DNA from: Humidesulfovibrio sp.
GTDB taxonomy: Bacteria > Desulfobacterota > Desulfovibrionia > Desulfovibrionales > Desulfovibrionaceae
Length of the DNA: 64,000 nucleotides
NCBI RefSeq assembly: GCF_031082295.1
Contig: NZ_JAVHLD010000002.1
Coordinates: forward strand, 172,042 to 236,041
Reading direction: 5' to 3'
The notes under the pieces are model-generated. The model made no database searches and was not told the origin of the DNA. It was given only the letters and a program-made list of their open reading frames with translations. Shown one piece after another: positions 1-64,000 of the stretch (within the stretch, counting starts at the first letter, position 1; every line of letters begins with the position of its first letter). The position numbers and the translations under genes were made by a program.

Positions 1-470
1 CCGGCACCGGCAAGGAGCAGTCCATCCGCATCACCGCGTCGAGCGGCCTGTCCGAGTCGGACATCGAGCGCATGGTGAAGGACGCCGAGGCCCACGCCGA
101 GGACGACAAGAAGAAGCAGGCGCTCATCGAGGCCCGCAACCACGCCGACTCCCTGGTGTACAACACCGAGAAGTCCCTGCGCGAAATCGGGGACAAGATC
201 GACGCCGTGGTCAAGGGCGACATCGAGAGCAAGATCGAGAACGTCAAGAAGCTGCTTGAGGGCGACGACGCCGAGGCCATCAAGGCTGGCGCCGACGAAC
301 TGGCCCAGGCCTCCCACAAGCTGGCGGAGCAGCTCTACGCCCAGAAGCAGGGCGAGGGCGAGGCTGCCGGTGCTGGCGGCTGCGCTGGCGGCACCTGCGG
401 CGGCGCCGGACAGGGCGCAAAGCCCGCCGACGACAACGTCGTGGATGCCGACTACACCGAGGTCAAATAG
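1..470 (+). CDS. dnaK: Chaperone DnaK (Hsp70), C-terminal part
   Basis: The 5' part lies outside the window; codons are read from base 3 ([20 protein letters not shown]), a typical start of the helical lid of the substrate-binding domain. The visible part (about 155 residues) is the charged alpha-helical lid followed by a flexible tail ending in DADYTEVK, where Hsp70 proteins usually end in an acidic EEV-like motif. DnaK is the ATP-driven cytoplasmic chaperone that works with DnaJ and GrpE. The tail contains two cysteines in a Gly-rich linker (GGCAGGTCGG), which is unusual for a disordered linker. A strong terminator follows 50 bases later, so this is the last gene of its transcript. Confidence 0.95.
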
Positions 471-519
471 CGCATAAGCGCGTTTGCTTGCCTTGCGGGG
501 CAAGAGCGAGTAGAGTTTA

Positions 520-555
520 CCCGGCCTGCGGACTTCCGTGGGCCGGGTTTTTTTT
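520..555 (+). terminator. Rho-independent terminator after dnaK
   Basis: CCCGGCC (520-526) pairs with GGCCGGG (541-547), with further inner pairing, followed by eight T (548-555). It separates dnaK from the lipoprotein gene at 582. Confidence 0.85.
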
Positions 556-581
556 GCCGATCAGGCCAGGGAGACAGGCAC

Positions 582-2612
582 ATGAAGCACACTTCGCGCC
601 AGTACGGCGCTCGCCCCAATTCGCCAAAAGTCCTGGCCGCGCTGGTTCTCCTCCTGTCGCTCATATCCTTCGGCTGCGTGGAGCTGAACCTGCCCCAGGC
701 GAGCCAGGCACCGCTTGAGGCGCCGCTTGAACAGTCCACGGAAGATCTGGCCAAGGAGGCCGACGGCTTCTTTACAAGCGGCAACTTCCCGCAGAGCGAA
801 CTGCTCTACACCCGCCTGCTTGAGCGCGAGATGAGCACCGACGAGCGCCTTCAGGCCCTGAACCGCCTGGCTGTCAGCGCGTTCAATTCCCGTCATTACT
901 ATCAGGCCAAGTCCGCCCTGGACCGGCTGGTGGTGGCGGACGGCACCGTGCTGACCACCTGGCGCTGGCATGAGCTGTACATCAAGACACTGGGGGCGCT
1001 GAACCGCCCTGATCTGCTTGAAAACCACAGGGTCTGGCTGGCCTCGCACGTTGAGCTGCCCTTCGAGGTTCGCTCGCGCGCGGCCATGGCCTTTGCCGGT
1101 GTCTACACCCAAAGCGGCAGCATGGCCCGTGCAATCGAGATACTCGCCCAAGCTCACGGCAAGGCGCCGGACCGCAAGGCAAAAGCCGCCATGGAGGCCG
1201 AATACGCCGAACTGCTGCGCGACATGCCCTCAGAGCAGCTGCAGGGGCTTGCGAGCCTTGTCGGCACCGCGGGCTCCGCCACCTTCCCGCATGCCCTCAT
1301 CCAGCGCGAAGTCCAGCGCCGGGCCTTGTCTCCGCGAGCCGACGCCGGCAGCCCCCTGCTGGCGCAGTCCAGCCGCAACACCGTGGCGGACATCGGCAGC
1401 CCGCTTGCGGCAGGTCCTGGCGCTGTCCATGTGGCGCTTGTGCTGCCGCTCACCGGCCGCTACGCCCCCACGGCAGTCAAGGTGCTGCGCGGGGCGGAGA
1501 TCGCCCAGGCGCGCCTTGCGGCCAGCGGCAGGCAGGTGGAGATCAAGGCCATCAACGTCGACGCCCCTGACTGGCGCGAACAGCTCAAGGCCTTGCCCCA
1601 AAGCTATTCCGTGGTGGGCGGGCCGATGCTTGTTGACAGCTTCCGCGACATGCTCAAGGGCGGAGTGCTCTCCTCACGCGCCGTTTTCGCCTTCCTGCCA
1701 GACCTGGGCGAAGCTCAGGAAGGCGCTCAGGCCTGGCGCTTCTTCACCAGCCCAAGCGACCAGATGCGCGCCCTTGTCGACCTCAGCGCCGACCAGCTTG
1801 GTATCCGCTCCGTGGCCGTACTTGCCCCGAAAAGCCGCTATGGCCAGCGCATGTCCGAGGTTTTCCAGGCTGAGGCCAAGGCCAAGGGCTTGCGTCTGGC
1901 CTCCAGCGAATTCTACCCGCCGGGCGATCACCCTCGCTGGCTGCACAGCGTCAGCCGCCTGCTCAAAGTCCCGGATGCCTTCCGCCGCAACAAGAACATG
2001 CCGCTTCCCATGCCTGACTTCGGAGCCGTTTTCGTGCCAGAGGACTGGACCCAGTCCGAGCTCCTGGTGTCGAATTTCCACTTTTTCGAAGGCCAGCATC
2101 TTGTCTTCCTCGGCACGGAGCTGTGGAGCGTGGCCTTGGACAACTCCAAGGACATCGACGACACCTATTTCCAGTTGGCGGCCTGCCCAGGCGCGTGGTG
2201 GCCAGATGCCCCCGCGGCCAAGGCCCTCCAGGCCCTTGTCGCTGAAAAACAGCAGGACGCGGCGGACTTCTGGCTGGCGCTGGGGCATGACTTCATCAAC
2301 TTCGCCACGCTGCTGAACCTGCCCGCCGACTGGACCCCCGCCCAGGTGAACACGCGCCTGCAGGCGGCCCGTGGCCTGGAGTTCAGCATGGCCCCCATCG
2401 CCTGGGACGCCGAGGGCCGCGCACACCAGAACCTCTACCTGTTCAGCCCGCGCAAGGAGGGCAAGGTTCTGGTCGATCCCGCGGAATTGCGCGCAGCCAC
2501 GGACAAGGCCAAATCCCGGCGCGAAAAAAGGTTGTCCTATTCGCGCCAGTTGCAGAAAGACAAGAAGCTCTCCGGCGCATCCGGGAGCCTGACCAAAGAG
2601 CCCACGGAGTAA
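582..2612 (+). CDS. LpoA-like penicillin-binding protein activator lipoprotein (TPR + periplasmic-binding fold)
   Basis: A 676-residue exported protein. An N-terminal hydrophobic segment (about residues 18-32) ends in SFGC, a plausible lipobox, so it is probably a lipoprotein. Residues about 50-220 are helical and TPR-like (SGNFPQSELLYTRLL and similar). From about 285 a type-1 periplasmic-binding fold begins with VALVLPLTGRYAPTAVKVLRG, as in branched-chain amino-acid binding proteins and in LpoA/LppC. In gammaproteobacteria LpoA activates PBP1a in peptidoglycan synthesis; that role is inferred here from architecture. The basic C-terminal tail is likely disordered. A GGGAG ribosome-binding site precedes the ATG. 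The next gene, gatC, follows 13 bases later, so cotranscription is likely. Confidence 0.75.
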   Translation: MKHTSRQYGARPNSPKVLAALVLLLSLISFGCVELNLPQASQAPLEAPLEQSTEDLAKEADGFFTSGNFPQSELLYTRLLEREMSTDERLQALNRLAVSAFNSRHYYQAKSALDRLVVADGTVLTTWRWHELYIKTLGALNRPDLLENHRVWLASHVELPFEVRSRAAMAFAGVYTQSGSMARAIEILAQAHGKAPDRKAKAAMEAEYAELLRDMPSEQLQGLASLVGTAGSATFPHALIQREVQRRALSPRADAGSPLLAQSSRNTVADIGSPLAAGPGAVHVALVLPLTGRYAPTAVKVLRGAEIAQARLAASGRQVEIKAINVDAPDWREQLKALPQSYSVVGGPMLVDSFRDMLKGGVLSSRAVFAFLPDLGEAQEGAQAWRFFTSPSDQMRALVDLSADQLGIRSVAVLAPKSRYGQRMSEVFQAEAKAKGLRLASSEFYPPGDHPRWLHSVSRLLKVPDAFRRNKNMPLPMPDFGAVFVPEDWTQSELLVSNFHFFEGQHLVFLGTELWSVALDNSKDIDDTYFQLAACPGAWWPDAPAAKALQALVAEKQQDAADFWLALGHDFINFATLLNLPADWTPAQVNTRLQAARGLEFSMAPIAWDAEGRAHQNLYLFSPRKEGKVLVDPAELRAATDKAKSRREKRLSYSRQLQKDKKLSGASGSLTKEPTE

Positions 2613-2625
2613 GGAGCATCCCGAC

Positions 2626-2910
2626 ATGAAGATCAGCGCTGAAGAAGTGGCAAAGGTCGCCAAGCTTTCACGCCTGGACCTTTCCCCCGAGAAGATCGAA
2701 CAGTACACCGGCCAGCTGGACGGCATCCTGGCGTATATGGACAAGCTCTCCGAGGTGGACACCAGCAAGGTCGAGCCCATGTACTCGCCCGTTGACCACG
2801 TGAGCGTCCTGCGCGACGACGTGGTGCGCAAGGACTACGCCCGAGAGGATATCCTCAAGAACGCGCCCGAGTCCGACGGCAGCTTCTTCATCGTGCCGCG
2901 CATCGTGTAG
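2626..2910 (+). CDS. gatC: Asp-tRNA(Asn)/Glu-tRNA(Gln) amidotransferase subunit C
   Basis: 94 residues, the usual size of GatC. It begins with the family signature [18 protein letters not shown] and ends with the conserved region in which [12 protein letters not shown] resembles the common GxFxVPRV ending. GatC is the small scaffold subunit that stabilises GatA-GatB in the GatCAB complex, which amidates Asp or Glu mischarged on tRNA-Asn or tRNA-Gln in the cytoplasm. An AAGGAG ribosome-binding site precedes the start. gatA follows 56 bases downstream; gatB is not in the window. Confidence 0.95.
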
Positions 2911-2966
2911 CCACCCTGACGCGGCACACTCATCACAACCACTTTCCCAGACACGGAAACATCATC

Positions 2967-4430
2967 ATGTCCGACCTGACTCAACTGACCTTGTCCGAGG
3001 TCCGCGCCAAGCTCGCGGACAAGACCCTCTCCGCCGTCGAAGTAACCGAGGCCGCGCTCTCCCGCATTCAGGCCACGGAGCCCAAGGTTCAGGCCCTGCT
3101 CTCTGTCCAGGCCGAAGAGGCCAGAGCCTTGGCCAAGGAGCTTGACGCCCAAGGCCCTGACGCGTCCAAGCCGCTCTGGGGCGTGCCCCTGGCCGTGAAG
3201 GACGTGCTCGCCACCAAGGACGTGCCCACCACCTGCGGCTCCAAGATCCTGGAAAATTTCCGGCCGGTGTACGACGCCACGGCTGTGGCGCGCCTGAAGG
3301 ACGCCGGCGCCATCCTGCTGGGCAAGGCCAACATGGACGAATTCGCCATGGGCTCCACCACCGAGAACTCGGCCTACTTCGCCACCAAAAACCCCTGGGA
3401 CGTCTCGCGCGTGCCTGGCGGCTCCAGCGGCGGCTCCGGCGCCACGGTGGCCGCCTGCCAGTGCTACGGCGCGCTGGGCACGGACACCGGCGGCTCCATC
3501 CGCCTGCCGGCCAGCTTCTGCGGCATCGTGGGGCTCAAGCCCACCTATGGCCGCGTCTCGCGCTTCGGCATGGTGGCCTACGGCTCGTCTCTGGACCAGA
3601 TCGGCCCCATGACCCGCAACGTGGAAGACGCCGCGCGCCTGTTGCAGGTCATCGCCGGGCACGACGAGCGCGACTCCACCTCGGTGAACGCGCCCGTGCC
3701 CGACTACGTCGCCGCCCTGGGCGAGGCAACCGACCTCAAGGGCCTGACCATCGGCCTGCCCGCGGAGTACTGGGACAAGGGCCTCTCGCCCGAGGTGTCC
3801 GAGGCCTGCGGCGCGGCCATCAAGCAGGCCGAAGCCCTTGGCGCCAAGACCGTGCCGGTGAACCTGCGCATGTCCGAATACGCCATCGCGACCTACTACA
3901 TCATCGCCGTGGCCGAGGCCTCCTCCAACCTGGCGCGCTTCGACGGCGTGCGCTACGGCCACCGCGACCGCGACGCCCAGAGCCTCATCGAGATGTACGT
4001 GAAGAGCCGCACGCAGGGCTTTGGCGAAGAGGTGCAACGGCGCATCATCCTGGGCACCTACGTGCTCTCGTCCGGCTACTACGACGCTTACTACCGCAAG
4101 GCCGCGCAGGTGCGCCGCCTCATCCGCCAGGACTTCGAGGCCGCCCTCGCCCAGTGCGATGTCATCATGGGGCCGGTGTGCCCCACCACGGCCTTCAAGG
4201 TCGGCGAGATGACCGCGGATCCGCTGCAGATGTACCTCATGGACATCTTCACCATCAGCACCAACCTTGCCGGTCTGCCGGGCATGAGCTTGCCCGTTGG
4301 CCTGGGCCGCGAGTCTGGAATGCCTGTGGGTCTGCAGCTCACCGGCCGGGCCTTTGACGAGGCCCGCCTGCTCCAGGTGGCCGGGGTGCTGGAAAAGGCA
4401 GTGCCCGCCACGGGCCTTGCCAAGCTGTAA
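2967..4430 (+). CDS. gatA: Asp-tRNA(Asn)/Glu-tRNA(Gln) amidotransferase subunit A
   Basis: 487 residues, full length for the amidase-signature subunit that releases ammonia from glutamine and channels it to GatB. The catalytic Ser-cisSer-Lys elements are visible: the lysine in PLAVKDVL (about residue 77) and the Gly/Ser-rich signature GGSSGGSGA (about 151-159). The Asp/Thr-rich stretch [12 protein letters not shown] follows, as expected. It lies directly after gatC, as in most bacteria. The ribosome-binding site before the ATG is weak. A small tautomerase gene follows after 9 bases, which suggests one transcript to the terminator at 4855. Confidence 0.97.
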
Positions 4431-4439
4431 GGTGCCGCC

Positions 4440-4829
4440 ATGCCCGTGACTCTCGTCAGCGTGGTGAAGGGCCGCAACAGCACCGAGAAGATCGCCCTGC
4501 TTGAGGCCGTGCAAGGCGCCATCAGCGCCACGCTGCAACTGCCGCCCCTGGACCGCTACATCCGGCTGGCCGAGCACGGCCGCGACGAGTGGCTGCTGCC
4601 CGAGGGCAAGAGCGACGCCTTCACGCTAGTTGAGATCGCGCTGTTCGAGGGCCGCACGCCCGAAACCAAGGGAGCGTTGTACCTGGCCATTGTGGACGCG
4701 CTGGAGCCTCTTGGCGTGCCGCGCGCCGACGTGTTCATCCGCCTCATCGAGCAGCCCCGCGAGAACTTCGGCATCCGAGGCGGTCAGCGCGCCGACCTGC
4801 TGGACCTGGGGTATCAGGTCAAGGTATAG
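4440..4829 (+). CDS. Tautomerase-superfamily protein
   Basis: 129 residues. The protein starts Met-Pro, and in this superfamily (4-oxalocrotonate tautomerase, MIF) the N-terminal proline exposed after Met removal is the catalytic base. The pattern of the longer tautomerase family is visible: SVVKGRNSTEKIALLEAVQ near the start, a central FEGRTPETKGALY, and IEQPRENFGIRGGQ near the end. Substrate unknown. It is separated from gatA by 9 bases with an AAGGTG ribosome-binding site, and is followed by a terminator hairpin; it is probably the last gene of the lpoA-like/gatCA run. Confidence 0.7.
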   Translation: MPVTLVSVVKGRNSTEKIALLEAVQGAISATLQLPPLDRYIRLAEHGRDEWLLPEGKSDAFTLVEIALFEGRTPETKGALYLAIVDALEPLGVPRADVFIRLIEQPRENFGIRGGQRADLLDLGYQVKV

Positions 4830-4854
4830 GACGACGCCACAGATGAGTCACAAA

Positions 4855-4886
4855 GGCCCGGCCTGGAGGAATCTCCGAGCCGGGCC
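4855..4886. terminator. Hairpin between convergent genes
   Basis: GGCCCGGC (4855-4862) pairs with GCCGGGCC (4879-4886), with an inner GGAG/CTCC pairing. It sits between the tautomerase gene (+) and zur (-) and may end both transcripts. The T-tract on the plus side is weak (TATTCATTT). Confidence 0.6.
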
Positions 4887-4910
4887 TATTCATTTGGCGC
4901 TGGTGATGGT

Positions 4911-5318
4911 TCAGTCGTGCTGGCAGGCCTCGCAGACGCCGCCGAGCGTGATCTCGGCCATGTCCACCTGCATGGGCAGGCCGGAGAGGATGCGCGAAAG
5001 GCCCGGCTCCAGCAGCCTGGGGTTCAGGCACTGGGTTGCCCCGCAGCGCGTGCAGTGGAAATGCGAATGCCCGTGCGCGCCCTGGCCCAGGCAGTAGCGG
5101 AAGGCGCGTCCGTCTGCGTTGTGCCGCGCCGCGACCCCGCGTTCCACCAGCAGGTCGAGGATTCGGTACAAGGTCACGCGGTTCATGCGCCCGGCAAGTC
5201 GGACCAACAGTTCCTGAGGCGTCTGCGGGTGCAGCGCGCCGGATAGCGCCTGCACGACCAGCACCCGGTTCTCTGTGGCCGCGACAGCGCACTGCTCCAA
5301 TCGAAGTGCCGCGTCCAT
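4911..5318 (-). CDS. zur: Fur-family metalloregulator, probably Zur
   Basis: 135 residues, Fur-family size. The N-terminal half is a winged helix (TPQELLVRLAGRMNRVTLYR, then ILDLLVERGV). The C-terminal half has a His-rich stretch (GHSHFHC) and two Cys pairs (CTRC and CEAC), as in the structural zinc site of Fur/Zur. The gene follows znuA by 8 bases with a GGAGGG ribosome-binding site, so the two are co-expressed. Context (zinc-binding protein znuA, palindromic boxes in the shared promoter) points to zinc rather than iron sensing; Fur or Per specificity is less likely but cannot be excluded from sequence alone. Confidence 0.8.
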   Translation of the reverse strand: MDAALRLEQCAVAATENRVLVVQALSGALHPQTPQELLVRLAGRMNRVTLYRILDLLVERGVAARHNADGRAFRYCLGQGAHGHSHFHCTRCGATQCLNPRLLEPGLSRILSGLPMQVDMAEITLGGVCEACQHD

Positions 5319-5326
5319 GCTCCCTC

Positions 5327-6211
5327 CTAGCGCAGCGCCGAACGGAACGCCGCGGCGACGGTTTGCAGGTTGGCGGACCAGTCCGCAGCCAGCGGGTCGG
5401 CCACCAGCACCCGCGCGCCCAGTGCCTGGGCGATGCTCTCCGCAGTTCGCCTGGACATCTGCGGCTGCACGAAGATCACCTTGACGCCCCTGGTCCTGGC
5501 CTGGGCCACGATGCCCGCCAATCGCCTGGGCGAAGGCTCCTTGCCCTCATTCTCGATGGCCATCTGAGTCAGGCCGTAATCCCGCGCAAGATACCCCCAC
5601 GCAGGATGGAACACGAGGAAGCTGCGCCTTTCCGCCGGAATCCCGGCGAACGTCGACCGCAACAAGGCGTCCAGGCTGTCGATCTCCTTCAGAAAAGCGG
5701 CCAGGTTTGCGGCATAGGCCTTGGCGTGAGGAGGGTCGGCCTTGGCGAACGCCTCGCTTATGCGCGTGGCCATGTGCCGTGCGTTGGCGGGCGAAACCCA
5801 GACATGCGGGTCCATTTCACCCTCGTGCCCGTGACCGCCTCGCGGCTGCTCATGGGCCTCCGGCATGGGCAACCGCGCCAGCCCCTGGTCCGTGCGCACC
5901 ACGGCGAGTCTTGGGTTGGCGGCCTTGAGGCGCGGCTCCCAGGCGGTCTCGAACTCCAGTCCGGCGGACAGGTACAGGACTGATGCCGACAGCGCGCGCA
6001 TCTGCGAGGGCTTGGGCTCGTAAGTGTGGGCATCGGCACCGGCCGGAACCAGCACAATGGTCTGGATATGTCCGCCGCCAATACGTTTGGCGAAATACTC
6101 CACCGGGGCAACGCCGACGGCCACGGTCAAGGGCTTCGAGACCTGGGCCGCCTGGACTCCGACGCACAGGCCAACCAGCAGAATCGTCAACAGAACAACA
6201 ATCCGGCGCAT
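5327..6211 (-). CDS. znuA: Periplasmic zinc-binding protein of an ABC transporter
   Basis: 294 residues from the chosen start, which has a GGGAGG ribosome-binding site; an upstream in-frame ATG at 6277 would add 22 residues across the operator and is rejected. The N-terminus is a classical signal peptide (RRIVVLLTILLVGLCVGVQA). It is a cluster A-I metal-binding protein: the motif PAGADAHTYEPKPSQ, a His-rich loop (GGHGHEGEMDPHVWVSP) and FLVFHPAWGYLARDYGL carry the expected metal histidines. ZnuA delivers zinc from the periplasm to ZnuBC, which are not next to it here. It is the first gene of znuA-zur. Confidence 0.88.
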   Translation of the reverse strand: MRRIVVLLTILLVGLCVGVQAAQVSKPLTVAVGVAPVEYFAKRIGGGHIQTIVLVPAGADAHTYEPKPSQMRALSASVLYLSAGLEFETAWEPRLKAANPRLAVVRTDQGLARLPMPEAHEQPRGGHGHEGEMDPHVWVSPANARHMATRISEAFAKADPPHAKAYAANLAAFLKEIDSLDALLRSTFAGIPAERRSFLVFHPAWGYLARDYGLTQMAIENEGKEPSPRRLAGIVAQARTRGVKVIFVQPQMSRRTAESIAQALGARVLVADPLAADWSANLQTVAAAFRSALR

Positions 6212-6231
6212 GTATCCTCCCACAAGACGAC

Positions 6232-6268
6232 GCAACTCTGTTGCACACCAAATGCAACACGGTTGCAT
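6232..6268. promoter_or_regulatory. Two tandem palindromic operators upstream of znuA-zur (putative Zur boxes)
   Basis: Box 1 is GCAAC-TCT-GTTGC (6232-6244). Box 2 is ATGCAAC-ACG-GTTGCAT (6252-6268), a perfect 17-base palindrome. Their centres lie 22 bases apart, about two helical turns. On the minus strand a possible -35 TTGACG (6277-6272) precedes them, so bound protein would cover the promoter. Assignment to Zur is inferred from position; the half-site was not checked against a known motif. Confidence 0.65.
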
Positions 6269-6279
6269 CGCCGTCAAGC

Positions 6280-6313
6280 AAAAAGGGGAGCCGATTGCCC
6301 GGCCCCCCCCTTT
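6280..6313 (-). terminator. Probable terminator of the leu operon
   Basis: On the minus strand AAAGGGG pairs with CCCCTTT across a short loop and runs on into T. It lies 23 bases after the leuB stop codon and just before the znuA promoter region. Confidence 0.55.
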
Positions 6314-6336
6314 GATCGCTCGAAGTGGAGTGTCTG

Positions 6337-7407
6337 CTACAGGTTCGCCAGCACGGCGTCGGCCATCTCCACGCAGCCCACCAGCTTGCAGCCGTCCTCA
6401 CGGATGTCGCCGGTGCGGTAGCCCTGCGAAAGGGTCTTCTGCACCGCGCCCTCGATGGCGACGGCCAGCGGGGTCATGGTATCGTCGGTGAAGCGCAGCA
6501 GCATGGCCACGGAGAGAATGGTGGCCAGCGGGTTGGCCTTGTTCTGGCCAGCGATGTCCGGGGCCGAGCCGTGGATGGGCTCGAACAGGCCGGGGTTGCC
6601 CTCGCCGAGGCTCGCCGAAGGCAGCATGCCGATGGACCCGGTGATGACCGAGGCCTCGTCGGAGAGGATGTCGCCGAAGAGGTTCTCGGTGACGATGACG
6701 TCGAACTGGGACGGGTCGCGCACGAGCTGCATGGCCGCGTTGTCCACGTACATGTGCGACAGCTCCACGTCCGGGTAGTCCTTGGACACCTCGATGACGA
6801 CCTCGCGCCACAGGCGGGAGACGTCCAGCACGTTGGCCTTGTCCACGGAGCAGAGCTGCTTGCGGCGCTTGCGGGCGGCCTCGAAGCCGACCTTGGCGAT
6901 GCGGCGGATCTCGTGCTCGGAGTAGATCATGTTGTTGAAGCCAACGCGCTCGCCGTCACGTACCTCGACGCCTTTGGGGGTGCCGAAGTAGGCGCCGCCG
7001 GTGAGCTCTCGCACCACCAGCAGGTCGATGCCCTTGGCCACGATGTCGGAGCGCAGGTAGCAGGCGTGCTTGAGCTCCGGAAACAGGCTGGCGGGGCGCA
7101 GGTTGGCGAACAACCCCAGCTCCTTGCGGATGCCGAGCAGCCCGCGCTCGGGGCGGATGGACGGGTCGATGGTGTCCCACTTGGGGCCACCCACCGCGCC
7201 CAACAGCACGGCGTCGGAGGCCTTGCACAGCTTCACCGTGGCCTCGGGAAGCGGCCCGCCCGTGGCGTCGATGGCGCTGCCGCCGATAAGGGCTTCTTCC
7301 GTCTCAAACTTCTTGCCGAACTTGGCCCCGACCTTGTCCAGCACCCGCAGGGCCTGGGCAACGATCTCACGGCCGATGCCGTCTCCGGGCATGACGCAGA
7401 TTTTCAT
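6337..7407 (-). CDS. leuB: 3-isopropylmalate dehydrogenase
   Basis: 356 residues starting [12 protein letters not shown], the usual N-terminus; an in-frame ATG at 7470 inside leuD is rejected. The family signature [20 protein letters not shown] and the substrate-binding [21 protein letters not shown] are present. It oxidises and decarboxylates 3-isopropylmalate to 2-ketoisocaproate with NAD in leucine synthesis. In citramalate users the same enzyme acts on methylmalate for isoleucine; cimA at 20243 makes that likely here. It is the last gene of leuA-leuC-leuD-leuB, 10 bases after leuD. Confidence 0.97.
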
Positions 7408-7417
7408 TGCCAGCCCC

Positions 7418-7918
7418 CTACCGCTTCTCTGCCAGACGTTTCTTGACGTAGGGCACCAGGCCGCCCGCATCCAGCAGATCCTGCATGGACTGGGGCACCG
7501 GGGCGCAGATCACGGTCTCGCCGGTGGTCAGGTTCTTGATCTGACCGGCATCGAGATCCACCTCAAGCGTGTCGCCATCGTTGAGCCTGTCGGCGTCGTC
7601 GCCGACCTCAAGGAGCACCAGACCCATGTTGTAGGCGTTGCGATAGAAGATGCGGGCGAAGCTCTTGGCCACAACCACGGGGATTCCCGCGCCGATGATG
7701 GCGAGGGGGGCGTGCTCGCGGGACGAGCCGCAGCCGAAGTTTTCGTCGGCCACGATGATGTCGTTTTTCTGGACGCGCTTGACCCAACCGGGCTCAAGGC
7801 CTTCCATACAGTTGGCGCCGAGCTCCTGGGTGTCCGTGGTCACCAGGAACCGGGCCGGGATGATGGCGTCGGTGTCGATGTGGGCACCGACCTTGTGCAC
7901 CTTGCCTGTGACGAGCAT
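7418..7918 (-). CDS. leuD: 3-isopropylmalate dehydratase small subunit
   Basis: 166 residues, the size of the short (archaeal/deltaproteobacterial type) LeuD swivelling domain. The substrate-recognition motif [15 protein letters not shown] is intact. With LeuC it forms the [4Fe-4S] isomerase that converts 2-isopropylmalate to 3-isopropylmalate. The ribosome-binding site AAGGAG is 7 bases upstream of ATG. It lies 87 bases after leuC and 10 bases before leuB in one transcript. Confidence 0.96.
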
Positions 7919-7985
7919 ATATTTCTCCTTGTACGCCGCCCGGAAGTCCTGGCGGGCGGGGATTTCTTCTCGTTGTTCCGCCTGT

Positions 7986-8017
7986 CGGCCTACAGCTTGG
8001 CCGGCCTACAGCTTGGC
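7986..8017. repeat. 16-bp perfect tandem duplication at the leuC stop codon
   Basis: The unit CGGCCTACAGCTTGGC occurs at 7986-8001 and again at 8002-8017. The second copy contains the last codons and stop of leuC (stop at 8006-8008), so the first copy duplicates the gene end into the leuC-leuD spacer. The reading frame of leuC is not affected. Confidence 0.9.
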
Positions 8018-9265
8018 CGGATTAATGATCTCTCCGGCGATGGCGCTGGCGGCGGCGACGGCCGGGCTGGACAGGTAGACTTCGCTCTGCAGGCTTCCCA
8101 TGCGGCCGCGGAAGTTGCGGTTGGTGGTGGCGATGCAGCGCTCGCCCCCGGCCAGAATGCCCATGTGGCCACCCAGGCAGGGGCCGCAGGTGGGCGGGCC
8201 GACCACGGCCCCGGCGTCCATGAAGATGCTGAACAGGCCCTCGTCCATGGCCTGGCGCCATATCTTCGGGGTGGCGGGCAGGACGATGAGGCGCACGTTC
8301 TTGTGCGCCTTGCGGCCCTTCAGGATGGCGGCGGCCTCGCGCAGGTCCTCGATGCGGCCGTTGGTGCAGGAGCCGATGACGGCCTGGTCGACGCGCAGGT
8401 TCGTCAGCTCGTCCACGGGGCGGACGTTGTCGGGCAGGTGCGGGCAGGCCACCTGGGGCGACATCCCGGTGACGGACAGGGACAGCTCCTGCTCGTACAC
8501 CGCGCCGGGATCGGCCTTGAGCGCCTTGTCGCCGGTACGGCCGTGGGCCGCGCAATAGGCCAAGGTCTTGGCATCCGCCGGGAACAGGCCGACCTTTCCG
8601 CCGGCCTCGATGGCCATGTTGGCCATGGTCATGCGGCCCTCGATGGAGAGGTTGTCGATGACAGGCCCGCCGAACTCCAGCGCCCGGTACAGCGCGCCGG
8701 ACACGCCGATGCGGCCGATCAAGTGCAGGATCAGGTCCTTGGCGCCGACGAAAGGCTCGAGCACGCCCTCGTACTCCACGCGGATGGTGGGCGGCACCTT
8801 GAACCAGGTCTCGCCCAGGGCCATGGCGCCGGCGATGTCCGTGGAGCCCATGCCCGTGGCGAAGGCGCCCAGGCCGCCGTAAGTGCAGGTGTGGCTGTCC
8901 GCGCCGACGACGATGTCGCGCGGGCCGACCAGGCCGAGTTCCGGCAACAGCGCGTGCTCCACGCCGCAGTCGCCGCCCTCGTAGTAATGCGTCACGTTCA
9001 TTTCACGGGCGAACTCGCGCACCACCTTGACCTGCTCGGCGGAGTCGATGTCCTTGTTGGGCGTGAAGTGGTCGCAGACCAACGCGACTTTATCCTTGTC
9101 AAAAACCCTGGTCGCGCCCATGCCCTTGAAGGACTTGATGGCCAACGGCGCGGTGATGTCGTTGGCGAGCACCAGGGACACGCGGCAGGTGACGATCTGC
9201 CCGGCGCGGGTGATTTCCTCATCCGTGTGCGCCTGCAGGATTTTTTCAGCTAAATTGTGGGACAT
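8006..9265 (-). CDS. leuC: 3-isopropylmalate dehydratase large subunit
   Basis: 419 residues, aconitase superfamily, of the shorter LeuC type. The [4Fe-4S] cysteines are visible in GSCTNGRIEDLREAA and in PTCGPCLGGHMGI. DSHTCTYGGLGAFATGMGSTD is the conserved aconitase-like active-site stretch. It acts with LeuD. The start overlaps the end of leuA by 16 bases and its ribosome-binding site GGGAGGAG lies inside leuA, so translation is probably coupled. Confidence 0.97.
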   Translation of the reverse strand: MSHNLAEKILQAHTDEEITRAGQIVTCRVSLVLANDITAPLAIKSFKGMGATRVFDKDKVALVCDHFTPNKDIDSAEQVKVVREFAREMNVTHYYEGGDCGVEHALLPELGLVGPRDIVVGADSHTCTYGGLGAFATGMGSTDIAGAMALGETWFKVPPTIRVEYEGVLEPFVGAKDLILHLIGRIGVSGALYRALEFGGPVIDNLSIEGRMTMANMAIEAGGKVGLFPADAKTLAYCAAHGRTGDKALKADPGAVYEQELSLSVTGMSPQVACPHLPDNVRPVDELTNLRVDQAVIGSCTNGRIEDLREAAAILKGRKAHKNVRLIVLPATPKIWRQAMDEGLFSIFMDAGAVVGPPTCGPCLGGHMGILAGGERCIATTNRNFRGRMGSLQSEVYLSSPAVAAASAIAGEIINPAKL

Positions 9266-10803
9266 TCGCTCTTCTCCTCCCTCATTTTCTCCAACCGATT
9301 GAGTGCGTTGATGAAGGCCATGGCGCTGGCGACGAGGATATCCTCGTTGGTGCCGCGGCCGACAGATCTCTTTCCCTCATGTTCGATGCGCACGGTCACA
9401 GTGGCCTGGGCGTCCGTGCCGCCGGTGACGGCGTTGATCTGAAAACGGTCCAGAGCGGGCGCGTAGCCCACCATGGACCCGATGCACTTGAACAGCGCGT
9501 CCACCGGCCCTTCGCCGAAGGAGGTGTGGCGGCGCACTTCGGCAACCTGCTCGCCGTCCAGCACCTCAAGCACCATGGCCGCGTGGGGCGGAACCCCGCC
9601 CGTGCCTGAGAACACGCTCATGTCCTTCAGACGGTACTTGTCGCGGCGGCGGTAGACCATCTCCAGCACAAGCGCTTCAACGTCCTCGTCGAACACGCGT
9701 TCCTTCTTGTCCGCAAGTTCCTTCACCGCGGAGAACACCACGGCGAGCTGTGCGTCGTCGAGAACGTAGCCGAGTTCCGTGAGCTTGGACTTGATGGCGT
9801 GGCTGCCCGAGTGCTTGCCGATGACCATTTCCGTGCCCTTGCGGCCAACGCTTTCGGGCGTCATTATCTCGTAGGTCAGCGGGTTTTTCAGCATGCCGTC
9901 CTGGTGGATGCCGGACTCGTGCGCGAAGGCGTTGGGGCCGACGATGGCCTTGTAAGGCGGGATGGGCTGGCCGATGATCTGCGAGAGGCGGCGGCAGGAC
10001 GGGTACAGCTGCTGCGTCTTGACGCCGCAATCGAGCTTGTAGAGTTCGTGGCGCGTGTGCAGCGCCATGACGAGCTCCTCAAGGGAGGCGTTGCCCGCGC
10101 GCTCGCCGATGCCGCAGAGCGTCACCTCGGCCTGGCGCGCTCCGGCCCGGATGGCCGAGAGGCTGTTGGCCACGGCCAAGCCAAGGTCGTTGTGGCAGTG
10201 TACGCTGAAGATGGCATCCTTGCTGTTGGGCACCTTCTTGATGAGGTAGGCGATGAGCTCGCCGTACTCAAAGGGCTGGGCGTAGCCCACAGTGTCGGGA
10301 ATGTTCACGGTGGTGGCACCGGCGCGGATGACCACTTCGCAGACCTGGGCCAGGAAGTCCCAGTCCGAGCGCGAGGCGTCCTCTGCGGAGAACTCGACGT
10401 TGGGGCACAGGCTCGCGGCGTGCCTGACGGCGGCCTCGGCCATTTCCAGCACCTGCTCGCGCGTTTTGCGCAGCTTGTGCGTCATGTGGATTTCGCTGGT
10501 GGCGAGGAAGGTGTGGATGCGCGGGTGGGCGGCGTCCTTGATGGCCTCCCAGCCACGGTCGATGTCCTTTGTCAGGGCGCGGCAGAGCGCCGCCACCTGG
10601 ATATGGCTGACGGAACGGGCAATGGCCTGCACGGCCTCGAAGTCGCCCTGGCTGGCGGCGGGAAAGCCCGCCTCGATGATGTCCACGCCCAGAGCCTCGA
10701 GCTGCCGCGCGAGGCTGACCTTCTCTTCCTGGTTCATGGTGGCGCCCGGCGATTGCTCACCGTCACGGAGAGTGGTGTCGAAAATATACACGCGATCTGA
10801 CAT
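9250..10803 (-). CDS. leuA: 2-isopropylmalate synthase
   Basis: 517 residues, full length with the catalytic TIM barrel followed by the C-terminal LeuA allosteric domain. Motifs: [15 protein letters not shown] at the N-terminus (metal-binding Asp) and [15 protein letters not shown] (metal histidines). It condenses acetyl-CoA with 2-ketoisovalerate, the first step of leucine synthesis, and is normally inhibited by leucine. A GAGGAGG ribosome-binding site precedes the ATG. It is the first structural gene of leuACDB and sits behind an attenuator (10936-11047). Confidence 0.97.
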
Positions 10804-10935
10804 GAATCCTCCTCACGTGGTTAGAAACCGTAACTTTTAAATGAATGACTGGCAACACGCACAGGGAAGCACCCGCGCACGAGTACGTCCCAGAGGGCAG
10901 CTCCCAGGGCCAAGGACTTTTATGAGAAGAAAGGG

Positions 10936-10993
10936 AAAAAAGAAAAAGCCCGACCTACGAGGAGACCCGCTGGGACTCGCGTAGGAATAGGGC
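10936..10993 (-). terminator. Leucine-operon attenuator (conditional terminator)
   Basis: On the minus strand, GCCC (10993-10990) and CCTACG pair with CGTAGG and GGGC (10951-10948), with further inner pairing of GAG-T-CCC to GGG-T-CTC. The 3' arm runs directly into TTTTTCTTTTTT (10947-10936). The 5' arm overlaps the two rare CTA leucine codons of the leader peptide gene, so a ribosome stalled there would block hairpin formation and let transcription reach leuA. A 14-base perfect palindrome GCGCTGATCAGCGC (10995-11008) lies just before it and can form a separate small hairpin. From 10935 down to the leuA start at 10803 I see only the ribosome-binding site. Confidence 0.7.
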
Positions 10994-11047
10994 GGCGCTG
11001 ATCAGCGCGGTGCGGATTGCGGTGTTATCGTCTGTCTTCATCATCAT
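10955..11047 (-). CDS. leuL: Leucine-operon leader peptide
   Basis: A 30-codon open frame, starting MMMKTDDNTAIRTALIS and ending in VSS just before TAG. The segment ALISAALFLRE holds three of its leucine codons, two of them CTA (CTA-TTC-CTA), a codon hardly used in the neighbouring GC-rich genes. The stop lies inside the 3' arm of a rho-independent terminator that precedes leuA. This is the arrangement of a translation-coupled attenuator: leucine shortage stalls the ribosome at CTA and prevents termination. Coding is inferred from position and codon choice; the ribosome-binding site (AAAAGAG) is weak. The first two ATG codons in the ATG-ATG-ATG-AAG start could be alternatives to the third. 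Confidence 0.65.
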   Translation of the reverse strand: MMMKTDDNTAIRTALISAALFLRESQRVSS

Positions 11048-11089
11048 ATGCTCTTTTGCGATCAGCCGATGGGGCTAGCGCGTCAGAAG

Positions 11090-11119
11090 ACTATGTCATG
11101 CTCAAGCACACCTTGTCCA
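11090..11119 (-). promoter_or_regulatory. Candidate promoter of the leu leader
   Basis: On the minus strand TGGACA (11119-11114), an 18-base spacer and CATAGT (11095-11090), about 45 bases before the leader peptide start. The match is moderate. Read-through from pssA is also possible, since I see no clear terminator after pssA. Confidence 0.35.
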
Positions 11120-11162
11120 GGGCCAAAACCGGTGGCGAGCGGAAAAAAGCAACGAGCAGGTC

Positions 11163-11930
11163 TCAGCCTTGCTGGGTCTCCTTGGGCGTCACCAGCTTGG
11201 AACTGCGTGGCGAGAGGATGAACAAGGTATAGATGGGGCCAGAGATGAGGTAGCCCAGGAAGAACAGGAATCCGAGCATCTTGGGACGCGAGGCAACCAT
11301 GACGAAGAGCAGGATGACCGTGACCATGGAGCTGAAGGGGTGGGCCTTGATGAACCCGTACTCCTTGAACGAGGCGTAGCGCATGGTGCTGACCATGAGG
11401 AAGGACAGCACGTACACAAGCACCAGGCAGGCCGTGGGCAGCACGTCGACGATCCAGTTCTCTGGCAGATGCGGGGCGAAAAGGATAAGCGTGGCGAGCG
11501 TGCTGGCCTGAGCCGGGATGGGCAGCCCAACGAAGAACTTCTTGCTGGTCACGGCGGACTGCACGTTGAAGCGGGCAAGGCGCAGCGCACCGCAGGCGAT
11601 GAGCAGGAAGGACGCCATGAGCCCCAGAGTGCCGAAGGCATGCAACTGCCAGAGGTACATGGTCAAGGCAGGGGTTGCTCCGAAGGCCACAAGGTCGGCA
11701 AGGGAGTCGTACTGCACGCCGAATTCGCTGGTGGTGTTGGTTAGCCTGGCCACCTTGCCGTCCAGGCCGTCGAAGAGGCAGGACCCTAGCATGCACAGCG
11801 CCGAGTTCTCGTAAAGCCCCTCGATGGCCCAGATCATCCCCATGAACCCGAGGAAAAGGCTCGCGGTGGTGAAAAGATTCGGGAGGATGTACACGCCCTT
11901 GTGGCGCGGCAATGTCCTTTCCTTGACCAT
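11163..11930 (-). CDS. pssA: CDP-diacylglycerol-serine O-phosphatidyltransferase
   Basis: 255 residues with about eight membrane segments. The CDP-alcohol phosphatidyltransferase signature D-G-x2-A-R-x8-G-x3-D-x3-D is present as FDGLDGKVAR ... FGVQYDSLAD. It makes phosphatidylserine from CDP-diacylglycerol and serine at the inner membrane. The next enzyme, phosphatidylserine decarboxylase, is encoded immediately upstream (psd, 27 bases away), so the pair would make phosphatidylethanolamine from one transcript. Confidence 0.93.
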   Translation of the reverse strand: MVKERTLPRHKGVYILPNLFTTASLFLGFMGMIWAIEGLYENSALCMLGSCLFDGLDGKVARLTNTTSEFGVQYDSLADLVAFGATPALTMYLWQLHAFGTLGLMASFLLIACGALRLARFNVQSAVTSKKFFVGLPIPAQASTLATLILFAPHLPENWIVDVLPTACLVLVYVLSFLMVSTMRYASFKEYGFIKAHPFSSMVTVILLFVMVASRPKMLGFLFFLGYLISGPIYTLFILSPRSSKLVTPKETQQG

Positions 11931-11957
11931 ATGACTCCCGGGCAGCCCCGACTTGTA

Positions 11958-12596
11958 CTACTTGCGGACGGCGATGGCCGTCTCGCCGGCGCGGACGGTC
12001 TCGCCCACGTAGACCTTAACAGCATAGCCATCGGGCAGATAGAGGTCAACTCGCGACCCGAACTTGATCAGGCCGAAGCGCTCGCCCCGGCGCAGGATGT
12101 CACCGGCCTCGGACCAGCAGACGATGCGCCGCGCGATCAGGCCTGCGATCTGCACCACGGTGAAGCGCTCAGCGCCGCGCCCCAGGACAAGGATGTTGCG
12201 CTCGTTGTCGGTGCTGGCCTTGTCCAGGCTGGCGTTGAAAAACTTGCCGGGGATGTAGCGGATGAGCTCGACGCTGCCCTCGACCGGAGCGCGGTTCACG
12301 TGCACGTCAAAAACGTTCATGAACACGCAGACCACCTGGCGAATCTCTCCGCTGATGGGGTCCGGCGCGAAATCGACCTTGCACACACGTCCGTCCGCCG
12401 GGGAAACCACGGCGTCCAAATCCTCGGGCGTCACGCGTTCAGGATCACGGAAGAAATGCACCACGAAACCGGTGATCACGAGCAGGATCAGCGCCAGAAG
12501 CCACCAGCCCATGGCGGCGAAGACGAGGGTGGCGAAAGCCGAAAGGCCGATGGAAGGCAGCCCCTCCAGGCTCAGTCCGATGGTCGGTTTGCGCAT
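11958..12596 (-). CDS. psd: Phosphatidylserine decarboxylase proenzyme
   Basis: 212 residues, the short (PSD-A) type. A membrane anchor occupies about residues 17-48 and is followed by FFRDPER, conserved in this family. SPADGRV and the HVNRAPVEG stretch carry active-site residues. The self-cleavage site is the Gly-Ser in GLIKFGSRVDLYLP near the C-terminus; cleavage there would create the pyruvoyl group. It decarboxylates phosphatidylserine to phosphatidylethanolamine. AAGGAG lies upstream of ATG. It is the first gene of psd-pssA. Confidence 0.94.
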   Translation of the reverse strand: MRKPTIGLSLEGLPSIGLSAFATLVFAAMGWWLLALILLVITGFVVHFFRDPERVTPEDLDAVVSPADGRVCKVDFAPDPISGEIRQVVCVFMNVFDVHVNRAPVEGSVELIRYIPGKFFNASLDKASTDNERNILVLGRGAERFTVVQIAGLIARRIVCWSEAGDILRRGERFGLIKFGSRVDLYLPDGYAVKVYVGETVRAGETAIAVRK

Positions 12597-12738
12597 GCTC
12601 TTATGATCTCCTTGATGTCTTGAACGTATTCCAGTGCTGCTGGATTACCCGCCATTGCGCGCGAGGTCAACAAACATGCGCATGCCGACTCCCAGACATG
12701 CGCTTGGCAACAGCCTCAAGCAGGAGTAGAAGCAGCGC

Positions 12739-13755
12739 ATGGAGCCGATCACCCACCTTGCAGCCGGAGTGCTGACCGCCCAGGCCTTGCGCCCGCGCCT
12801 CGGCAATCCGCGCGGGCTGACCGTGCTCTGCGCCGTGGCCGCCACCTGCCCGGACCTGGACATCGCCGTCGGCTGGCTGAACCCTGAATTCCATCTGCTC
12901 TACCACCGGGGTTTGACCCACTCGCTGTTCGCGCTGCCGTTCATTGCGATTCTGCTGGCCTGGTCGGTACGCTCCCTCGGTGCGGAGCTGTCTTTAAAGA
13001 CCGGCTTCCTCGTGGCCAGCCTTGCCCTGGCCAGCCACCTTTTCCTGGACGTGTGCACCGCCTTCGGCACACAGATCTTCGCGCCGGTTTCCGACCTGCG
13101 CGTCAGCATTGAAGGCCTCTACGTCATCGACCCGCCGTTTACCGCGACCCTGCTTGCGCTGGCGTTCCTGGCGCGGAAGAAGTCCCTTCTGCCGGGATCA
13201 CGCAAGGCCCGCCTTGCCTTGGCCGGCGTCGGCTGGATGCTCCTGTACCCTGTCCTTGGCATCGCCTTGAGGACGGACATGCAGGCCCGATATCAGCAGA
13301 TGCTGACCTCTCGCCACGAAGCCTTCGACCGCGTGACCGTGACTCCGGACGCCCTGGCGCCGTATTATTGGAAGGTGGTAGTGGAGAGAGGGCAGGACAT
13401 GCTGGTGACCACGGCCAATCCCTTCGACATATCTGCGCCCTACCCCGTGCTTCGCCTGAAGCGCGCCGACAACGCGGAGCTCATGCGGTTGGGGCAAGAG
13501 GCCAGCATCTTCGGCACCTTCGCCTGGTTCGCCAAGTTCCCCTTCGCCGAACCCGCGACTGGTCCCGAGGGCACCCGCGCCACGCGCTATGCAGACGCGA
13601 GCTTCCTGAACTCCGGTCCGGTGCTGCGCGCCCTGCGTGGCGACGCGCCGGTATTCGCGGAGTTCACGGCGATCCTCGACAGCACGGGGCGCCTCATGGC
13701 CTGGCGCGATGATCGGGGCCGGACGCACCCCGTACCCTCTGGCGGCGGGTATTAG
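12739..13755 (+). CDS. YdjM-type metal-dependent hydrolase-like membrane protein
   Basis: 338 residues. The N-terminal half (about 1-180) has the YdjM/DUF457 pattern: start [10 protein letters not shown] with an early His, CPDLD, the HRGLTHSL motif, and a later SHLFLD, all suggesting a metal site at membrane helices. Several hydrophobic helices follow (about 60-80, 90-105, 130-145, 160-175). The C-terminal half is soluble and less conserved. Substrate and role are unknown; in E. coli the relative YdjM is an inner-membrane protein. It stands alone, divergent from psd, and its last four bases overlap the end of the convergent ugd. Confidence 0.7.
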
Positions 13756-15089
13756 CGACCGATGCCGTAGTGCTTGAGGCCGAAACGGGCCAGAAGCGAG
13801 CGCGAGTACAGGTTGCGCCCGTCAAAGATCACCGGTTCGGCCAGCTGCCGGGCGATGCCGGAGAAGTCCGGGTTGCGGAACTGGTTCCAGTCCGTGACCA
13901 CGGCCAGGGCGTCGGCGCCCTTGAGGGCGTCGTACTGGCTGCCCACCAACTCCACCAGGGCGTTGTCGGCAAGCTCGGCCTGGGCGCGCTTCGTCGCCAC
14001 GGGGTCAAAGGCCTGGACGCGCATGCCCTGTCCGGTCAGCTCGCGGATGATGTCAAAAGCCGGGGCTTCTCGAATATCGTCAGTGTTGGCCTTGAACGCC
14101 AGGCCCCACAGGGCCAGGGTGCGCCCGGCCACGCCGCCCAGTGGCGCGAAGTGGTCCAGAACCTTCCGCGCCAGCACGCCCTTTTGCCGGGTGTTGACCT
14201 CGTCCACGGACTTGATGAGCTCGGCCTCGTAGCCCGACTCGCGCGCGGTTGCCAGGAAGGCCTTCACGTCCTTGGGGAAGCAGGAGCCGCCGTAGCCCAC
14301 GCCGGGATAGATAAAATCGTAGCCGATGCGATGGTCGGAGCCGATGCCCAGGCGCACCTCGGAAACATCCGCGCCCACTCGCTCGCAGATGTTTGCCACC
14401 TCGTTGATGAAGCTGATCTTGGTGGCGAGCATGCAATTGGCCGCGTACTTGGTCATCTCCGCGCTGCGCACGCCCATGATGATGAGCTTCTCGCGGCTGC
14501 GGGCGAAGGGCGAGTACAAGGCTTTGAGCATTTCCGCGCTCTTGGGGTTCTCGGTGCCAACGATGACGCGGTCGGGCTTCATGAAGTCCTTCACCGCGTC
14601 GCCCTCTTTCAAGAACTCCGGGTTGGAGACGACGTCGACATCGATGTCCACGCCACGCGCGGCCAGCTCTCGGGTCAGAATGACGCGGACGCGGTCGGCG
14701 GTGCCCACCGGAACGGTGGATTTGTTGATGACGATGAGCGGAGAGGTCACGGTGCGGCCGATCTCCTCGGCCACGGCGTCCACAAAACAGAGGTCGCAGA
14801 CCCCGTCGTCGCCGGAGGGCGTGCCCACGCAAATAAAGGCGAACTCGGCCCCGTCGCCGTCAAAGGACAGGCCCTCGGCCAGGCTGGTGGTGAAGGTCAG
14901 GCGGCCTTCGGCGCAGTTGCGACGCACCAGCTCCTCGAGCCCGGGCTCGAAGATGTGGATGCTCCCGGCACGAAGGGTCTCCACGACCTTGGGGCTCTTG
15001 TCCACGCAACGCACGTGGTTGCCCATTTCAGAGAGGCAGGCCGCGGTGACCAGGCCAACGTAACCGGTGCCGACGATGCAAACATTCAT
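13752..15089 (-). CDS. ugd: UDP-glucose 6-dehydrogenase
   Basis: 445 residues, full length for the UDP-glucose/GDP-mannose dehydrogenase family. An N-terminal NAD-binding fold starts [16 protein letters not shown]. The catalytic cysteine is in [12 protein letters not shown] (about residue 270). The C-terminal domain carries [16 protein letters not shown]. It oxidises UDP-glucose to UDP-glucuronate for surface polysaccharides. No polysaccharide cluster is adjacent. A TuaD-type substrate is most likely, but UDP-N-acetyl-sugar dehydrogenases are related. Confidence 0.93.
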
Positions 15090-15196
15090 ATATTCTCCTC
15101 GCGAGGCGCGAAACTGTTCATGTTAACCGCCTTGGGGTACATTTCCCACTGGCTGATGTCAACGCGAGAACGGCTCCTCGGCGACTGCCCCGGCGG

Positions 15197-15225
15197 TTGC
15201 CTTTGCCACCCGGAAAGCGTAATAT
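15197..15225 (+). promoter_or_regulatory. Candidate promoter of the pdxJ-led operon
   Basis: TTGCCT, a 17-base spacer and TAATAT, 33 bases before the pdxJ start and in the only gap in front of an eight-gene run. Confidence 0.55.
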
Positions 15226-15257
15226 TGACTGTGCTCAAGCAATCTTTGGAGGTACAA

Positions 15258-15983
15258 ATGCCCGTTCTCTGCGTCAACGTCGACCACATCGCCACCCTGC
15301 GCCAGGCCCGCCTGGGCCGCGAGCCGGACCCCGTTCTCGGCGCCCATGAGGCCGAACTGGGCGGCGCCACAGGCATCATCGTGCACCTGCGCGAGGACCG
15401 CAGGCACATCCAGGATCGCGATGTGGAGATCCTGCGCCGCACTGTCAACACCAAACTGAACCTGGAAATGGCGGCCACGGCCGAGATGCAGGACATCGCC
15501 CTGCGCATTCGCCCGGACACGGTGTGCCTGGTGCCGGAGAAACGCCAGGAGCTGACCACCGAGGGCGGGCTCAACTGCGTTGGCCGCGAGGGCGAGCTCT
15601 CGGCCTACCTGGCCCCTCTGCTGGCCCAGGACATCGAGGCCAGCCTGTTCATCGACGCCGACCCGGCACAGATCTCCGCCGCCAGCAAGACCGGCGCGCA
15701 GTTCATCGAGATCCACACCGGCCACTACGCCGACGCCGTCACCCCCACCGCCCGCAAGGCCGAGCTGGACAAGATCCTCGCGGGCATCGGCCACGCGCAG
15801 GAGCTGGGCCTCAAGGTCAATCTCGGCCACGGGCTGAACTACGTCAACGTGCTGCCCTTCGCCCGCGTGCCAGGCATCGTGGAGTACTCCATCGGACACA
15901 GCATCGTTTCCCGCGCTGCTTACGTGGGCCTGCGCCAGGCCACCCGCGAGATGGTCGACATCCTGCGCGGCTTCGTGGACTAG
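15258..15983 (+). CDS. pdxJ: Pyridoxine 5'-phosphate synthase
   Basis: 241 residues starting [20 protein letters not shown], the usual PdxJ beginning; the ATG has a TTTGGAGGT ribosome-binding site. The open frame extends far upstream over ugd, but that part is antisense shadow. PdxJ forms pyridoxine 5'-phosphate from 1-deoxyxylulose 5-phosphate and 3-amino-1-hydroxyacetone phosphate. Family motifs include [13 protein letters not shown]-like [31 protein letters not shown] and VNLGHGLNY. First gene of a dense operon; acpS follows after 20 bases, an arrangement common in proteobacteria. Confidence 0.97.
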
Positions 15984-16003
15984 GCCGGGACGGGAGTGCG
16001 CTC

Positions 16004-16381
16004 ATGATCCTGGGCATCGGGCTGGATGTTGCGGAAATCTCCCGCATCCGAGACTCGCTCACGCGCTTCGGCGAGGGCTTCACCCGCCGCGTGCTCACCG
16101 AGGCCGAGACGGCAGCCATGCCCAAGATCGACCCCGCCCCTTACGTGGCCGCGCGTTTTGCCGCCAAGGAAGCTGCCGCCAAGGCCCTCGGCACCGGCTT
16201 TGCCAGCGGCGTGACGCAAGCGAGCATCGAGGTCCGCAACCTGCCCTCCGGCGCGCCGGAGTTGATATTGCATGGCAAAGCCCTTGAAATTGCGGACGCA
16301 ATGGGCGTAAAGAGAATGCATATCTCCTTGACCCACGGCCGCGACATCGCCGCCGCAACAGTGATCCTGGAGGGCGCCTAG
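16004..16381 (+). CDS. acpS: Holo-[acyl-carrier-protein] synthase
   Basis: 125 residues, the size of AcpS. The start [15 protein letters not shown] carries the Mg-binding Asp. The second signature [19 protein letters not shown] (Glu of the KEA motif) and the C-terminal [16 protein letters not shown] are present. It moves 4'-phosphopantetheine from CoA to acyl carrier protein. It lies between pdxJ and nnr on the same strand. Confidence 0.96.
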
Positions 16382-16432
16382 GCCCCTGGCAAGCCCGTCC
16401 GGATTTCGTCGCAAGCACCTAGGAGGACAGCA

Positions 16433-18055
16433 ATGCCCAGCCCCGCTTCTTCCACCCCCAAGCCTTCACAGGAGTTGGATCTGTTCGATCCGCTTCCCAC
16501 ACCGACGGAGATGGCGGCGTGGGACCGCTCCGCCATCGAGGACTTCGGGCTCAAGGCCGAAATGCTCATGGAGAACGCCGGGGGCGCCGCCCTTGATGTC
16601 CTGCGCGAGGCCTTCGGGCCGCTCTCCGGCACGAAGGTGCTGCTTGTGGCTGGCGGCGGCAACAACGGGGGCGATGCCTTCGTCCTTGCGCGCAGGCTTC
16701 TGGACGAGGGCGCGGAGCCGCTGGTGCTGCACACCAAGCCGGTGTCCGGCTACCGCGGCGCCGCCCGCTACCATCTGGATTTGGCCCGCCGCGTCGGCGT
16801 CCCCTGCCGCCACCTGTCCCCTGGGCGCGCCAAGAACGCGCTGTGCAGCTGCGAGGCTCCGGACATCATGATCGATGGGCTCCTGGGCACCGGCTTCAGC
16901 GGCGAGCTTTCGGCCGAGGCCCTGGACCTGGTGCAGGCCATGAATTCCCTGGGCGAGATATGTTTCGTCCTCGCGCTGGACAGCCCCTCCGGCCTGGACG
17001 GCTCAACAGGCCAACCCCGGCCCGAGGCGGTCCGCGCCGATGTCACAGTATCGTTCCACGCGCCCAAGCTGGGCTGCGCCCTGCCCCAGGCCGCACCCTT
17101 TGTGGGTCGGCTTGAAGCCCGCGCCATCGGCATCCCCCGCGCCGTGATGAACGCCGCGCCGCCGCGCCAGGTGCTGCTCACGGAGCGCCTGTTCAGCCTG
17201 CTGCCGGTGCTCGCTGCGGAACTGCACAAGGGTCGGGCCGGTCATGTGCTTGTGCTTGGCGGCAGCGAAGGGCTTTCCGGCGCGGCGCAGCTCTGTGCGC
17301 TCGGTGCGTTGCGCGCCGGAGCCGGCCTGGTCACCGTGGGCTGCCCGCGCGGCGTCGTGGCCGAGGTCAAGGCCGGCCTGCCGGACATCATGGCCCTTGG
17401 GCTCGGCACTGGCAGCAGTTGGACCCCGGACTGCATGGACTCGCTCATTCCTGCCCTTGGCCGTTACGACGCCGTGGTCATCGGCCCGGGCCTGGGCCGC
17501 AACAAGGAGGCCGCCGAGTTCCTCGCCCTGTTCCCCAGAGCCTTTGCCACAGCCTTCGACAAAGGCTGGGCCAGCCCGTGCATCTACGACGCGGACGCGC
17601 TCTACCACTTGGCCCAGAGCCCCGGCATCATGCGCGATCTGCCCAAGGACGCAGTGCTGACGCCCCACCCCGGCGAAATGGCCAGGCTGCTGGGCATGGG
17701 CATGGGCGAGCTCCAGGCGGACCGCGTCGCCGCCGCGCACCGCTTCCTTGCCACGCACCCGCAGGTGCTGACGCTCAAGGGTGCGGGAACCCTTGTGGGC
17801 ATGGGCGACCTGCTGCACCTCTCGCCCATCGCCGCGCCGAACCTTGCCGTCGGCGGCTCGGGCGACGTGCTGGCAGGCGTCATCGCGGCGCTGCTGGCAC
17901 GCGGCATCAAGCCGCTGCATGCGGCCTGCCTCGGCGTCTACTGGCACGGACTCTGCGGCCTGGCCCTGGCAACGGATTTCCCCTTCCGGGGCAACCTCGC
18001 AACGGAGATCGCCCACGCACTTCCACACGTCCTCAAGGAGAACACGCCATGCTGA
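16433..18055 (+). CDS. nnr: Bifunctional NAD(P)H-hydrate epimerase / ADP-dependent dehydratase
   Basis: 540 residues, two fused domains. Residues about 20-240 are the YjeF_N epimerase (GGGNNGGDAFVLARRL and DGLLGTGFSG). Residues about 265-530 are the ribokinase-like dehydratase (VLVLGGSEGLSGA, LTPHPGEMARLLG and NLAVGGSGDVLAGVIAALL). Together they repair hydrated NADH and NADPH. AGGAGGA is found upstream of ATG. The stop overlaps the start of the CBS-domain gene by 7 bases. Confidence 0.95.
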   Translation: MPSPASSTPKPSQELDLFDPLPTPTEMAAWDRSAIEDFGLKAEMLMENAGGAALDVLREAFGPLSGTKVLLVAGGGNNGGDAFVLARRLLDEGAEPLVLHTKPVSGYRGAARYHLDLARRVGVPCRHLSPGRAKNALCSCEAPDIMIDGLLGTGFSGELSAEALDLVQAMNSLGEICFVLALDSPSGLDGSTGQPRPEAVRADVTVSFHAPKLGCALPQAAPFVGRLEARAIGIPRAVMNAAPPRQVLLTERLFSLLPVLAAELHKGRAGHVLVLGGSEGLSGAAQLCALGALRAGAGLVTVGCPRGVVAEVKAGLPDIMALGLGTGSSWTPDCMDSLIPALGRYDAVVIGPGLGRNKEAAEFLALFPRAFATAFDKGWASPCIYDADALYHLAQSPGIMRDLPKDAVLTPHPGEMARLLGMGMGELQADRVAAAHRFLATHPQVLTLKGAGTLVGMGDLLHLSPIAAPNLAVGGSGDVLAGVIAALLARGIKPLHAACLGVYWHGLCGLALATDFPFRGNLATEIAHALPHVLKENTPC

Positions 18056-18507
18056 AGGCCATCGACCTCATGACCCCGGACCCCGTCACCCTGTCTCCGG
18101 ACACGGACATCCGCACCGCCGCGGCCCTGCTGCTGGACAAGAAGATCAACGGCGCGCCCGTTGTCGACGCCAAGGGCAGGCTCGTTGGCGTGCTCTGCCA
18201 GAGCGACCTTGTGGCGCAGCAAAAGCAGGTCACCATGCCCTCGGTCTTCGCCATGCTGGACGGCTTCATCGCCCTTTCAAGCCGCGATGACTTTGAGCGC
18301 GAGCTGCAGAAGATCGCGGCCACCAACGTCGCCCAGGCCATGACCAAGGACCCGAAGACCGTCAGCCCGCAAACGCCGCTGGAAGAAATCGCCACCCTCA
18401 TGGTCAACGAGAAGCTCTACACTTTGCCCGTGGTCGACTCCGGCAAGCTTGTCGGCGTTGTGGGCAAGGAGGACATCCTGCGCACCCTGCTCGCAGGGAA
18501 GAGCTGA
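18049..18507 (+). CDS. CBS-domain protein
   Basis: 152 residues made of two CBS domains: the first covers about 1-60 (AIDLMTPDPVTLSPDTDIR, INGAPVVDAKGRLVGVL), the second about 90-150 (VAQAMTKDPKTVSPQTPLEE, YTLPVVDSGKLVGVVGKEDIL). CBS pairs usually bind adenine nucleotides and regulate partner proteins. No catalytic domain is attached, so the partner is unknown. The start overlaps the nnr stop (CCATGCTGA); tsaE follows after 18 bases. Confidence 0.9.
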   Translation: MLKAIDLMTPDPVTLSPDTDIRTAAALLLDKKINGAPVVDAKGRLVGVLCQSDLVAQQKQVTMPSVFAMLDGFIALSSRDDFERELQKIAATNVAQAMTKDPKTVSPQTPLEEIATLMVNEKLYTLPVVDSGKLVGVVGKEDILRTLLAGKS

Positions 18508-18525
18508 CCGGAGAAGGAGCAGCTC

Positions 18526-19023
18526 ATGCTCTTGCATCTGCCTGCACCGGACGACACGCTGGCCCTGGGCGCAGTGCTTGGCCGCGGCCTGGCGGCTGTT
18601 TCGCCGCCTGTGGCGCTGCTGCTCCAGGGCCAGCTCGGCTCCGGCAAGACCACCCTGGTGCGAGGACTCGTTTCCGCGCTGCCGGGAGCGGATGAGGCCG
18701 AGGTATCAAGCCCGAGCTTCAACCTTGTGAACATCTACCCCACAAGGCCGCAGGTGGCCCACTTCGACCTCTATCGCCTGGACACCGCGCGCGCGCTTGA
18801 GGAATTCGAGGAGTTGCTTGGTGTGGTCGGAACCTTGCTTGTTGCCGAATGGATCGATCGGGTGGAGCAAAAACTGTGGCCTGACGAGGCCCTGCACATA
18901 GAATGGGTAGCTGTTCCCTCTGGACGAGCGCTCGAAATCAGGGCATGGGGTAAGGCGGCCAGCGGCCTGCTCGAGTCCCTGGCTCCATCGCTCAACCATT
19001 GGCAGAAGGGTTTCGCAGTATGA
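18526..19023 (+). CDS. tsaE: tRNA threonylcarbamoyladenosine biosynthesis ATPase TsaE
   Basis: 165 residues. The Walker A motif GQLGSGKTTLVRGL, the switch SSPSFNLVNIY and the Walker-B-like HFDLYRL are in the order seen in TsaE (YjeE). TsaE works with TsaB and TsaD to put the t6A modification on tRNAs that read ANN codons. A GGAGAAGGAG ribosome-binding site lies upstream. Its stop overlaps the lysC start (ATGA), so translation of the two may be coupled. Confidence 0.95.
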   Translation: MLLHLPAPDDTLALGAVLGRGLAAVSPPVALLLQGQLGSGKTTLVRGLVSALPGADEAEVSSPSFNLVNIYPTRPQVAHFDLYRLDTARALEEFEELLGVVGTLLVAEWIDRVEQKLWPDEALHIEWVAVPSGRALEIRAWGKAASGLLESLAPSLNHWQKGFAV

Positions 19024-20246
19024 AGAACATCGTGGTCCAGAAATTTGGTGGCACCTCCGTGCGCAATCTGGAGTGCATGAAGCAGGTGCTGAACAACGTT
19101 CGGCGTCCCCTGGCGGACGGCAGCAAGGTCATCGTGGTGCTCTCGGCCATGGCCGGGGAGACCAACCGACTGCTTGCGCTGGCAAAGGAGTGGTCGCCCG
19201 CTCCGGACCTGGCCGAGCTCGACAGCCTCGTCTCCACCGGCGAACAGATTTCCGTGGCGCTCTTCGCCATGATGGCCAAGGACGAGGGCATCAAATGCCG
19301 CTCCGTGCTCGGCTTTCAGGTGCCCATCATCAGCAACGACTCCTACGGCAAGGCCCGCATCGAGAGCATCGACAGCGAGAAGCTGGTGGCCATGCTTGAG
19401 GAATACGACGTGCTTGTGGTGGCGGGCTTCCAGGGCGTGGACGCCCACGACCGCATCACCACCCTCGGGCGGGGCGGGTCTGACACCTCCGCCGTGGCCG
19501 TGGCCGCGGCCCTCAAGGCCGAAGTGTGCGAAATCTACACCGACGTTCCGGGCGTGTTCACCACCGACCCGAACATGTGCGCCGAGGCTCGCAAGCTCGA
19601 CCGCATCTCCTACGACGAGATGCTCGAGATGGCCAGCATGGGAGCCAAGGTGCTCCAGATCCGTTCGGTTGAGTTCGCCAAGAAATACAACGTCATCGTG
19701 CATGTGCGCTCGACCTTCAGCGACGAGCCCGGCACCTTAGTCACTCAGGAGGATGCAAACATGGAAGCAGTCCAGGTCGCCGGTGTCGCCTACGACAAGG
19801 ACCAGGCCCAGGTCACCCTCGTCGGCGTGCTCGACGAGCCCGGCGTCTGCGCCTCGATCTTCACGCCCATCGCCGAGAGAAAGATCCTGGTCGACATGAT
19901 CGTGCAGAACCCAAGCCGCGAAGGCCGCACCGACATCACCTTCACCGTGCCCAGGGCCGACCTGGACGCCACCCTGAAACTGATGGATGGCCTGAAGCCT
20001 GAAATCGGCTTCAAGGCGCTGCTGTCCGACAACAGCGTCAGCAAGGTCTCGGTCATCGGCGTGGGCATGCGCAACCATTCCGGCGTGGCGGCCCAGGCCT
20101 TCCGCGCCCTGCGCGACGAGAACATCAATATCCTCATGATCAGCACGTCGGAGATCAAGCTCACATGCCTCATCGAGGACAAGTACACGGAACTTGCGGT
20201 GCGCACCCTGCACCAGACCTTTCTCGGACAATACCAGGTAGGATGA
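19020..20246 (+). CDS. lysC: Aspartate kinase
   Basis: 408 residues. The start MKNIVVQKFGGTSV is the family N-terminus; an upstream in-frame ATG at 18999 lies inside tsaE and is rejected. The kinase domain (about 1-250) has TLGRGGSDTSAVAVAAAL. Two C-terminal ACT domains (about 265-405) are the site of feedback control by lysine or threonine. It phosphorylates aspartate, the first step to lysine, methionine and threonine. The ATGA overlap at both ends (tsaE before, cimA after) indicates coupled translation. Confidence 0.96.
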   Translation: MKNIVVQKFGGTSVRNLECMKQVLNNVRRPLADGSKVIVVLSAMAGETNRLLALAKEWSPAPDLAELDSLVSTGEQISVALFAMMAKDEGIKCRSVLGFQVPIISNDSYGKARIESIDSEKLVAMLEEYDVLVVAGFQGVDAHDRITTLGRGGSDTSAVAVAAALKAEVCEIYTDVPGVFTTDPNMCAEARKLDRISYDEMLEMASMGAKVLQIRSVEFAKKYNVIVHVRSTFSDEPGTLVTQEDANMEAVQVAGVAYDKDQAQVTLVGVLDEPGVCASIFTPIAERKILVDMIVQNPSREGRTDITFTVPRADLDATLKLMDGLKPEIGFKALLSDNSVSKVSVIGVGMRNHSGVAAQAFRALRDENINILMISTSEIKLTCLIEDKYTELAVRTLHQTFLGQYQVG

Positions 20247-21871
20247 CCATGCGCCAGGCCAGCATCTACGATACGACCCTCAGGGACGGCACACAGGCGG
20301 AAGAGCTGAACCTCACAACAGAGGACAAGATCCGCATAGCCTGCAAGCTCGATGAACTGGGGATCAACTACATTGAGGGCGGCTGGCCTGGCTCGAATCC
20401 CACGGACAAGCAGTTCTTCAAGGAAATCAAGAATTACAGCTTGAAGAACGCCGTGGTCGCGGCTTTCGGCAGCACACACAACAACAAGACCACGCCTGAG
20501 AACGACCCGAACCTCAAGGCCATTCTTGATTCCGGCGTGACCGTGGCCACCATCTTCGGCAAGACGTGGGACTTCCACGTGACCCACGCCCTGCGCGTGA
20601 CGCTTCCGCGCAACCTGGAGCTCATCAAAGGCAGCCTGGGAGCCCTGCGCGGAAACATGCGCGAGCTGTTCTTCGACGCCGAGCACTTCTTCGACGGCTT
20701 CAAGGCCAACCCGGAGTATGCCCTGGCGGCCCTCAAGACCGCGCATGAGTCCGGGGCCGACGTGCTCGTCCTGTGCGACACCAACGGCGGCACCATGACC
20801 CATGAGCTGGGCCCCATCATCAGCAGGGTCCAGCAGGAACTGCCGGGAGCGGCGCTGGGCATCCACACCCACAACGACGCCGAGCTGGCCGTGGCCAACT
20901 CGATCGAGGCGGTGCGCCTGGGCGCGGTGCAGGTGCAGGGCACGATGAACGGCTACGGCGAGCGCTGCGGCAACGCCAACCTCTGCTCCATCATCCCGAG
21001 CCTGGAACTCAAGATGGGCGTCTCCTGCATCGGCAAGGAGAACCTCGCAAAGCTCACCATGGTGGCCCACTACGTGGCCGAGACCGTGAACTTGCGGCCC
21101 TTCCCCCACCAGCCTTACGTGGGCGGATCGGCCTTTGCGCACAAGGCCGGGGTTCACGTGAGCGCTGTGGTGAAGAACCCCGAAACCTACGAGCACATCC
21201 GGCCCGAACTGGTGGGCAACGCCAACCGCGTCCTGCTCTCCGACCTGGCCGGGCGCAGCAACATCCTGTTCAAGGCCAAGCAGTACGGCTACGACCTGGA
21301 CAAGGACGATCCGGCGGTCATGGACCTGCTGGCCGAGCTCAAGCGCCGCGAGACCATGGGCTACGAATACTCCGTGGCCGAGGCCAGCTACGAGATCCTG
21401 TTCTTCCGCATGATGGGCTGGAGCAAGCGCTACTTTCAGCTGGTGAACTACCGCGTGCTCGACGCCGTGAACGAGGAGAAGGAGCCCTTCTCCGAGGCGA
21501 CGGTGATGCTCCAGGTGCGCGGGGAAGTCGCCCACACGGCTGCCACGGGACGCGGCCCGGTGAACGCGCTGGACGTGGCCTTGCGCCGTGCGCTCGAGCC
21601 CTCCTACCCCACCCTGTCGCAGATGCGCCTGCTTGACTTCAAGGTGCGCGTCATGAGCATCGCCAACAAGGACGGCGGCGGCACCGCCTCCTTCGTGCGC
21701 GTGCTCATCGAGTCCGGCGACAAGCAGGACCGCTGGACGACGGTCGGCGTCTCGCACAACATCATCGAGGCAAGCTGGCAGGCGCTTGTCGATTCCATCA
21801 ACTACAAGCTCTTCAAGGACGACCCGCAGAAGTGGCCCCAGCCCGGCGGGAAGCACGACAAGACAAAGTAG
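20243..21871 (+). CDS. cimA: (R)-citramalate synthase
   Basis: 542 residues. It starts within the lysC stop (ATGA); a second ATG lies two codons later. The HMGL-like barrel begins YDTTLRDGTQAEELNLT, where the D-G-T-Q-A variant separates citramalate synthases from LeuA (DGEQSPG). The metal motif HTHNDAELAVANS and a C-terminal LeuA-type regulatory domain are present. It condenses pyruvate and acetyl-CoA to citramalate, giving 2-ketobutyrate for isoleucine via LeuCD and LeuB. Homocitrate synthase or LeuA activity is less likely on this N-terminal signature. Confidence 0.9.
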   Translation: MTMRQASIYDTTLRDGTQAEELNLTTEDKIRIACKLDELGINYIEGGWPGSNPTDKQFFKEIKNYSLKNAVVAAFGSTHNNKTTPENDPNLKAILDSGVTVATIFGKTWDFHVTHALRVTLPRNLELIKGSLGALRGNMRELFFDAEHFFDGFKANPEYALAALKTAHESGADVLVLCDTNGGTMTHELGPIISRVQQELPGAALGIHTHNDAELAVANSIEAVRLGAVQVQGTMNGYGERCGNANLCSIIPSLELKMGVSCIGKENLAKLTMVAHYVAETVNLRPFPHQPYVGGSAFAHKAGVHVSAVVKNPETYEHIRPELVGNANRVLLSDLAGRSNILFKAKQYGYDLDKDDPAVMDLLAELKRRETMGYEYSVAEASYEILFFRMMGWSKRYFQLVNYRVLDAVNEEKEPFSEATVMLQVRGEVAHTAATGRGPVNALDVALRRALEPSYPTLSQMRLLDFKVRVMSIANKDGGGTASFVRVLIESGDKQDRWTTVGVSHNIIEASWQALVDSINYKLFKDDPQKWPQPGGKHDKTK

Positions 21872-21875
21872 CCCG

Positions 21876-22721
21876 ATGCCCGCACCCATCGAGCAGCGTT
21901 GCGCCCCTTTTCGGGTCATCGTTCTCTGCGACAACGACTCCGGGCATCCCGCCTGCGGTTGCGAGTGGGGTCTTGCCCTGGCTCTCGACCTTGGCGGGCA
22001 GGGCCTCTGGCTCTGGGACACCGGCAAGACAGACCTGTTTCTGAGAAACGCCAAGGCTCTCGGACTGGACGTCGGCCTGGCGCGGGGGCTGGCCTTGAGC
22101 CACGGCCACTACGACCACACCGGTGGCCTGGCCGCGCTGTGTTCCAGAACGGCCTTTTCCGCGCCCATCTACGCCCACCCGACCTGCGCGCTCAAGCGCT
22201 ATGCCGAGGAACCAGAGGGCAAGCCGCGCCGCGTCATCGGCCCGCCCGCGCCCTTGCCGGCGTTCATCCCGGCTTCTCCACTCACCTTTCTCGCTCCGGG
22301 CCTGACAATGATTGCGGATATCCCGCGCAGGCCGGGCAACTTCGAGGCTGTGCGCGGCTTCTCCCTTGATCTTGCCGGGACGCAGGCCGATGACGTCCCT
22401 GACGACGCCTTCCTGGTGCTCGAAAGCGCCCATGGTCCCGTGGTCATCCTGGGGTGTTGCCACAGCGGGCTGGCCAATTCCCTGGCTGCGGCGCAGGAGC
22501 GGCTCGGGTTATCGCGCATTTTTGCGGTGCTTGGCGGCCTGCACCTGTTCCAGGCCGGCCCGGAAGCCCTGGAAGAAACCGCGCGGACCCTGGAAGAGTA
22601 TGACGTTCGCCGCCTCATCGCCGGACATTGCACCGGCCCGGATCGCCTCTCCCGCCTGGCAGAGCGCCTGCCGGGACGCGACGTTCTGCCCCTCGCCGCC
22701 GGTCAAATCTGGCACTTCTGA
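21876..22721 (+). CDS. MBL-fold metallohydrolase, dihydropterin/RFAP-synthase-like (COG1237)
   Basis: 281 residues. The metallo-beta-lactamase motif SHGHYDHTGG is intact, and the later metal positions are seen in GCCHSGLANS and the C-terminal AGHCTG. The layout (early DTGKTDLFLRNAKALG, then the HxHxDH motif, then GCxHxG) is that of the COG1237 group, named after 7,8-dihydropterin-6-methyl-4-(beta-D-ribofuranosyl)aminobenzene-phosphate synthase. The actual substrate in bacteria is unknown. It starts 4 bases after cimA, so it is probably the last gene of the pdxJ operon. Confidence 0.8.
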   Translation: MPAPIEQRCAPFRVIVLCDNDSGHPACGCEWGLALALDLGGQGLWLWDTGKTDLFLRNAKALGLDVGLARGLALSHGHYDHTGGLAALCSRTAFSAPIYAHPTCALKRYAEEPEGKPRRVIGPPAPLPAFIPASPLTFLAPGLTMIADIPRRPGNFEAVRGFSLDLAGTQADDVPDDAFLVLESAHGPVVILGCCHSGLANSLAAAQERLGLSRIFAVLGGLHLFQAGPEALEETARTLEEYDVRRLIAGHCTGPDRLSRLAERLPGRDVLPLAAGQIWHF

Positions 22722-22748
22722 ACCGTTCCACGCAACAGCTCTCTTTTC

Positions 22749-22790
22749 TTTGCAATTCCATTCAAGTCATGTATCTTGATTTCATGATAC
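22749..22790 (+). promoter_or_regulatory. Candidate promoter and operator of the ercA-like gene
   Basis: TTTGCA (22749-22754), a 17-base spacer and TATCTT (22772-22777). A 20-base imperfect palindrome at 22771-22790, reading GTATC-N10-GATAC with inner TGA/TCA (16 of 20 positions symmetric), overlaps the -10 element and would be a suitable repressor or activator site. Confidence 0.45.
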
Positions 22791-22824
22791 CCTCATCGAA
22801 GCCTATACGATCAGGAGGCATGCC

Positions 22825-23994
22825 ATGAGCAGTGACGTTCTGCTTGATCTGCGCAAGTTTCTTGCCCCGGAAGCCGTGTTCGGCGTCGGCGCCGGCAAGC
22901 TCGCAGGGCGCTACGCGCACAACCTTGGCGCGCGCAAAGTGCTTCTCGTCACTGATCCCGGCGTGGCCAAGCAGGCCTGGTTTCCAGATATCGTCGCCTC
23001 GCTCGGGGAGCAGGGTGTCGGCCACGTGCTCTTTTCCGGCGTACGGCCCAACCCGCGCGACTCCGAGGTCATGAACGGCGTTGACCTCTACCGGTCCGAA
23101 GGCTGCGACGCCGTTGTCGCCGTGGGCGGAGGAAGCCCCATGGACTGCGCCAAGGGCATCAGCATCGTCAGCGTCAACGGTGGACATATCCTCGATTACG
23201 AGGGCGTGGACAACGTACCCGACCCCGGCCCGCCGCTCATTTGCGTGCCCACAACGGCTGGCAGCTCCGCCGACGTGTCGCAGTTCGCCATCATCACCGA
23301 CACCACGCGCAAGGTGAAGATCGCCATCGTCAGCAAGGCCGTGGTGCCCGATGCCGCTCTCATCGACCCGGCGCTCACGGCGACGATGGACCATGAGCTT
23401 ACCGCCAACACCGGCGTAGACGCACTGACCCATGCGGTGGAGGCGTATGTCTCAAACGCCCACGGCCCCATCACCGACTTGTTCGCGCTGGAGGCGGTGC
23501 GGCGCATCAGCCAACACCTTCCCACTGCGATCAACAACCCCGCAGACCTCAACGCGCGCGCGGGCATGATGCTCGGCAGCATGTACGCAGGCATCGCCTT
23601 CTCCAACGCCATCCTGGGCGCCGTGCACGCCATGGCCCACAGCCTTGGCGGCCTGCTCGACCTGCCGCACGGACAGTGCAACGCCATATTGCTTGACTAC
23701 GTCATCGAGTATAACTTCTCCTCGGCGCCGGAGCGCTACACCGACATCGGCGTGGCGCTTGGCGCCAACATACCCGCGGGCGCGCCAATGGAGGAGGCGC
23801 GAGGACTTGTGCTTGCGCAGGTGCGCGCGCTCAAGGCCGCAGTGGGCGCAACAGCCACCCTGGGGTCCATTGGCGTTCAGTTGGATGATCTCGATCGCCT
23901 CTCCGAGTTCGCCATGAACGACCCCTGCATGGTCACAAACCCCAAGGCCCCGACGGCCTCGGATATTCGCGCGGTGTTCAAGAATGCCCTCTAA
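22825..23994 (+). CDS. ercA: Iron-containing alcohol dehydrogenase, ErcA-like
   Basis: 389 residues of the Fe-ADH family. The nucleotide site GGGSPMDCAKG is present. All four metal ligands are present: Asp and His in NTGVDALTHAVEAY, His in AVHAMAHSLGG and His in LPHGQCN. It resembles ErcA, a member linked to regulation of ethanol oxidation in pseudomonads; this assignment is from memory of the family and context. An AGGAGG ribosome-binding site is present. The end overlaps the start of a PAS-GGDEF-EAL gene by 11 bases, which favours a sensory rather than purely metabolic role. Confidence 0.75.
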   Translation: MSSDVLLDLRKFLAPEAVFGVGAGKLAGRYAHNLGARKVLLVTDPGVAKQAWFPDIVASLGEQGVGHVLFSGVRPNPRDSEVMNGVDLYRSEGCDAVVAVGGGSPMDCAKGISIVSVNGGHILDYEGVDNVPDPGPPLICVPTTAGSSADVSQFAIITDTTRKVKIAIVSKAVVPDAALIDPALTATMDHELTANTGVDALTHAVEAYVSNAHGPITDLFALEAVRRISQHLPTAINNPADLNARAGMMLGSMYAGIAFSNAILGAVHAMAHSLGGLLDLPHGQCNAILLDYVIEYNFSSAPERYTDIGVALGANIPAGAPMEEARGLVLAQVRALKAAVGATATLGSIGVQLDDLDRLSEFAMNDPCMVTNPKAPTASDIRAVFKNAL

Positions 23995-26557
23995 CGACAA
24001 TCCGGATGATCTTCGCGATCGTCTCATCGGCCTTGGCGAGCGCAGCATCGCCAAGAGCTACTACCCGGAACTCAAGCGCCGCCTTGAGGATCTGGAGCGC
24101 TTCCGTGCCGTTGTCGATCACGCCAACGACGCCATCTTCGTGTTTGAGACATCGGGATGGACCGTTGCCGACATCAACGAAACCGCGCTCTCCATCCTCG
24201 GCATGGAGCGAAGCGTAGCGGTCTCAGCTCACATTTCGACCTTCTTTCCACCCGAGATCGCCATGCGCTACGCAGGCGTGGCCGACGCCGCGCGGGCCGG
24301 AGGCGTGCAGAGCCACTACCGCAACGGGCATCTGGTGACGACGCTCACTGGCACGTCTGGGCGGTCGACCCCTGTTGAGATCACCGTCACCCTGCACAGC
24401 TTCGCGGGCGCGGGCTACGCCGTTGTTGTCGCACGCGATGTGACCATGCGCCAGCAGATGGAAGCCGAGTTGGACAAGAGCCGACGGCTCTTTGCCTCGT
24501 TCATGGAAAACTCGCCCGCCATGGCCTTCATCAAGGACACCGAAGGCTACTATATTTTCAGCAACCCGGCTCATTCCGCCTGGCTGGACTTGAAGCAGGA
24601 GCAGGTCATCGGCCGCACCGACCGCGACCTCATGCCCCAGGACGTGGCCGACATGTTGCGCGAAAACGACCGCTTCGTCCTTGACGAAGGCAAGCCCCTG
24701 CTCATCCTCGAAGAGGTTCGCAGGCTCAGCGGCGGGCCGCCTCGCTTCCACCAGGTCTCCAAGTTCCCTCTGGTGCAAAACGGAGTCACCTTCGGCGTTG
24801 CGGGCATCGCCGTGGACATCACCCTCCAGATACTGACCGAGCAGGCCCTGCAAAAGAGCGAAGACCGCTACCGCATCGTGGCCGATTACACCCACGACAT
24901 GGAGTGCTGGGTCAGCCCCACCGGGGAAATGCTCTACGTCAGCCCCTCGTGCGAGCGCATCACAGGGTACGAGCGCGAACAATTCCTTAATGACCATGAT
25001 CTGCTGGCGCGCATCGTCCACCCGGAAGACCAGGAAGCCTGGGCCAAGTTTCAGACCGGTGCCAACCAGGGCGACGACGACAGCCTGGACTTCCGCATCG
25101 TGCACAAAAGCGGCGACCTGCGCTGGGTCAACGAGACCAAGCGCGAGGTCATGAGCGGAAACGGCGGGTCGCTTGGCTCGCGCATCTCCATGCGCGACAT
25201 CACCAGCCGCAAGGAGATGGAGCTGCAGCTCCGCCACCTGGCCCTGCACGACCCGCTGACGGCCCTGGCCAACCGCACCCTCTGCCTGGACCGCATGCGC
25301 CAGGCCATGGAGCGCGCCCGGCGCCGCCAACCGTATCACTTTTCCGTCATATTCCTGGACCTGGACCGCTTCAAGGTGCTGAACGACAGCCTGGGCCACG
25401 CCTTCGGCGACAAGGTGCTCATGGCCGTGGCCGAAGTGCTTCGCGACTGCGTGCGCGGCCTGGACACCGTTTCGCGCTTCGGGGGCGACGAGTTTGTCAT
25501 ACTCCTCGAGGAAATGGCGACCCCACGCGAAACCATCCAGGCCATCCAGCGCATCCGCAAGGCCCTTGCCGTTCCCCTGGCGGTGGACAACCACGACGTC
25601 CAGCTCACGGCAAGCCTGGGCATCACCCTGGACGCGCATGACTCCGACACCCCGGAAGACCTGCTTCGCAACGCCAACCTGGCCATGCACCAGGCCAAAA
25701 AGGCCGGGCGCAACCGCTTCAAGGTCTTCACCAAGGCCATGCTCGCCCGGGCCAGCAACCTGCTGAGCGTCGAGACCGACCTAAGGCGAGCCATCGCCCG
25801 CAACGAGTTCTTCCTGTGCTACCAGCCCATCGTGCGCCTGGACGGACAGGCCACTTTGCAAGGCTTTGAGGCCTTGGTGCGCTGGAACCATCCGGATCGG
25901 GGCCTCGTCTCTCCGGCCGAATTCATCCCCGTTGCGGAAGACACCGGCCTCATCGTCGACCTCGGGCTCATGGTGCTGCGCGAAGCCTGCGAAACACTCA
26001 TGGCCTGGCGCGAGAAGTCTGAACTGGCCACGAACCTTGTCATGTCCGTGAACATCTCGCCCCGGCAATTCTCAGAGACCGTGCTGGTGGAAGACATACG
26101 GCGCACACTCGGTGAAACCGGGCTTCCTCCGGGAGCGCTCAAGCTCGAAATCACAGAGTCGGCCATCATGGAGAACGCCACAAGCGCAGTAGATAAGCTC
26201 AGAAAGCTCAAGGCGTTGGGCTGCACCCTGTCCATCGACGATTTCGGGACAGGCTATTCATCCATGAGCACCCTGCAGCAATTCCCCCTGGACAATCTCA
26301 AGATCGATTTAAGCTTTGTGCGGCGGCTGGACAGCAGCCAGGAGGGGCTTGAGATCGTCAAGGCCATCATCAGTCTGGCGCATTCCCTGCAGCTTGAGGT
26401 AGTTGCCGAGGGCGTGGAACGCGCCGAGCAACAGATGATCCTGACCGTGCTCCAATGCGAATACGCCCAGGGCTATCTCTACGCCAAGCCCATGCCCACC
26501 CAGCAGGCCTGGGAATATGTCCTGAGCTACGCTGGAGGCTGCAAGCCCACAAGCTAG
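23984..26557 (+). CDS. PAS-PAS-PAS-GGDEF-EAL cyclic-di-GMP signalling protein
   Basis: 857 residues, no signal peptide or clear membrane segment, so cytoplasmic. Three PAS-type sensor domains (about 30-145, 165-285, 290-410) precede a GGDEF domain with intact motif (SRFGGDEFVILLEE, about residues 498-511) and an RxxD inhibitory site five residues before it (RGLD). The EAL domain (about 590-845) has the intact EAL (629-631), plus DDFGTGYSS. Both diguanylate cyclase and phosphodiesterase activity are therefore possible. The gene overlaps ercA by 11 bases, so the two are surely co-expressed. Its end overlaps the convergent comEC by 4 bases. Confidence 0.92.
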   Translation: MPSNDNPDDLRDRLIGLGERSIAKSYYPELKRRLEDLERFRAVVDHANDAIFVFETSGWTVADINETALSILGMERSVAVSAHISTFFPPEIAMRYAGVADAARAGGVQSHYRNGHLVTTLTGTSGRSTPVEITVTLHSFAGAGYAVVVARDVTMRQQMEAELDKSRRLFASFMENSPAMAFIKDTEGYYIFSNPAHSAWLDLKQEQVIGRTDRDLMPQDVADMLRENDRFVLDEGKPLLILEEVRRLSGGPPRFHQVSKFPLVQNGVTFGVAGIAVDITLQILTEQALQKSEDRYRIVADYTHDMECWVSPTGEMLYVSPSCERITGYEREQFLNDHDLLARIVHPEDQEAWAKFQTGANQGDDDSLDFRIVHKSGDLRWVNETKREVMSGNGGSLGSRISMRDITSRKEMELQLRHLALHDPLTALANRTLCLDRMRQAMERARRRQPYHFSVIFLDLDRFKVLNDSLGHAFGDKVLMAVAEVLRDCVRGLDTVSRFGGDEFVILLEEMATPRETIQAIQRIRKALAVPLAVDNHDVQLTASLGITLDAHDSDTPEDLLRNANLAMHQAKKAGRNRFKVFTKAMLARASNLLSVETDLRRAIARNEFFLCYQPIVRLDGQATLQGFEALVRWNHPDRGLVSPAEFIPVAEDTGLIVDLGLMVLREACETLMAWREKSELATNLVMSVNISPRQFSETVLVEDIRRTLGETGLPPGALKLEITESAIMENATSAVDKLRKLKALGCTLSIDDFGTGYSSMSTLQQFPLDNLKIDLSFVRRLDSSQEGLEIVKAIISLAHSLQLEVVAEGVERAEQQMILTVLQCEYAQGYLYAKPMPTQQAWEYVLSYAGGCKPTS

Positions 26558-29004
26558 GGCCGCAGGCCGGACAATTGGAAGCCCTGCCCGGGCGCACTCC
26601 ACACCAGTTCAAGACCGCCCCTGTCCGCAGTGCTCGCGAGCGGAATGCCGCGCCTGACGAGTTCATCCACCACGGCCTGGTTGGGGAAGCGGAAATGGTT
26701 CAGGTAGCCGCAACTGACGAGCGCCTGGACCGGCGAAACGGACTCGTAAAGCATGCCTGACAGGCTCGACTTGGAGCCGTGATGCGGGAGCACCAGCACC
26801 TGTGCGCGCAGGTCACGCCCGCGTTCGATCATATCCTCAATGCCCTCGCGTTGGACATCCCCCGGCAAAAGCGCCAGAGGTTTGCCGTTCCACACCAGCC
26901 GCAGCACGAGAGAACGCTCGTTGGTCTTGTTGCCGGGGAAATCAGCCGCAGGATGCAGGGCTTCCAGCCACACGCCGGAGCCCAACTCCAGCCGGTCGCC
27001 GGGGCCTAAGGTCTCCGGTGCGGGGGCTCCAGCCGCCAGCGCTGCGTCAAAAGTCTCACCGACAACTCCGCCAGGCCATTGCCCGTTGGTGATGAAGCGC
27101 CCAACCCGGAAACGCCGCAGGATGTGCCCCAACCCCTGGGCGTGGTCCGCGTCCGGGTGGGTCATGACCACGGCGTCCAGCCTGGGCGGGCGCCCCCAGG
27201 CCAGGGTCGGCCCGACAACGGAACGGCCCATGTCGAAGGTCCGGCTGGCCGTGCCTCCGCCATCCACCAAGACGCGACGCCCGTTGGGCGCGCTCACCAG
27301 CAGTGCCTGCGATTGGCCCACGTCAAGCAGGGTCAGGCGCACCTCGGGCCGAGCTTGGGCCAGGAGCATGACAACCTGCGGCACGGCCATGACGAGCAGC
27401 CCCGTCAACACCAGCAGCAACGGAGCGGTATTCGCCCTTCGCAGGCAATACGGCGCAAAGGCCGTGACCAGCCCAGCGCCCAAAAGTTCCGGCCAGAGCG
27501 GCCTCAAGAATGCCCCGACGGGTAGCCAGCCCGCCACTGAGGCATGGTGCAGGGCCGCCAGCATGACGTCCTGCACCTGGGCCGCAGCCCGCAGCAGCCA
27601 GCCTGCTGCGATATCCAGGCCCGGCACGGGCAGCAAAGCCATGCCGAGCATGCCCAGCACCTGCACAACCAGTCCCTGCACCGGCACCCAGGGCAGATTG
27701 AGCAGAAAATTCGGCTGGTACACCCCGAAGTACGATATCACCACGGGCAAAAGCGCCAGGTTGGCGGCCAGGCTCATGGCCAGGGCATCCCAGCCAAGGC
27801 CGAGCGCCCGGTTGAGCCATCCTTCCCGGCGCGGCCAGAACCCTCTCAGCCACGGGAGCATTATGGCCAAACCAGCCACGGCCAGAGCGGACATCTGCAA
27901 GCCCACGTCATAGACCGAGAGCGGCGAGACCAGGATCATCAGCGCCAGGGCCATGAACAGGCCGTCGATGAGCGCGCGGCCGCGATCAAGCAACAGCAGC
28001 AGGCCCCAGAAACCGAACATGCAGGCCGAACGCACAAGGGACGGGCTGCCCTGCCCTACCCAGACATAGGCGGCGATGAGTGGAAGGGAGAGGAGAATGG
28101 CAAGTTTCTGCCGCGGGATGCGCAGAAAGAGCGATGGCCACGCCAAACCGACGGCCCAGGCCAGAGCCCAGCCCAGAAGCGCCACGTAAACCACGTTCAG
28201 CCCGGACAGGGCAAGGGTGTGGGCAAGTCCGGCCGCTCGCAGTTCCTCAGTAACGGAGAGATCAATGCGCGAGCGGTCGCCCATGAGCAGGCCCAGCAAC
28301 ACGGCCCCGCCCTGGGTTTCGGGCAGGTGCCGCAACAACCCCTGGCGCAGCGACTCACGCTCGTCCCACCAGAAGCGCTCGGGCCTCTCGCCCCAGCGGA
28401 CGTAGGGCAGCGCGCCGCGCGTGTAGACCCTGTTGAACACCCCGCGCAACCGCTGCTGCCAGTCGAAGTCAGCCCCTCCCGGGTTCTGGAAACCACGCAC
28501 CGGCCACAGCCGCGCCAGGACCTGCACCTCCTGCCCCGGAGCCGGACGGTAGTCCGCCTCGTCCCAATCCCAGGCGACCTGGCCGGACAGGGCCACCGTT
28601 GCGTTGTCGTCCATCTCGGCCTGAACATCAGACAGGAGCAACTCCATCCGGCCAAAAGGCTTGTCCGTGACCTCGGCAACGCGGCCACGCAGCAGCGCCT
28701 TGCTGCGGCCATCGGTGGCGGCGGCCGAAATGGGCGGAATGTCGGGCAGGACCAGGCGGGCATGCTGGCCGCCAAGAGTGAAGCTCGCGCACACCAGGGC
28801 CAGACTCAGCAGGCCGTTGCGCCAGCTTCTGACGCGGCAGGCCGCCAGCCCTATCCAAAGGAGCGCGGCCAGGGCCAGAGCAGGTTCCGCATGGCGCAGG
28901 CTCCAGATGCCCGCCACGTACGCCAGGAAGTACACCTGCCAGGCCAACAGGCCTGGAGGCTGGCCCGAGGCCTCAAGCTGGTCCTGGCGCTGGCTGGCGA
29001 GCAT
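26554..29004 (-). CDS. comEC: ComEC/Rec2-family DNA uptake channel
   Basis: 816 residues. The N-terminal soluble domain is followed by a polytopic competence domain (about 230-560, motif LALSGLNVVYVALLGW) and a C-terminal metallo-beta-lactamase domain (MTHPDADHAQGLGHIL). ComEC is the inner-membrane channel for single-stranded DNA in natural transformation; the MBL domain may act as a nuclease. GGGGAG precedes ATG. It lies 51 bases after murA on the same strand. No other competence genes are near, and competence itself is not implied by this gene alone. Confidence 0.9.
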   Translation of the reverse strand: MLASQRQDQLEASGQPPGLLAWQVYFLAYVAGIWSLRHAEPALALAALLWIGLAACRVRSWRNGLLSLALVCASFTLGGQHARLVLPDIPPISAAATDGRSKALLRGRVAEVTDKPFGRMELLLSDVQAEMDDNATVALSGQVAWDWDEADYRPAPGQEVQVLARLWPVRGFQNPGGADFDWQQRLRGVFNRVYTRGALPYVRWGERPERFWWDERESLRQGLLRHLPETQGGAVLLGLLMGDRSRIDLSVTEELRAAGLAHTLALSGLNVVYVALLGWALAWAVGLAWPSLFLRIPRQKLAILLSLPLIAAYVWVGQGSPSLVRSACMFGFWGLLLLLDRGRALIDGLFMALALMILVSPLSVYDVGLQMSALAVAGLAIMLPWLRGFWPRREGWLNRALGLGWDALAMSLAANLALLPVVISYFGVYQPNFLLNLPWVPVQGLVVQVLGMLGMALLPVPGLDIAAGWLLRAAAQVQDVMLAALHHASVAGWLPVGAFLRPLWPELLGAGLVTAFAPYCLRRANTAPLLLVLTGLLVMAVPQVVMLLAQARPEVRLTLLDVGQSQALLVSAPNGRRVLVDGGGTASRTFDMGRSVVGPTLAWGRPPRLDAVVMTHPDADHAQGLGHILRRFRVGRFITNGQWPGGVVGETFDAALAAGAPAPETLGPGDRLELGSGVWLEALHPAADFPGNKTNERSLVLRLVWNGKPLALLPGDVQREGIEDMIERGRDLRAQVLVLPHHGSKSSLSGMLYESVSPVQALVSCGYLNHFRFPNQAVVDELVRRGIPLASTADRGGLELVWSAPGQGFQLSGLRP

Positions 29005-29055
29005 GCTCTCCCCGGCTGGTAGCTTCCCGCGTCCGGCTGCTGGGCTCTTGCCCTG

Positions 29056-30309
<1,254 letters not shown>

Positions 30310-30372
30310 GATGTGTCCTTGTGTTTCCCGGCCCGCTACGCGTCGGGCAGGATAATTTTCAGGATTTTGTCC

Positions 30373-30401
30373 TTGACCGCCGCAGGGCCATCGGATAGAG
30401 A
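30373..30401 (+). promoter_or_regulatory. Promoter of tRNA-His
   Basis: TTGACC, a 17-base spacer and TAGAGA, ending 14 bases before the mature tRNA. The tRNA-Arg gene has almost the same promoter (36762-36790). Confidence 0.65.
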
Positions 30402-30415
30402 ACTTTTCCTCTTGA

Positions 30416-30492
30416 GGTGAATGTAGCTCAGTTGGCAGAGCACCAGGTTGTGGCCCTGGGGGCCGAGGGTTCAAGCCCCTTCATTCACCCCA
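30416..30492 (+). tRNA. tRNA-His (anticodon GTG)
   Basis: The acceptor stem GTGAATG (30417-30423) pairs with CATTCAC (30482-30488). The anticodon loop is TTGTGGC. The extra 5' G typical of tRNA-His is at 30416 and can pair with C at 30489. CCA is encoded (30490-30492). The T-loop reads GGTTCAAGCC. A promoter and a terminator flank it, so it is a single-gene unit. Confidence 0.95.
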
Positions 30493-30504
30493 CTTGAGAA
30501 CAAC

Positions 30505-30536
30505 AAGGCCCCGCGCAAAACGGGGCCTTTTCTTTT
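30505..30536 (+). terminator. Rho-independent terminator after tRNA-His
   Basis: AAGGCCCCG (30505-30513) pairs with CGGGGCCTT (30521-30529), followed by TTCTTTT. It also faces the 3' end of selB. Confidence 0.85.
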
Positions 30537-30598
30537 GCCCTTCACAGCGACCGGACTGTGCTTGAGCCGGGCCAAAAAATCAAGCTCCATGCCCATGG

Positions 30599-32515
30599 CT
30601 AGCGCTTGCGCAGCTTGCGGTTGTCGCCCACGCGCACGGTGAGCTTTTCCTTGTCGAAATACTCCAGGAGCGGAATGGCGTACTTGCGCGACAAACCGGA
30701 CACCTCGCGGAAATCCTGCGGGTGCATGTCCTCGTGCGTGGCGAAGAAGGCCACGACCTTTTCGATCAGGCCCGCCACGGAAGTGGCGTCGAAGTACATC
30801 TCCTCCTTGATCTTCACGAGCAGCCCTTCGTCCTGCAGAACCTTGAACACCGGCGCCGCCTCCTTGAAGGTCAGGTCCAGGGGTTCAAGCACGTCCTTCA
30901 TGTTCGGCGGGGTCAGGCCTCCCGCGGTGTAGGCGTCCAGAAGCTTCTGGCGCAGGCTCGCGGCGTCCGAGGCGAGCGACACCTTGTGCCCGGGCAGGCG
31001 CAACATTTCCTGGTCCGCGGCTATGGCGCCCTTGCGCAGCAGGCCTTCCAGCACCAGGTGGAACAGCTTCGGACTCAGGCGCTTGCCCCAGGTGGAGGCG
31101 AGCCCGCCGCGCGCAACGCCTGGCTTCATGGGCTCGCGCGAATGGAAGTCGGCCAGATGCGCCAGCAGGCCCTCTGACAACGCCTGGACAACCTTGCCCG
31201 ACACGTAGACGCGTGCCTCGCGGTCGATGAGAAAGGCCTCCTGCCGCCCGCCCATGAGCTGCAGCGCCTTTTCCAGCGCCTTGGATTCCATGCTGCTGGC
31301 AACCAGCAACTGCGCGAAGGACAGCCCGGCGTTGGCCGCCAGCTCAAGCTGCGCCAGCACGATGTCCTCCGGGGCTGAAGCGCCCAGGCTGCGCAAGGTC
31401 TCCACAGCCGGGGAAAAACGCTTCACCCGGTGCGGCAGGGGCGACAGCAGCCGCCCGCCGGCGATGGTCCTGAGCGGCGAAAAAGAGCGCGCCACCACGC
31501 GGTCGCCGAACACCCCGGCCAGGGGCTCGGTAAAGCGGATGCGGCAGATGGCGGTCTGGCCCGGTTCGAGCGCCTCGCCCTCCAGCATGTAGACCCTGGC
31601 CATGACCTCGCGCGCGCCGTGGTGGAAGTGCACTTCCTTGCGGTGCTTGATGGACCTGGGCGAAGACTTCAGGCAGGTCAGCTCCACGTCCCAGGAAAGG
31701 CTGGGAAACAGCGAGCCGGGCCGGGCCAGCACGTCCCCGCGCGAGAGCTCCTCCACCTCCAGGCCGGACAGGTTCACCGCCGTGCGGCTGCCGGCGGCGA
31801 CCTCCTCCACCTGGGCGCCATGGGATTGCAGGGTGCGCACCTTGGTGGCCAGCCCCTTGGGGAACACGGTCACGTCCTCGCCCACCTTGATCTTGCCGGA
31901 CACCAGCGTGCCGGTGACCACGGTGCCATAGCCCTTCATGGTGAACACGCGGTCCACCGGCAGACGGAACAGGTCCGAGCGGCGATGGGGCTGGAAGGCA
32001 TCGACGAGCTTGGCCAGCTCGGCCTTGAGTTCCGGCAGGCCCGCCCCGGTGTGGGCGGACACGGGCAGGATGGGCGAACCTTCGAGGAATGAACCTTTGA
32101 GGTAGGTGGCCACCTCCTCCTCCACCATCATGAGCCAGTCCGGCTCCACCATGTCGACCTTGGTGAGGGCCACGACGCCCGTGGTGATGCCAAGCAGCGA
32201 GCAGATTTCCAGGTGCTCGCGGGTCTGGGGCATGATGCCCTCGTCCGCGGCGATGACCAGCACCACGAAGTCGATGCCCGCGGCGCCCGCCACCATGTTC
32301 TTCACGAAGCGTTCGTGGCCAGGCACGTCCACCACGCCAAGCCTCTTCACGCCAGACTTGCCGCCCGGCAGTTCCATGAAGGCGAAGCCAAGCTCGATGG
32401 TGATGCCGCGCTTCTTCTCCTCGGCCAGGCGGTCGCAGTCGATGCCCGTGAGGGCCTTGACCAGCGTCGTCTTGCCGTGGTCGATATGCCCGGCGGTGCC
32501 CATGATGACCGGCAT
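30599..32515 (-). CDS. selB: Selenocysteine-specific elongation factor
   Basis: 638 residues. The GTPase domain has [28 protein letters not shown] and TKVD. EF-Tu-like domains 2 and 3 follow, then a C-terminal extension of winged helices (about 380-638, ending in [20 protein letters not shown]) that binds the SECIS hairpin of the mRNA. It delivers Sec-tRNA(Sec) to in-frame UGA codons. AGGAG lies 4 bases before ATG. Last gene of folC-selA-aminopeptidase-selB; 9 bases after the aminopeptidase. Confidence 0.96.
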
Positions 32516-32524
32516 TGATGTCTC

Positions 32525-33919
32525 CTAGCTCTTCAGGAAGGCGCGGAAGGCCAGCACCGTGGCGTAAAGGTCGGCCTTGCCCAGCACCTCAAACGGGCTG
32601 TGCATGGACAAAACAGCTGGCCCCATGTCGATGACGTCCATGCCGTACACGGCCAGGAACTTGGCCACCGTGCCGCCGCCGCCCAGATCGACCTTGCCCA
32701 GCTCGGCCATCTGCCAGGGCACCCCGGCCTTGTCCAGAATGTTGCGCAGATAGGCCACGTATTCCGGGTGCGCGTCGTTGGCCCCGACCTTGCCGCGGTG
32801 TCCGGTGAACTTGTTGAAGCACGGGCCGTAGCCGATGTACGCGGCGTTGCGCTTCTCGAAAACGTCCAGGTGGTCCGGGTCAACGGCGGCGTTCACGTCC
32901 GCGCTGATGGCCATGCCGCGCTGGAACACCTCGGACAGCCGCGCCTTGGGCTCCCAGGCCGCCAGCAGGTCGGCCACGGCGTACTCGAAGAACAGGGACT
33001 GCGCGCCGGTGCCGCCCTCGCTGCCGATCTCCTCCTTGTCCCAGAACAGCACCAACTGGGTGTGCTCCGGTGTCTTCTCGGCCAAGAGCGCCTGCAATCC
33101 GGCGAACACGCAGGAGCGGTCGTCATGGCCGTATCCGCCGATCATGGAACCGTCGAGCCCGACGCTGCGGGCGGGTCCGGCGGGCACCAGCTGCAGCTCG
33201 GCGCTGAACAGGTCGCTCTCGGTGACGCCGTAGCGCTTGTTCAAGAGCTCCAGCACCCGCTGCCGCACGCGCTCCTTGTCCTTGGCGTGCTTGGGGTCGC
33301 CCGGGTTGGCGGGCTCGTGCGCCACAACGGCGTTCAGCTTCTCGGCCTCAAAGGCGTCGGAGACCTTCTGTTCCGCATGCTTCTGGGCCAGATGCGGCAG
33401 AAGGTCGGTGATGGTCAGCACCGGGTCGGACAGCTCCTCGCCCACGCAGACATTCACGACGGTGCCGTCCTTCTTGACCACCACGCCGTGCAGGGCCAGC
33501 TCGCGCGCCAGCCACTGGTATTTGCGGATGCCGCCGTAATAGTGGGTCTTCATGAGGCCCAGGTCGGTGTCCTCGTACAGGGGGTGCTGCTTCAGGTCGA
33601 TGCGCGGCGTGTCGGCATGCGCGCCAATGAGCCGGAAGCCCTGGGACAGCGGCTTGCGCCCGCGCCGCACCAGCAGGATGGACTTGCCGCGCAGCACGCG
33701 GGCGTAGGCCTTGGTCTTGGCGGTCAGCGTCTCGCTGAACCCGGCCTTCTTCACGGCGTCGAGCACGTACTCGATGGTCTCGCGCTCGGTCTTGCAGGTG
33801 GAGAGAAAGCGGATGTACGCGTCGGCGCAGGCGTTCAGCGCCTTGCGGTCGGCAGCGGAGGCATAAACATCCCAGCAGTTGCGGGACTCATGCCCCAGTT
33901 CTGGCTTCATTTTGCTCAC
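32525..33919 (-). CDS. M18-family aminopeptidase
   Basis: 464 residues. The start is GTG with CTGGAG eight bases before it. The sequence shows the M18 metallopeptidase layout: [18 protein letters not shown] (first metal His and Asp), [17 protein letters not shown] (the metal Glu pair), [15 protein letters not shown], and the C-terminal [15 protein letters not shown] (metal His). It would be a cytoplasmic zinc aminopeptidase; aspartyl preference is common in the family but not shown. It lies between selA and selB with short gaps, an odd place for a peptidase. Confidence 0.85.
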
Positions 33920-33959
33920 GAATATGCTCCAGGGGGTTCAGGTGTCGTTCCGTGGTGCT

Positions 33960-35408
33960 TCAGTCATCGCCCAGGGCCTGACGCAAGGCGTCAAGAACCA
34001 GGGCGTGCTCGGAAATATCCAGCGTGCGCGGGTCCAGGCAAAAGGCCCCATCCTCCACGCGGCCCACCAGCGGCGGGTCCGTGGCCAGAAGCGCCTGGCG
34101 CAGCCCGTCGATGCTCAGCCGCGAGCCCTCGTTGAGGCGAAGCGCCACCAGCTCCGTGGGCAGGTCGGCCTCGGGGAAGGCCCCGCCGCCCACGCGTGAC
34201 ACGCCCCGCCGCACGGCCACATCGAGCCGCCCGTCGAGGCTGGCGGACAGGTGCTTCCGTAAAAGCCCGGCCAGGCGCGAGGCCTGGGCGCGCAGACTCG
34301 AAAGCGGTCGGGTCATCATGGCCAGGGTGGGCACCCCGGCCTTGGCCAGCTCCGGGTCCAGGTACAACCGCAGGGTGGCCTCCAGGGCCGCCACGGTCAG
34401 CTTGTCGATGCGCAGGGCGCGGTTCAGCGGATTCTTCTTGATGCGCTCGATGAACTCGCGGCGTCCGACGATGATGCCCGCCTGCGGCCCACCCAAGACC
34501 TTGTCCCCGGAGAAGGTGACCACGTCCGCGCCGTCGGCTATGGCCTCGCTGGCCGATGGCTCGCCGGGCAGGCCGTCGGCCTCGAAACGCATGAGGCTGC
34601 CGCTGCCCAGGTCCTCGATGACCGGCAGGCCGAAGGTGGAGGCCAGGGTCTTGAGTTCGCCCAGCGGCACCTCCTTCACGAAGCCCACCTGCCGGAAGTT
34701 GGAGGTGTGGACCTTCATGAGGGCCGCGGTTTCCGAGCCGATGGCGGCTTCGTAGTCGCGCAGGTGCGTGCGGTTGGTGGCGCCGACCTCGCGCAGGATG
34801 CACCCGCTCTTGGCCATGACCTCGGGGATGCGGAAGCTCCCGCCGATCTCGACCAGCTGCCCGCGCGAGACGATGACCTCGCGGCCCTTGCACAGGGTGT
34901 CCAGCACGATGAGCACGGCGGCCGCGTTGTTGTTCACCACCAGCGCGGCCTCGGCCCCGGTAAGGCGGCAGAGCAGCGCCTCCACATGGGAGTAGCGGCT
35001 TCCCCGCTCCCCAGTGGCGAGGTCGAACTCGAGATTGGAATAGTGCGCGGCGGCCTCGGCCACTGCGGCCACGGCCTCTCGGGCCAGGAGCGAGCGTCCC
35101 ATGTTGGTGTGCACGACCACGCCGGTGCCGTTCAGCACGCGGCGAAAGCGGGGCTTGGCCCCCTGGCGCACAAAGGCCAGCATGCGCGGATAGAGCGCGG
35201 TGAGCGAAAGCTGCGCCGCGTCGGAAAAGGCACCGGCGCGGATCTCCTCGCGCACGAGGTCGAGGAAGGAGTTGACCAGATCCTTGACCAGCGGACGCGG
35301 AACGCCCTGCAGGACCGGCTGCGCCGTCTTGCCGATGCGGACGGTGTCCGCGGCCAGGGCGGCCAGGCACTGGTCAACGGCGGGAAGGTGGCGAAAAAGT
35401 GTGCTCAC
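33960..35408 (-). CDS. selA: L-seryl-tRNA(Sec) selenium transferase
   Basis: 482 residues, full length. An N-terminal tRNA-binding region is followed by a fold-type I PLP domain; the PLP lysine is in TFSGDKVLGGPQAG (about residue 303). NGTGVVVHTNMGRSLL is the conserved SelA stretch near residue 93. SelA converts Ser-tRNA(Sec) to Sec-tRNA(Sec) using selenophosphate. The start overlaps the folC stop by 4 bases, and selB lies downstream in the same run. selC and selD are not in the window. Confidence 0.96.
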   Translation of the reverse strand: MSTLFRHLPAVDQCLAALAADTVRIGKTAQPVLQGVPRPLVKDLVNSFLDLVREEIRAGAFSDAAQLSLTALYPRMLAFVRQGAKPRFRRVLNGTGVVVHTNMGRSLLAREAVAAVAEAAAHYSNLEFDLATGERGSRYSHVEALLCRLTGAEAALVVNNNAAAVLIVLDTLCKGREVIVSRGQLVEIGGSFRIPEVMAKSGCILREVGATNRTHLRDYEAAIGSETAALMKVHTSNFRQVGFVKEVPLGELKTLASTFGLPVIEDLGSGSLMRFEADGLPGEPSASEAIADGADVVTFSGDKVLGGPQAGIIVGRREFIERIKKNPLNRALRIDKLTVAALEATLRLYLDPELAKAGVPTLAMMTRPLSSLRAQASRLAGLLRKHLSASLDGRLDVAVRRGVSRVGGGAFPEADLPTELVALRLNEGSRLSIDGLRQALLATDPPLVGRVEDGAFCLDPRTLDISEHALVLDALRQALGDD

Positions 35409-36739
35409 GGCAGATCCTCCAATGGGGACGAGGCGGCTTTGCCGCGGAGATGTTCCGGGCGCTCCAGCAGGCCAGGGTGATTAGTATAAAACTCGCCCAG
35501 TAAATACAAGGAACCACAGACAAGAACAGGACCGGCACAATTCGCCAGCGCCGCAAGGGCTGCGTTCACGTCGAGAGCGGGCACGGCCCCCGGACCAAGG
35601 AGACCGGCAAGCTCATCCGGTTCGCAGGAGCGCGGGCAGCTCGGGATCCCCGCCGCCATGACCGCGCCCGTGGTGAGGCTGCGCACCAGCGGCAGCATGG
35701 CGTCCAGCGGCTTGTCGCGCAGGCAGCCGAACACCACGGCGCCAGGCCGGATGCCGTCCGCATCGAGCGAGGCCTTGAGGGCCGCCAACCCGTGGGCGTT
35801 GTGCCCCCCATCCAGGATGAGCTCCGGCAGCCCCGCTCCGGCAGGAACATGCTGCATGCGGCCCGGGATGAACGCCTGGGCAAAGGCGTCTCGGCAGGCG
35901 GCCTCGATGACCGGCAGGCGGAGCCGCGCGGCCCAAACCGTAAACGCCGCCAGGGCCAGGCGCGCGTTCTCCTGCTGGTGCAGTCCGGGCAGGCCAAGGC
36001 GCAGGCCGGTCATGTGCGGCGCGAAGACCTTGCCGTTCGGGGCGGGCGCCACGCGGCCCTTGGCGCGCGAGTAGGAGAGCACCTCGCCCACGCTGACCAG
36101 CTCCGAGCCGACTTCCGCGGCCACGCGCCGCAGCACGGCCATGGCCTCCGGCTCCTGGTGCGCGGTGATGGCCAGCCCGCCCGTCCGCATTGCCCCGGCC
36201 TTGTCCAGCGCTATCTCGGCCAGGGTGTTGCCGAGGACATTCTGGTGGTCAAGCCCGATGGGGGTGAACACCGTGAGCGCCGGGGCCAGCACATTGGTGG
36301 CGTCATAGCGCCCCCCAAGCCCGGCCTCCATCACCGCCACGTCGCACTTCGCGTCCTCGAAGGCCAGGACGGCCAGCGCGGTGAGCAGCTCGAAATAGGT
36401 AAGGCCGAGGCCCTCGGTCCGGCTCAGCACTTCGGCGCCCAGGCGCGCCCAGGTTTCCTCTGACAGCAGGGCGCCGTCCACAAGTATTCGTTCGCGGACG
36501 CTGACGAAATGCGGGCTGGTGTAGAGCCCAACGCGCAGGCCGTGGGCGCGGAGCAGCTCGGCCAGAATCGTGGCGGTGGAGCCCTTGCCGTTGGTGCCGA
36601 CCACATGCAGCACGGGAAAGCGCGGACGACCGGCGCGCGCCACAAAGGCGGCCATGCGGTCCAGGCCAAGATCCATGTGGAACAGGCCCAGATTCTCCAG
36701 GTGTTCTATGAAATCAGGAAAGTTAGGCGCTTTCGTCAC
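35405..36739 (-). CDS. folC: Dihydrofolate/folylpolyglutamate synthase
   Basis: 444 residues from a GTG start (MTKAPNFPDFIEHLENLG), preceded by AAAGGT. The frame stays open to 36910 across the tRNA-Arg gene, so the longer version is rejected. The ATP loop VVGTNGKGSTATILAELL, the folate region SPHFVSVRERI and the Mur-ligase-like C-terminal domain (DGGHNAHGLAAL) are in order. It adds glutamate to dihydropteroate and to folates. The stop overlaps selA by 4 bases, which couples folate and selenium genes. Confidence 0.93.
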   Translation of the reverse strand: MTKAPNFPDFIEHLENLGLFHMDLGLDRMAAFVARAGRPRFPVLHVVGTNGKGSTATILAELLRAHGLRVGLYTSPHFVSVRERILVDGALLSEETWARLGAEVLSRTEGLGLTYFELLTALAVLAFEDAKCDVAVMEAGLGGRYDATNVLAPALTVFTPIGLDHQNVLGNTLAEIALDKAGAMRTGGLAITAHQEPEAMAVLRRVAAEVGSELVSVGEVLSYSRAKGRVAPAPNGKVFAPHMTGLRLGLPGLHQQENARLALAAFTVWAARLRLPVIEAACRDAFAQAFIPGRMQHVPAGAGLPELILDGGHNAHGLAALKASLDADGIRPGAVVFGCLRDKPLDAMLPLVRSLTTGAVMAAGIPSCPRSCEPDELAGLLGPGAVPALDVNAALAALANCAGPVLVCGSLYLLGEFYTNHPGLLERPEHLRGKAASSPLEDLP

Positions 36740-36761
36740 GGACGACCTTTGGACACGGCCC

Positions 36762-36790
36762 TTGACCGCGCCCCGCAGCTTGTTTAGTGA
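36762..36790 (+). promoter_or_regulatory. Promoter of tRNA-Arg
   Basis: TTGACC, a 17-base spacer and TAGTGA, ending 14 bases before the mature tRNA. Same -35 and spacer as the tRNA-His promoter. It lies just upstream of, and divergent from, folC. Confidence 0.65.
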
Positions 36791-36804
36791 ATTGTTCCCC
36801 GTGC

Positions 36805-36881
<77 letters not shown>

Positions 36882-36981
36882 TTTCTACCAGAACCCCTCC
36901 CCGGACACAAATTTTTCGGTTTGGCCGACTATTTCATGCGCAATGCTGGACACATCCCTGCGGGCATTGTACAAACACAGT

Positions 36982-37971
36982 ATGAAAAACCAGAAAGCCG
37001 ACACCAGCGCCGATGTCATGCAGACTGGCATCCTGCTCGACACCGGCACCAACGAGCTGGAGATTTTGGAGTTCCACATCGACAGTGACGCTGGCCCAGG
37101 TGGCCAGGGCGAGCGGCACTCCTTTGGCGTCAACGTGGCCAAGGTCATGGAGGTCATCGAGAGCCCTGGCCTTGAGCCTCTGCCGGGAGCTACCCACCCG
37201 AGCTTCAGGGGCATCATTCCCCTGCGCAGCCACATCCTGCCCGTCATCGACCTGGCTGTGTGGCTGAACATCAATAAGGCGCCCGCTCCGCTGGACAACG
37301 TCATCGTCACCGAGTTCAGCAAGGCTGTCACCGGGTTTGTGGTCTCTGGGGTAACTGGCATCCATCGCGTGGGCTGGCCCGAGGTCATCCCGCCCGACGG
37401 CTATCTGCCCAAAACCGGCATCCAGGCCATCATCGGCCTTGTGGAGCGGGATGGACACTTCATCCAATTGCTGGACCTTGAGACCATCATCGCGGACCTT
37501 TCGCCAGCACAAGAATTCGATACTTCGGTCGAAGCATTCGTGGCGCATCGAGAGCTGAAGGCCCTGGTGGCCGATGACTCCGCCACCATCCGCCTGATGC
37601 TGCAAAAAAGCCTGACCCGCGCAGGCATCACGCCGACCATCACCTCAAACGGGCACGAGGCCCTGGAAACCGCACGCGCGCTGGCCCGTCAGGCCGCTGC
37701 CGAGGGCAGGCCCATTCACGACTTTTTGGACATCGTCATCTCCGACATCGAGATGCCCCTTATGGATGGCTTCACCCTGACCAAGAACATCAAGCACGAC
37801 GCTGTATTGCGCGACCTGCCTGTTGTGTTGTACTCATCCATCATCACCGCTGAACTGCGCCACAAGGGCCAATCCGTCGGTGCCGACCGCCAGATCTCCA
37901 AGCCCGACCTGGAAAGCATTCCACAAACGGCAGTGCAGCTGGTGCAGGAGTATGAACGCAATCGGGGGTAG
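36982..37971 (+). CDS. cheV: Chemotaxis coupling protein CheV (CheW + receiver)
   Basis: 329 residues from the chosen ATG; starts at 36943 and 37018 are also in frame and none has a good ribosome-binding site. The family start GILLDTGTNELEILEF follows shortly after the 37018 ATG, so that is the minimum. Residues about 25-180 are a CheW-like domain (FRGIIPLRSHILPVIDLAVWL). Residues about 195-325 are a receiver domain (ALVADDSATIRLMLQ; phospho-acceptor Asp in DIVISDIEMPLMDG; Lys in QISKPDL). CheV links receptors to CheA and tunes the array by phosphorylation. An Hpt gene follows after 4 bases. Confidence 0.92.
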   Translation: MKNQKADTSADVMQTGILLDTGTNELEILEFHIDSDAGPGGQGERHSFGVNVAKVMEVIESPGLEPLPGATHPSFRGIIPLRSHILPVIDLAVWLNINKAPAPLDNVIVTEFSKAVTGFVVSGVTGIHRVGWPEVIPPDGYLPKTGIQAIIGLVERDGHFIQLLDLETIIADLSPAQEFDTSVEAFVAHRELKALVADDSATIRLMLQKSLTRAGITPTITSNGHEALETARALARQAAAEGRPIHDFLDIVISDIEMPLMDGFTLTKNIKHDAVLRDLPVVLYSSIITAELRHKGQSVGADRQISKPDLESIPQTAVQLVQEYERNRG

Positions 37972-37975
37972 CACC

Positions 37976-38377
37976 ATGCTTGAAACCGACCCGGAAGTGT
38001 TGGCCGCCTTTGTGGAGGAGGCCTCAGAGCGCATTGTCGCCCTGGAGTCCGGGCTGCTTGAACTGGAACGAACCGCCCGCGCACCGCAAGCGGACCTCCT
38101 GAACGCAGTCTTTCGCGATGCCCACTCCATCAAGGCTGGGGCAAACCTCCTGCATTTCAGCACACTTGAAACTGCAGCACATAAGTTGGAGAATGTTCTG
38201 GACAGCCTGCGCAAGGGCCAACTTTCCGCGCGCGAGGACGTAACCCAGGCCTTGTTCGACGGGGTTGACCTGCTGCGCAAGCTGCTGGACAGCCCGGGTG
38301 CCCCTGCCCCGACAGACTATCAGGAATGCTTGTCCAAGCTGGGGGAACTCGCCAAACGGCGTGCGGGGATTACATGA
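37976..38377 (+). CDS. Single-domain Hpt phosphotransfer protein
   Basis: 133 residues, essentially one histidine phosphotransfer domain. The acceptor histidine is in FRDAHSIKAGANLL, close to the CheA P1 motif HSIKG(A/S). Early helices carry FVEEASERIVALESGLLELE. It has no kinase or receiver domain, so it would relay phosphoryl groups between other proteins, perhaps with CheV's receiver. GGGGGT lies before the ATG. The stop overlaps the start of the SYLF gene (ATGA). Confidence 0.85.
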   Translation: MLETDPEVLAAFVEEASERIVALESGLLELERTARAPQADLLNAVFRDAHSIKAGANLLHFSTLETAAHKLENVLDSLRKGQLSAREDVTQALFDGVDLLRKLLDSPGAPAPTDYQECLSKLGELAKRRAGIT

Positions 38378-39120
38378 CCGGTTCAAGACTCATCCTGGCC
38401 GGACTGCTGCTGACGGCAGGCATCATGCTCAGCGCCTGCGCAGCTGCCAGGCCGACCACTCCAGGTCCATCCGGCGACCGCGGCAACCTTGGCGCTGATC
38501 TGGTCCGCGAGTCCGCTCGCGCCCTCAAGGAGCTGCGGACCGCAACCAGGCAACAGATTCTCGACTACGCCCTTGAAGACGCCCATGCGGTCATTGTGCT
38601 CCCCGGCGTGTACCAGGCGGGATTCTACTATTCCATACACGGCGGAAACGGCGTCATCGTGGCCCGCACCAGCAATGGCGGCTGGGGCTCGCCTGCCTTT
38701 GTTGGCGTCGGCGGGGCCGGGTTCGGGCTGCAGATCGGGCTTGAAAAGCAACGCCTCGTACTTGTCGTGCAGGAGCGGGGAATGTTTGAGGACATCCTTG
38801 AGCATGGGCTGAACTTCGATGTGGTCGCAAAATACGATGCGCTCGGAGTTCGCGAAGAGGCCCAGCGAGGCTCGCTCACAGGAAACCGCCCGGTGGCGGC
38901 CTTCACCGACGGGGTCGGGCTCATGGCCGGAGTCGCCATGCGCGGCGCGCTGCTTACGCTGAACCAAAGCCTTACCGAGGCCTACTACGGGCAGGGCCAT
39001 GGAGCCGCGAAGGCCGTGATGCAGAGCAAGGAAGCGCCAGGGCTGGAAGTATTCGAGCTGTGGGGCGCGCTCGACGTGAACCTGCCAAGGCCTCGGGGAG
39101 ATATTATTCGGAGTAAGTAG
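38374..39120 (+). CDS. SYLF-domain lipoprotein (YSC84-like)
   Basis: 248 residues. The start ATG overlaps the hpt stop. The signal segment LLLTAGIMLSAC ends in a clear lipobox (LSAC), so a lipoprotein is predicted. The rest matches the SYLF (lipid-binding) domain: ALEDAHAVIVLPGVYQAGF, GGWGSPAFVGVGGAGFGLQIG, and a late FTDGVGLMAGVAMRGALL. The function of bacterial SYLF lipoproteins is unknown. Its fusion by overlap to a chemotaxis relay gene is notable. Confidence 0.85.
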   Translation: MTGSRLILAGLLLTAGIMLSACAAARPTTPGPSGDRGNLGADLVRESARALKELRTATRQQILDYALEDAHAVIVLPGVYQAGFYYSIHGGNGVIVARTSNGGWGSPAFVGVGGAGFGLQIGLEKQRLVLVVQERGMFEDILEHGLNFDVVAKYDALGVREEAQRGSLTGNRPVAAFTDGVGLMAGVAMRGALLTLNQSLTEAYYGQGHGAAKAVMQSKEAPGLEVFELWGALDVNLPRPRGDIIRSK

Positions 39121-39147
39121 ACGCCGCTCCGGCAGATGGGCGGGAGG

Positions 39148-39708
39148 TCAGCAGACGGGCGGACGCACCCGATTGCGGACGGTCTTGATGATCCAGACAA
39201 GCATGATGACGCCGAACAGGCCACCGGCCACCCACCACTTGGCTTCCTGAAGGAAGCGCTCCAGCACATCCCCCAGGTAGTACCCGCCGACACCAAATGA
39301 AACGGCCCAGATCGCCGCGCCGATGCCGTTGAGCGCGAAAAAACGCCAAGGCGAAATACTTGTGGTGCCGACGGCAAAAGGCGTGATGTTTCGAAAGCCG
39401 TAAAAGAACCGGAAGGATATCAGCACCAGCACCTGGTGCTTTTCCAGCAGTTTATGCACTCTCTCGATGCGGCATTCCCATTTCTTGAGGCGTGTTTCCA
39501 GAAAACGCTTGTTGTAGCGCCCAATGTAAAAGGCCGTCTGGTCTCCGGCGAAGCTCCCCAAAAATGCTGACAGAATGCACAAGGGCAAAGACAAATGCCC
39601 GTTGAAAGCTGCAAAACCGGCAATAATGAGGATGGTCTCACCCTCAAGAAAGGTGCCGATGAACAGCGCCAGGTAACCGTAGGTGGAAAGGTAGTAGGTC
39701 AGGTCCAC
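39148..39708 (-). CDS. DedA-family membrane protein
   Basis: 186 residues with about five hydrophobic segments. Start is GTG (GTG-GAC-CTG). DedA features are FIGTFLEGETILIIAGFAA near residue 20, the Arg/Gly-rich loop RFFYGFRNITPFAVG at about 100, and SPWRFFALNGIGAAIWA. DedA proteins are inner-membrane transporters; some move undecaprenyl phosphate or phospholipids. Which one applies here cannot be told. It lies downstream of tatA behind an inverted repeat, and is convergent with the SYLF gene. Confidence 0.88.
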   Translation of the reverse strand: MDLTYYLSTYGYLALFIGTFLEGETILIIAGFAAFNGHLSLPLCILSAFLGSFAGDQTAFYIGRYNKRFLETRLKKWECRIERVHKLLEKHQVLVLISFRFFYGFRNITPFAVGTTSISPWRFFALNGIGAAIWAVSFGVGGYYLGDVLERFLQEAKWWVAGGLFGVIMLVWIIKTVRNRVRPPVC

Positions 39709-39748
39709 GCTGCCGCCTGTGATCTCAAAGGACGACTGCGAACGCGAA

Positions 39749-39778
39749 GGAGTTCCGGCCCGGATGGACCGGAACTCC
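39749..39778. repeat. Perfect inverted repeat between tatA and dedA
   Basis: GGAGTTCCGG (39749-39758) pairs with CCGGAACTCC (39769-39778) around a 10-base loop. No T-tract follows directly on the minus strand, so its action as a terminator is uncertain. Confidence 0.6.
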
Positions 39779-39813
39779 CGGCATGATGCGGTTTTTTGAG
39801 CGCGAAACAGTCA

Positions 39814-40104
39814 CTAGGCGCTCTTCTGCTCCTGTTTGGGAGCCTCAGCCTGAGCCGGAGCGGCCTGCGGCTGAGCAGCCTGAGGCTGAGCAGCCTGGGC
39901 TGCCTGGGTCGGCTGGGCCTGGGTCGGCTGCTGTGCAGGAGGGGCAACCGTGACTTCTTCCTGAGCAGACAGGGCGCCCTTGAATTCACGGATGCTTTTT
40001 CCAAGGTTGGCCGCAATCTGCGGCAGTTTGCCCGGTCCGAACAACAGCAGGGCAATGACTAGGATCAGAAGCAGGTGCATGGGCTGAAACAGTTCGCCAA
40101 GCAT
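39814..40104 (-). CDS. tatA: Twin-arginine translocase subunit TatA/B family
   Basis: 96 residues. One N-terminal membrane helix (LLLILVIALLLFGPGKLPQI) with the TatA FGPGKLP hinge, then an amphipathic helix (LGKSIREFKGAL). The C-terminal half is a low-complexity Gln/Ala/Pro tail built from short repeats such as QAAQPQAAQPQAAP. TatA forms the pore for folded proteins at the inner membrane; tatC is not nearby. TTGGAGG precedes the ATG. TatB or TatE identity cannot be excluded. Confidence 0.9.
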   Translation of the reverse strand: MLGELFQPMHLLLILVIALLLFGPGKLPQIAANLGKSIREFKGALSAQEEVTVAPPAQQPTQAQPTQAAQAAQPQAAQPQAAPAQAEAPKQEQKSA

Positions 40105-40192
40105 GATGGCCTCCAAGGGGTTTGGCTGGATTGAAGCATATCCTACCCGCTGAGGTTTGAAAACCCCCCCGGGCATCGGCGGCGCGGAAATC

Positions 40193-42172
40193 CTAGAGTT
40201 CGACCTGGCTACCCAGTTCCACCACTCGCCCGGGAGGAATGCCGAAGAATGTTGTGGCGTTCCAGGCGTTGCGCGACATGTAGGCAAACAGGTTCTTCCG
40301 CCAGGACGCCATCTTTGTCGGCCCGCCCGTGAGCAGCGTCTCGCGCCCAAGGAAGAAGGTGGTGTTCGACAGCTCAATGTCAAGGCCGTGGGCGCGCGCA
40401 AGGCGCAAGATTTCCGGCACGTTCGGAGTCTGCATGAACCCGTAGCGCACTATGATGCGGAAAAAGCCGTGCCCAAGGCTGGTTACTTCCAGACGCGAAT
40501 CGTCCGGCACAAAGGGCATCTCCGTCGAGGTGATGGAAAGCAGGATGATCTGCTCGTGCAACACCTTGATATGCTTGTAGTGGTGCAAAAGGGTGATGGG
40601 CGTGCCGGTGGTGGAGACCGACATGAACACTGCCGTGCCGGGGATGCGGATGGGCCGGTCAAGGGCCACAAGGCTCTCCAGGAACAGATTGATGGGCAGC
40701 CCCATGGCGGCAAACTGCTTGCCCAGCCCCTTCTTGCCATCGCGCCAGGTCAGCATTGCGGTCATGATGATCGCGGCGACAGTGAGGGTGAACCAGCCGC
40801 CGTCGAGAATCTTGAGGAGGTTCGAGCCGAGGAACGACAGGTCGAACAGGAGGAAGAGAGCCAGGAGGGGCACGGTCTTCCAGGCAGACCAGCGCCAAAG
40901 CATGGACATCACGAAGAAGAAGAAGATCGAGGTGATGGTCATGTCGATGGTGACGGCAATGCCGTAGGCCGCCGCAAGTCCGCTGGAGCTCTTGAAGGCC
41001 AGCACAAGGCCAAGGCAGGCCACCATCATGGCGTTGTTTATGCCGGGCAGAAAGATCTGGCCCTTTGTGTGGGCCGAGGTGTTGACGATGCGCATGCGCG
41101 GGCAGAATCCCATCTGCATGGCCTGTTGCGTCAGCGAGAACACGCCGGAGATCATGGCCTGGGAAGCGATGACCGTGGCCATGGTGGCCAGGGCGACCAT
41201 GGGATACAGCAAGAAGCCGGGCACCAGGCCGTAAAACGGGTTGAACGACTTGTCCGGCTCGGCCAGCAGCAGCGCTCCCTGGCCGAAATAATTCAACAGG
41301 AGCGCGGGCAGGACCATGCAGTACCAGGACAACCGGATCGGCACGCGGCCGAAGTGCCCCATGTCGGCGTAGAGCGCCTCGCCGCCGGTGATGCACAGCA
41401 CCACCGAGCCCAGCACGACCATGCCGTGGAGGTGGTTCTCCATAAAGAATAGGACGGCATAGTAGGGATTTACGGCAGCGAGAATGCCGGGTTGCTTGGC
41501 GATGGCCACCAACCCGAGTACGGCCAGGGTGGAGAACCAAACGATCATGATCGGTCCGAAAACCTTGCCGATCTTTTCGGTGCCGTGCTTCTGCATCATG
41601 AACAGCGTGATGAGAACCAGGCAAGTGCCGGGGATGATGATCGGCGTTGCGGCATCCGTGGCGACGCTCAAACCCTCCATGGCCGAAAGCACGGAAATGG
41701 CGGGCGTGATGATGCCGTCGCCATACAGAAGCGCCGCTCCAAAAATGCCCAAAAATACCACCAAGGCATATTTCGCCTTGCTCTTGCCCTCGACAGCCTT
41801 GTGCAACAGCGCCAGCAGGGCGAAAACGCCGCCCTCGCCCTTGTTGTCGGCGCGCAGAACGAACATGACATACTTGATGCTGACAACGATGGTCAGCGAC
41901 CAGACGATGAGCGAGAGCACACCCATTATATTTATGGGGAGCAATGGAATGGCATGCGGGCCGTGGAAGCACTCCTTCACGGCATACAAGGGGCTGGTGC
42001 CGATGTCCCCGTACACGACGCCAAGGGCCGCCAGGGCCAGGGCCATGGTACGCGCCTGGCCATGGGGGTCGTGCCCTTGGGCGGAGTGTTCGCTTATGCT
42101 GTGAGAAGCCTTGTCTTCGGGCGTCTGCTTTGGCGATTCATCGGTTCCGGAGACAGGCAAAATATTTGTCAC
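40193..42172 (-). CDS. kup: Low-affinity potassium uptake permease Kup
   Basis: 659 residues from a GTG start with GGAGG ten bases before it; an ATG at 42289 would start upstream of the predicted promoter. The KUP/HAK family stretch ALAALGVVYGDIGTSPLYAV begins the first helix, and FGAALLYGDGIITPAISVLSAMEG follows. About 12 membrane helices are followed by a C-terminal cytosolic domain. It imports potassium, probably with protons. tatA follows 88 bases later on the same strand. Confidence 0.95.
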   Translation of the reverse strand: MTNILPVSGTDESPKQTPEDKASHSISEHSAQGHDPHGQARTMALALAALGVVYGDIGTSPLYAVKECFHGPHAIPLLPINIMGVLSLIVWSLTIVVSIKYVMFVLRADNKGEGGVFALLALLHKAVEGKSKAKYALVVFLGIFGAALLYGDGIITPAISVLSAMEGLSVATDAATPIIIPGTCLVLITLFMMQKHGTEKIGKVFGPIMIVWFSTLAVLGLVAIAKQPGILAAVNPYYAVLFFMENHLHGMVVLGSVVLCITGGEALYADMGHFGRVPIRLSWYCMVLPALLLNYFGQGALLLAEPDKSFNPFYGLVPGFLLYPMVALATMATVIASQAMISGVFSLTQQAMQMGFCPRMRIVNTSAHTKGQIFLPGINNAMMVACLGLVLAFKSSSGLAAAYGIAVTIDMTITSIFFFFVMSMLWRWSAWKTVPLLALFLLFDLSFLGSNLLKILDGGWFTLTVAAIIMTAMLTWRDGKKGLGKQFAAMGLPINLFLESLVALDRPIRIPGTAVFMSVSTTGTPITLLHHYKHIKVLHEQIILLSITSTEMPFVPDDSRLEVTSLGHGFFRIIVRYGFMQTPNVPEILRLARAHGLDIELSNTTFFLGRETLLTGGPTKMASWRKNLFAYMSRNAWNATTFFGIPPGRVVELGSQVEL

Positions 42173-42222
42173 TCTGAGGCAACCTCCAGGGCTGGGGCCT
42201 GCATGCTGAAGATGCTGCCAAT

Positions 42223-42279
42223 TAAGGATGTGCCTGAACGCGGCTTGCATCCTTACTGAACGCCAAGCCACACTGTCAA
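42223..42279 (-). promoter_or_regulatory. Candidate kup promoter with overlapping inverted repeat
   Basis: On the minus strand a perfect TTGACA (42279-42274), an 18-base spacer and TAAGGA (42255-42250). An 8-base perfect inverted repeat TAAGGATG-N17-CATCCTTA (42223-42255) overlaps the -10 and the start of the transcript; it could be an operator or a 5' leader hairpin. Confidence 0.45.
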
Positions 42280-42726
42280 CGAGGTCCACCCGACGGAGCA
42301 GCGAAATAGGTGAATTTACATTTTTATCAATCCGTGCCGAACAATAAAAGTTAGCTGGTGTAAACCATGCACATTCAGAGCATCAATCCCAAGGCCACAA
42401 TCTGCTTTATGAGATTAAATACAATAAATTTAACAATTAATCTTGTTAATAACAAAAGGTAGGTGATGACAATTACAGACTTCAATTATTATACTTTTTA
42501 GTCATTACTGTCATTACGTCAAAGCCGATCACCGAATAACATCGCCCGAAGCAATCATATTACAAAAATTTTGTATTTAATTTCAGGAAATTATACATAC
42601 GCACGAGCACTCGACAGCCATCGCTTGACGTATCCATAAGCGCTTGATTTACAAATTTGAAACACCCACTACGTCGCCATTGTTTGTATAAATAATTTAT
42701 AATTAAATTTCAAACTGTTATACTAA
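42280..42726. other. AT-rich regulatory region between kup and amtB
   Basis: About 450 bases of strongly AT-rich sequence in a GC-rich neighbourhood, with no convincing gene. It contains TTAACAA-N6-TTGTTAA (42430-42449), which overlaps a second palindrome TTGTTA-A-TAACAA (42443-42455). It also has A/T runs (such as ACAAAAATTTTGT near 42565 and a TTTATAATTAAATTT-like stretch near 42705) that would be bent DNA. Likely content: binding sites for activators and bending proteins that serve the sigma-54 promoter of amtB. Confidence 0.5.
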
Positions 42727-42742
42727 TGGCCCGGTTCATGCT
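42727..42742 (+). promoter_or_regulatory. Sigma-54 promoter of amtB-glnK
   Basis: TGGCCC-N5-ATGCT with the diagnostic GG-N10-GC spacing. It lies 44 bases before the amtB start and behind an AT-rich region. NtrC-type control is expected for this gene pair but no clear NtrC site was found. Confidence 0.65.
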
Positions 42743-42785
42743 CTCCATCGCAAAGTGTATTCACCACTTCTTTTCGGAGGGCATC

Positions 42786-44716
<1,931 letters not shown>

Positions 44717-44780
44717 CTCTCCCTCCCATGCGGTGCGGCCGTGCGTGTTGAGGGACGCGCGCGGCCGCCTTTCACTCCGG

Positions 44781-44813
44781 CCCCTGCCTGTAACGCCCAG
44801 GCAGGGGTCTTTC
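44781..44813 (+). terminator. Terminator after glnK
   Basis: CCCCTGCCT (44781-44789) pairs with AGGCAGGGG (44799-44807), followed by TCTTT. A second GC-rich hairpin (GCGGCCG 44735-44741 with CGGCCGC 44762-44768) lies just before it. Beyond it, to 45001, I see nothing. Confidence 0.7.
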
Positions 44814-45001
44814 AATGTCCGCGCAACCGCCAGTGGGAGTAATTCCCCCCGGTCCGTCGGCACACTCAGCTCCCAGGCCGCTCAAAAGGGGTCAGATGCG
44901 AGGCGCATGAGATTATTCAAGCCCAACACGCATTGCACATACGCGAGGGCTTGAAATCTTTGCGGCAACGCAACGGATGGTGCGTTTCAGCGGCCTGGAG
45001 G

Positions 45002-48000
45002 CTAGTCCACGATCTTCAGGTCAAACGCCGCGATGGAGTACAGCACCGGCACCATGAGCAGGGTGACGAAGGTGGCCACGGTGAGCCCGCCGATCTGGGC
45101 GTAGCACAGGGGCTCCCAGAGCGGGCCGCCGTGCAGGGCCAGCGGAATGAGCGCAAAGACCGTGGCAGCCACGGTGATCATGACGGGTCGCAGGCGCATG
45201 ATGCCCGCGTCGAGGATGGCCATGCGAAGGTCGTCGCCCTCCTCCCGCCGCTCCTCGATGAAGTCGAAGAGCACGATGATGTGGCTCACGATGACGCCCA
45301 TGAGGCTCACGATGCCGAGGTAGGCCATGAACCCGAAGGGCGCCCGCGCCAGGAACAGCGAGCCGAAGGCTCCGGCCATGCCGTAGGGCACCGCTGCAAA
45401 GACGATGAGCGGCTTCACGGCGTTCTTGAACTGGAACAGGAGCGCAAGGTAGATGGACAGGATCGACACGGCCATGACCATGCCCATCTCGCCGAAGCCC
45501 TTGGTCTGCTCCTCGTACTCGCCTCCGATCTCTACCTTGTAGCCCGGCGGCAGTTGCGCCTTGAAGGCCTCCAACTGCGGCGCGATGCCCTGGATGACCT
45601 CGCTTGAGAGCACGCCGGGCGCGGTGAAGCAGGACACGGTTATGGTGCGGAAGTGGTTGCGCCGGGCAATCTTCTCCGTCTCCAGTCCCCAGGAAACCGT
45701 AGAGATTTGGCCGAGCGGCACCTTGCCCGACCCGTCGGCGGAGGTGACGTAGAGGTTCTTGATGTCCTCCATGCCGGCCCGTTCCTCCATGCGCAACCGG
45801 GCGAAGACAGGCACCTCGATGCGGCCCTCGCGCATGCTCGTCACCATGAACCCGTTCATGGCCGCCGCGGACGACCGCGCCACGTCCTGATTGGTCACAC
45901 CGGCCAGGGCGGCCTTGTCCGGGTCGATCTTCAGGTGCGCCCGAAAGATCTCCGCGCCCCAGTTGTCCTGCACGCGGTCGGTGTCGTCCCTGTCGCGGAG
46001 GATGCCCTTCAGCTTCTCGGCCTGGGCTCGCAACGTTGGTATGTCATCGCCCGAGAGACGAAGCTGCACGGGGATGCCCACGGGCGGACCGCTCTCCAGC
46101 CTGCGGGCGCTGACGCGCACGCCCGGCATCTCGGCCGTGAGCCTGGGCTGCAGGTAGCGCATGAAACCTTCGGTGTCGTGCACGTTGTTGATCTCGAGCA
46201 GGATCTGCGCGTAGTTGGGCTGCCCCAACTCCGGCGTCACGGAGAACCAGAAGCGCGGGCCGCCGGCGCCGATGAAGGCTGTCATGGACTTGAGGACCTT
46301 GCGATCCTTGCCGCCTTCCTTCGGGTGGTCGATGGCATACTGGGCCGCAGCCTCGCTGATGAGCCGGTCCGCCTTGCGCGCGGCCTGGTCCGTGGCCAGC
46401 ACCGAGGCGTCCTCGGGCAGCCAGATGTCCACGTAGGCCAGGTGCGAGAGGTCGTAGGGGAAGAACTGGTCCTTGAGCTGGGCCTTCATCACAAAGGCGA
46501 TGACCACGATGACGAGGGAGACGGCGAGCGCCTTGAAGCGGTGCTCGATGAGCGCGCTGGCCAACCGGTAATAGCGCCCGGTGAGGCCCTGGGTGCGGAG
46601 GTCGGACAAGCTCTTGCCAGCGTTCTTGCCGGGCCGCAGCAGGTACTGCGCGATGTACGGGATGAAGGTCATGGACACGATGCGCGAGGCCACCAGCGAA
46701 CAGCCGATGACCACCGGCAGCGAGTACAGGAAGCGGCCCTTGTCGCCGGAGAGCATCAGGTACGGCAGGTAGGCGACGATGTTCGTGATGGTGGCGTACA
46801 TGATGGCCTTGGCGAGCTTGGTGGGGCCGAGCCAGGCCGCCACGTCAAAACTCTTGCCAGCGCGAATCTCCAGCTTGATGGCGTCGTTGGCCACCACCGG
46901 GTCGTCCACCAGCAGCCCCAGGGCCAGGATCAGCGCGGCGATGGAGATCTGCTGGATGTCGATGCCGAGCAGGTTCATCATGCCAAAGGTCATGGCCAGG
47001 GTGATGGGGATAGACAGGGCCATGAGCAGGGCCGAGCGCCACTCGCGGAACCCCACGAAGGACACCAGCACCACCAGGATGATGGCCTCGTAGAGGCTGG
47101 TCATGAACAGGTCGACCTTGTCCTCCACCTGCTGAGGCTGGTCCGAGGTGCGCGAAAACACAAGGTCGGCCGGCAGGCGCTTCTTCAGGTTCCCCAGAGT
47201 CGCGTCCACCGCCTCGGAAAATTTCCGAATCTGTTCGCCGCTTTTCATGGTGATGGCGATGGTCACGGCGGGCATGCGCGCCCAGTCGCCCTGCGCATTT
47301 CGAACGACGTGGTAGTGGCGCTTTGCGGGCGGGCTCAGGTAGCCGCGCTCAATGTCCACCATGTCGCGCAGGTAGGCCAGGGCGCCGTTCTTGGCCCGGC
47401 CCACGGCCACACCGCCCAGTTCGTGCTCGTCCGTTATCTCGCCGGAGGGATCCACCAGCATGGACTTGCCTGCGGCCTCCACGACGCCGCCGCCCTGGCG
47501 GATGTTGCGCGCGCCAAGAACCTCCTTGATGCGCCAGGGGCCGAAACCATAGGCCGCCAGGCGCTCCTGCGAATAGTTCAGGTACACGGCCTCGTCGCGC
47601 ACGCCCCAGCGGTTCACCCGTGAGACATCCGGCAGGGCCTGCAAGGTGCGCATGATCTCATCCGTATACGCCTCAAGCTCTCGGTAGCCGTAGCGGCTGC
47701 CAACCACAGGAGCCAGCGCCTGCTCGACCTTGGACGGATCGCGCACGATGGCCGGGGGCCACGCGTCCGGGTGGAACTCCGAGGCGCGCAGGCGATCCTC
47801 GATGAAACGGTGCACGGCCCCAATGATCTCGGCGTCGTCCTTGTCCGTGCGCATGTCCAGCAGGGCGAGGCCAGGGGTGAAGCTCATGCGCACGTCGCCG
47901 CCAAGCCCTTTGTCCGCGAGGTACCGGGCGAAGAGCTCCACCTTGCGGCGCACCGAAGGCTCCGTCGCCGTGGCCGGCAGGACCTCCACCAGCGTCACGC

Positions 48001-48574
48001 GGCCTGCGTTTTCTCCAGAGGTGGCGTTGTCGGCTCCGCGAAGCTTGAGAATGCCCTGCTCCACCTGCTTTGCGCGCAGGGACAGCTCCACCTCGCCCTC
48101 CAACGGGGAGGCCACGGTGAGCATGAGCGTCGTCGCGTCACCGAAATCCTTGATGAAATTGACCGGGCCAGCCCCTTCCGGCAGACCGCTCACAGAGGCC
48201 AGCTTGAGGTTCAGGTCGTCAAAAACGTCCGCGGGGCTTTTGATCTCGTCGTACAGCTTGATGATGACAACGGCCAGGCCCGTGCGTGTGGTGGACTCGA
48301 TGCGGTCCACCTTGTCGTTCTCGGCGATCTTCTCTTCCAGGCGGCGCGTCACCAGATCCTCGACCTTCTCGGCAGAGGCGCCAGGCCAGGAACAGGTCAC
48401 GGCGGCCACGCGCATGGGGATGTCCGGGTCCTTGCGCTGCGGCATCCGGAAGTAGCTCACGGCGCCCCAGATCATGATCGCCACGAGCAGCACCAGGGCT
48501 ATTTGCCGATTTTCGACAAAGAAGCGCGCGGTGTTGTGCTTCTCAAGAAGCAGTTTCTCGTCCTTGCCGTGCAT
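45002..48574 (-). CDS. RND-family efflux permease
   Basis: 1190 residues, longer than AcrB (about 1050). It has the RND layout: one N-terminal helix (QIALVLLVAIMIWGAVSYF), a large periplasmic loop, a bundle of helices, a second loop and a second bundle. The proton-relay aspartate pair in helix 4 is seen in LALGLLVDDPVVANDAIKLE. It would pump hydrophobic or toxic compounds out with its adaptor, encoded 57 bases upstream, and an outer-membrane channel not present here. Substrate unknown; heavy-metal RND seems less likely because the proton motif and partner look of the multidrug type. Confidence 0.92.
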   Translation of the reverse strand: MHGKDEKLLLEKHNTARFFVENRQIALVLLVAIMIWGAVSYFRMPQRKDPDIPMRVAAVTCSWPGASAEKVEDLVTRRLEEKIAENDKVDRIESTTRTGLAVVIIKLYDEIKSPADVFDDLNLKLASVSGLPEGAGPVNFIKDFGDATTLMLTVASPLEGEVELSLRAKQVEQGILKLRGADNATSGENAGRVTLVEVLPATATEPSVRRKVELFARYLADKGLGGDVRMSFTPGLALLDMRTDKDDAEIIGAVHRFIEDRLRASEFHPDAWPPAIVRDPSKVEQALAPVVGSRYGYRELEAYTDEIMRTLQALPDVSRVNRWGVRDEAVYLNYSQERLAAYGFGPWRIKEVLGARNIRQGGGVVEAAGKSMLVDPSGEITDEHELGGVAVGRAKNGALAYLRDMVDIERGYLSPPAKRHYHVVRNAQGDWARMPAVTIAITMKSGEQIRKFSEAVDATLGNLKKRLPADLVFSRTSDQPQQVEDKVDLFMTSLYEAIILVVLVSFVGFREWRSALLMALSIPITLAMTFGMMNLLGIDIQQISIAALILALGLLVDDPVVANDAIKLEIRAGKSFDVAAWLGPTKLAKAIMYATITNIVAYLPYLMLSGDKGRFLYSLPVVIGCSLVASRIVSMTFIPYIAQYLLRPGKNAGKSLSDLRTQGLTGRYYRLASALIEHRFKALAVSLVIVVIAFVMKAQLKDQFFPYDLSHLAYVDIWLPEDASVLATDQAARKADRLISEAAAQYAIDHPKEGGKDRKVLKSMTAFIGAGGPRFWFSVTPELGQPNYAQILLEINNVHDTEGFMRYLQPRLTAEMPGVRVSARRLESGPPVGIPVQLRLSGDDIPTLRAQAEKLKGILRDRDDTDRVQDNWGAEIFRAHLKIDPDKAALAGVTNQDVARSSAAAMNGFMVTSMREGRIEVPVFARLRMEERAGMEDIKNLYVTSADGSGKVPLGQISTVSWGLETEKIARRNHFRTITVSCFTAPGVLSSEVIQGIAPQLEAFKAQLPPGYKVEIGGEYEEQTKGFGEMGMVMAVSILSIYLALLFQFKNAVKPLIVFAAVPYGMAGAFGSLFLARAPFGFMAYLGIVSLMGVIVSHIIVLFDFIEERREEGDDLRMAILDAGIMRLRPVMITVAATVFALIPLALHGGPLWEPLCYAQIGGLTVATFVTLLMVPVLYSIAAFDLKIVD

Positions 48575-48631
48575 GGCAGGTTCCTTGATGGCCCGCCTGA
48601 CGGGCGGGGTGAGGAGAGATGCGGTCTGGCC

Positions 48632-49816
48632 TTACGGAACCACAATGATGGCTGCGCCGTCGTTGACCAGCGTGGCCCCGGCGGTGATGACCCGCTCGCC
48701 CAGCTTCAGCCCGCCGCGCACCAGCACGCTGCGCCCGGTGACGTCGCCAAGCTCCACGCGGCGCGCCTGCGCCACGGTCTGGCCGTCCTTTTCCGCTGCC
48801 ACATAGACCATGTACCCCTTGGGGTCGTCGGGCGGGCGCACAACGGACTGCAAAGGAACACTTGCCACGGTCGACGAACCCTCCGCGGTCGGGGACGCTC
48901 CCGCGTCCTGTCCGCCGAGCCCCTCAAGACGCACAGTGGCGATCATGCCGTCCTTGAGCAGCGCGTCGGGGTTGGGAATGGTCAGCTCGATGTCGAAGAC
49001 GCGGCTCTTGGGGTCAGCCGAGGGCGAAACCGCCGTGACCTTGCCGGAGAACTCGCGGCCCGCGAGAGCGTCCACGACAACAGTCAGGGGCGAACCGGGC
49101 TTGATGCGCGCCTGCATGGTGTCGGGCACGCCGAACACGGCCTTTACGGACGAGAGGTCCACCAGCACGAAGGCCTTGGTGCCGCTTGAAACCAGGGTGC
49201 CGTGCTCCACGCTGCGGCTGGCCACCACGCCGTCCAGGGGCGACTTGAGCTGCGAGTCGGCGAACTGGATGTTGGCCTGCTCCAACTGGGCGCGCGCGCC
49301 GTCGAGCTTGGCGCGGGCCACGCCCAGGCGCTCCTGCGAGCGGTCGAACTCGCTCTTGGCAAGATAGCCGCCCGCCACAAGGGACTGCGAGCGCTCGAAA
49401 TCCTTTTGCGCCTGCACCAGCGAGGCCTTGGCCTCCTCCATGGCGGCGCGGGCCTGGTTGGCGCGGGCGGCGTGGTCCTGCGGATCCAGGCGTGCCAGCA
49501 CCATGCCGCGGGAGACCTTGTCGCCGGCGCGCAGCTCGCGCTTGGCTCCGTCGGGTCCCGGCACGGCGACGATCTCGCGCACGTAGCCGCCGACCTTGAA
49601 GGCCAGCTCCACCTGCTCGCGCGGGGTGATGTTGGCCGAGTAGCGCAGGCCGGAGGCCTCGCCGGCGCCTTCAACGGCCTTCACCCGAACCGGAACCGGG
49701 GCGCTGCGGGGCGGCTTGGTCTTGGAGAATGTGTTGGCGGCAACGGCAAGAGCGATGACCAGGATCATCACCCCAACAACCAACGTTTTTCTGCTCACCG
49801 GGAGATTCAGCTTCAT
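48632..49816 (-). CDS. RND efflux periplasmic adaptor (MFP)
   Basis: 394 residues. An N-terminal membrane anchor (TLVVGVMILVIALAVAANTF) is followed by the barrel-sandwich hybrid, a coiled-coil hairpin (about 110-175, with AMEEAKASLVQAQKDFERS) and beta-barrel domains (LKSPLDGVVASRSVEHGTLV). It connects the RND pump to the outer-membrane channel. AAGGAG precedes the ATG. Middle gene of TetR-MFP-RND, 4 bases after the regulator. Confidence 0.93.
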   Translation of the reverse strand: MKLNLPVSRKTLVVGVMILVIALAVAANTFSKTKPPRSAPVPVRVKAVEGAGEASGLRYSANITPREQVELAFKVGGYVREIVAVPGPDGAKRELRAGDKVSRGMVLARLDPQDHAARANQARAAMEEAKASLVQAQKDFERSQSLVAGGYLAKSEFDRSQERLGVARAKLDGARAQLEQANIQFADSQLKSPLDGVVASRSVEHGTLVSSGTKAFVLVDLSSVKAVFGVPDTMQARIKPGSPLTVVVDALAGREFSGKVTAVSPSADPKSRVFDIELTIPNPDALLKDGMIATVRLEGLGGQDAGASPTAEGSSTVASVPLQSVVRPPDDPKGYMVYVAAEKDGQTVAQARRVELGDVTGRSVLVRGGLKLGERVITAGATLVNDGAAIIVVP

Positions 49817-49820
49817 GGCG

Positions 49821-50462
49821 CTACTCCTTGAAACCCTTCATGCGCTCAATGCCTGCCAGCGAGTACTCGAAGATGAAGTTCGCCAGCAGCTCCACGCCCA
49901 GGCTCTCCAGGGCCATCTCCGGGCACATGCGGCGAATGACGGCCCGCATATGGTCGAACAACAGGCAGTAGCCCACCACCCCCGCCGCGCAGAGGTGCGC
50001 GGAACGTTCATCGCTCTCAGGCATCAGCTCGCGCACGATGCCCAGGAGAACCTCATGCTGGGGCATGATGAAGCGCTCCATGATCACGTCGAACTGGTCC
50101 GAGGGGTCGATGAACTCCTTGGTGAGGAGCATGCCGAGCTTTTCGTACAGCGGGTCGCCGTCGCCGAGAAACTTGTACAGCAGGGAGCGCACGTAGGCCT
50201 TGAGGCGGTCCTTGGCAGGCGCGCCGGGGGCAAGGTCCATGTCGATGGGGAACCGGAGATGCGCGGCTTGCATGTACTCGGCCAGCACGGCCATGAACAG
50301 CTTCTCCTTGCTGCCGAAATAGTAGTTCACGGCCGCGACGTTGGCCCCAGCCTTGGCGCAGATGTCACGCACCGTGGCCTCCTTGACCCCGCGTTCGGCG
50401 AACACCTCGCGCGCGGCGGCGAGCAACCTCTCCCTCGTTCCGGCGTCAGCTTGATCCTGCAT
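49821..50462 (-). CDS. TetR/AcrR-family repressor, CecR-like
   Basis: 213 residues from the ATG with TGGAGGG seven bases upstream; a GTG at 50489 is in frame but has no ribosome-binding site. The helix-turn-helix is VRDICAKAGANVAAVNYYFGSKEKLF. The C-terminal part (DPLYEKLGMLLTKEFIDPS, then an all-helical ligand domain) resembles the CecR (YbiH) group, which controls efflux genes. First gene of its operon, it should repress itself and the pump. The promoter carries a palindrome. Confidence 0.88.
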   Translation of the reverse strand: MQDQADAGTRERLLAAAREVFAERGVKEATVRDICAKAGANVAAVNYYFGSKEKLFMAVLAEYMQAAHLRFPIDMDLAPGAPAKDRLKAYVRSLLYKFLGDGDPLYEKLGMLLTKEFIDPSDQFDVIMERFIMPQHEVLLGIVRELMPESDERSAHLCAAGVVGYCLLFDHMRAVIRRMCPEMALESLGVELLANFIFEYSLAGIERMKGFKE

Positions 50463-50492
50463 GGCAACCCTCCAAACATCGTTTGACACATG

Positions 50493-50533
50493 GCGTTAAA
50501 ACGCTGTTTAATACCGTGTTCATCGCCTGTCAA
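50493..50533 (-). promoter_or_regulatory. Promoter and putative operator of the efflux operon
   Basis: On the minus strand a perfect TTGACA (50533-50528), a 17-base spacer and TAAACA (50510-50505). Directly after the -10 lies GCGTT-AA-AACGC (50493-50504), an inverted repeat in the right place for the TetR-family protein. Confidence 0.6.
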
Positions 50534-50581
50534 CCGTCTTGCGAAATAAAGGAGCGCACCTTGAGCGGTCACGTTGTCGGC

Positions 50582-50611
50582 TTGTCAGAGTGCTGGCGCG
50601 TAAGGTAGGAT
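50582..50611 (+). promoter_or_regulatory. Candidate promoter of ubiD
   Basis: TTGTCA, an 18-base spacer and TAGGAT, 27 bases before the ubiD start. Confidence 0.4.
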
Positions 50612-50638
50612 GAAAAAAACGACCCCCGCGAGGATTCC

Positions 50639-52084
50639 ATGCCCTACAAGGACTTGCAGGATTTTCTGAAGCATCTGGACAAGAACGGCGAGATCAAGCG
50701 CATCGACGCGGAACTCGACCCCTACCTTGAAATCGCCGAGGTCACGGACCGGGTGAGCAAGAAATTTGGCCCTGCCCTGCTCTTCCAGCAGGTCAAGGGG
50801 TCCAAGTTCCCGGTGCTGACCAACATGTTCGGCTCCTACAAGCGCATGAACATGGCGCTGGACAGCGAGAACCTGGACGCGCTGGGCGAACGCATCCACG
50901 AATACCTGGAGATCGAGCGGCCCGACGGCATCATCAAGAAACTGCAGATGATTCCCAAGCTCTCCAAGCTCACCAACATCTTCCCGGACCACGTGAAGCG
51001 CGGCTCCTGCCAGGACGTCGTCCTCACCGGAGACGCGGTGGACCTGTCCATCCTGCCGGTGCTGACCACCTGGCCGGGCGACGCCGGACCGTTCATCACC
51101 CTGCCGGTGGTCTTCACCAAGAACCCCGAGACCGGCGTGCGCAACGCGGGCATGTATCGCATGCAGGTGTACGACAAGAACACCACCGGAATGCACTGGC
51201 ACCGGCACAAGGGCGGGGCCTATCACTACCACCTGGCCGAGAAGCTGGGCAAACGGCTCGAAGTCGCCGTGGCCATCGGCCCGGATCCGGCCGTTACCTA
51301 TGCCGCCACCGCGCCAATCCCCGACGAGATCGACGAGATGCTCTTCGCGGGCTTTTTGCGCAACCAGCCGGTGGAGCTGGTCAAGTGCAAGACCGTGGAC
51401 CTGGAGGTTCCGGCCACCAGCCAGTTCGTGCTGGAAGGCTATGTCGATCCCAAGGAGCGCCGCCGCGAAGGTCCCTTCGGCGACCACACGGGCTACTACT
51501 CCCTGGCCGACGACTATCCGGTGTTCCACGTCACGGCCATCACTCACAGGAACGACGCCATCTACCCCGCGACGCTCGTCGGCCCGCCCCCAATGGAGGA
51601 CTGCTTCATGGGCAAGGCCACGGAGCGCCTGTTCCTGCCGCTCATCAAGAAGCAGCTGCCCGAGGTCATCGACATGAACCTGCCGCTGGAGGGGGTGTTC
51701 CACAACCTCTGCTTCGTCTCCATCGACAAGCGCTACCCCGGCCAGGCGCGCAAGGTCATGTACGCGCTGTGGGGCATGGGCCAGATGATGTTCACCAAGA
51801 TCATCGTGGTGGTGGACAAGAACATCAACGTGCAAAACGTCTCCGAAGTCCTCTGGCGCATCGGCAACAACGTCGACCCCAGGCGCGACATCGCCATCCT
51901 CGAAGGCCCGCTGGACGCTCTCGACCACGCCTCGCCGCTGGCGTTCTACGGTGGGAAGATGGGCATCGACGCCACCAAGAAAGGCCCGGAGGACGGGCAC
52001 TACCGCGAATGGCCGAGCACCCTGCGCATGGACGAGGGCGTCAAGGCCAAGGTCGACGCCCTGTGGGACAAGCTGGGGCTCTAG
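50639..52084 (+). CDS. ubiD: UbiD-family prenylated-FMN decarboxylase
   Basis: 481 residues, UbiD size. It begins PYKDLQDFLKHLDKNGEIKRI, and NMFGSYKRM, GPFGDHTGYYS and the Glu-rich loop after it (DDYPVFHVTAITHR) are conserved family stretches that form the prFMN and metal site. UbiX, which makes prFMN, is encoded at 53128. In anaerobes of this kind the likely role is a decarboxylation step of menaquinone synthesis by the futalosine route, but other aromatic substrates are possible. Confidence 0.87.
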   Translation: MPYKDLQDFLKHLDKNGEIKRIDAELDPYLEIAEVTDRVSKKFGPALLFQQVKGSKFPVLTNMFGSYKRMNMALDSENLDALGERIHEYLEIERPDGIIKKLQMIPKLSKLTNIFPDHVKRGSCQDVVLTGDAVDLSILPVLTTWPGDAGPFITLPVVFTKNPETGVRNAGMYRMQVYDKNTTGMHWHRHKGGAYHYHLAEKLGKRLEVAVAIGPDPAVTYAATAPIPDEIDEMLFAGFLRNQPVELVKCKTVDLEVPATSQFVLEGYVDPKERRREGPFGDHTGYYSLADDYPVFHVTAITHRNDAIYPATLVGPPPMEDCFMGKATERLFLPLIKKQLPEVIDMNLPLEGVFHNLCFVSIDKRYPGQARKVMYALWGMGQMMFTKIIVVVDKNINVQNVSEVLWRIGNNVDPRRDIAILEGPLDALDHASPLAFYGGKMGIDATKKGPEDGHYREWPSTLRMDEGVKAKVDALWDKLGL

Positions 52085-52135
52085 CCGCCCCGGAGCCCGC
52101 AACCGCCGCGCAACCGCCGACGCAACCGCACCTCC

Positions 52136-52176
52136 GTCCCGGCACGGCAAGGCCGACTTGGCCCCCGTGCCGGGAC
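52136..52176. repeat. 12-bp perfect inverted repeat after ubiD
   Basis: GTCCCGGCACGG (52136-52147) pairs with CCGTGCCGGGAC (52165-52176), loop 17 bases with its own GGCC pairs. No T-tract follows. Just before it GCAACCGC(C/A) is repeated three times (52099, 52110, 52122). It may be a weak terminator or processing site. Confidence 0.6.
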
Positions 52177-52208
52177 ATGTCGCAGGCAACCCAAAGGCAT
52201 AGAACCGC

Positions 52209-53039
52209 GTGAGAACCAACGCTCCGAATAGCGCGGCGAAGCGCCTTGCCTCGCTCCTGGCCTGCTGCCTGCTTGCCTTCACGCTGCTGTCCTGCGGCGA
52301 CAAGGACAAGGCGGAGCGGGAGCCTGGCGAAAAGGCCCAGGAAACCGCGCAGCCCAGGGGCAACACCCGCGAGGACTCGTTCCAGGGCGCCAAGCGGACC
52401 CTCGAACGGCTCGTCTACAGCGACCACCGCATCACCTTCTACTGCCAGGCGCCTTTCGGCGAGGATGGCGCGGTCAGCCTGCCGCCCGGATTCACCACGC
52501 CGAAGCACCGCGAGCGGGCCAGACGCATCGAGTGGGAGCACGTGGTCCCGGCCGAGAACTTCGGCCGCACGTTCCCGGAATGGCGCGACGGTCACCCGGA
52601 CTGCCAGGACAGGCGCGGCCCGTTCAAGGGCAGAAAATGCGCCGAGCGGGTGAGCAAGGAGTACCGGTTGATGCAGGCGGACATGTACAACCTCTACCCG
52701 GCCATCGGCGCGGTCAACGCCTTGCGCAGCAACTACAGCTTCGCCATGCTGCCCGGTGCGCCCAATTCCTTCGGCACCTGCGCCATGAAGATCGAGGGCA
52801 ACAAGGCCGAACCGCCGGAGCACGCCCGAGGCGCCATCGCCCGCACCACGAAGTACATGGCCTGGGCGTATCCCCGCTTCAACCTCAGCCGCCAGCAGGA
52901 GCAGCTCATGAACGCCTGGGACGACATGTATCCCGTGGATCAGTGGGAATGCACCCGCGCCAGGCGCATCGAGGACAGCCAGGGCAACGAGAACCCCCTG
53001 GTCAAGACGCAGTGCCAGCAGGCAGGGCTTTGGCAATAG
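52209..53039 (+). CDS. Endonuclease I-family nuclease, predicted lipoprotein
   Basis: 276 residues from GTG. The signal region LLACCLLAFTLLSCG ends in LLSC, a fair lipobox. The rest is the EndA/endonuclease I fold: RRIEWEHVVPAENFGR (catalytic His and metal site), and QADMYNLYPAIGAVNALRSN with the conserved Asn. Six cysteines suggest disulfides outside the cytoplasm. It would cut DNA at the envelope surface or in the periplasm. It lies between ubiD and ubiX, with which it has no known functional link. Confidence 0.88.
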   Translation: MRTNAPNSAAKRLASLLACCLLAFTLLSCGDKDKAEREPGEKAQETAQPRGNTREDSFQGAKRTLERLVYSDHRITFYCQAPFGEDGAVSLPPGFTTPKHRERARRIEWEHVVPAENFGRTFPEWRDGHPDCQDRRGPFKGRKCAERVSKEYRLMQADMYNLYPAIGAVNALRSNYSFAMLPGAPNSFGTCAMKIEGNKAEPPEHARGAIARTTKYMAWAYPRFNLSRQQEQLMNAWDDMYPVDQWECTRARRIEDSQGNENPLVKTQCQQAGLWQ

Positions 53040-53127
53040 CAGCGGCGCGACCGTGCGCATTGCAAATCGCGTGGAGTTTCCTTACGCTAGATGTGGCCGG
53101 GAATTCATGGTCCGGCAAAGGGAGAAT

Positions 53128-53694
53128 ATGACCACGCAACGCATCCTTCTCGCAGTCACCGGGGCCAGCGGCCCGCAGTACGCCATGGCTCTGGCCCGGG
53201 CGCTCAGTGGTCGCGAGGACATCGAACTGCACCTGATCTTGTCGGAGGCGGCCAAGAAGGTCATCGCCCTGGAGGCCGACTTCGGCCCCGAGGATCTGCT
53301 CAAGCTGGCGCACGCGAGCCATGACGAGAAGAACATCGCCGCAGGCCCGGCCAGCGGCTCCTGGCGGCACGCGGGCATGATCGTGTGCCCCTGCTCCATG
53401 GCCAGCCTGGGGGCCATCGCCCACGGCCTGGGAACCAATCTCATTCACCGCGCCGCGGACGTGACCCTGAAGGAAGGCCGCAAGCTGGTGCTGGTCACCC
53501 GCGAGACCCCGCTCAACCTTATCCATATAAAGAACATGCTCGCCGCCAAGGAGGCCGGGGCCGACATCGTGCCCGCCAGCCCGGGGTTCTACCACCGGCC
53601 CAAGAGCATCGACGACCTGGTGAACCATCTGGCCGGGCGCATCCTCGACCAACTGGGCATCGACAACGCCTTGTTCAAGCGCTGGGGCGAATAG
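53128..53694 (+). CDS. ubiX: UbiX flavin prenyltransferase
   Basis: 188 residues from the ATG with AAAGGGAG; an upstream ATG at 53053 gives an unusual extra 25 residues. The FMN-binding start RILLAVTGASGPQYAM, the phosphate and prenyl stretch IVCPCSMASLGAIAHGLG, and RKLVLVTRETPLNLIHIKNM are intact. It adds a dimethylallyl group to reduced FMN, making the prFMN cofactor of UbiD. Lies downstream of ubiD and the nuclease. Confidence 0.95.
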   Translation: MTTQRILLAVTGASGPQYAMALARALSGREDIELHLILSEAAKKVIALEADFGPEDLLKLAHASHDEKNIAAGPASGSWRHAGMIVCPCSMASLGAIAHGLGTNLIHRAADVTLKEGRKLVLVTRETPLNLIHIKNMLAAKEAGADIVPASPGFYHRPKSIDDLVNHLAGRILDQLGIDNALFKRWGE

Positions 53695-53726
53695 CCGCCA
53701 GTTGATGACAGGAAGGAGGAACGGCC

Positions 53727-54410
53727 ATGCTGCTCACCTGGTTCGGACATTCCAACTTCATGCTGCAGGAAGACGGTCTCACGGTGCTCATCGACCCGTT
53801 TTTCGAAGGCAACCCCAAGGCTCCCACCGGCTGGAAGAAGTGCATCGGCCACGTAGACGCGGTTCTCGTCACCCATGACCACGGCGACCACGTCGGTCAG
53901 GCGGCGGAGATCGCGCAAGGCACCGGGGCCAAGCTGGTGTGCCTTTTCGATCTCGCCCCGAAGATGCAGGCCAGGGGGCTGCACGCGGAACAGGTCCTCG
54001 GCATGAACATGGGGGGGACCGTCCACATGGGCGCGTTGCGCGTAAAGATGGTCCAGGCCGTGCACTCCTCGGCCACAGGCTCGCCAGCCGGTTTCATCAT
54101 CAGCTTTCCCGGCGGGTTCTGCGCCTATCACTCGGGCGACACGGCCCTGTTCTCGGACATGAAGCTCTTTCGCCGCTTTTTCGACATCGACCTGGCCATG
54201 CTGCCCATGGGGGGCTGGTTCACCATGGACGCCGTGGAGGCCGCCGTGGCGTGCTCGTTTCTGCACTGCAGGAACGTGGCGCCGATGCACTGGGGCACCT
54301 TCCCGATCCTGGCCCAGGAAACCGACGCCTTTGCCGTTGCGCTGAAGGAATACGCGCCGGACACGCATCTCGTTGCGCTGACTCCGGGCGTGCCCGTGGA
54401 AGTGGCCTAG
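53727..54410 (+). CDS. MBL-fold metal-dependent hydrolase (UPF0173 type)
   Basis: 227 residues. It starts LTWFGHSNFMLQEDGLTVLIDP, as in the UPF0173 group. The metal motif VTHDHGDHVG is intact; later ligands are in YHSGDTALFSD and PMHWGTFP. Substrate unknown. An AAGGAGGA ribosome-binding site is present. Its end overlaps uvrC (convergent) by 4 bases. Confidence 0.9.
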   Translation: MLLTWFGHSNFMLQEDGLTVLIDPFFEGNPKAPTGWKKCIGHVDAVLVTHDHGDHVGQAAEIAQGTGAKLVCLFDLAPKMQARGLHAEQVLGMNMGGTVHMGALRVKMVQAVHSSATGSPAGFIISFPGGFCAYHSGDTALFSDMKLFRRFFDIDLAMLPMGGWFTMDAVEAAVACSFLHCRNVAPMHWGTFPILAQETDAFAVALKEYAPDTHLVALTPGVPVEVA

Positions 54411-56233
54411 CCGTCCTCCGCTGCTGGCGCAGGAGAGCCAAGGGCCAGGACAATGCGAGCGGCCAGGGCCGGGCCGACGCCGCGCACCTGGGCCAAACGC
54501 TCTGGCCCGGCCTCGCGCATGGCGTCAAGCGATCCGAACGCGTCCCAGAGCCGTCGCGCCAGGGCCGCCCCAAGGCCCGGGACTTCCAGCAGCGCGCTGT
54601 CCAGGCGCTTCTTGCGTCCAGCCTGACGCGTCTTGCTGATGACGAAGCGGTGGGCGGCGTCGCGCACGCGTTGCAGAAACAGCAGCGCCGGACTTCCGGC
54701 CTTGAGCGCCACGGGGTTCCTGCGGCCGGGCCGGAACACCCGGTCCTCCAGCTCTCCGGCCCTGCGGCTCGGCCCCTTGGCGATGGACGCGCACTCGAAT
54801 TCCTCCCCGGCACCGGCCTCGGCAAGCGCGCGCACCACCGCCGCCAGTTGCCCACGCCCCCCGTCCACCAGCAGCAGATCCGGCCAGGGCGGACCGGACT
54901 CCACGCGCCGCAACGCCCACTGGGCCAAGGCAGCATAGTCGTCGCCCGTGCCCTCGGCGCCCGGAAGAGCGTAAACCCGGTAATCCGGCTTCACCGCGAC
55001 GCAGTCCTCAAACACCACCACCCCGGCGCGCACGCTCCCGCCTGCAAGGTGCGAGATGTCGACGCATTCGATGCGCCTGGGCGCGCGCGGCAGGTTCAGG
55101 GCGCGCTCCAACTGCCCCGGCACGTCCTGGGAGGAATCGGCGCGGTGGGCAGTGAGTGCAAGGTTGGCGGCCATGTCGAGCAGGCGGCGTTCATCCTCGC
55201 CGCGCGGCTTGGCCAGGCGCACCGGGCCGTCACGGCGCTCGGCCAGCAGCTCAGCCAGCTCGCCCGACAACTCTCCATCGGAAATGTCGTGCGACAGCAC
55301 AATGCGCCCGGGGATGTAGCGCCCCTGGCTATAGAACTGAGGCAGGAAACTCCCCAAGGCCTCAGGGATGTCAGCCTTGCCCAACCCCCGCCAGTGGTAG
55401 GTCTTCTGTTCAAGCAGCTGCCCGGCCCTCACGAACAGCATCCCCAGCCCAAGGCCGTCACCAGCGGTAACCACCGCCAGCACATCCCGGTCCAGGGCAT
55501 CGCGCAGCACCGAGGCCTGGCCTTCCAGCGTCTTCTCGATGGCGGCGATCTGGTCGCGCAGCAGGGCCGCTTCCTCATAGCGCAGCTCCGCTGAGGCCTT
55601 AAGCATGCGAGCCTTCAGGTCGCGCACCAGCGAGCCCGAGCGACCGGAGAGGAACTGCTCCACCTGGGCCACCATTTCATGGTAGCGGGCGGGATCGACG
55701 GGCAGGCAGCACGGACCGAGGCACTGGCCGATCTGGTGATACAGGCAAGGCCGCACGCGATTCTTGAAGGAGCGGTCTGAACACCGGCGAAGCGGGAATA
55801 TTTCCCCGACAAGCTTAAGCGTCGCACGCGCAGCGGAAGCCGAGGAAAACGGACCGAAATAGGCGGAGCCGTCGCGCAAGACCTGGCGGGTCATGGTCAG
55901 GCGAGGGTATTCGGAACGCTTGTCCAGCTTGAAGAGAAGCGAGCGCTTGTCGTCCCGAAGGACGATGTTGTAGCGGGGCCTGTGCTTCTTGATGAGGCTA
56001 TCTTCAAGGAGCAGAGCCTCTTTTTCAGTGGAAACAAGCAGCAAATCAATATGGTCGACCTTGCCCAGAAGAGCGATGGTCTTGGGGGCATGGTCCGAAC
56101 TCGCCCGAAAATATGAGGCAAGGCGCTTGCGCAGGCTTTTGGCCTTGCCGACATAAAGGATCCGCCCGGAGCCATCCTTCATTAAATAGACGCCCGGAGC
56201 CTCGGGATAGTCCTGGGCGGAAAATGCTATCAT
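54407..56233 (-). CDS. uvrC: Excinuclease ABC subunit C
   Basis: 608 residues from the chosen ATG (GGAG ten bases before); a further 22 residues to 56299 are rejected. The GIY-YIG nuclease domain covers about 5-85 (APGVYLMKDGSGRILYVGKA). The UVR domain lies at about 185-230 (ASAELRYEEAALLRDQIAAI). The RNase-H-like second nuclease follows, with ECVDISHLAGG and LLLVDGGRGQL. A C-terminal double helix-hairpin-helix ends it (VPGLGAALARRLW, VRGVGPALAARIV). It makes both cuts in nucleotide excision repair. Confidence 0.97.
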   Translation of the reverse strand: MIAFSAQDYPEAPGVYLMKDGSGRILYVGKAKSLRKRLASYFRASSDHAPKTIALLGKVDHIDLLLVSTEKEALLLEDSLIKKHRPRYNIVLRDDKRSLLFKLDKRSEYPRLTMTRQVLRDGSAYFGPFSSASAARATLKLVGEIFPLRRCSDRSFKNRVRPCLYHQIGQCLGPCCLPVDPARYHEMVAQVEQFLSGRSGSLVRDLKARMLKASAELRYEEAALLRDQIAAIEKTLEGQASVLRDALDRDVLAVVTAGDGLGLGMLFVRAGQLLEQKTYHWRGLGKADIPEALGSFLPQFYSQGRYIPGRIVLSHDISDGELSGELAELLAERRDGPVRLAKPRGEDERRLLDMAANLALTAHRADSSQDVPGQLERALNLPRAPRRIECVDISHLAGGSVRAGVVVFEDCVAVKPDYRVYALPGAEGTGDDYAALAQWALRRVESGPPWPDLLLVDGGRGQLAAVVRALAEAGAGEEFECASIAKGPSRRAGELEDRVFRPGRRNPVALKAGSPALLFLQRVRDAAHRFVISKTRQAGRKKRLDSALLEVPGLGAALARRLWDAFGSLDAMREAGPERLAQVRGVGPALAARIVLALGSPAPAAEDG

Positions 56234-56336
56234 TCTTTTCAGCTCCAAGGAGTTAAGAAATACAATCCGCTGAACAACGTTGGGAAATTTGGTATACAAT
56301 TAAAAAGTTCCGTGGTGAAAGCTAAAAAACTTGACG

Positions 56337-56409
56337 GTAAAAAAAATTTAACTTTATTTCAAAAAATGCCTTCTGAGGTATTGAACATCGTCCGAATAGA
56401 GGCTAGAAA
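56337..56409 (+). promoter_or_regulatory. Promoter region of porin 1
   Basis: TTGAAC (56381-56386), a 17-base spacer and TAGAAA (56404-56409), with a 16-base A/T box GTAAAAAAAATTTAAC (56337-56352) further upstream. The same -35/-10 type and a similar box precede porins 2 and 3. Intergenic from 56234 to 56466 holds nothing else I can name. Confidence 0.55.
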
Positions 56410-56466
56410 AGCATCGGTAACGTGGTTCAGGCTCGCGATTAGAACTTCTACCAAAGGAAGGAAAGG

Positions 56467-57939
56467 ATGAACAAGAAATTTGCACTGCTCATGGTGCTGG
56501 TGGCTGCCCTGGTCATGGGCACCATTTCCAGCGCCGCCGCAGCCGAGATCAAAGCCAACGGAGCTTGGCAGATCGAAGCTGACTTTAACGTCAACAACGA
56601 CTTCCAGAAGAAGGGCGGCGTCTCCGAAGACAAGACCTTCAATATCGCTCAGCGCGTGCGCCAGAGCTTCCAGTTCATCGCCAACGAGAACCTGAAAGGC
56701 GTCCTCGAAGTCCAGCTTGGCACCGCCAACTGGGGCACCGGCGCCCTGGGCATCGGCGCTGGCCGCTCCGCCAGCCTGACCGCCACTGGCTCCGCCTCCG
56801 CTGGTAACGGCAACTTCATGCTCCGCAAGGGCTATGTTGACTTCAAGTGGCCCGGCACCAAGGTCAACTTCCTCGTCGGCTTCCAGAGCCTGTCCCTGCC
56901 CTCCGCCGTTGGCGGCGGCAGCCCGGTTCTTGACGACCACTTCGCCGCCGCTGCGGCTGTTGTGCCCGTCACCGACGGCCTGTCCCTGGTTGGTGGCTTC
57001 GGTCGTCTTTACGACGCCAACTCTGCCACCTCCACCACCGCTGGCAACCTGTCCGGCTCCCACAACAATGGCGACGTGGCCTTCTTGATCGCCAACGTCG
57101 ACATGTTCAAGGGCTTCTCCATCAAGCCTTGGGTTGCTTACGCCTCCCTGGGCAAGGACGTCGCTGGTGCCGGCACCGGCGCCACCGCGCTGGCCGGTTT
57201 CGCTGGTGCCAACTCCTCCGCCAACGAAGGCGTTCGCGCCTACTGGGGCGGCGCCGCCTTCACCATGACCGCTTTCGACCCCTTCAAGGTCATGGCTGAC
57301 TTCAACTACGGCAAGGCCACCTGGAACAACCAGAGTTCCCTCAACAACGCCAAGGGCGGCCGTCAGGGCTTCCTGGCCGACATCGCTGTCGACTACACTG
57401 GCCTTTCCATGATGACCCCCTCCGTGTTCTTCGCTTACTCCAGCGGTGAGTCCGGAAACAGCACCGATGGTGGCAAGTCTGACCGCATGCCTGTCGTCGG
57501 CACCCCGCAAAACTACGCTCTGGGTTCCTTCTGGCTGCAGGGCGGCGACAGCTTGAACATGTCCTACAATGCTCCTTCGACCACCATGGGTTACTGGGCT
57601 CTTGGCCTGTCCCTGAAGGACATCAAGCTCATCGACAAGCTGTCCCACACCGTGCACCTGATCTACTTCAAGGGCACCAACGATCCTGACTTCCTGAAGG
57701 ACACCACTGCTGGCAACGGCGTCACCTACAGCAACTTCCTGACCAACAAGGACTCCCTGTGGGAAGTTGACGTGAACACCAAGTACCAGATCTACGATGA
57801 ACTGTCCCTGGGTCTGGAACTCGGCTACATCAACCCCAGCTTCGACAAGGACACCTGGGGTGCTGTGAACGCCGACTACAGAAACTACGGCAGCACCTCC
57901 GCTTACAAGGCCAGCCTGCTGGTCAACTACAGCTTCTAG
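56467..57939 (+). CDS. Outer-membrane homotrimeric porin 1
   Basis: 490 residues. Signal peptide of about 25 residues (KKFALLMVLVAALVMGTISS, cut after AAAA), then a beta-rich body ending in aromatic NYSF, typical of outer-membrane barrels. Glycine-, aromatic- and Asn-rich strands run throughout. Similar porins are abundant in Desulfovibrio outer membranes, where they pass small solutes. GGAAGGAAAGG precedes the ATG. It is the first of three paralogues, and shares a 72-base identical block with porin 2. Confidence 0.9.
   Translation: MNKKFALLMVLVAALVMGTISSAAAAEIKANGAWQIEADFNVNNDFQKKGGVSEDKTFNIAQRVRQSFQFIANENLKGVLEVQLGTANWGTGALGIGAGRSASLTATGSASAGNGNFMLRKGYVDFKWPGTKVNFLVGFQSLSLPSAVGGGSPVLDDHFAAAAAVVPVTDGLSLVGGFGRLYDANSATSTTAGNLSGSHNNGDVAFLIANVDMFKGFSIKPWVAYASLGKDVAGAGTGATALAGFAGANSSANEGVRAYWGGAAFTMTAFDPFKVMADFNYGKATWNNQSSLNNAKGGRQGFLADIAVDYTGLSMMTPSVFFAYSSGESGNSTDGGKSDRMPVVGTPQNYALGSFWLQGGDSLNMSYNAPSTTMGYWALGLSLKDIKLIDKLSHTVHLIYFKGTNDPDFLKDTTAGNGVTYSNFLTNKDSLWEVDVNTKYQIYDELSLGLELGYINPSFDKDTWGAVNADYRNYGSTSAYKASLLVNYSF
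56816..56887 (+). repeat. 72-bp perfect direct repeat, copy 1 (porin 1)
   Basis: Identical, including synonymous third positions, to 58501-58572 in porin 2. It encodes MLRKGYVDFKWPGTKVNFLV and flanks. Suggests recent gene conversion. Confidence 0.9.
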
Positions 57940-57963
57940 TTCTCTGTCACGAGCCTGACCACA

Positions 57964-57995
57964 GGGCCGACGCGCAAGCGTCGGCCCTTTTCTTT
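57964..57995 (+). terminator. Terminator after porin 1
   Basis: GGGCCGACGC (57964-57973) pairs with GCGTCGGCCC (57978-57987) around GCAA, then TTTTCTTT. Confidence 0.9.
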
Positions 57996-58037
57996 GGTCA
58001 ACAAATCCCCAAGGCAGCTGAATACAAAAATCCGTAC

Positions 58038-58101
58038 AGTAAAAATATTTTTACTTTGGGTGCTGTTTTCTCTTGATTCTGTCATTTCCGTTTGCTAGAG
58101 A
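58038..58101 (+). promoter_or_regulatory. Promoter region of porin 2
   Basis: TTGATT (58073-58078), a 17-base spacer and TAGAGA (58096-58101). An 18-base perfect palindrome AGTAAAAAT-ATTTTTACT (58038-58055) lies 17 bases before the -35. Confidence 0.55.
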
Positions 58102-58157
58102 TCAGTTGAAGAATGGCTGATGGTGGTTCACACAACCGCAAAGAAGGGAAGGATAAC

Positions 58158-59642
58158 ATGAAAAAGCTTTACGCGATTGCCTTGCTCGGACTGATGGTCC
58201 TGGGCCTGGCTGCGACCGCTTCCGCGGCCGACATCAAAGCCTCCGGCAAATGGCAGATTGAAGCGAACATGCAGAACGCCGACTTCATGGACAAAGGCGC
58301 TTCTACCAGCGAAGACAAGACCTTCAACATTGAGCAGCGCGTGCGCACCGCCTTCCAGTTCATCGCCAACGAGAACCTGAAGGGCGTCCTCGACCTGCAG
58401 ATCGGAGCTGCCAACTGGGGTACTGGCGCACTCGGCATCGGCGCTGGCCGCTCTGCCAGCCTGACGGCCACTGGCGCTGCCTCTGCCGGCAACGGCAACA
58501 TCATGCTCCGCAAGGGCTATGTTGACTTCAAGTGGCCCGGCACCAAGGTCAACTTCCTCGTCGGCTTCCAGACTGTGTCCCTGCCCGCGGCCTTCGGCGG
58601 CGGCAGCGCCATTCTGGACGATCAGGTTGCGGCCGCCCTGGTCAGCACTCCGATCACCGACAACATCTCCCTGCTGGCTGGTTATGCCCGCCCCTACGAC
58701 ACCAACAGCTCCGTCAGCACCACCGCTGGTAACCTGTCTGGTTCCGGCACCTCCGGCGATGTTGTTTTCGCCGCTGTGCCCCTTAACTTCAAAGGCGTGA
58801 ACGTGACCCCGTTCGCCGCTTACGCCAGCCTTGGCTCCAAGCTTGGCGCCCCCGGCCTGGTTGGCCTGGTTGCCGGCAACAGCACCAGCGGTGAAGGCGC
58901 TCGCGCCTACTTCGGTGGTGTCGCCGCCACTGTCACCATGCTCGACAACTTCAAGTTCATGGGCGACTTCAACTACGGCAAGGCTACCTTCAACTCCCTG
59001 TCCACCCCCAATCTTGGCAGCACCACCCGCTCCGGTTGGATGGCTGACATCGCCGTTGACTACACTGGCCTGAAGATGATGACCCCGTCCGCCTTCTTCG
59101 TGTACTCCTCCGGCGAGAAGGGCAACTCCACCGAGCACGCCGGTTCCAACCGCATGCCCAGCCTTGGCAACCCGCAGAACTGGGCCGTTGGCTCCTTCTT
59201 CTTCGGCGACCGCAACTTCATCAACGGCTTCCCCGGCAGCGCTGGCTACGTGCAGCGCGTGATGGGCTTCTGGACCGCTGGCGTGTCCTTGAAGGACATC
59301 AAGCTCATCGACAAGATGACCCACACCGCCCACCTCTTGTACGTCAAGGGCACCAACGACAAGAACTCCATCAACGAAGACATGGGCAACAACATCAACC
59401 TTGCCAACAACATGAACTACGGCGGCTTCCTGACCACCAAGGACTCCCTGTGGGAAGTGGACTTCAACACCAAGTACATGATCTACGACGAACTGGCTGT
59501 TAACCTCGACCTGGGTTACATCAACGCCAACTTCGACAAGGATCTGTGGGGCGCTTCCTCCAAGACCGCTGCTGCTGACTACCAGAACTACGGTAGCAAC
59601 AACGCTTACAGCGCCCGTCTTGGCGTCGCTTACAGCTTCTAG
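58158..59642 (+). CDS. Outer-membrane homotrimeric porin 2
   Basis: 494 residues from the ATG with AAGGGAAGGA; the frame is open back to 58113, without a ribosome-binding site. Signal peptide KKLYAIALLGLMVLGLAATA. Very close to porin 1 in the first third (for example FQFIANENLKGVL and IGAGRSASLTATG), with a terminal AYSF. Loop regions differ, as expected for surface-exposed parts. Own promoter and terminator, so expression can be independent of its neighbours. Confidence 0.9.
   Translation: MKKLYAIALLGLMVLGLAATASAADIKASGKWQIEANMQNADFMDKGASTSEDKTFNIEQRVRTAFQFIANENLKGVLDLQIGAANWGTGALGIGAGRSASLTATGAASAGNGNIMLRKGYVDFKWPGTKVNFLVGFQTVSLPAAFGGGSAILDDQVAAALVSTPITDNISLLAGYARPYDTNSSVSTTAGNLSGSGTSGDVVFAAVPLNFKGVNVTPFAAYASLGSKLGAPGLVGLVAGNSTSGEGARAYFGGVAATVTMLDNFKFMGDFNYGKATFNSLSTPNLGSTTRSGWMADIAVDYTGLKMMTPSAFFVYSSGEKGNSTEHAGSNRMPSLGNPQNWAVGSFFFGDRNFINGFPGSAGYVQRVMGFWTAGVSLKDIKLIDKMTHTAHLLYVKGTNDKNSINEDMGNNINLANNMNYGGFLTTKDSLWEVDFNTKYMIYDELAVNLDLGYINANFDKDLWGASSKTAAADYQNYGSNNAYSARLGVAYSF
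58501..58572 (+). repeat. 72-bp perfect direct repeat, copy 2 (porin 2)
   Basis: See copy 1 at 56816-56887. The two copies are 1685 bases apart in the same orientation, a substrate for recombination that would fuse porins 1 and 2. Confidence 0.9.
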
Positions 59643-59673
59643 TTAAGACCAGACCAACCACCTGACGCCTTCA

Positions 59674-59709
59674 GGGGCCGGAGCATATGCTTCGGCCCCT
59701 TTTCCTTTT
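59674..59709 (+). terminator. Terminator after porin 2
   Basis: GGGGCCGGAGCA pairs with TGCTTCGGCCCC (one G-T pair), then TTTTCCTTTT. Confidence 0.85.
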
Positions 59710-59711
59710 CA

Positions 59712-59774
59712 AGTAAAATATTTTGTACAAATCCACGAAACTCGCTTGATTTCCCTTGCATAATCGCATAGGAA
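59712..59774 (+). promoter_or_regulatory. Promoter region of porin 3
   Basis: TTGATT (59746-59751), a 17-base spacer and TAGGAA (59769-59774). The A/T box GTAAAATATTTTGTAC (59713-59728) lies 17 bases before the -35, the same spacing as in porin 2. Confidence 0.55.
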
Positions 59775-59830
59775 GTGTTCACTCACATTGACTCAATTTT
59801 CTGAATATAATTCCTGAAGGGGTTGGTAGC

Positions 59831-61315
59831 ATGAAAAAATTCTGGGTTCTCGGACTGGCTGTATTCCTTCTTGTCGCGTCGGCAAGCTTGTCGTTTGGCA
59901 TGGAGATGAAGGCCAAGGGCTACTGGTGGATCGAAGCCCAGATGAAGCAGGGCTGGGATTTTCTGGACAAGGGCGCCATCAGCGAGGAAAAGCCCTTCAA
60001 CCTCGAACAAAAGATGCGCACCCAGTTCCAGTTCATCGCCAACGAAAACCTGCGCGGCATTCTTGATACCCAGATTGGCGCCGCCAACTGGGGTAATGGC
60101 CTCTTCGGCATCGGCGCTGGCCGCTCCGCCAGCCTGACCGCCGCTGGCGCAAACTCCGCTGGCAACGGCAACATCATGCTTCGCAAGGCCTACATCGAAT
60201 ACCGTTGGCCTAACACCATGACGAATATTTCGCTCGGTTTCCAGACCGTCACCCTGCCTGCGGCCTTTGGCGGCGGCAGCGCCATTCTTGACGACCAGGT
60301 GGCCGCTGCGGTTGTGAGCGCTCCCATTACCGACAACGTCTCCATCCTGGCTGGTTACGCCCGTCCCTACGATTCCAACAGCGCTGCAAGCACCACCGCT
60401 GGCAATCTTACCGGCTCTGGTACTGCCGCTGATATCGTCTTCGCCGCCGTGCCCCTTACCTTCAAGGGTTACAGCATCACGCCTTTTGCCGCATACGCCA
60501 ATGTGGGTTCCACTTCCGTGAACGGAAACGGCGCCGGTACAACTGCTGGGTTTGCTTCCGCGAACAGCTCCGCTGGTGAAGGAATCCGCGCCTACTGGGG
60601 TGGTATCGCCGCTACTGTGACCGCGCTGGAAAACTTCAAGATCATGTCCGACTTCAATTACGGCAAGGCCACGTACAATAACCCCGTTGCCCAGAACGGC
60701 AAGGGCGGTCGCTCCGGCTTCCTGTTCGACTTGGCGGTGGACTACACCGGCCTGTCCATGATGACCCCCCAGGTGTTCTTTACCTACTCCTCCGGTGAAA
60801 ACGGCAACAGCTCCAAGGGTGGCGGCTCCGAGCGCATGCCCGTGGTCAATGCTCCCCAGAACTGGACCATCGGCTCCTTCTTCTTCGGCGAGCGCCTCGA
60901 ACTTGGCGGCTCCATCAACAACACCGCTGGCTACACCAGCAACACCCTTGGCTACTGGGCCCTCGGCATGTCCCTGAAGGACATCAAACTTATCGACAAG
61001 CTCAGCCATGACTTCAACCTGCTCTACGCCAAGGGCACCAACAACAAGGACTACTTGTACGAGTCCGGCGGCACCGTGCGCAACGCTAACTACGCAGGTT
61101 TCCTGACCACCAAGGACTCCTTGTGGGAAGTGGACTTCAACACCCGCTACAAGATCTACGACGAGCTGACCCTGCTGGTGTACACCGGCTACATCCATGC
61201 CGACTTCGACAAGGACGTCTGGGGCGCCTCCAGCGTCACCAACGCTGCCGACATCCAGAACTATGGCACGAGCAACGCCTACAAGCTCGGCGTCGGCCTG
61301 AACTACTTCTTCTAG
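59831..61315 (+). CDS. Outer-membrane homotrimeric porin 3
   Basis: 494 residues. Signal peptide KKFWVLGLAVFLLVASASLS. It shares the porin core with the two upstream copies (FQFIANENLRGIL, GIGAGRSASLTAAG, LKDIKLIDKLSH) but is the most divergent of the three, for example in the N-terminal strand (MEMKAKGYWWIEAQ). It ends with LNYFF. Own promoter and terminator. Solute preference is unknown. Confidence 0.9.
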   Translation: MKKFWVLGLAVFLLVASASLSFGMEMKAKGYWWIEAQMKQGWDFLDKGAISEEKPFNLEQKMRTQFQFIANENLRGILDTQIGAANWGNGLFGIGAGRSASLTAAGANSAGNGNIMLRKAYIEYRWPNTMTNISLGFQTVTLPAAFGGGSAILDDQVAAAVVSAPITDNVSILAGYARPYDSNSAASTTAGNLTGSGTAADIVFAAVPLTFKGYSITPFAAYANVGSTSVNGNGAGTTAGFASANSSAGEGIRAYWGGIAATVTALENFKIMSDFNYGKATYNNPVAQNGKGGRSGFLFDLAVDYTGLSMMTPQVFFTYSSGENGNSSKGGGSERMPVVNAPQNWTIGSFFFGERLELGGSINNTAGYTSNTLGYWALGMSLKDIKLIDKLSHDFNLLYAKGTNNKDYLYESGGTVRNANYAGFLTTKDSLWEVDFNTRYKIYDELTLLVYTGYIHADFDKDVWGASSVTNAADIQNYGTSNAYKLGVGLNYFF

Positions 61316-61342
61316 ACCCAGATAAGCGAGCATGACCATCAG

Positions 61343-61372
61343 GGGCCGGGACGCAAGTTCCGGCCCTTTCTT
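61343..61372 (+). terminator. Terminator after porin 3
   Basis: GGGCCGGGAC (61343-61352) pairs with GTTCCGGCCC (61357-61366, one G-T pair) around GCAA, then TTTCTT. Confidence 0.85.
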
Positions 61373-61488
61373 CATCGCTCACAGTATTCGCGTCCGACGC
61401 TTCGAACTCGACTTTCGAGCCCCCCTGGGGTAGCTTCTCATCACCAATTCAAGGTGCTCATCAACACTTCATGCTATCGAGGTTCCGC

Positions 61489-62796
61489 ATGCCCTGTCGT
61501 ATTGCCCGCGTCCCTGCCGAGTTGGACTGCCCAAGCGTGCTGGCTTGGCTTAAGGAGCGCAAGGATCCTGGCCTGGATGTTACCGGCACCGTCCGCAACA
61601 TCCTTGACGATGTTCGCCGGCATGGCGACCAAGCCTTGCGCCGCTATACACGCCGCTTCGATGCGCCCAATCTTCCCGCGCGCATGGGAGTTCCGGTTCG
61701 CGCCATCCGCTCAGCGCTCAGGGAAATCCCTGAAGCGGACCTGGACATTCTGCGCGAAGCCATCGCCAATGTTCGAGACTTCCATGCCAGGCAAGCCGAG
61801 CAGTCCTGGTTCACCACCGCCCCGGACGGCAGCGTGCTCGGTCAGATGGTCCGGCCCGTCGACCGCGTTGGCCTGTACGTGCCCGGCGGCCAGGGCGGCG
61901 AGACACCGCTCATCTCCAGCCTCATCATGAACGCAGTGCCAGCGCAGGTGGCAGGAGTCACGGATATCGCCGTGGTTTCGCCCCCGCGCAAGGATTCGAC
62001 CCTGAACCCATACATCCTGGCCACCGCCGCCCTGCTCGGCATAACCGAGATACACCGCGCCGGCAGCGCGTGGGCAATCGCGGCCCTGGCCTATGGCACA
62101 AAATCCATCCGCCCCTGCGATGTCATCGCCGGACCCGGCAACATCTACGTGGCCACCGCAAAAGCCCTGCTCGTGGGCGAGGTCGGCATCGACATGATCG
62201 CCGGGCCGAGCGAAATCGTCATTCTGGCCGACGACACGGCCAACCCGGCCTGGTTGGCCGCAGACATGCTGTCCCAGGCCGAGCACGATCCCCTCGCAGC
62301 CGCGTTGTGCATCACGGCGAGCCAAAAGCTTGCAGAAGGTGTGCGCAAGGCGCTGGCAGAGCAACTCCCGAAGCTCTCCCGCAACGATCTGGCCCGCAAG
62401 GCCTTGGAGCTCTGGGGTGGCGTGCTCGTGGTTGACTCGCTTGAGGCGGGGCTGGACCTTGTGAACGCCATCGCGCCGGAGCACCTGGAGCTTGCCGTGG
62501 ACGAGCCCTTCGCCCTGTTGGGCAGGATTCGCAACGCCGGGGCGATCTTCCTCGGCCAGCACTGCCCGGAGCCTGTCGGAGACTACTTCGCTGGTCCGAA
62601 TCACGTGCTGCCCACCCTTGGCACCGCTCGCTTCTCTTCGGCCCTGTCCGTGCAAACGTTCTGCAAAAAGTCGAGCATCATCGCCACCACGCCGGAGTAC
62701 CTGCGTCAGCACGGGACCAAAATCGCCCGCATGGCGCACCTTGAAGGCCTGACGGCGCACGCCAGAAGCGTCGAATGCAGACTCGAAGATATCTAA
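61489..62796 (+). CDS. hisD: Histidinol dehydrogenase
   Basis: 435 residues from the ATG with GAGG seven bases upstream (an earlier ATG at 61471 lacks one). The zinc and catalytic residues lie in IDMIAGPSEIVILAD, SQAEHDPLAAAL, APEHLEL and AGPNHVLPT. It oxidises L-histidinol to histidine in two NAD-dependent steps. It stands apart from other his genes, and purC follows 51 bases later. Confidence 0.97.
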   Translation: MPCRIARVPAELDCPSVLAWLKERKDPGLDVTGTVRNILDDVRRHGDQALRRYTRRFDAPNLPARMGVPVRAIRSALREIPEADLDILREAIANVRDFHARQAEQSWFTTAPDGSVLGQMVRPVDRVGLYVPGGQGGETPLISSLIMNAVPAQVAGVTDIAVVSPPRKDSTLNPYILATAALLGITEIHRAGSAWAIAALAYGTKSIRPCDVIAGPGNIYVATAKALLVGEVGIDMIAGPSEIVILADDTANPAWLAADMLSQAEHDPLAAALCITASQKLAEGVRKALAEQLPKLSRNDLARKALELWGGVLVVDSLEAGLDLVNAIAPEHLELAVDEPFALLGRIRNAGAIFLGQHCPEPVGDYFAGPNHVLPTLGTARFSSALSVQTFCKKSSIIATTPEYLRQHGTKIARMAHLEGLTAHARSVECRLEDI

Positions 62797-62847
62797 AACA
62801 GACCGCTAACGGTCCTAAACCTTTCAGCAAACGCAACGGAGCATGAC

Positions 62848-63756
62848 ATGCAATGCGTCATCAACACTGACATCAAGGATTATCCGCTGCTCTCGCGCGG
62901 CAAGGTGCGCGACATCTACGAGATCAGCCCGGAGACCCTGCTCATTGTCACCACTGACCGCATCTCGGCCTTTGACGTGATCATGGACGATCCCATTCCG
63001 CACAAGGGCGTGGTTCTGAACCAGATCACCCTGTTCTGGATGGAGAAATTCGCAAGCCTCGTACCCAACCACCTTTTGGCGACTGACGTGAAGGACTTTC
63101 CCAAGCCCTTGCAGGCCCACGCCGACCTGCTGGAAGGCCGTGCCGTGCTTGTGCGCCGCGCCAAGCCTCTGGCCATAGAGTGCATCGTGCGCGGCTACAT
63201 CACCGGAAGTGGCTGGAAGGACTACCAGAAGTCCGGCCAGGTCTGCGGCCACACCTTGCCCGTGGGCCTGCGCGAGTCCGACAAGCTCGCCAAGCCGCTG
63301 TTCACGCCGTCCACCAAGGCCGAGCTCGGGGAACACGACGAGAACATCTCCGTGGCCGACGCCATGCGCATCACCGGAGAGTCGCTGGCCACCCAGGCCC
63401 AGGATCTGGCGCTGTCCATCTACTCCGCCGGGCGCGACTACGCCGAGGGACGCGGCATCATCATCGCGGACACGAAGTTTGAGTTCGGCACCGTGAACGA
63501 GGGCGGCAAGGAAGCGTTGATCCTCATCGACGAGGTGCTGACCCCGGACTCCTCGCGTTTCTGGCCCATGAGCGACTATGCGCCCGGCCGCGGCCAGCAG
63601 AGCTTCGACAAGCAGTTCCTGCGCGACTGGCTGGAGCAGATAAAGTTCAACAAGCGCCCTCCCGCCCCCAAGATCCCGCAGGAGATCATCGACCAGACCA
63701 GGGCCAAGTACCTGGAGGCCTATCGCCTGCTCACCGGGCGCGACCTGGGCGTATAA
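62848..63756 (+). CDS. purC: Phosphoribosylaminoimidazole-succinocarboxamide synthase
   Basis: 302 residues. The start region LLSRGKVRDIYEISPETLLI, the family stretch IECIVRGYITGSGWKDYQ and the late LIDEVLTPDSSRFWP are intact; length matches the longer SAICAR synthases. It joins aspartate to CAIR with ATP in purine synthesis. A small selenoprotein-like gene starts 9 bases downstream, with its ribosome-binding site overlapping the purC stop. Confidence 0.97.
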   Translation: MQCVINTDIKDYPLLSRGKVRDIYEISPETLLIVTTDRISAFDVIMDDPIPHKGVVLNQITLFWMEKFASLVPNHLLATDVKDFPKPLQAHADLLEGRAVLVRRAKPLAIECIVRGYITGSGWKDYQKSGQVCGHTLPVGLRESDKLAKPLFTPSTKAELGEHDENISVADAMRITGESLATQAQDLALSIYSAGRDYAEGRGIIIADTKFEFGTVNEGGKEALILIDEVLTPDSSRFWPMSDYAPGRGQQSFDKQFLRDWLEQIKFNKRPPAPKIPQEIIDQTRAKYLEAYRLLTGRDLGV

Positions 63757-63765
63757 GGAGCAATC

Positions 63766-63924
63766 ATGGACGCTGGATGGATTCTTCTGGCCGTGGTGGT
63801 GGCGTGGTTCGCCATCTCCAGGCTCGTGCCGGGCATGGGCGGGGGCTGAGGCCCCAAGAAGGAGTGCGGCTGGACGCCGCCGAAGGATGCTGACAAGAAG
63901 GACAAGAACGCTCCAGACAAATAG
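63766..63924 (+). CDS. Predicted small membrane selenoprotein (in-frame TGA read as selenocysteine)
   Basis: A 52-residue gene if TGA at 63847-63849 is read as selenocysteine; otherwise a 27-residue peptide. The ATG has a strong TAAGGAG site overlapping the purC stop. Residues 1-20 form one membrane helix (GWILLAVVVAWFAISRLV); residues 24-28 are MGGG-U; then comes GPKKECGWTPPK and a Lys/Asp-rich tail to TAG. Sequence after the TGA keeps GC-rich third codon positions and lacks further stops until TAG. Sec28 and Cys34 could form a redox pair. A SECIS-like hairpin lies downstream, and selA and selB are in the same window. The layout resembles eukaryotic SelK (membrane helix, Gly-rich, Sec), but I recognise no named bacterial family. 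Confidence 0.7.
63866..63880 (+). promoter_or_regulatory. SECIS-like hairpin after the in-frame TGA
   Basis: GCGGC (63866-63870), loop TGGAC, GCCGC (63876-63880). The loop begins 21 bases after the TGA, with G as its second base, as expected of bacterial SECIS elements. The stem is short (5 pairs). The remaining 76 bases of the window (63925-64000) hold no feature I can support. Confidence 0.5.
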
Positions 63925-64000
63925 CAACCACTGGCAGGATTGAGCGGGATGACGTTGCAAGGCGGTATGGCCGCGCACGCTCAGCTCACGCTGGCGCCTT

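Follow-up and report, generated by a model that had tools for sequence, protein, structure and literature searches.

A probable leucine attenuator leader upstream of leuA in Humidesulfovibrio and its counterpart in the C-terminal tail of pssA

Introduction

Upstream of leuA in the 64,000-nucleotide stretch of Humidesulfovibrio DNA analyzed here (hereafter, the window), a 30-codon open reading frame carries two CTA leucine codons and ends within an intrinsic terminator. Does this ORF encode the leader peptide of a leucine attenuator, as an earlier note on the sequence proposed, and is it an isolated design or one form of a more widely distributed arrangement? Comparison of leuA loci across the order leads us to consider it likely that the ORF encodes the leader peptide through which a leucine-responsive attenuator controls the leu operon, and that this leader is normally supplied by roughly the final 20 codons of the upstream gene, pssA.

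The leader ORF and its terminator

10803-6337, minus strand: run leuA-leuC-leuD-leuB, with leuA as its first gene
9250..10803, minus strand: leuA, 2-isopropylmalate synthase (ORF and translation)
11163..11930, minus strand: pssA, phosphatidylserine synthase-like, upstream of leuA; C-terminus SSKLVTPKETQQG, without a CTA tail
10955..11047, minus strand: leader ORF of 30 codons; protein MMMKTDDNTAIRTALISAALFLRESQRVSS, then stop
10988..10990, minus strand: first control codon CTA (codon 20); only the C is paired, the TA lying in an internal loop
10982..10984, minus strand: second control codon CTA (codon 22); whole codon in the stem, paired with CGUAGG
10948..10993, minus strand: intrinsic terminator T0, stem-loop GCCC-UAUU-CCUACG-C-GAG-U-CCC-AGC-GGG-U-CUC-CU-CGUAGG-UC-GGGC
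10936..10947, minus strand: U-tract of T0, T5-C-T6, TTTTTCTTTTTT (from the sequence)
10995..11008, minus strand: small hairpin GCGCT-GATC-AGCGC directly before T0 (from the fold)

We take the two flanking genes to be leuA and pssA from recognition of their sequences, with no family search behind either name. They are separated by 359 nt in the window; the leader ORF lies inside this gap and ends 151 nt before the start of leuA. Its three Leu codons are CTG, CTA, and CTA, while CTA accounts for 9 of the 1999 Leu codons in the 39 predicted ORFs of the window. The binomial P for two of the three Leu codons being CTA is 6e-5, a value calculated post hoc. Ten long tRNA genes were examined in the genome; five are Leu tRNAs, and tRNA-Leu(UAG) is represented by one gene. 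A second LeuA-family protein, encoded about 10 kb from leuA (window 20165-21871, plus strand), is 30% identical to LeuA across residues 5-502 and is perhaps citramalate or homocitrate synthase-like.

The 63-nt piece containing T0 folds at -24.1 kcal/mol (z -3.28), with none of 200 shuffles as good, although a plain terminator scan (simple stem, loop of 3-8) missed it. The last 13 codons of the leader form part of T0, and the leader stop codon, TAG, falls in its 3' arm. The ORF, the sequence, and the fold thus bear out the anatomy given in the earlier note (30 codons, two of them CTA, T5-C-T6, and leuA next), as the codon counts bear out the rarity of CTA. Within the 5' arm of the terminator, the second CTA codon is fully paired, and the first lies mostly in an internal loop with its C alone paired.

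That note had also proposed an alignment of the regions upstream of leuA in related genomes. A homologous small ORF ending in (L)RESQ is present upstream of leuA in 6 of the 12 species of the window's genus (LRLSQ in one). The second CTA is conserved in all six of these standalone leaders; the first is retained unaltered in the window and L086, is represented by a different CTA nearby in L091, and is absent from some relatives. This conserved frame, together with the in-frame excess of CTA described below, points to a short leader ORF with cognate control codons. T0 and a U-rich tract recur in five of the six separate-leader species (the window, L085, L086, L090, and L092), placing an intrinsic terminator between the leader and the cognate pathway gene in the window and four sister species. 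In an alignment of these five sequences, 95% of cells are paired given the pairs, as compared with at most 52% when the alignment is slid; covariation is weak, with one pair changed on both sides and 107/500 shuffles scoring as high. No T0-like hairpin with a U-tract was seen in the alignment of the genus's six fused species, in which the CTA codons are part of pssA. The small hairpin directly before T0, a possible pause hairpin, appears by eye to be kept in L085, and in L086 takes the form ACGCT-GCAA-AGCGT.

Proposed mechanism and surrounding RNA structure

From this arrangement we infer the following leucine response. When charged tRNA-Leu(UAG), the dedicated CUA reader, is scarce, the ribosome would stall at the CTA codons; with CUA in the ribosomal decoding site, the outer half of the 5' arm of T0 would be covered, such that T0 could not close next to the U-tract, and polymerase would continue into leuA. 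When leucine is ample, the ribosome would finish and release at the in-stem stop, and T0 would form during the polymerase pause on the 12-nt U-tract. Because the stop codon lies inside the stem, the replete state would need prompt release while polymerase lingers on the U-tract, and this step is the weak point of the model. The earlier suggestion that a stalled ribosome blocks the terminator directly agrees with the overlap of the CTA codons and T0; however, the same in-stem stop codon means that translating ribosomes could also cover T0 and block it.

10964..10976, minus strand: 5' arm of long-range helix P1, GTCCCAG and the following leader codons (helix analysis)
10887..10899, minus strand: 3' arm of P1, ...CTGGGAC, downstream of T0 (helix analysis)
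10859..10878, minus strand: decayed remnant of hairpin T1 (alignment)

The earlier note envisaged a two-state switch without an antiterminator; in its minimal form, the stalled ribosome alone would block the terminator and no other RNA structure would be involved. Consistent with this, a single-sequence fold from the leader to the loop side of T0 gave no upstream partner that pairs well with the 5' arm of T0. A longer-range helix is nonetheless present in all 12 species of the genus: in P1, the codons just after CTA pair with a segment 60-110 nt downstream, across an intervening stretch whose length differs greatly among the species. In P1, 88.8% of 152 cells are paired, versus at most 60.6% when slid, and 8 cells are changed on both sides, a count matched by 1/500 shuffles. 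The 3' arm of P1 is transcribed after the U-tract, so P1 cannot be the antiterminator of T0; it may instead govern T1, a GCGGGC/GCCCGC hairpin found in most species of the genus. T1 is followed by a good U-tract in L090 and L092, and the window retains a decayed remnant of it. The lack of an upstream partner and the late synthesis of the P1 3' arm are what a two-state switch would predict, but the retention of P1 in 12/12 species and of T1 in most argues that more structure has been selected than two states need. We therefore regard the minimal switch as possible but doubtful.

A duplex test (at most 2/100 shuffles as good) was passed at 26/150 loci: 10/12 in the window's genus, 13/16 in genus g8, and 3/122 elsewhere. 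With so few loci passing beyond these two genera, the idea of an order-wide long-range leader helix was dropped. The 15-pair helix of g8 has no change on both sides, so that the support within that genus is one of complementarity.

In the pyrBI attenuator of E. coli, leader translation enters the terminator hairpin and the ribosome prevents termination, the signal being UTP, sensed via polymerase pausing. In the window the leader ORF likewise extends into its terminator, and its stop is located in the 3' arm of T0. By analogy, what matters might be a ribosome keeping up with polymerase over the terminator, whatever slows the polymerase, and not leucine as such. However, the selection for a rare Leu codon and the position of the leader before leuA point to leucine rather than UTP, and we consider a pyrBI-like switch improbable.

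CTA codons in the tail of pssA across the order

Searches for leuA matched 178 of the 199 genomes sampled from the family, 194 of 199 from the order, and 101 of 118 from the phylum; stretches upstream of the matched leuA genes were fetched, and named public loci were added. Dropped before the counts were L194 and L216 (contig ends), L014 (pssA frame unclear), L015 (outside the order), L245 and the named loci L011, L012, L013, and L036 (upstream pssA not found), and L005 (the same record as L087). The named loci L006-L010 and L020 may duplicate genomes already in the sample.

In the first family sample, pssA lies directly upstream of leuA at 110/129 loci, and of the 438 Leu codons within the final 20 positions of pssA, 243 are CTA, versus 25/3500 in the rest of the gene. 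With the order added, CTA occurs in the last 20 codons at 125/146 loci and in 31/37 genera (311/585 Leu codons, versus 43/4644 in the gene body); the named Desulfomicrobium, Desulfonatronovibrio, and Desulfovibrio loci carry the CTA tail too, on which basis the order is taken to be Desulfovibrionales. Across the 146 loci, the next most enriched codon in the tail reaches 5.4-fold. As a control, the last 20 codons of leuA itself contain no CTA among 72 Leu codons (29 loci). Four loci of genus g48 in family f5 (L214, L215, L217, and L244) retain the CTA tail despite a pssA-leuA gap of 295-487 nt.

Many families also share a hairpin that extends from a CTA codon to the stop (H1, CTACGAGAG...CTCTCGTAA). 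In many genera H1 is stabler than synonymous recodings (41/118 loci at p <= 0.05), and in L224 it has twelve perfect pairs; the synonymous-recoding test found no excess stability in genera g5, g7, g8, g22, g38, and g43. On this basis one might read the conserved block as a DNA operator, or as an RNA conserved for its structure only, and CTA as a by-product. That origin for CTA was rejected because the excess is confined to the reading frame: the pssA tails hold 311 CTA triplets in frame versus 10 and 21 out of frame, whereas CTA in the gene body is commonest out of frame (30 in frame versus 64 and 347). Furthermore, codons 14-20 before the pssA stop, mostly upstream of H1, are CTA-rich as well (107/235 Leu codons), and the separate leaders of other genera hold in-frame CTA in differing sequence contexts. 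An operator or structural element as the sole explanation is thus very improbable.

Fused and separate leaders

11090..11119, minus strand: promoter-like site of the leader, TGGACA-18-CATAGT, with TG before the second hexamer; one found, against a mean of 0.4 in shuffles

Among the 146 loci, 21 lack CTA in the pssA tail, and 10 of these have a separate small CTA-bearing ORF: five in the window's genus (the window, G083, G029, G161, and G110), three in g14, one in g23, and one in g37. No separate leader was found at the other 11 (three in g51; two each in g10, g42, and the named loci; one each in g39 and g55), six of which lay outside the scan. The scan for CTA leaders was made on family loci only, namely 19 without pssA, 15 without tail CTA, and 10 of genus g22. 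A lone CTA sufficed for a small ORF to be listed, so rows with a single CTA may be chance.

The window's genus divides evenly, with six species carrying CTA in the pssA tail and six carrying a separate leader (G134 counted). In a leuA tree these states interleave, and well-supported branches force at least three changes between them. The sequences themselves reflect the relationship: the leader C-terminus in the window, LFLRESQRVSS, resembles the PssA tail of sister species, LLRESQKEPS, each running up to the stop, and removal of the 207-210 nt between AAGCT in pssA and CCTACG in the leader yields the fused junction AAGCTCCTACG, with L085 one base off. These data indicate that the leader of the window is probably a detached form of the leader that otherwise constitutes the C-terminal tail of pssA; the change may have run in either direction. 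A promoter-like arrangement similar to that of the window is visible by eye in the other standalone species; that the separate species have both this and T0 in common suggests common descent of the separate state, followed by re-fusion or exchange between species. The outgroups are fused, which suggests that fusion is the older state.

Could the window simply contain an ordinary terminator behind pssA and a chance ORF? Terminators between pssA and leuA are unremarkable, and loci of g42 and g39 have plain, strong ones. A chance ORF was nevertheless rejected, as the ORF is present in six species with its frame and its CTA codon preserved; the promoter-like site upstream of the leader and the replacement of pssA tail codons by the leader also speak against it, and we consider this explanation highly improbable. 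The description of the ORF as a leucine attenuator leader very probably stands, given the codon selection, the conservation, the adjacency to leuA, and the overlap with T0; the picture of an isolated design does not, since the leader appears to be a detached pssA tail.

Other genera show further arrangements. In part of genus g22 (L137, L139, L141, L143, L146, and L148), the CTA tail is accompanied by a second CTA-rich ORF nearer leuA, ending in GPLLCxLxxN (GPLLGNLFAN in L141), which gives two candidate sensors in series. In g14 (L101, L102, and L104), a separate CTA leader lies about 220 nt upstream of leuA, with its CTA codons and stop within a CCCCCTAT/ATAGGGGGG hairpin; in L104 its start appears to follow a TTGACA-17-TAGCTT-like promoter by a few bases, and the g14 leader mRNA may be nearly leaderless.

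pssA apart from leuA

At 19 of the 129 family loci there is no pssA upstream of leuA, and 16 of these 19 genomes have pssA elsewhere. In these 16 genomes, pssA genes away from leuA have CTA at 0/25 tail Leu codons; the L250 gene is cut by a contig end, and its tail is not the true C-terminus. G134, of the window's genus, illustrates both parts: its pssA, about 10 kb off, ends in SSKLQRDSQKGPQAS without CTA, whereas a separate ORF before leuA ends in LASLRESQTGHL with CTA. Distant pssA genes have lost, or never had, the CTA codons, and the CTA tail depends on adjacency to leuA. Outside the order, pssA adjoins leuA in 21/40 sampled genomes, and in these CTA accounts for 2/41 tail Leu codons versus 29/682 in the body. 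The tail bias is thus absent there despite the adjacency, indicating that the gene order is older and that the sensor belongs to this order.

A role for the codons in PssA itself, for example a programmed pause aiding membrane insertion or release with leucine irrelevant, would fit their location within the pssA C-terminus at 125/146 loci, but was rejected on the near absence of CTA from detached and out-of-order pssA tails and, with separate leaders carrying CTA where pssA has none, is scarcely credible. The in-frame excess shows that CTA has been selected as codons; these are also conserved and tied to leuA adjacency.

We therefore return to the leucine attenuator. Across the order, the last ~20 codons of pssA probably act as a leucine sensor, such that ribosomes finishing PssA would decide entry into the leu operon, with fused and free leaders interconverting repeatedly within one genus. 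Sensing would ordinarily be done by ribosomes ending the upstream lipid gene, and in the lineage of the window by those translating a dedicated ORF with its own promoter-like site.

Comparison with known systems

The leuL attenuator of E. coli and Salmonella likewise has a CUA-bearing leader peptide before leuA, followed by an intrinsic terminator. Unlike leuL, the window has its control codons and stop within the terminator stem and yielded no upstream antiterminator, and most relatives have the end of PssA as their leader. A precedent for a regulatory terminator that overlaps the 3' end of an upstream gene of unrelated function is the ampC attenuator of E. coli, located at the end of frdD; in that case, unlike the present one, there is no amino-acid sensor made from the upstream gene's own codons. 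Leader peptides are usually regarded as stand-alone mini-genes that can be dispensed with. The probable sensor described here mostly coincides with the functional end of a gene for a house-keeping enzyme, placing one codon stretch under two selections.

The Salmonella leu leader has CUA codons, and CUA is established as a sensitive leu control codon in enterics (PMC1183508). The actinobacterial LEU element is a leuA-leader ORF with Leu codons in a structured RNA with a pseudoknot; candidate leaders are without obvious terminators, and the run of Leu codons pairs with the leuA Shine-Dalgarno box (PMC1262725). Both systems place an ORF containing Leu codons within a structured RNA ahead of leuA, but they differ in the partners mapped: in the present system, these are the stop region of the leader itself (H1, T0) and the GGGAC segment (P1).

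A search with Rfam returned two tRNAs only in the window at the gathering score, and no match at E <= 1 for 14 related loci. Open-licence literature, searched by title and abstract, yielded nothing on a leuA leader in this order or on pssA as a leader; subscription papers lay outside its scope, and the result is weak evidence of novelty. While attenuation of this type is known, a leader that is formed by the C-terminal codons of an unrelated house-keeping gene, is distributed order-wide, and interconverts with free leaders is, to our knowledge, new. The order-wide context makes the leader of the window much more interesting than first described. If the reading is true, a protein C-terminus can give rise to a leader peptide gene or take one up again, and the genus of the window, which holds fused and separate states together, offers a system for studying the origin of leader peptides. 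As a caution, regulatory codons can hide within annotated genes, beyond the reach of searches for small leader ORFs.

Promoters and termination in other lineages

10827..10855, minus strand: promoter-like site near leuA, TTGCCA-17-TACGGT, downstream of T0; 10/50 shuffles as good

The promoter-like site near leuA occupies the same place, with the same 17-nt spacing, in 9/12 species of the genus, and is found in some others too. Lying between the attenuator and leuA, such a site would bypass the attenuator, and it may add basal expression outside attenuator control.

Intrinsic terminators were detected at 56/151 loci in a simple scan without shuffle control. Most tail-type loci have no T0-like terminator after the CTA codons, T0 itself being confined to the standalone species; the sensing codons would thus be common to the order, with the terminating part apparently varying by lineage. 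The first 20 nt past the leader stop are rich in C (0.39) and poor in G (0.17; means over 32 groups, comprising 31 genera and the pooled named loci), which makes Rho-dependent termination a candidate where an intrinsic terminator is absent.

At L193 and L211 (g42) and L212 (g39), the pssA tail is without CTA and a strong, plain terminator stands between pssA and leuA, as if a regulated connection had been severed. The g5 loci (e.g., L109:3061-3213, minus strand) have a conserved GGTACGTCGTACTG-type hairpin after the CTA tail, and some g5 species have a strong terminator, GTCGCCACGCAC..GTGCGTTGGCGA-TTTTTT, in that position; the g5 switch seems to be built differently from that of the window.

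Follow-up and report, generated by a model that had tools for sequence, protein, structure and literature searches.

The window analyzed here is a 64,000-nucleotide stretch of a Humidesulfovibrio sp. contig (NZ_JAVHLD010000002.1). Near its end we predict a selenoprotein gene on the forward strand (63766..63924, +), based on the sequence and on conservation in a family of relatives. The gene runs from ATG to TAG and encodes 52 residues, provided that the in-frame UGA at 63847..63849 (+) is read as selenocysteine 28. With U for codon 28, the translation is MDAGWILLAVVVAWFAISRLVPGMGGGUGPKKECGWTPPKDADKKDKNAPDK. The codons for a single predicted membrane helix (residues 3-20, 63772..63825, +) are placed by a low-confidence structure model. 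A Cys34 codon (63865-63867, +) follows six residues past Sec28, and 24 codons separate the TGA from the terminal TAG (63922-63924, +). The ribosome-binding site in the sequence (AAGGAG, 63755..63760, +) lies 5 nt 5′ of the ATG and overlaps the stop codon (TAA, 63754-63756) of purC, the gene for SAICAR synthetase (62848..63756, +), which ends 9 nt before the selenoprotein start codon; the two genes are thus probably read together. The original prediction, made from this sequence, described a strong ribosome-binding site, a membrane helix, Gly-Gly-Gly, the in-frame TGA, 24 further codons, and the TAG; its coordinates are exact, and the Cys that it noted six residues after the TGA is present in the translated frame. 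Elsewhere in the window are three tandem paralogues (56467-57939, 58113-59642, and 59831-61315, all +) that encode secreted porin-like proteins of ~500 residues.

Machinery for selenocysteine insertion is present in the genome. The window contains genes for the selenocysteine elongation factor, selB (30599..32515, -; recognized from its own sequence and by TIGR00475), and for selenocysteine synthase, selA (33960..35408, -; identified from its own sequence), as the original prediction had stated. A tRNA-Sec gene scoring above the cut-off is located on another contig of the genome. Ten genomes that lack both selA and selB (G020, G187, G196, G201, G202, G203, G216, G349, G378, and G427) have no copy of the selenoprotein gene. 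It does occur in 14 genomes that gave no selB match, 10 of which have selA. Those that carry the gene with no match to either selA or selB (G013, G344, G036, and G161) are all incomplete or contaminated assemblies. We treat this co-occurrence as supporting evidence only, as related genomes are not independent. In one genus (g95), two of three sampled genomes (G383 and G441) have selA and the Sec gene with selB unmatched; their selB is divergent or missing.

The gene is widespread. Of 15 genomes in the genus, 14 gave a match to the full frame, and every match carries a single internal TGA at the same codon. In the order, a profile built from 39 homologues reached E <= 0.01 in 173 of 348 genomes, representing 44 of 59 genera; matches at E < 1e-6 numbered 123, of which 122 have the TGA and one, a Cys variant, does not. 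A profile of 60 homologues matched 55 of 118 genomes and 43 of 93 genera in a sample of the phylum, mostly outside the order. About half of the sampled genomes carry the gene, in the order and the phylum alike. We read 135 homologues, all from one phylum and from dozens of families, including 40 loci from the phylum search.

Relatives conserve residues both before and after the TGA, as the original prediction required for its support. Within the order, the start Met, Sec, and the Cys after it are invariant and GUGPxxxCGWxPP is the dominant core, and the tail is conserved as protein (the Cys, CGW, and a K/D-rich end). Outside the order the core is LP[RK]xGxxTU...C. In each of the 40 phylum loci the frame opens with a helix, in most cases followed by LP[RK]xGxxT, and then has the in-frame TGA (for example MKDLLIIFGFVAFWIVLQKYILPRLGVPTUMADSCAPEDREKKKNQP). 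A Cys lies at +3 to +10 from Sec in 122 of the 135 genes, and 13 have no nearby Cys.

Some relatives have more than one copy. Four members of the genus (L002, L004, L006, and L007) encode a second Sec gene ~20-30 nt past the first, with the sequence MWDNILFLLxxAxVVxxYVGxxLPKFGMRGUMPxPPDVWETP...; its Sec has no downstream Cys, and the L004 copy has Cys-Sec. This second gene is absent from the genome studied here. At L135 (G243) the selenoprotein gene is present in two tandem copies, each with its own TGA and with CGWTP in the tail. Given the 13 members and the tandem paralogue without a nearby Cys, the Sec-Cys pair is not universal, and in some copies Sec would have to rely on an external thiol.

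Several candidates for stop-free relatives were rejected. The match at L030 is a chance match with neither a helix nor a Sec/Cys motif, and those at L134, L139-L142, and L144, considered as Cys orthologues, are FeoB-associated-like proteins. In the phylum search, the apparent stop-free matches stop short of the TGA, and all those that were read carry Sec. A single-protein contig scan matched three close relatives and no more, and searches of plasmids and of solved structures gave no useful match to the selenoprotein.

Within the coding region, 3′ of the UGA, we predict a bacterial SECIS hairpin, GCGGC-[UGGAC]-GCCGC (63866..63880, +), with a loop that begins 21 nt after the UGA. It fits the published bSECIS model, in which the loop lies 16-37 nt past the UGA with G in the first two positions of the loop (PMC13188914). 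The published criteria are loose, and 54% of random TGAs from the same loci satisfy them, so we rejected that test in favor of a stricter one, which requires a loop that starts with GG or GU and lies 17-25 nt from the UGA, and a stability of <= -7.5 kcal/mol. A hairpin of this kind occurs in 111 of 135 family genes, compared with 13 of 270 random TGAs. For 130 of 135 genes, the native hairpin is more stable than the median for synonymous-codon-randomized sequences (mean z -3.3; p-values for the hairpins are not literal, given the common ancestry of the family), so selection acts on the RNA over and above the protein. Among 70 distinct hairpins the stems contain many kinds of compensating pairs, although these hairpins had been picked for pairing. 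The loop stays 21 nt from the UGA whether the Cys is at +6 (the CGW subgroup) or at +7 (CSW), despite a register shift of one codon. Rfam SECIS_1 gave no match in the genome itself, and the control was likewise empty. On comparative evidence, the hairpin acts as a bSECIS that recruits SelB and Sec-tRNA, so that UGA28 is read as Sec.

The Sec-to-Cys variant sought among relatives does exist, but in one case only: L086 has TGC (MDYIIAIIILVALYFLLNKVILPKLGIKNCGSLPGSCKW...) and its congener L087 has TGA. The hairpin is lost in L086 (-0.5 kcal/mol) and present in L087 (-7.9), and this pair, with and without the hairpin, is a clean natural control for SECIS function. With one Cys homologue found, the family uses Sec almost exclusively.

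All 135 genes have TGA as the internal codon, and their terminal stops are divided among TAG (50), TGA (44), and TAA (41); other long frames of the usual kind at these loci likewise use all three stops. An ordinary stop at the TGA would leave a 27-residue membrane peptide followed by a conserved regulatory RNA or untranslated element, and the hairpin region is kept at all codon positions in the genus, as an RNA might be (third-position differences of 0.061 after the UGA vs 0.261 before). However, TGA is never exchanged for TAA or TAG in the 135 genes, the tail is kept in frame as protein while the Cys spacing moves by whole codons, and the TGC relative L086 keeps this tail open and no longer has the hairpin. 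We regard this explanation as highly improbable. Even less credible is misreading of the UGA as another amino acid (Trp or Cys), which an open frame would permit whichever residue goes in: the genome has selA, selB, and tRNA-Sec, genomes missing selA and selB alike lack the gene, the SECIS-type hairpin is under selection, and Cys is the sole natural replacement seen. We are highly confident, from the comparison of sequences, that 63766-63924 is a real selenoprotein gene with UGA28 read as selenocysteine. Its identity as a selenoprotein together with its general anatomy, a predicted 52-residue single-pass membrane protein, is very likely.

The orientation in the membrane can be predicted from charge. 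A 17-residue window with mean hydropathy >= 1.6 is present in all but one of 132 members, and in 128 of the 132 the C-terminal flank of the helix carries more positive charge than the N-terminal one, with no member showing the reverse. The positive-inside rule relates such a bias to membrane orientation, and we therefore predict an N-out/C-in topology with Sec on the cytoplasmic face. The N-terminus would be outside and the basic C-terminal tail inside, placing Sec ~eight residues below the membrane. AlphaFold without an alignment gave a low-confidence helix at residues 3-20 and nothing more.

In the order, the gene is part of a recurring housekeeping block (hisD-purC-(fabI)-selenoprotein-rpsF-rpsR-rplI-dnaB), which argues for orthology and is silent on redox function. 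Genes for redox proteins occur next to the selenoprotein gene (SEL) in more distant relatives. Outside the order we found ArsR-SEL-TrxA-DsbH-like-TrxB (L186), ArsR-SEL with TrxA downstream (L188), SEL-TrxA (L167), TrxA-SEL with 8 nt between the genes (L176), and CcdA-SEL (L170), and the genes at L171 and L179 face or adjoin CcdA-TlpA. Within the order, a TlpA-like gene starts at the SEL stop in L089. Among the 40 phylum loci, eight have a thioredoxin, CcdA, or TlpA match, and in all eight it falls no more than ~1.5 kb from the gene; this zone accounts for 40% of the sequence (chance about 0.0007 under random placement). At L177, about 650-2200 nt past the Sec gene, there is an ArsR-type regulator and then a protein with an HgcA-like N-terminus by eye; the first 70 residues of the latter gave no Pfam match.

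The redox neighbours outside the order suggest a role in thiol-disulfide electron transfer. We tentatively propose, from gene neighbours in distant relatives, that the protein is a cytoplasm-facing, membrane-anchored selenol that takes part in such transfer. Sec28 and Cys34 could form a selenenylsulfide, so the protein would most likely be a membrane-tethered selenol/thiol electron carrier or reductase. The thioredoxin system would re-reduce it, and it would give electrons to, or accept them from, membrane or envelope disulfide exchange of the CcdA/TlpA type. An alternative outlet would be the reduction of membrane-proximal oxidants.

Two other functions were considered. Sec may bind a metal or metalloid or protect the membrane, with the protein a metal-binding relative of FeoB-associated Cys-rich membrane proteins that carries no electrons. 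A profile-profile match to FeoB-associated-type proteins covers the helix and GCG (prob 95, E 3.8e-8), PF12669 is weakly matched by 5 of 39 members (best E 0.0055), and ArsR-type regulators adjoin the gene in some lineages. However, the match is mainly over the hydrophobic helix and is under the Pfam cut-off (27 bits for PF12669, not reached by the family, with one score at 8.7 bits), the family has no CxC/CxxC cluster of the kind found in the FeoB-associated group, and thioredoxin, TrxB, CcdA, and TlpA neighbours suit thiol exchange better; we consider this function unlikely. FeoB-associated-type Cys-rich one-helix proteins coexist with the Sec family at L140 and L142 (G071 and G191), and the weak profile match makes distant kinship possible. 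It is similarly doubtful that the selenoprotein helps to assemble a membrane enzyme complex, or senses oxidants for it, with no electron transfer of its own. Tiny single-helix proteins often serve as subunits or regulators, and the tandem paralogues in close relatives could pair, but the neighbourhood shows no consistent complex. Of the three functions, thiol-disulfide electron transfer is our tentative preference.

The protein apparently belongs to a new bacterial selenoprotein family that is tiny, membrane-anchored, and nearly Sec-only, and that occurs across sulfate-reducing and related bacteria. No credible NCBIfam 20.0 match was obtained for any of 49 members, and the matches to Pfam were all weak and sub-cut-off. 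None of the 119 prokaryotic selenoprotein families and subfamilies catalogued in a 2026 review (Table 1; PMC13188914) fits by motif, nor do the new families of the deep-Sep paper, and we found no description of the family in the open literature. Selenoprotein catalogues lean largely on Cys homologues and on callable gene length, and the family slips through both filters; standard annotation would end the 52-residue gene at the TGA. Conceivably, the family is a widespread part of a phylum-wide membrane thiol-electron system, from thioredoxin to CcdA-type exchange, in sulfate- and metal-reducing bacteria, and was missed because the gene is tiny, seems to end early at the UGA, and has almost no Cys homologues. 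It adds a Sec protein with a testable membrane role in hosts that have large selenoproteomes and environmental weight (sulfate reduction and mercury methylation).

The family has features in common with several known systems. SELENOK and SELENOS are small proteins with an N-terminal membrane helix and Gly-Sec-Gly near a basic cytosolic tail. The original prediction suggested a resemblance to them by convergence, which is fair as regards layout (a predicted N-out helix, Gly-Sec-Gly, and a basic tail); the helix and charge bias would fit a single N-terminal helix with a cytosolic Sec tail. However, the resemblance has no support from homology (Pfam gave no SelK/SelS match) and says little on function. 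Sec is in the middle of this protein with 24 residues after it, whereas it is one to three residues from the C-terminus in SELENOK and SELENOS, and here the SECIS is bacterial, inside the coding region, and in anaerobic bacterial hosts. FeoB-associated PF12669 proteins are also ~50-60 residues long with an N-terminal helix and then a Gly/Cys segment, but unlike the selenoprotein family they have a CGCG..CxxC cluster and no Sec. The in-frame UGA with a bSECIS is shared with known prokaryotic selenoprotein families, many of which have a similar Sec..Cys redox-like pair; unlike most of them, this family has almost no Cys homologues. With the CcdA/TlpA/DsbD relay, to which it has no sequence relation, the selenoprotein shares membrane thiol chemistry and gene neighbourhoods in several lineages, and it differs from that relay in being a single helix with Sec.
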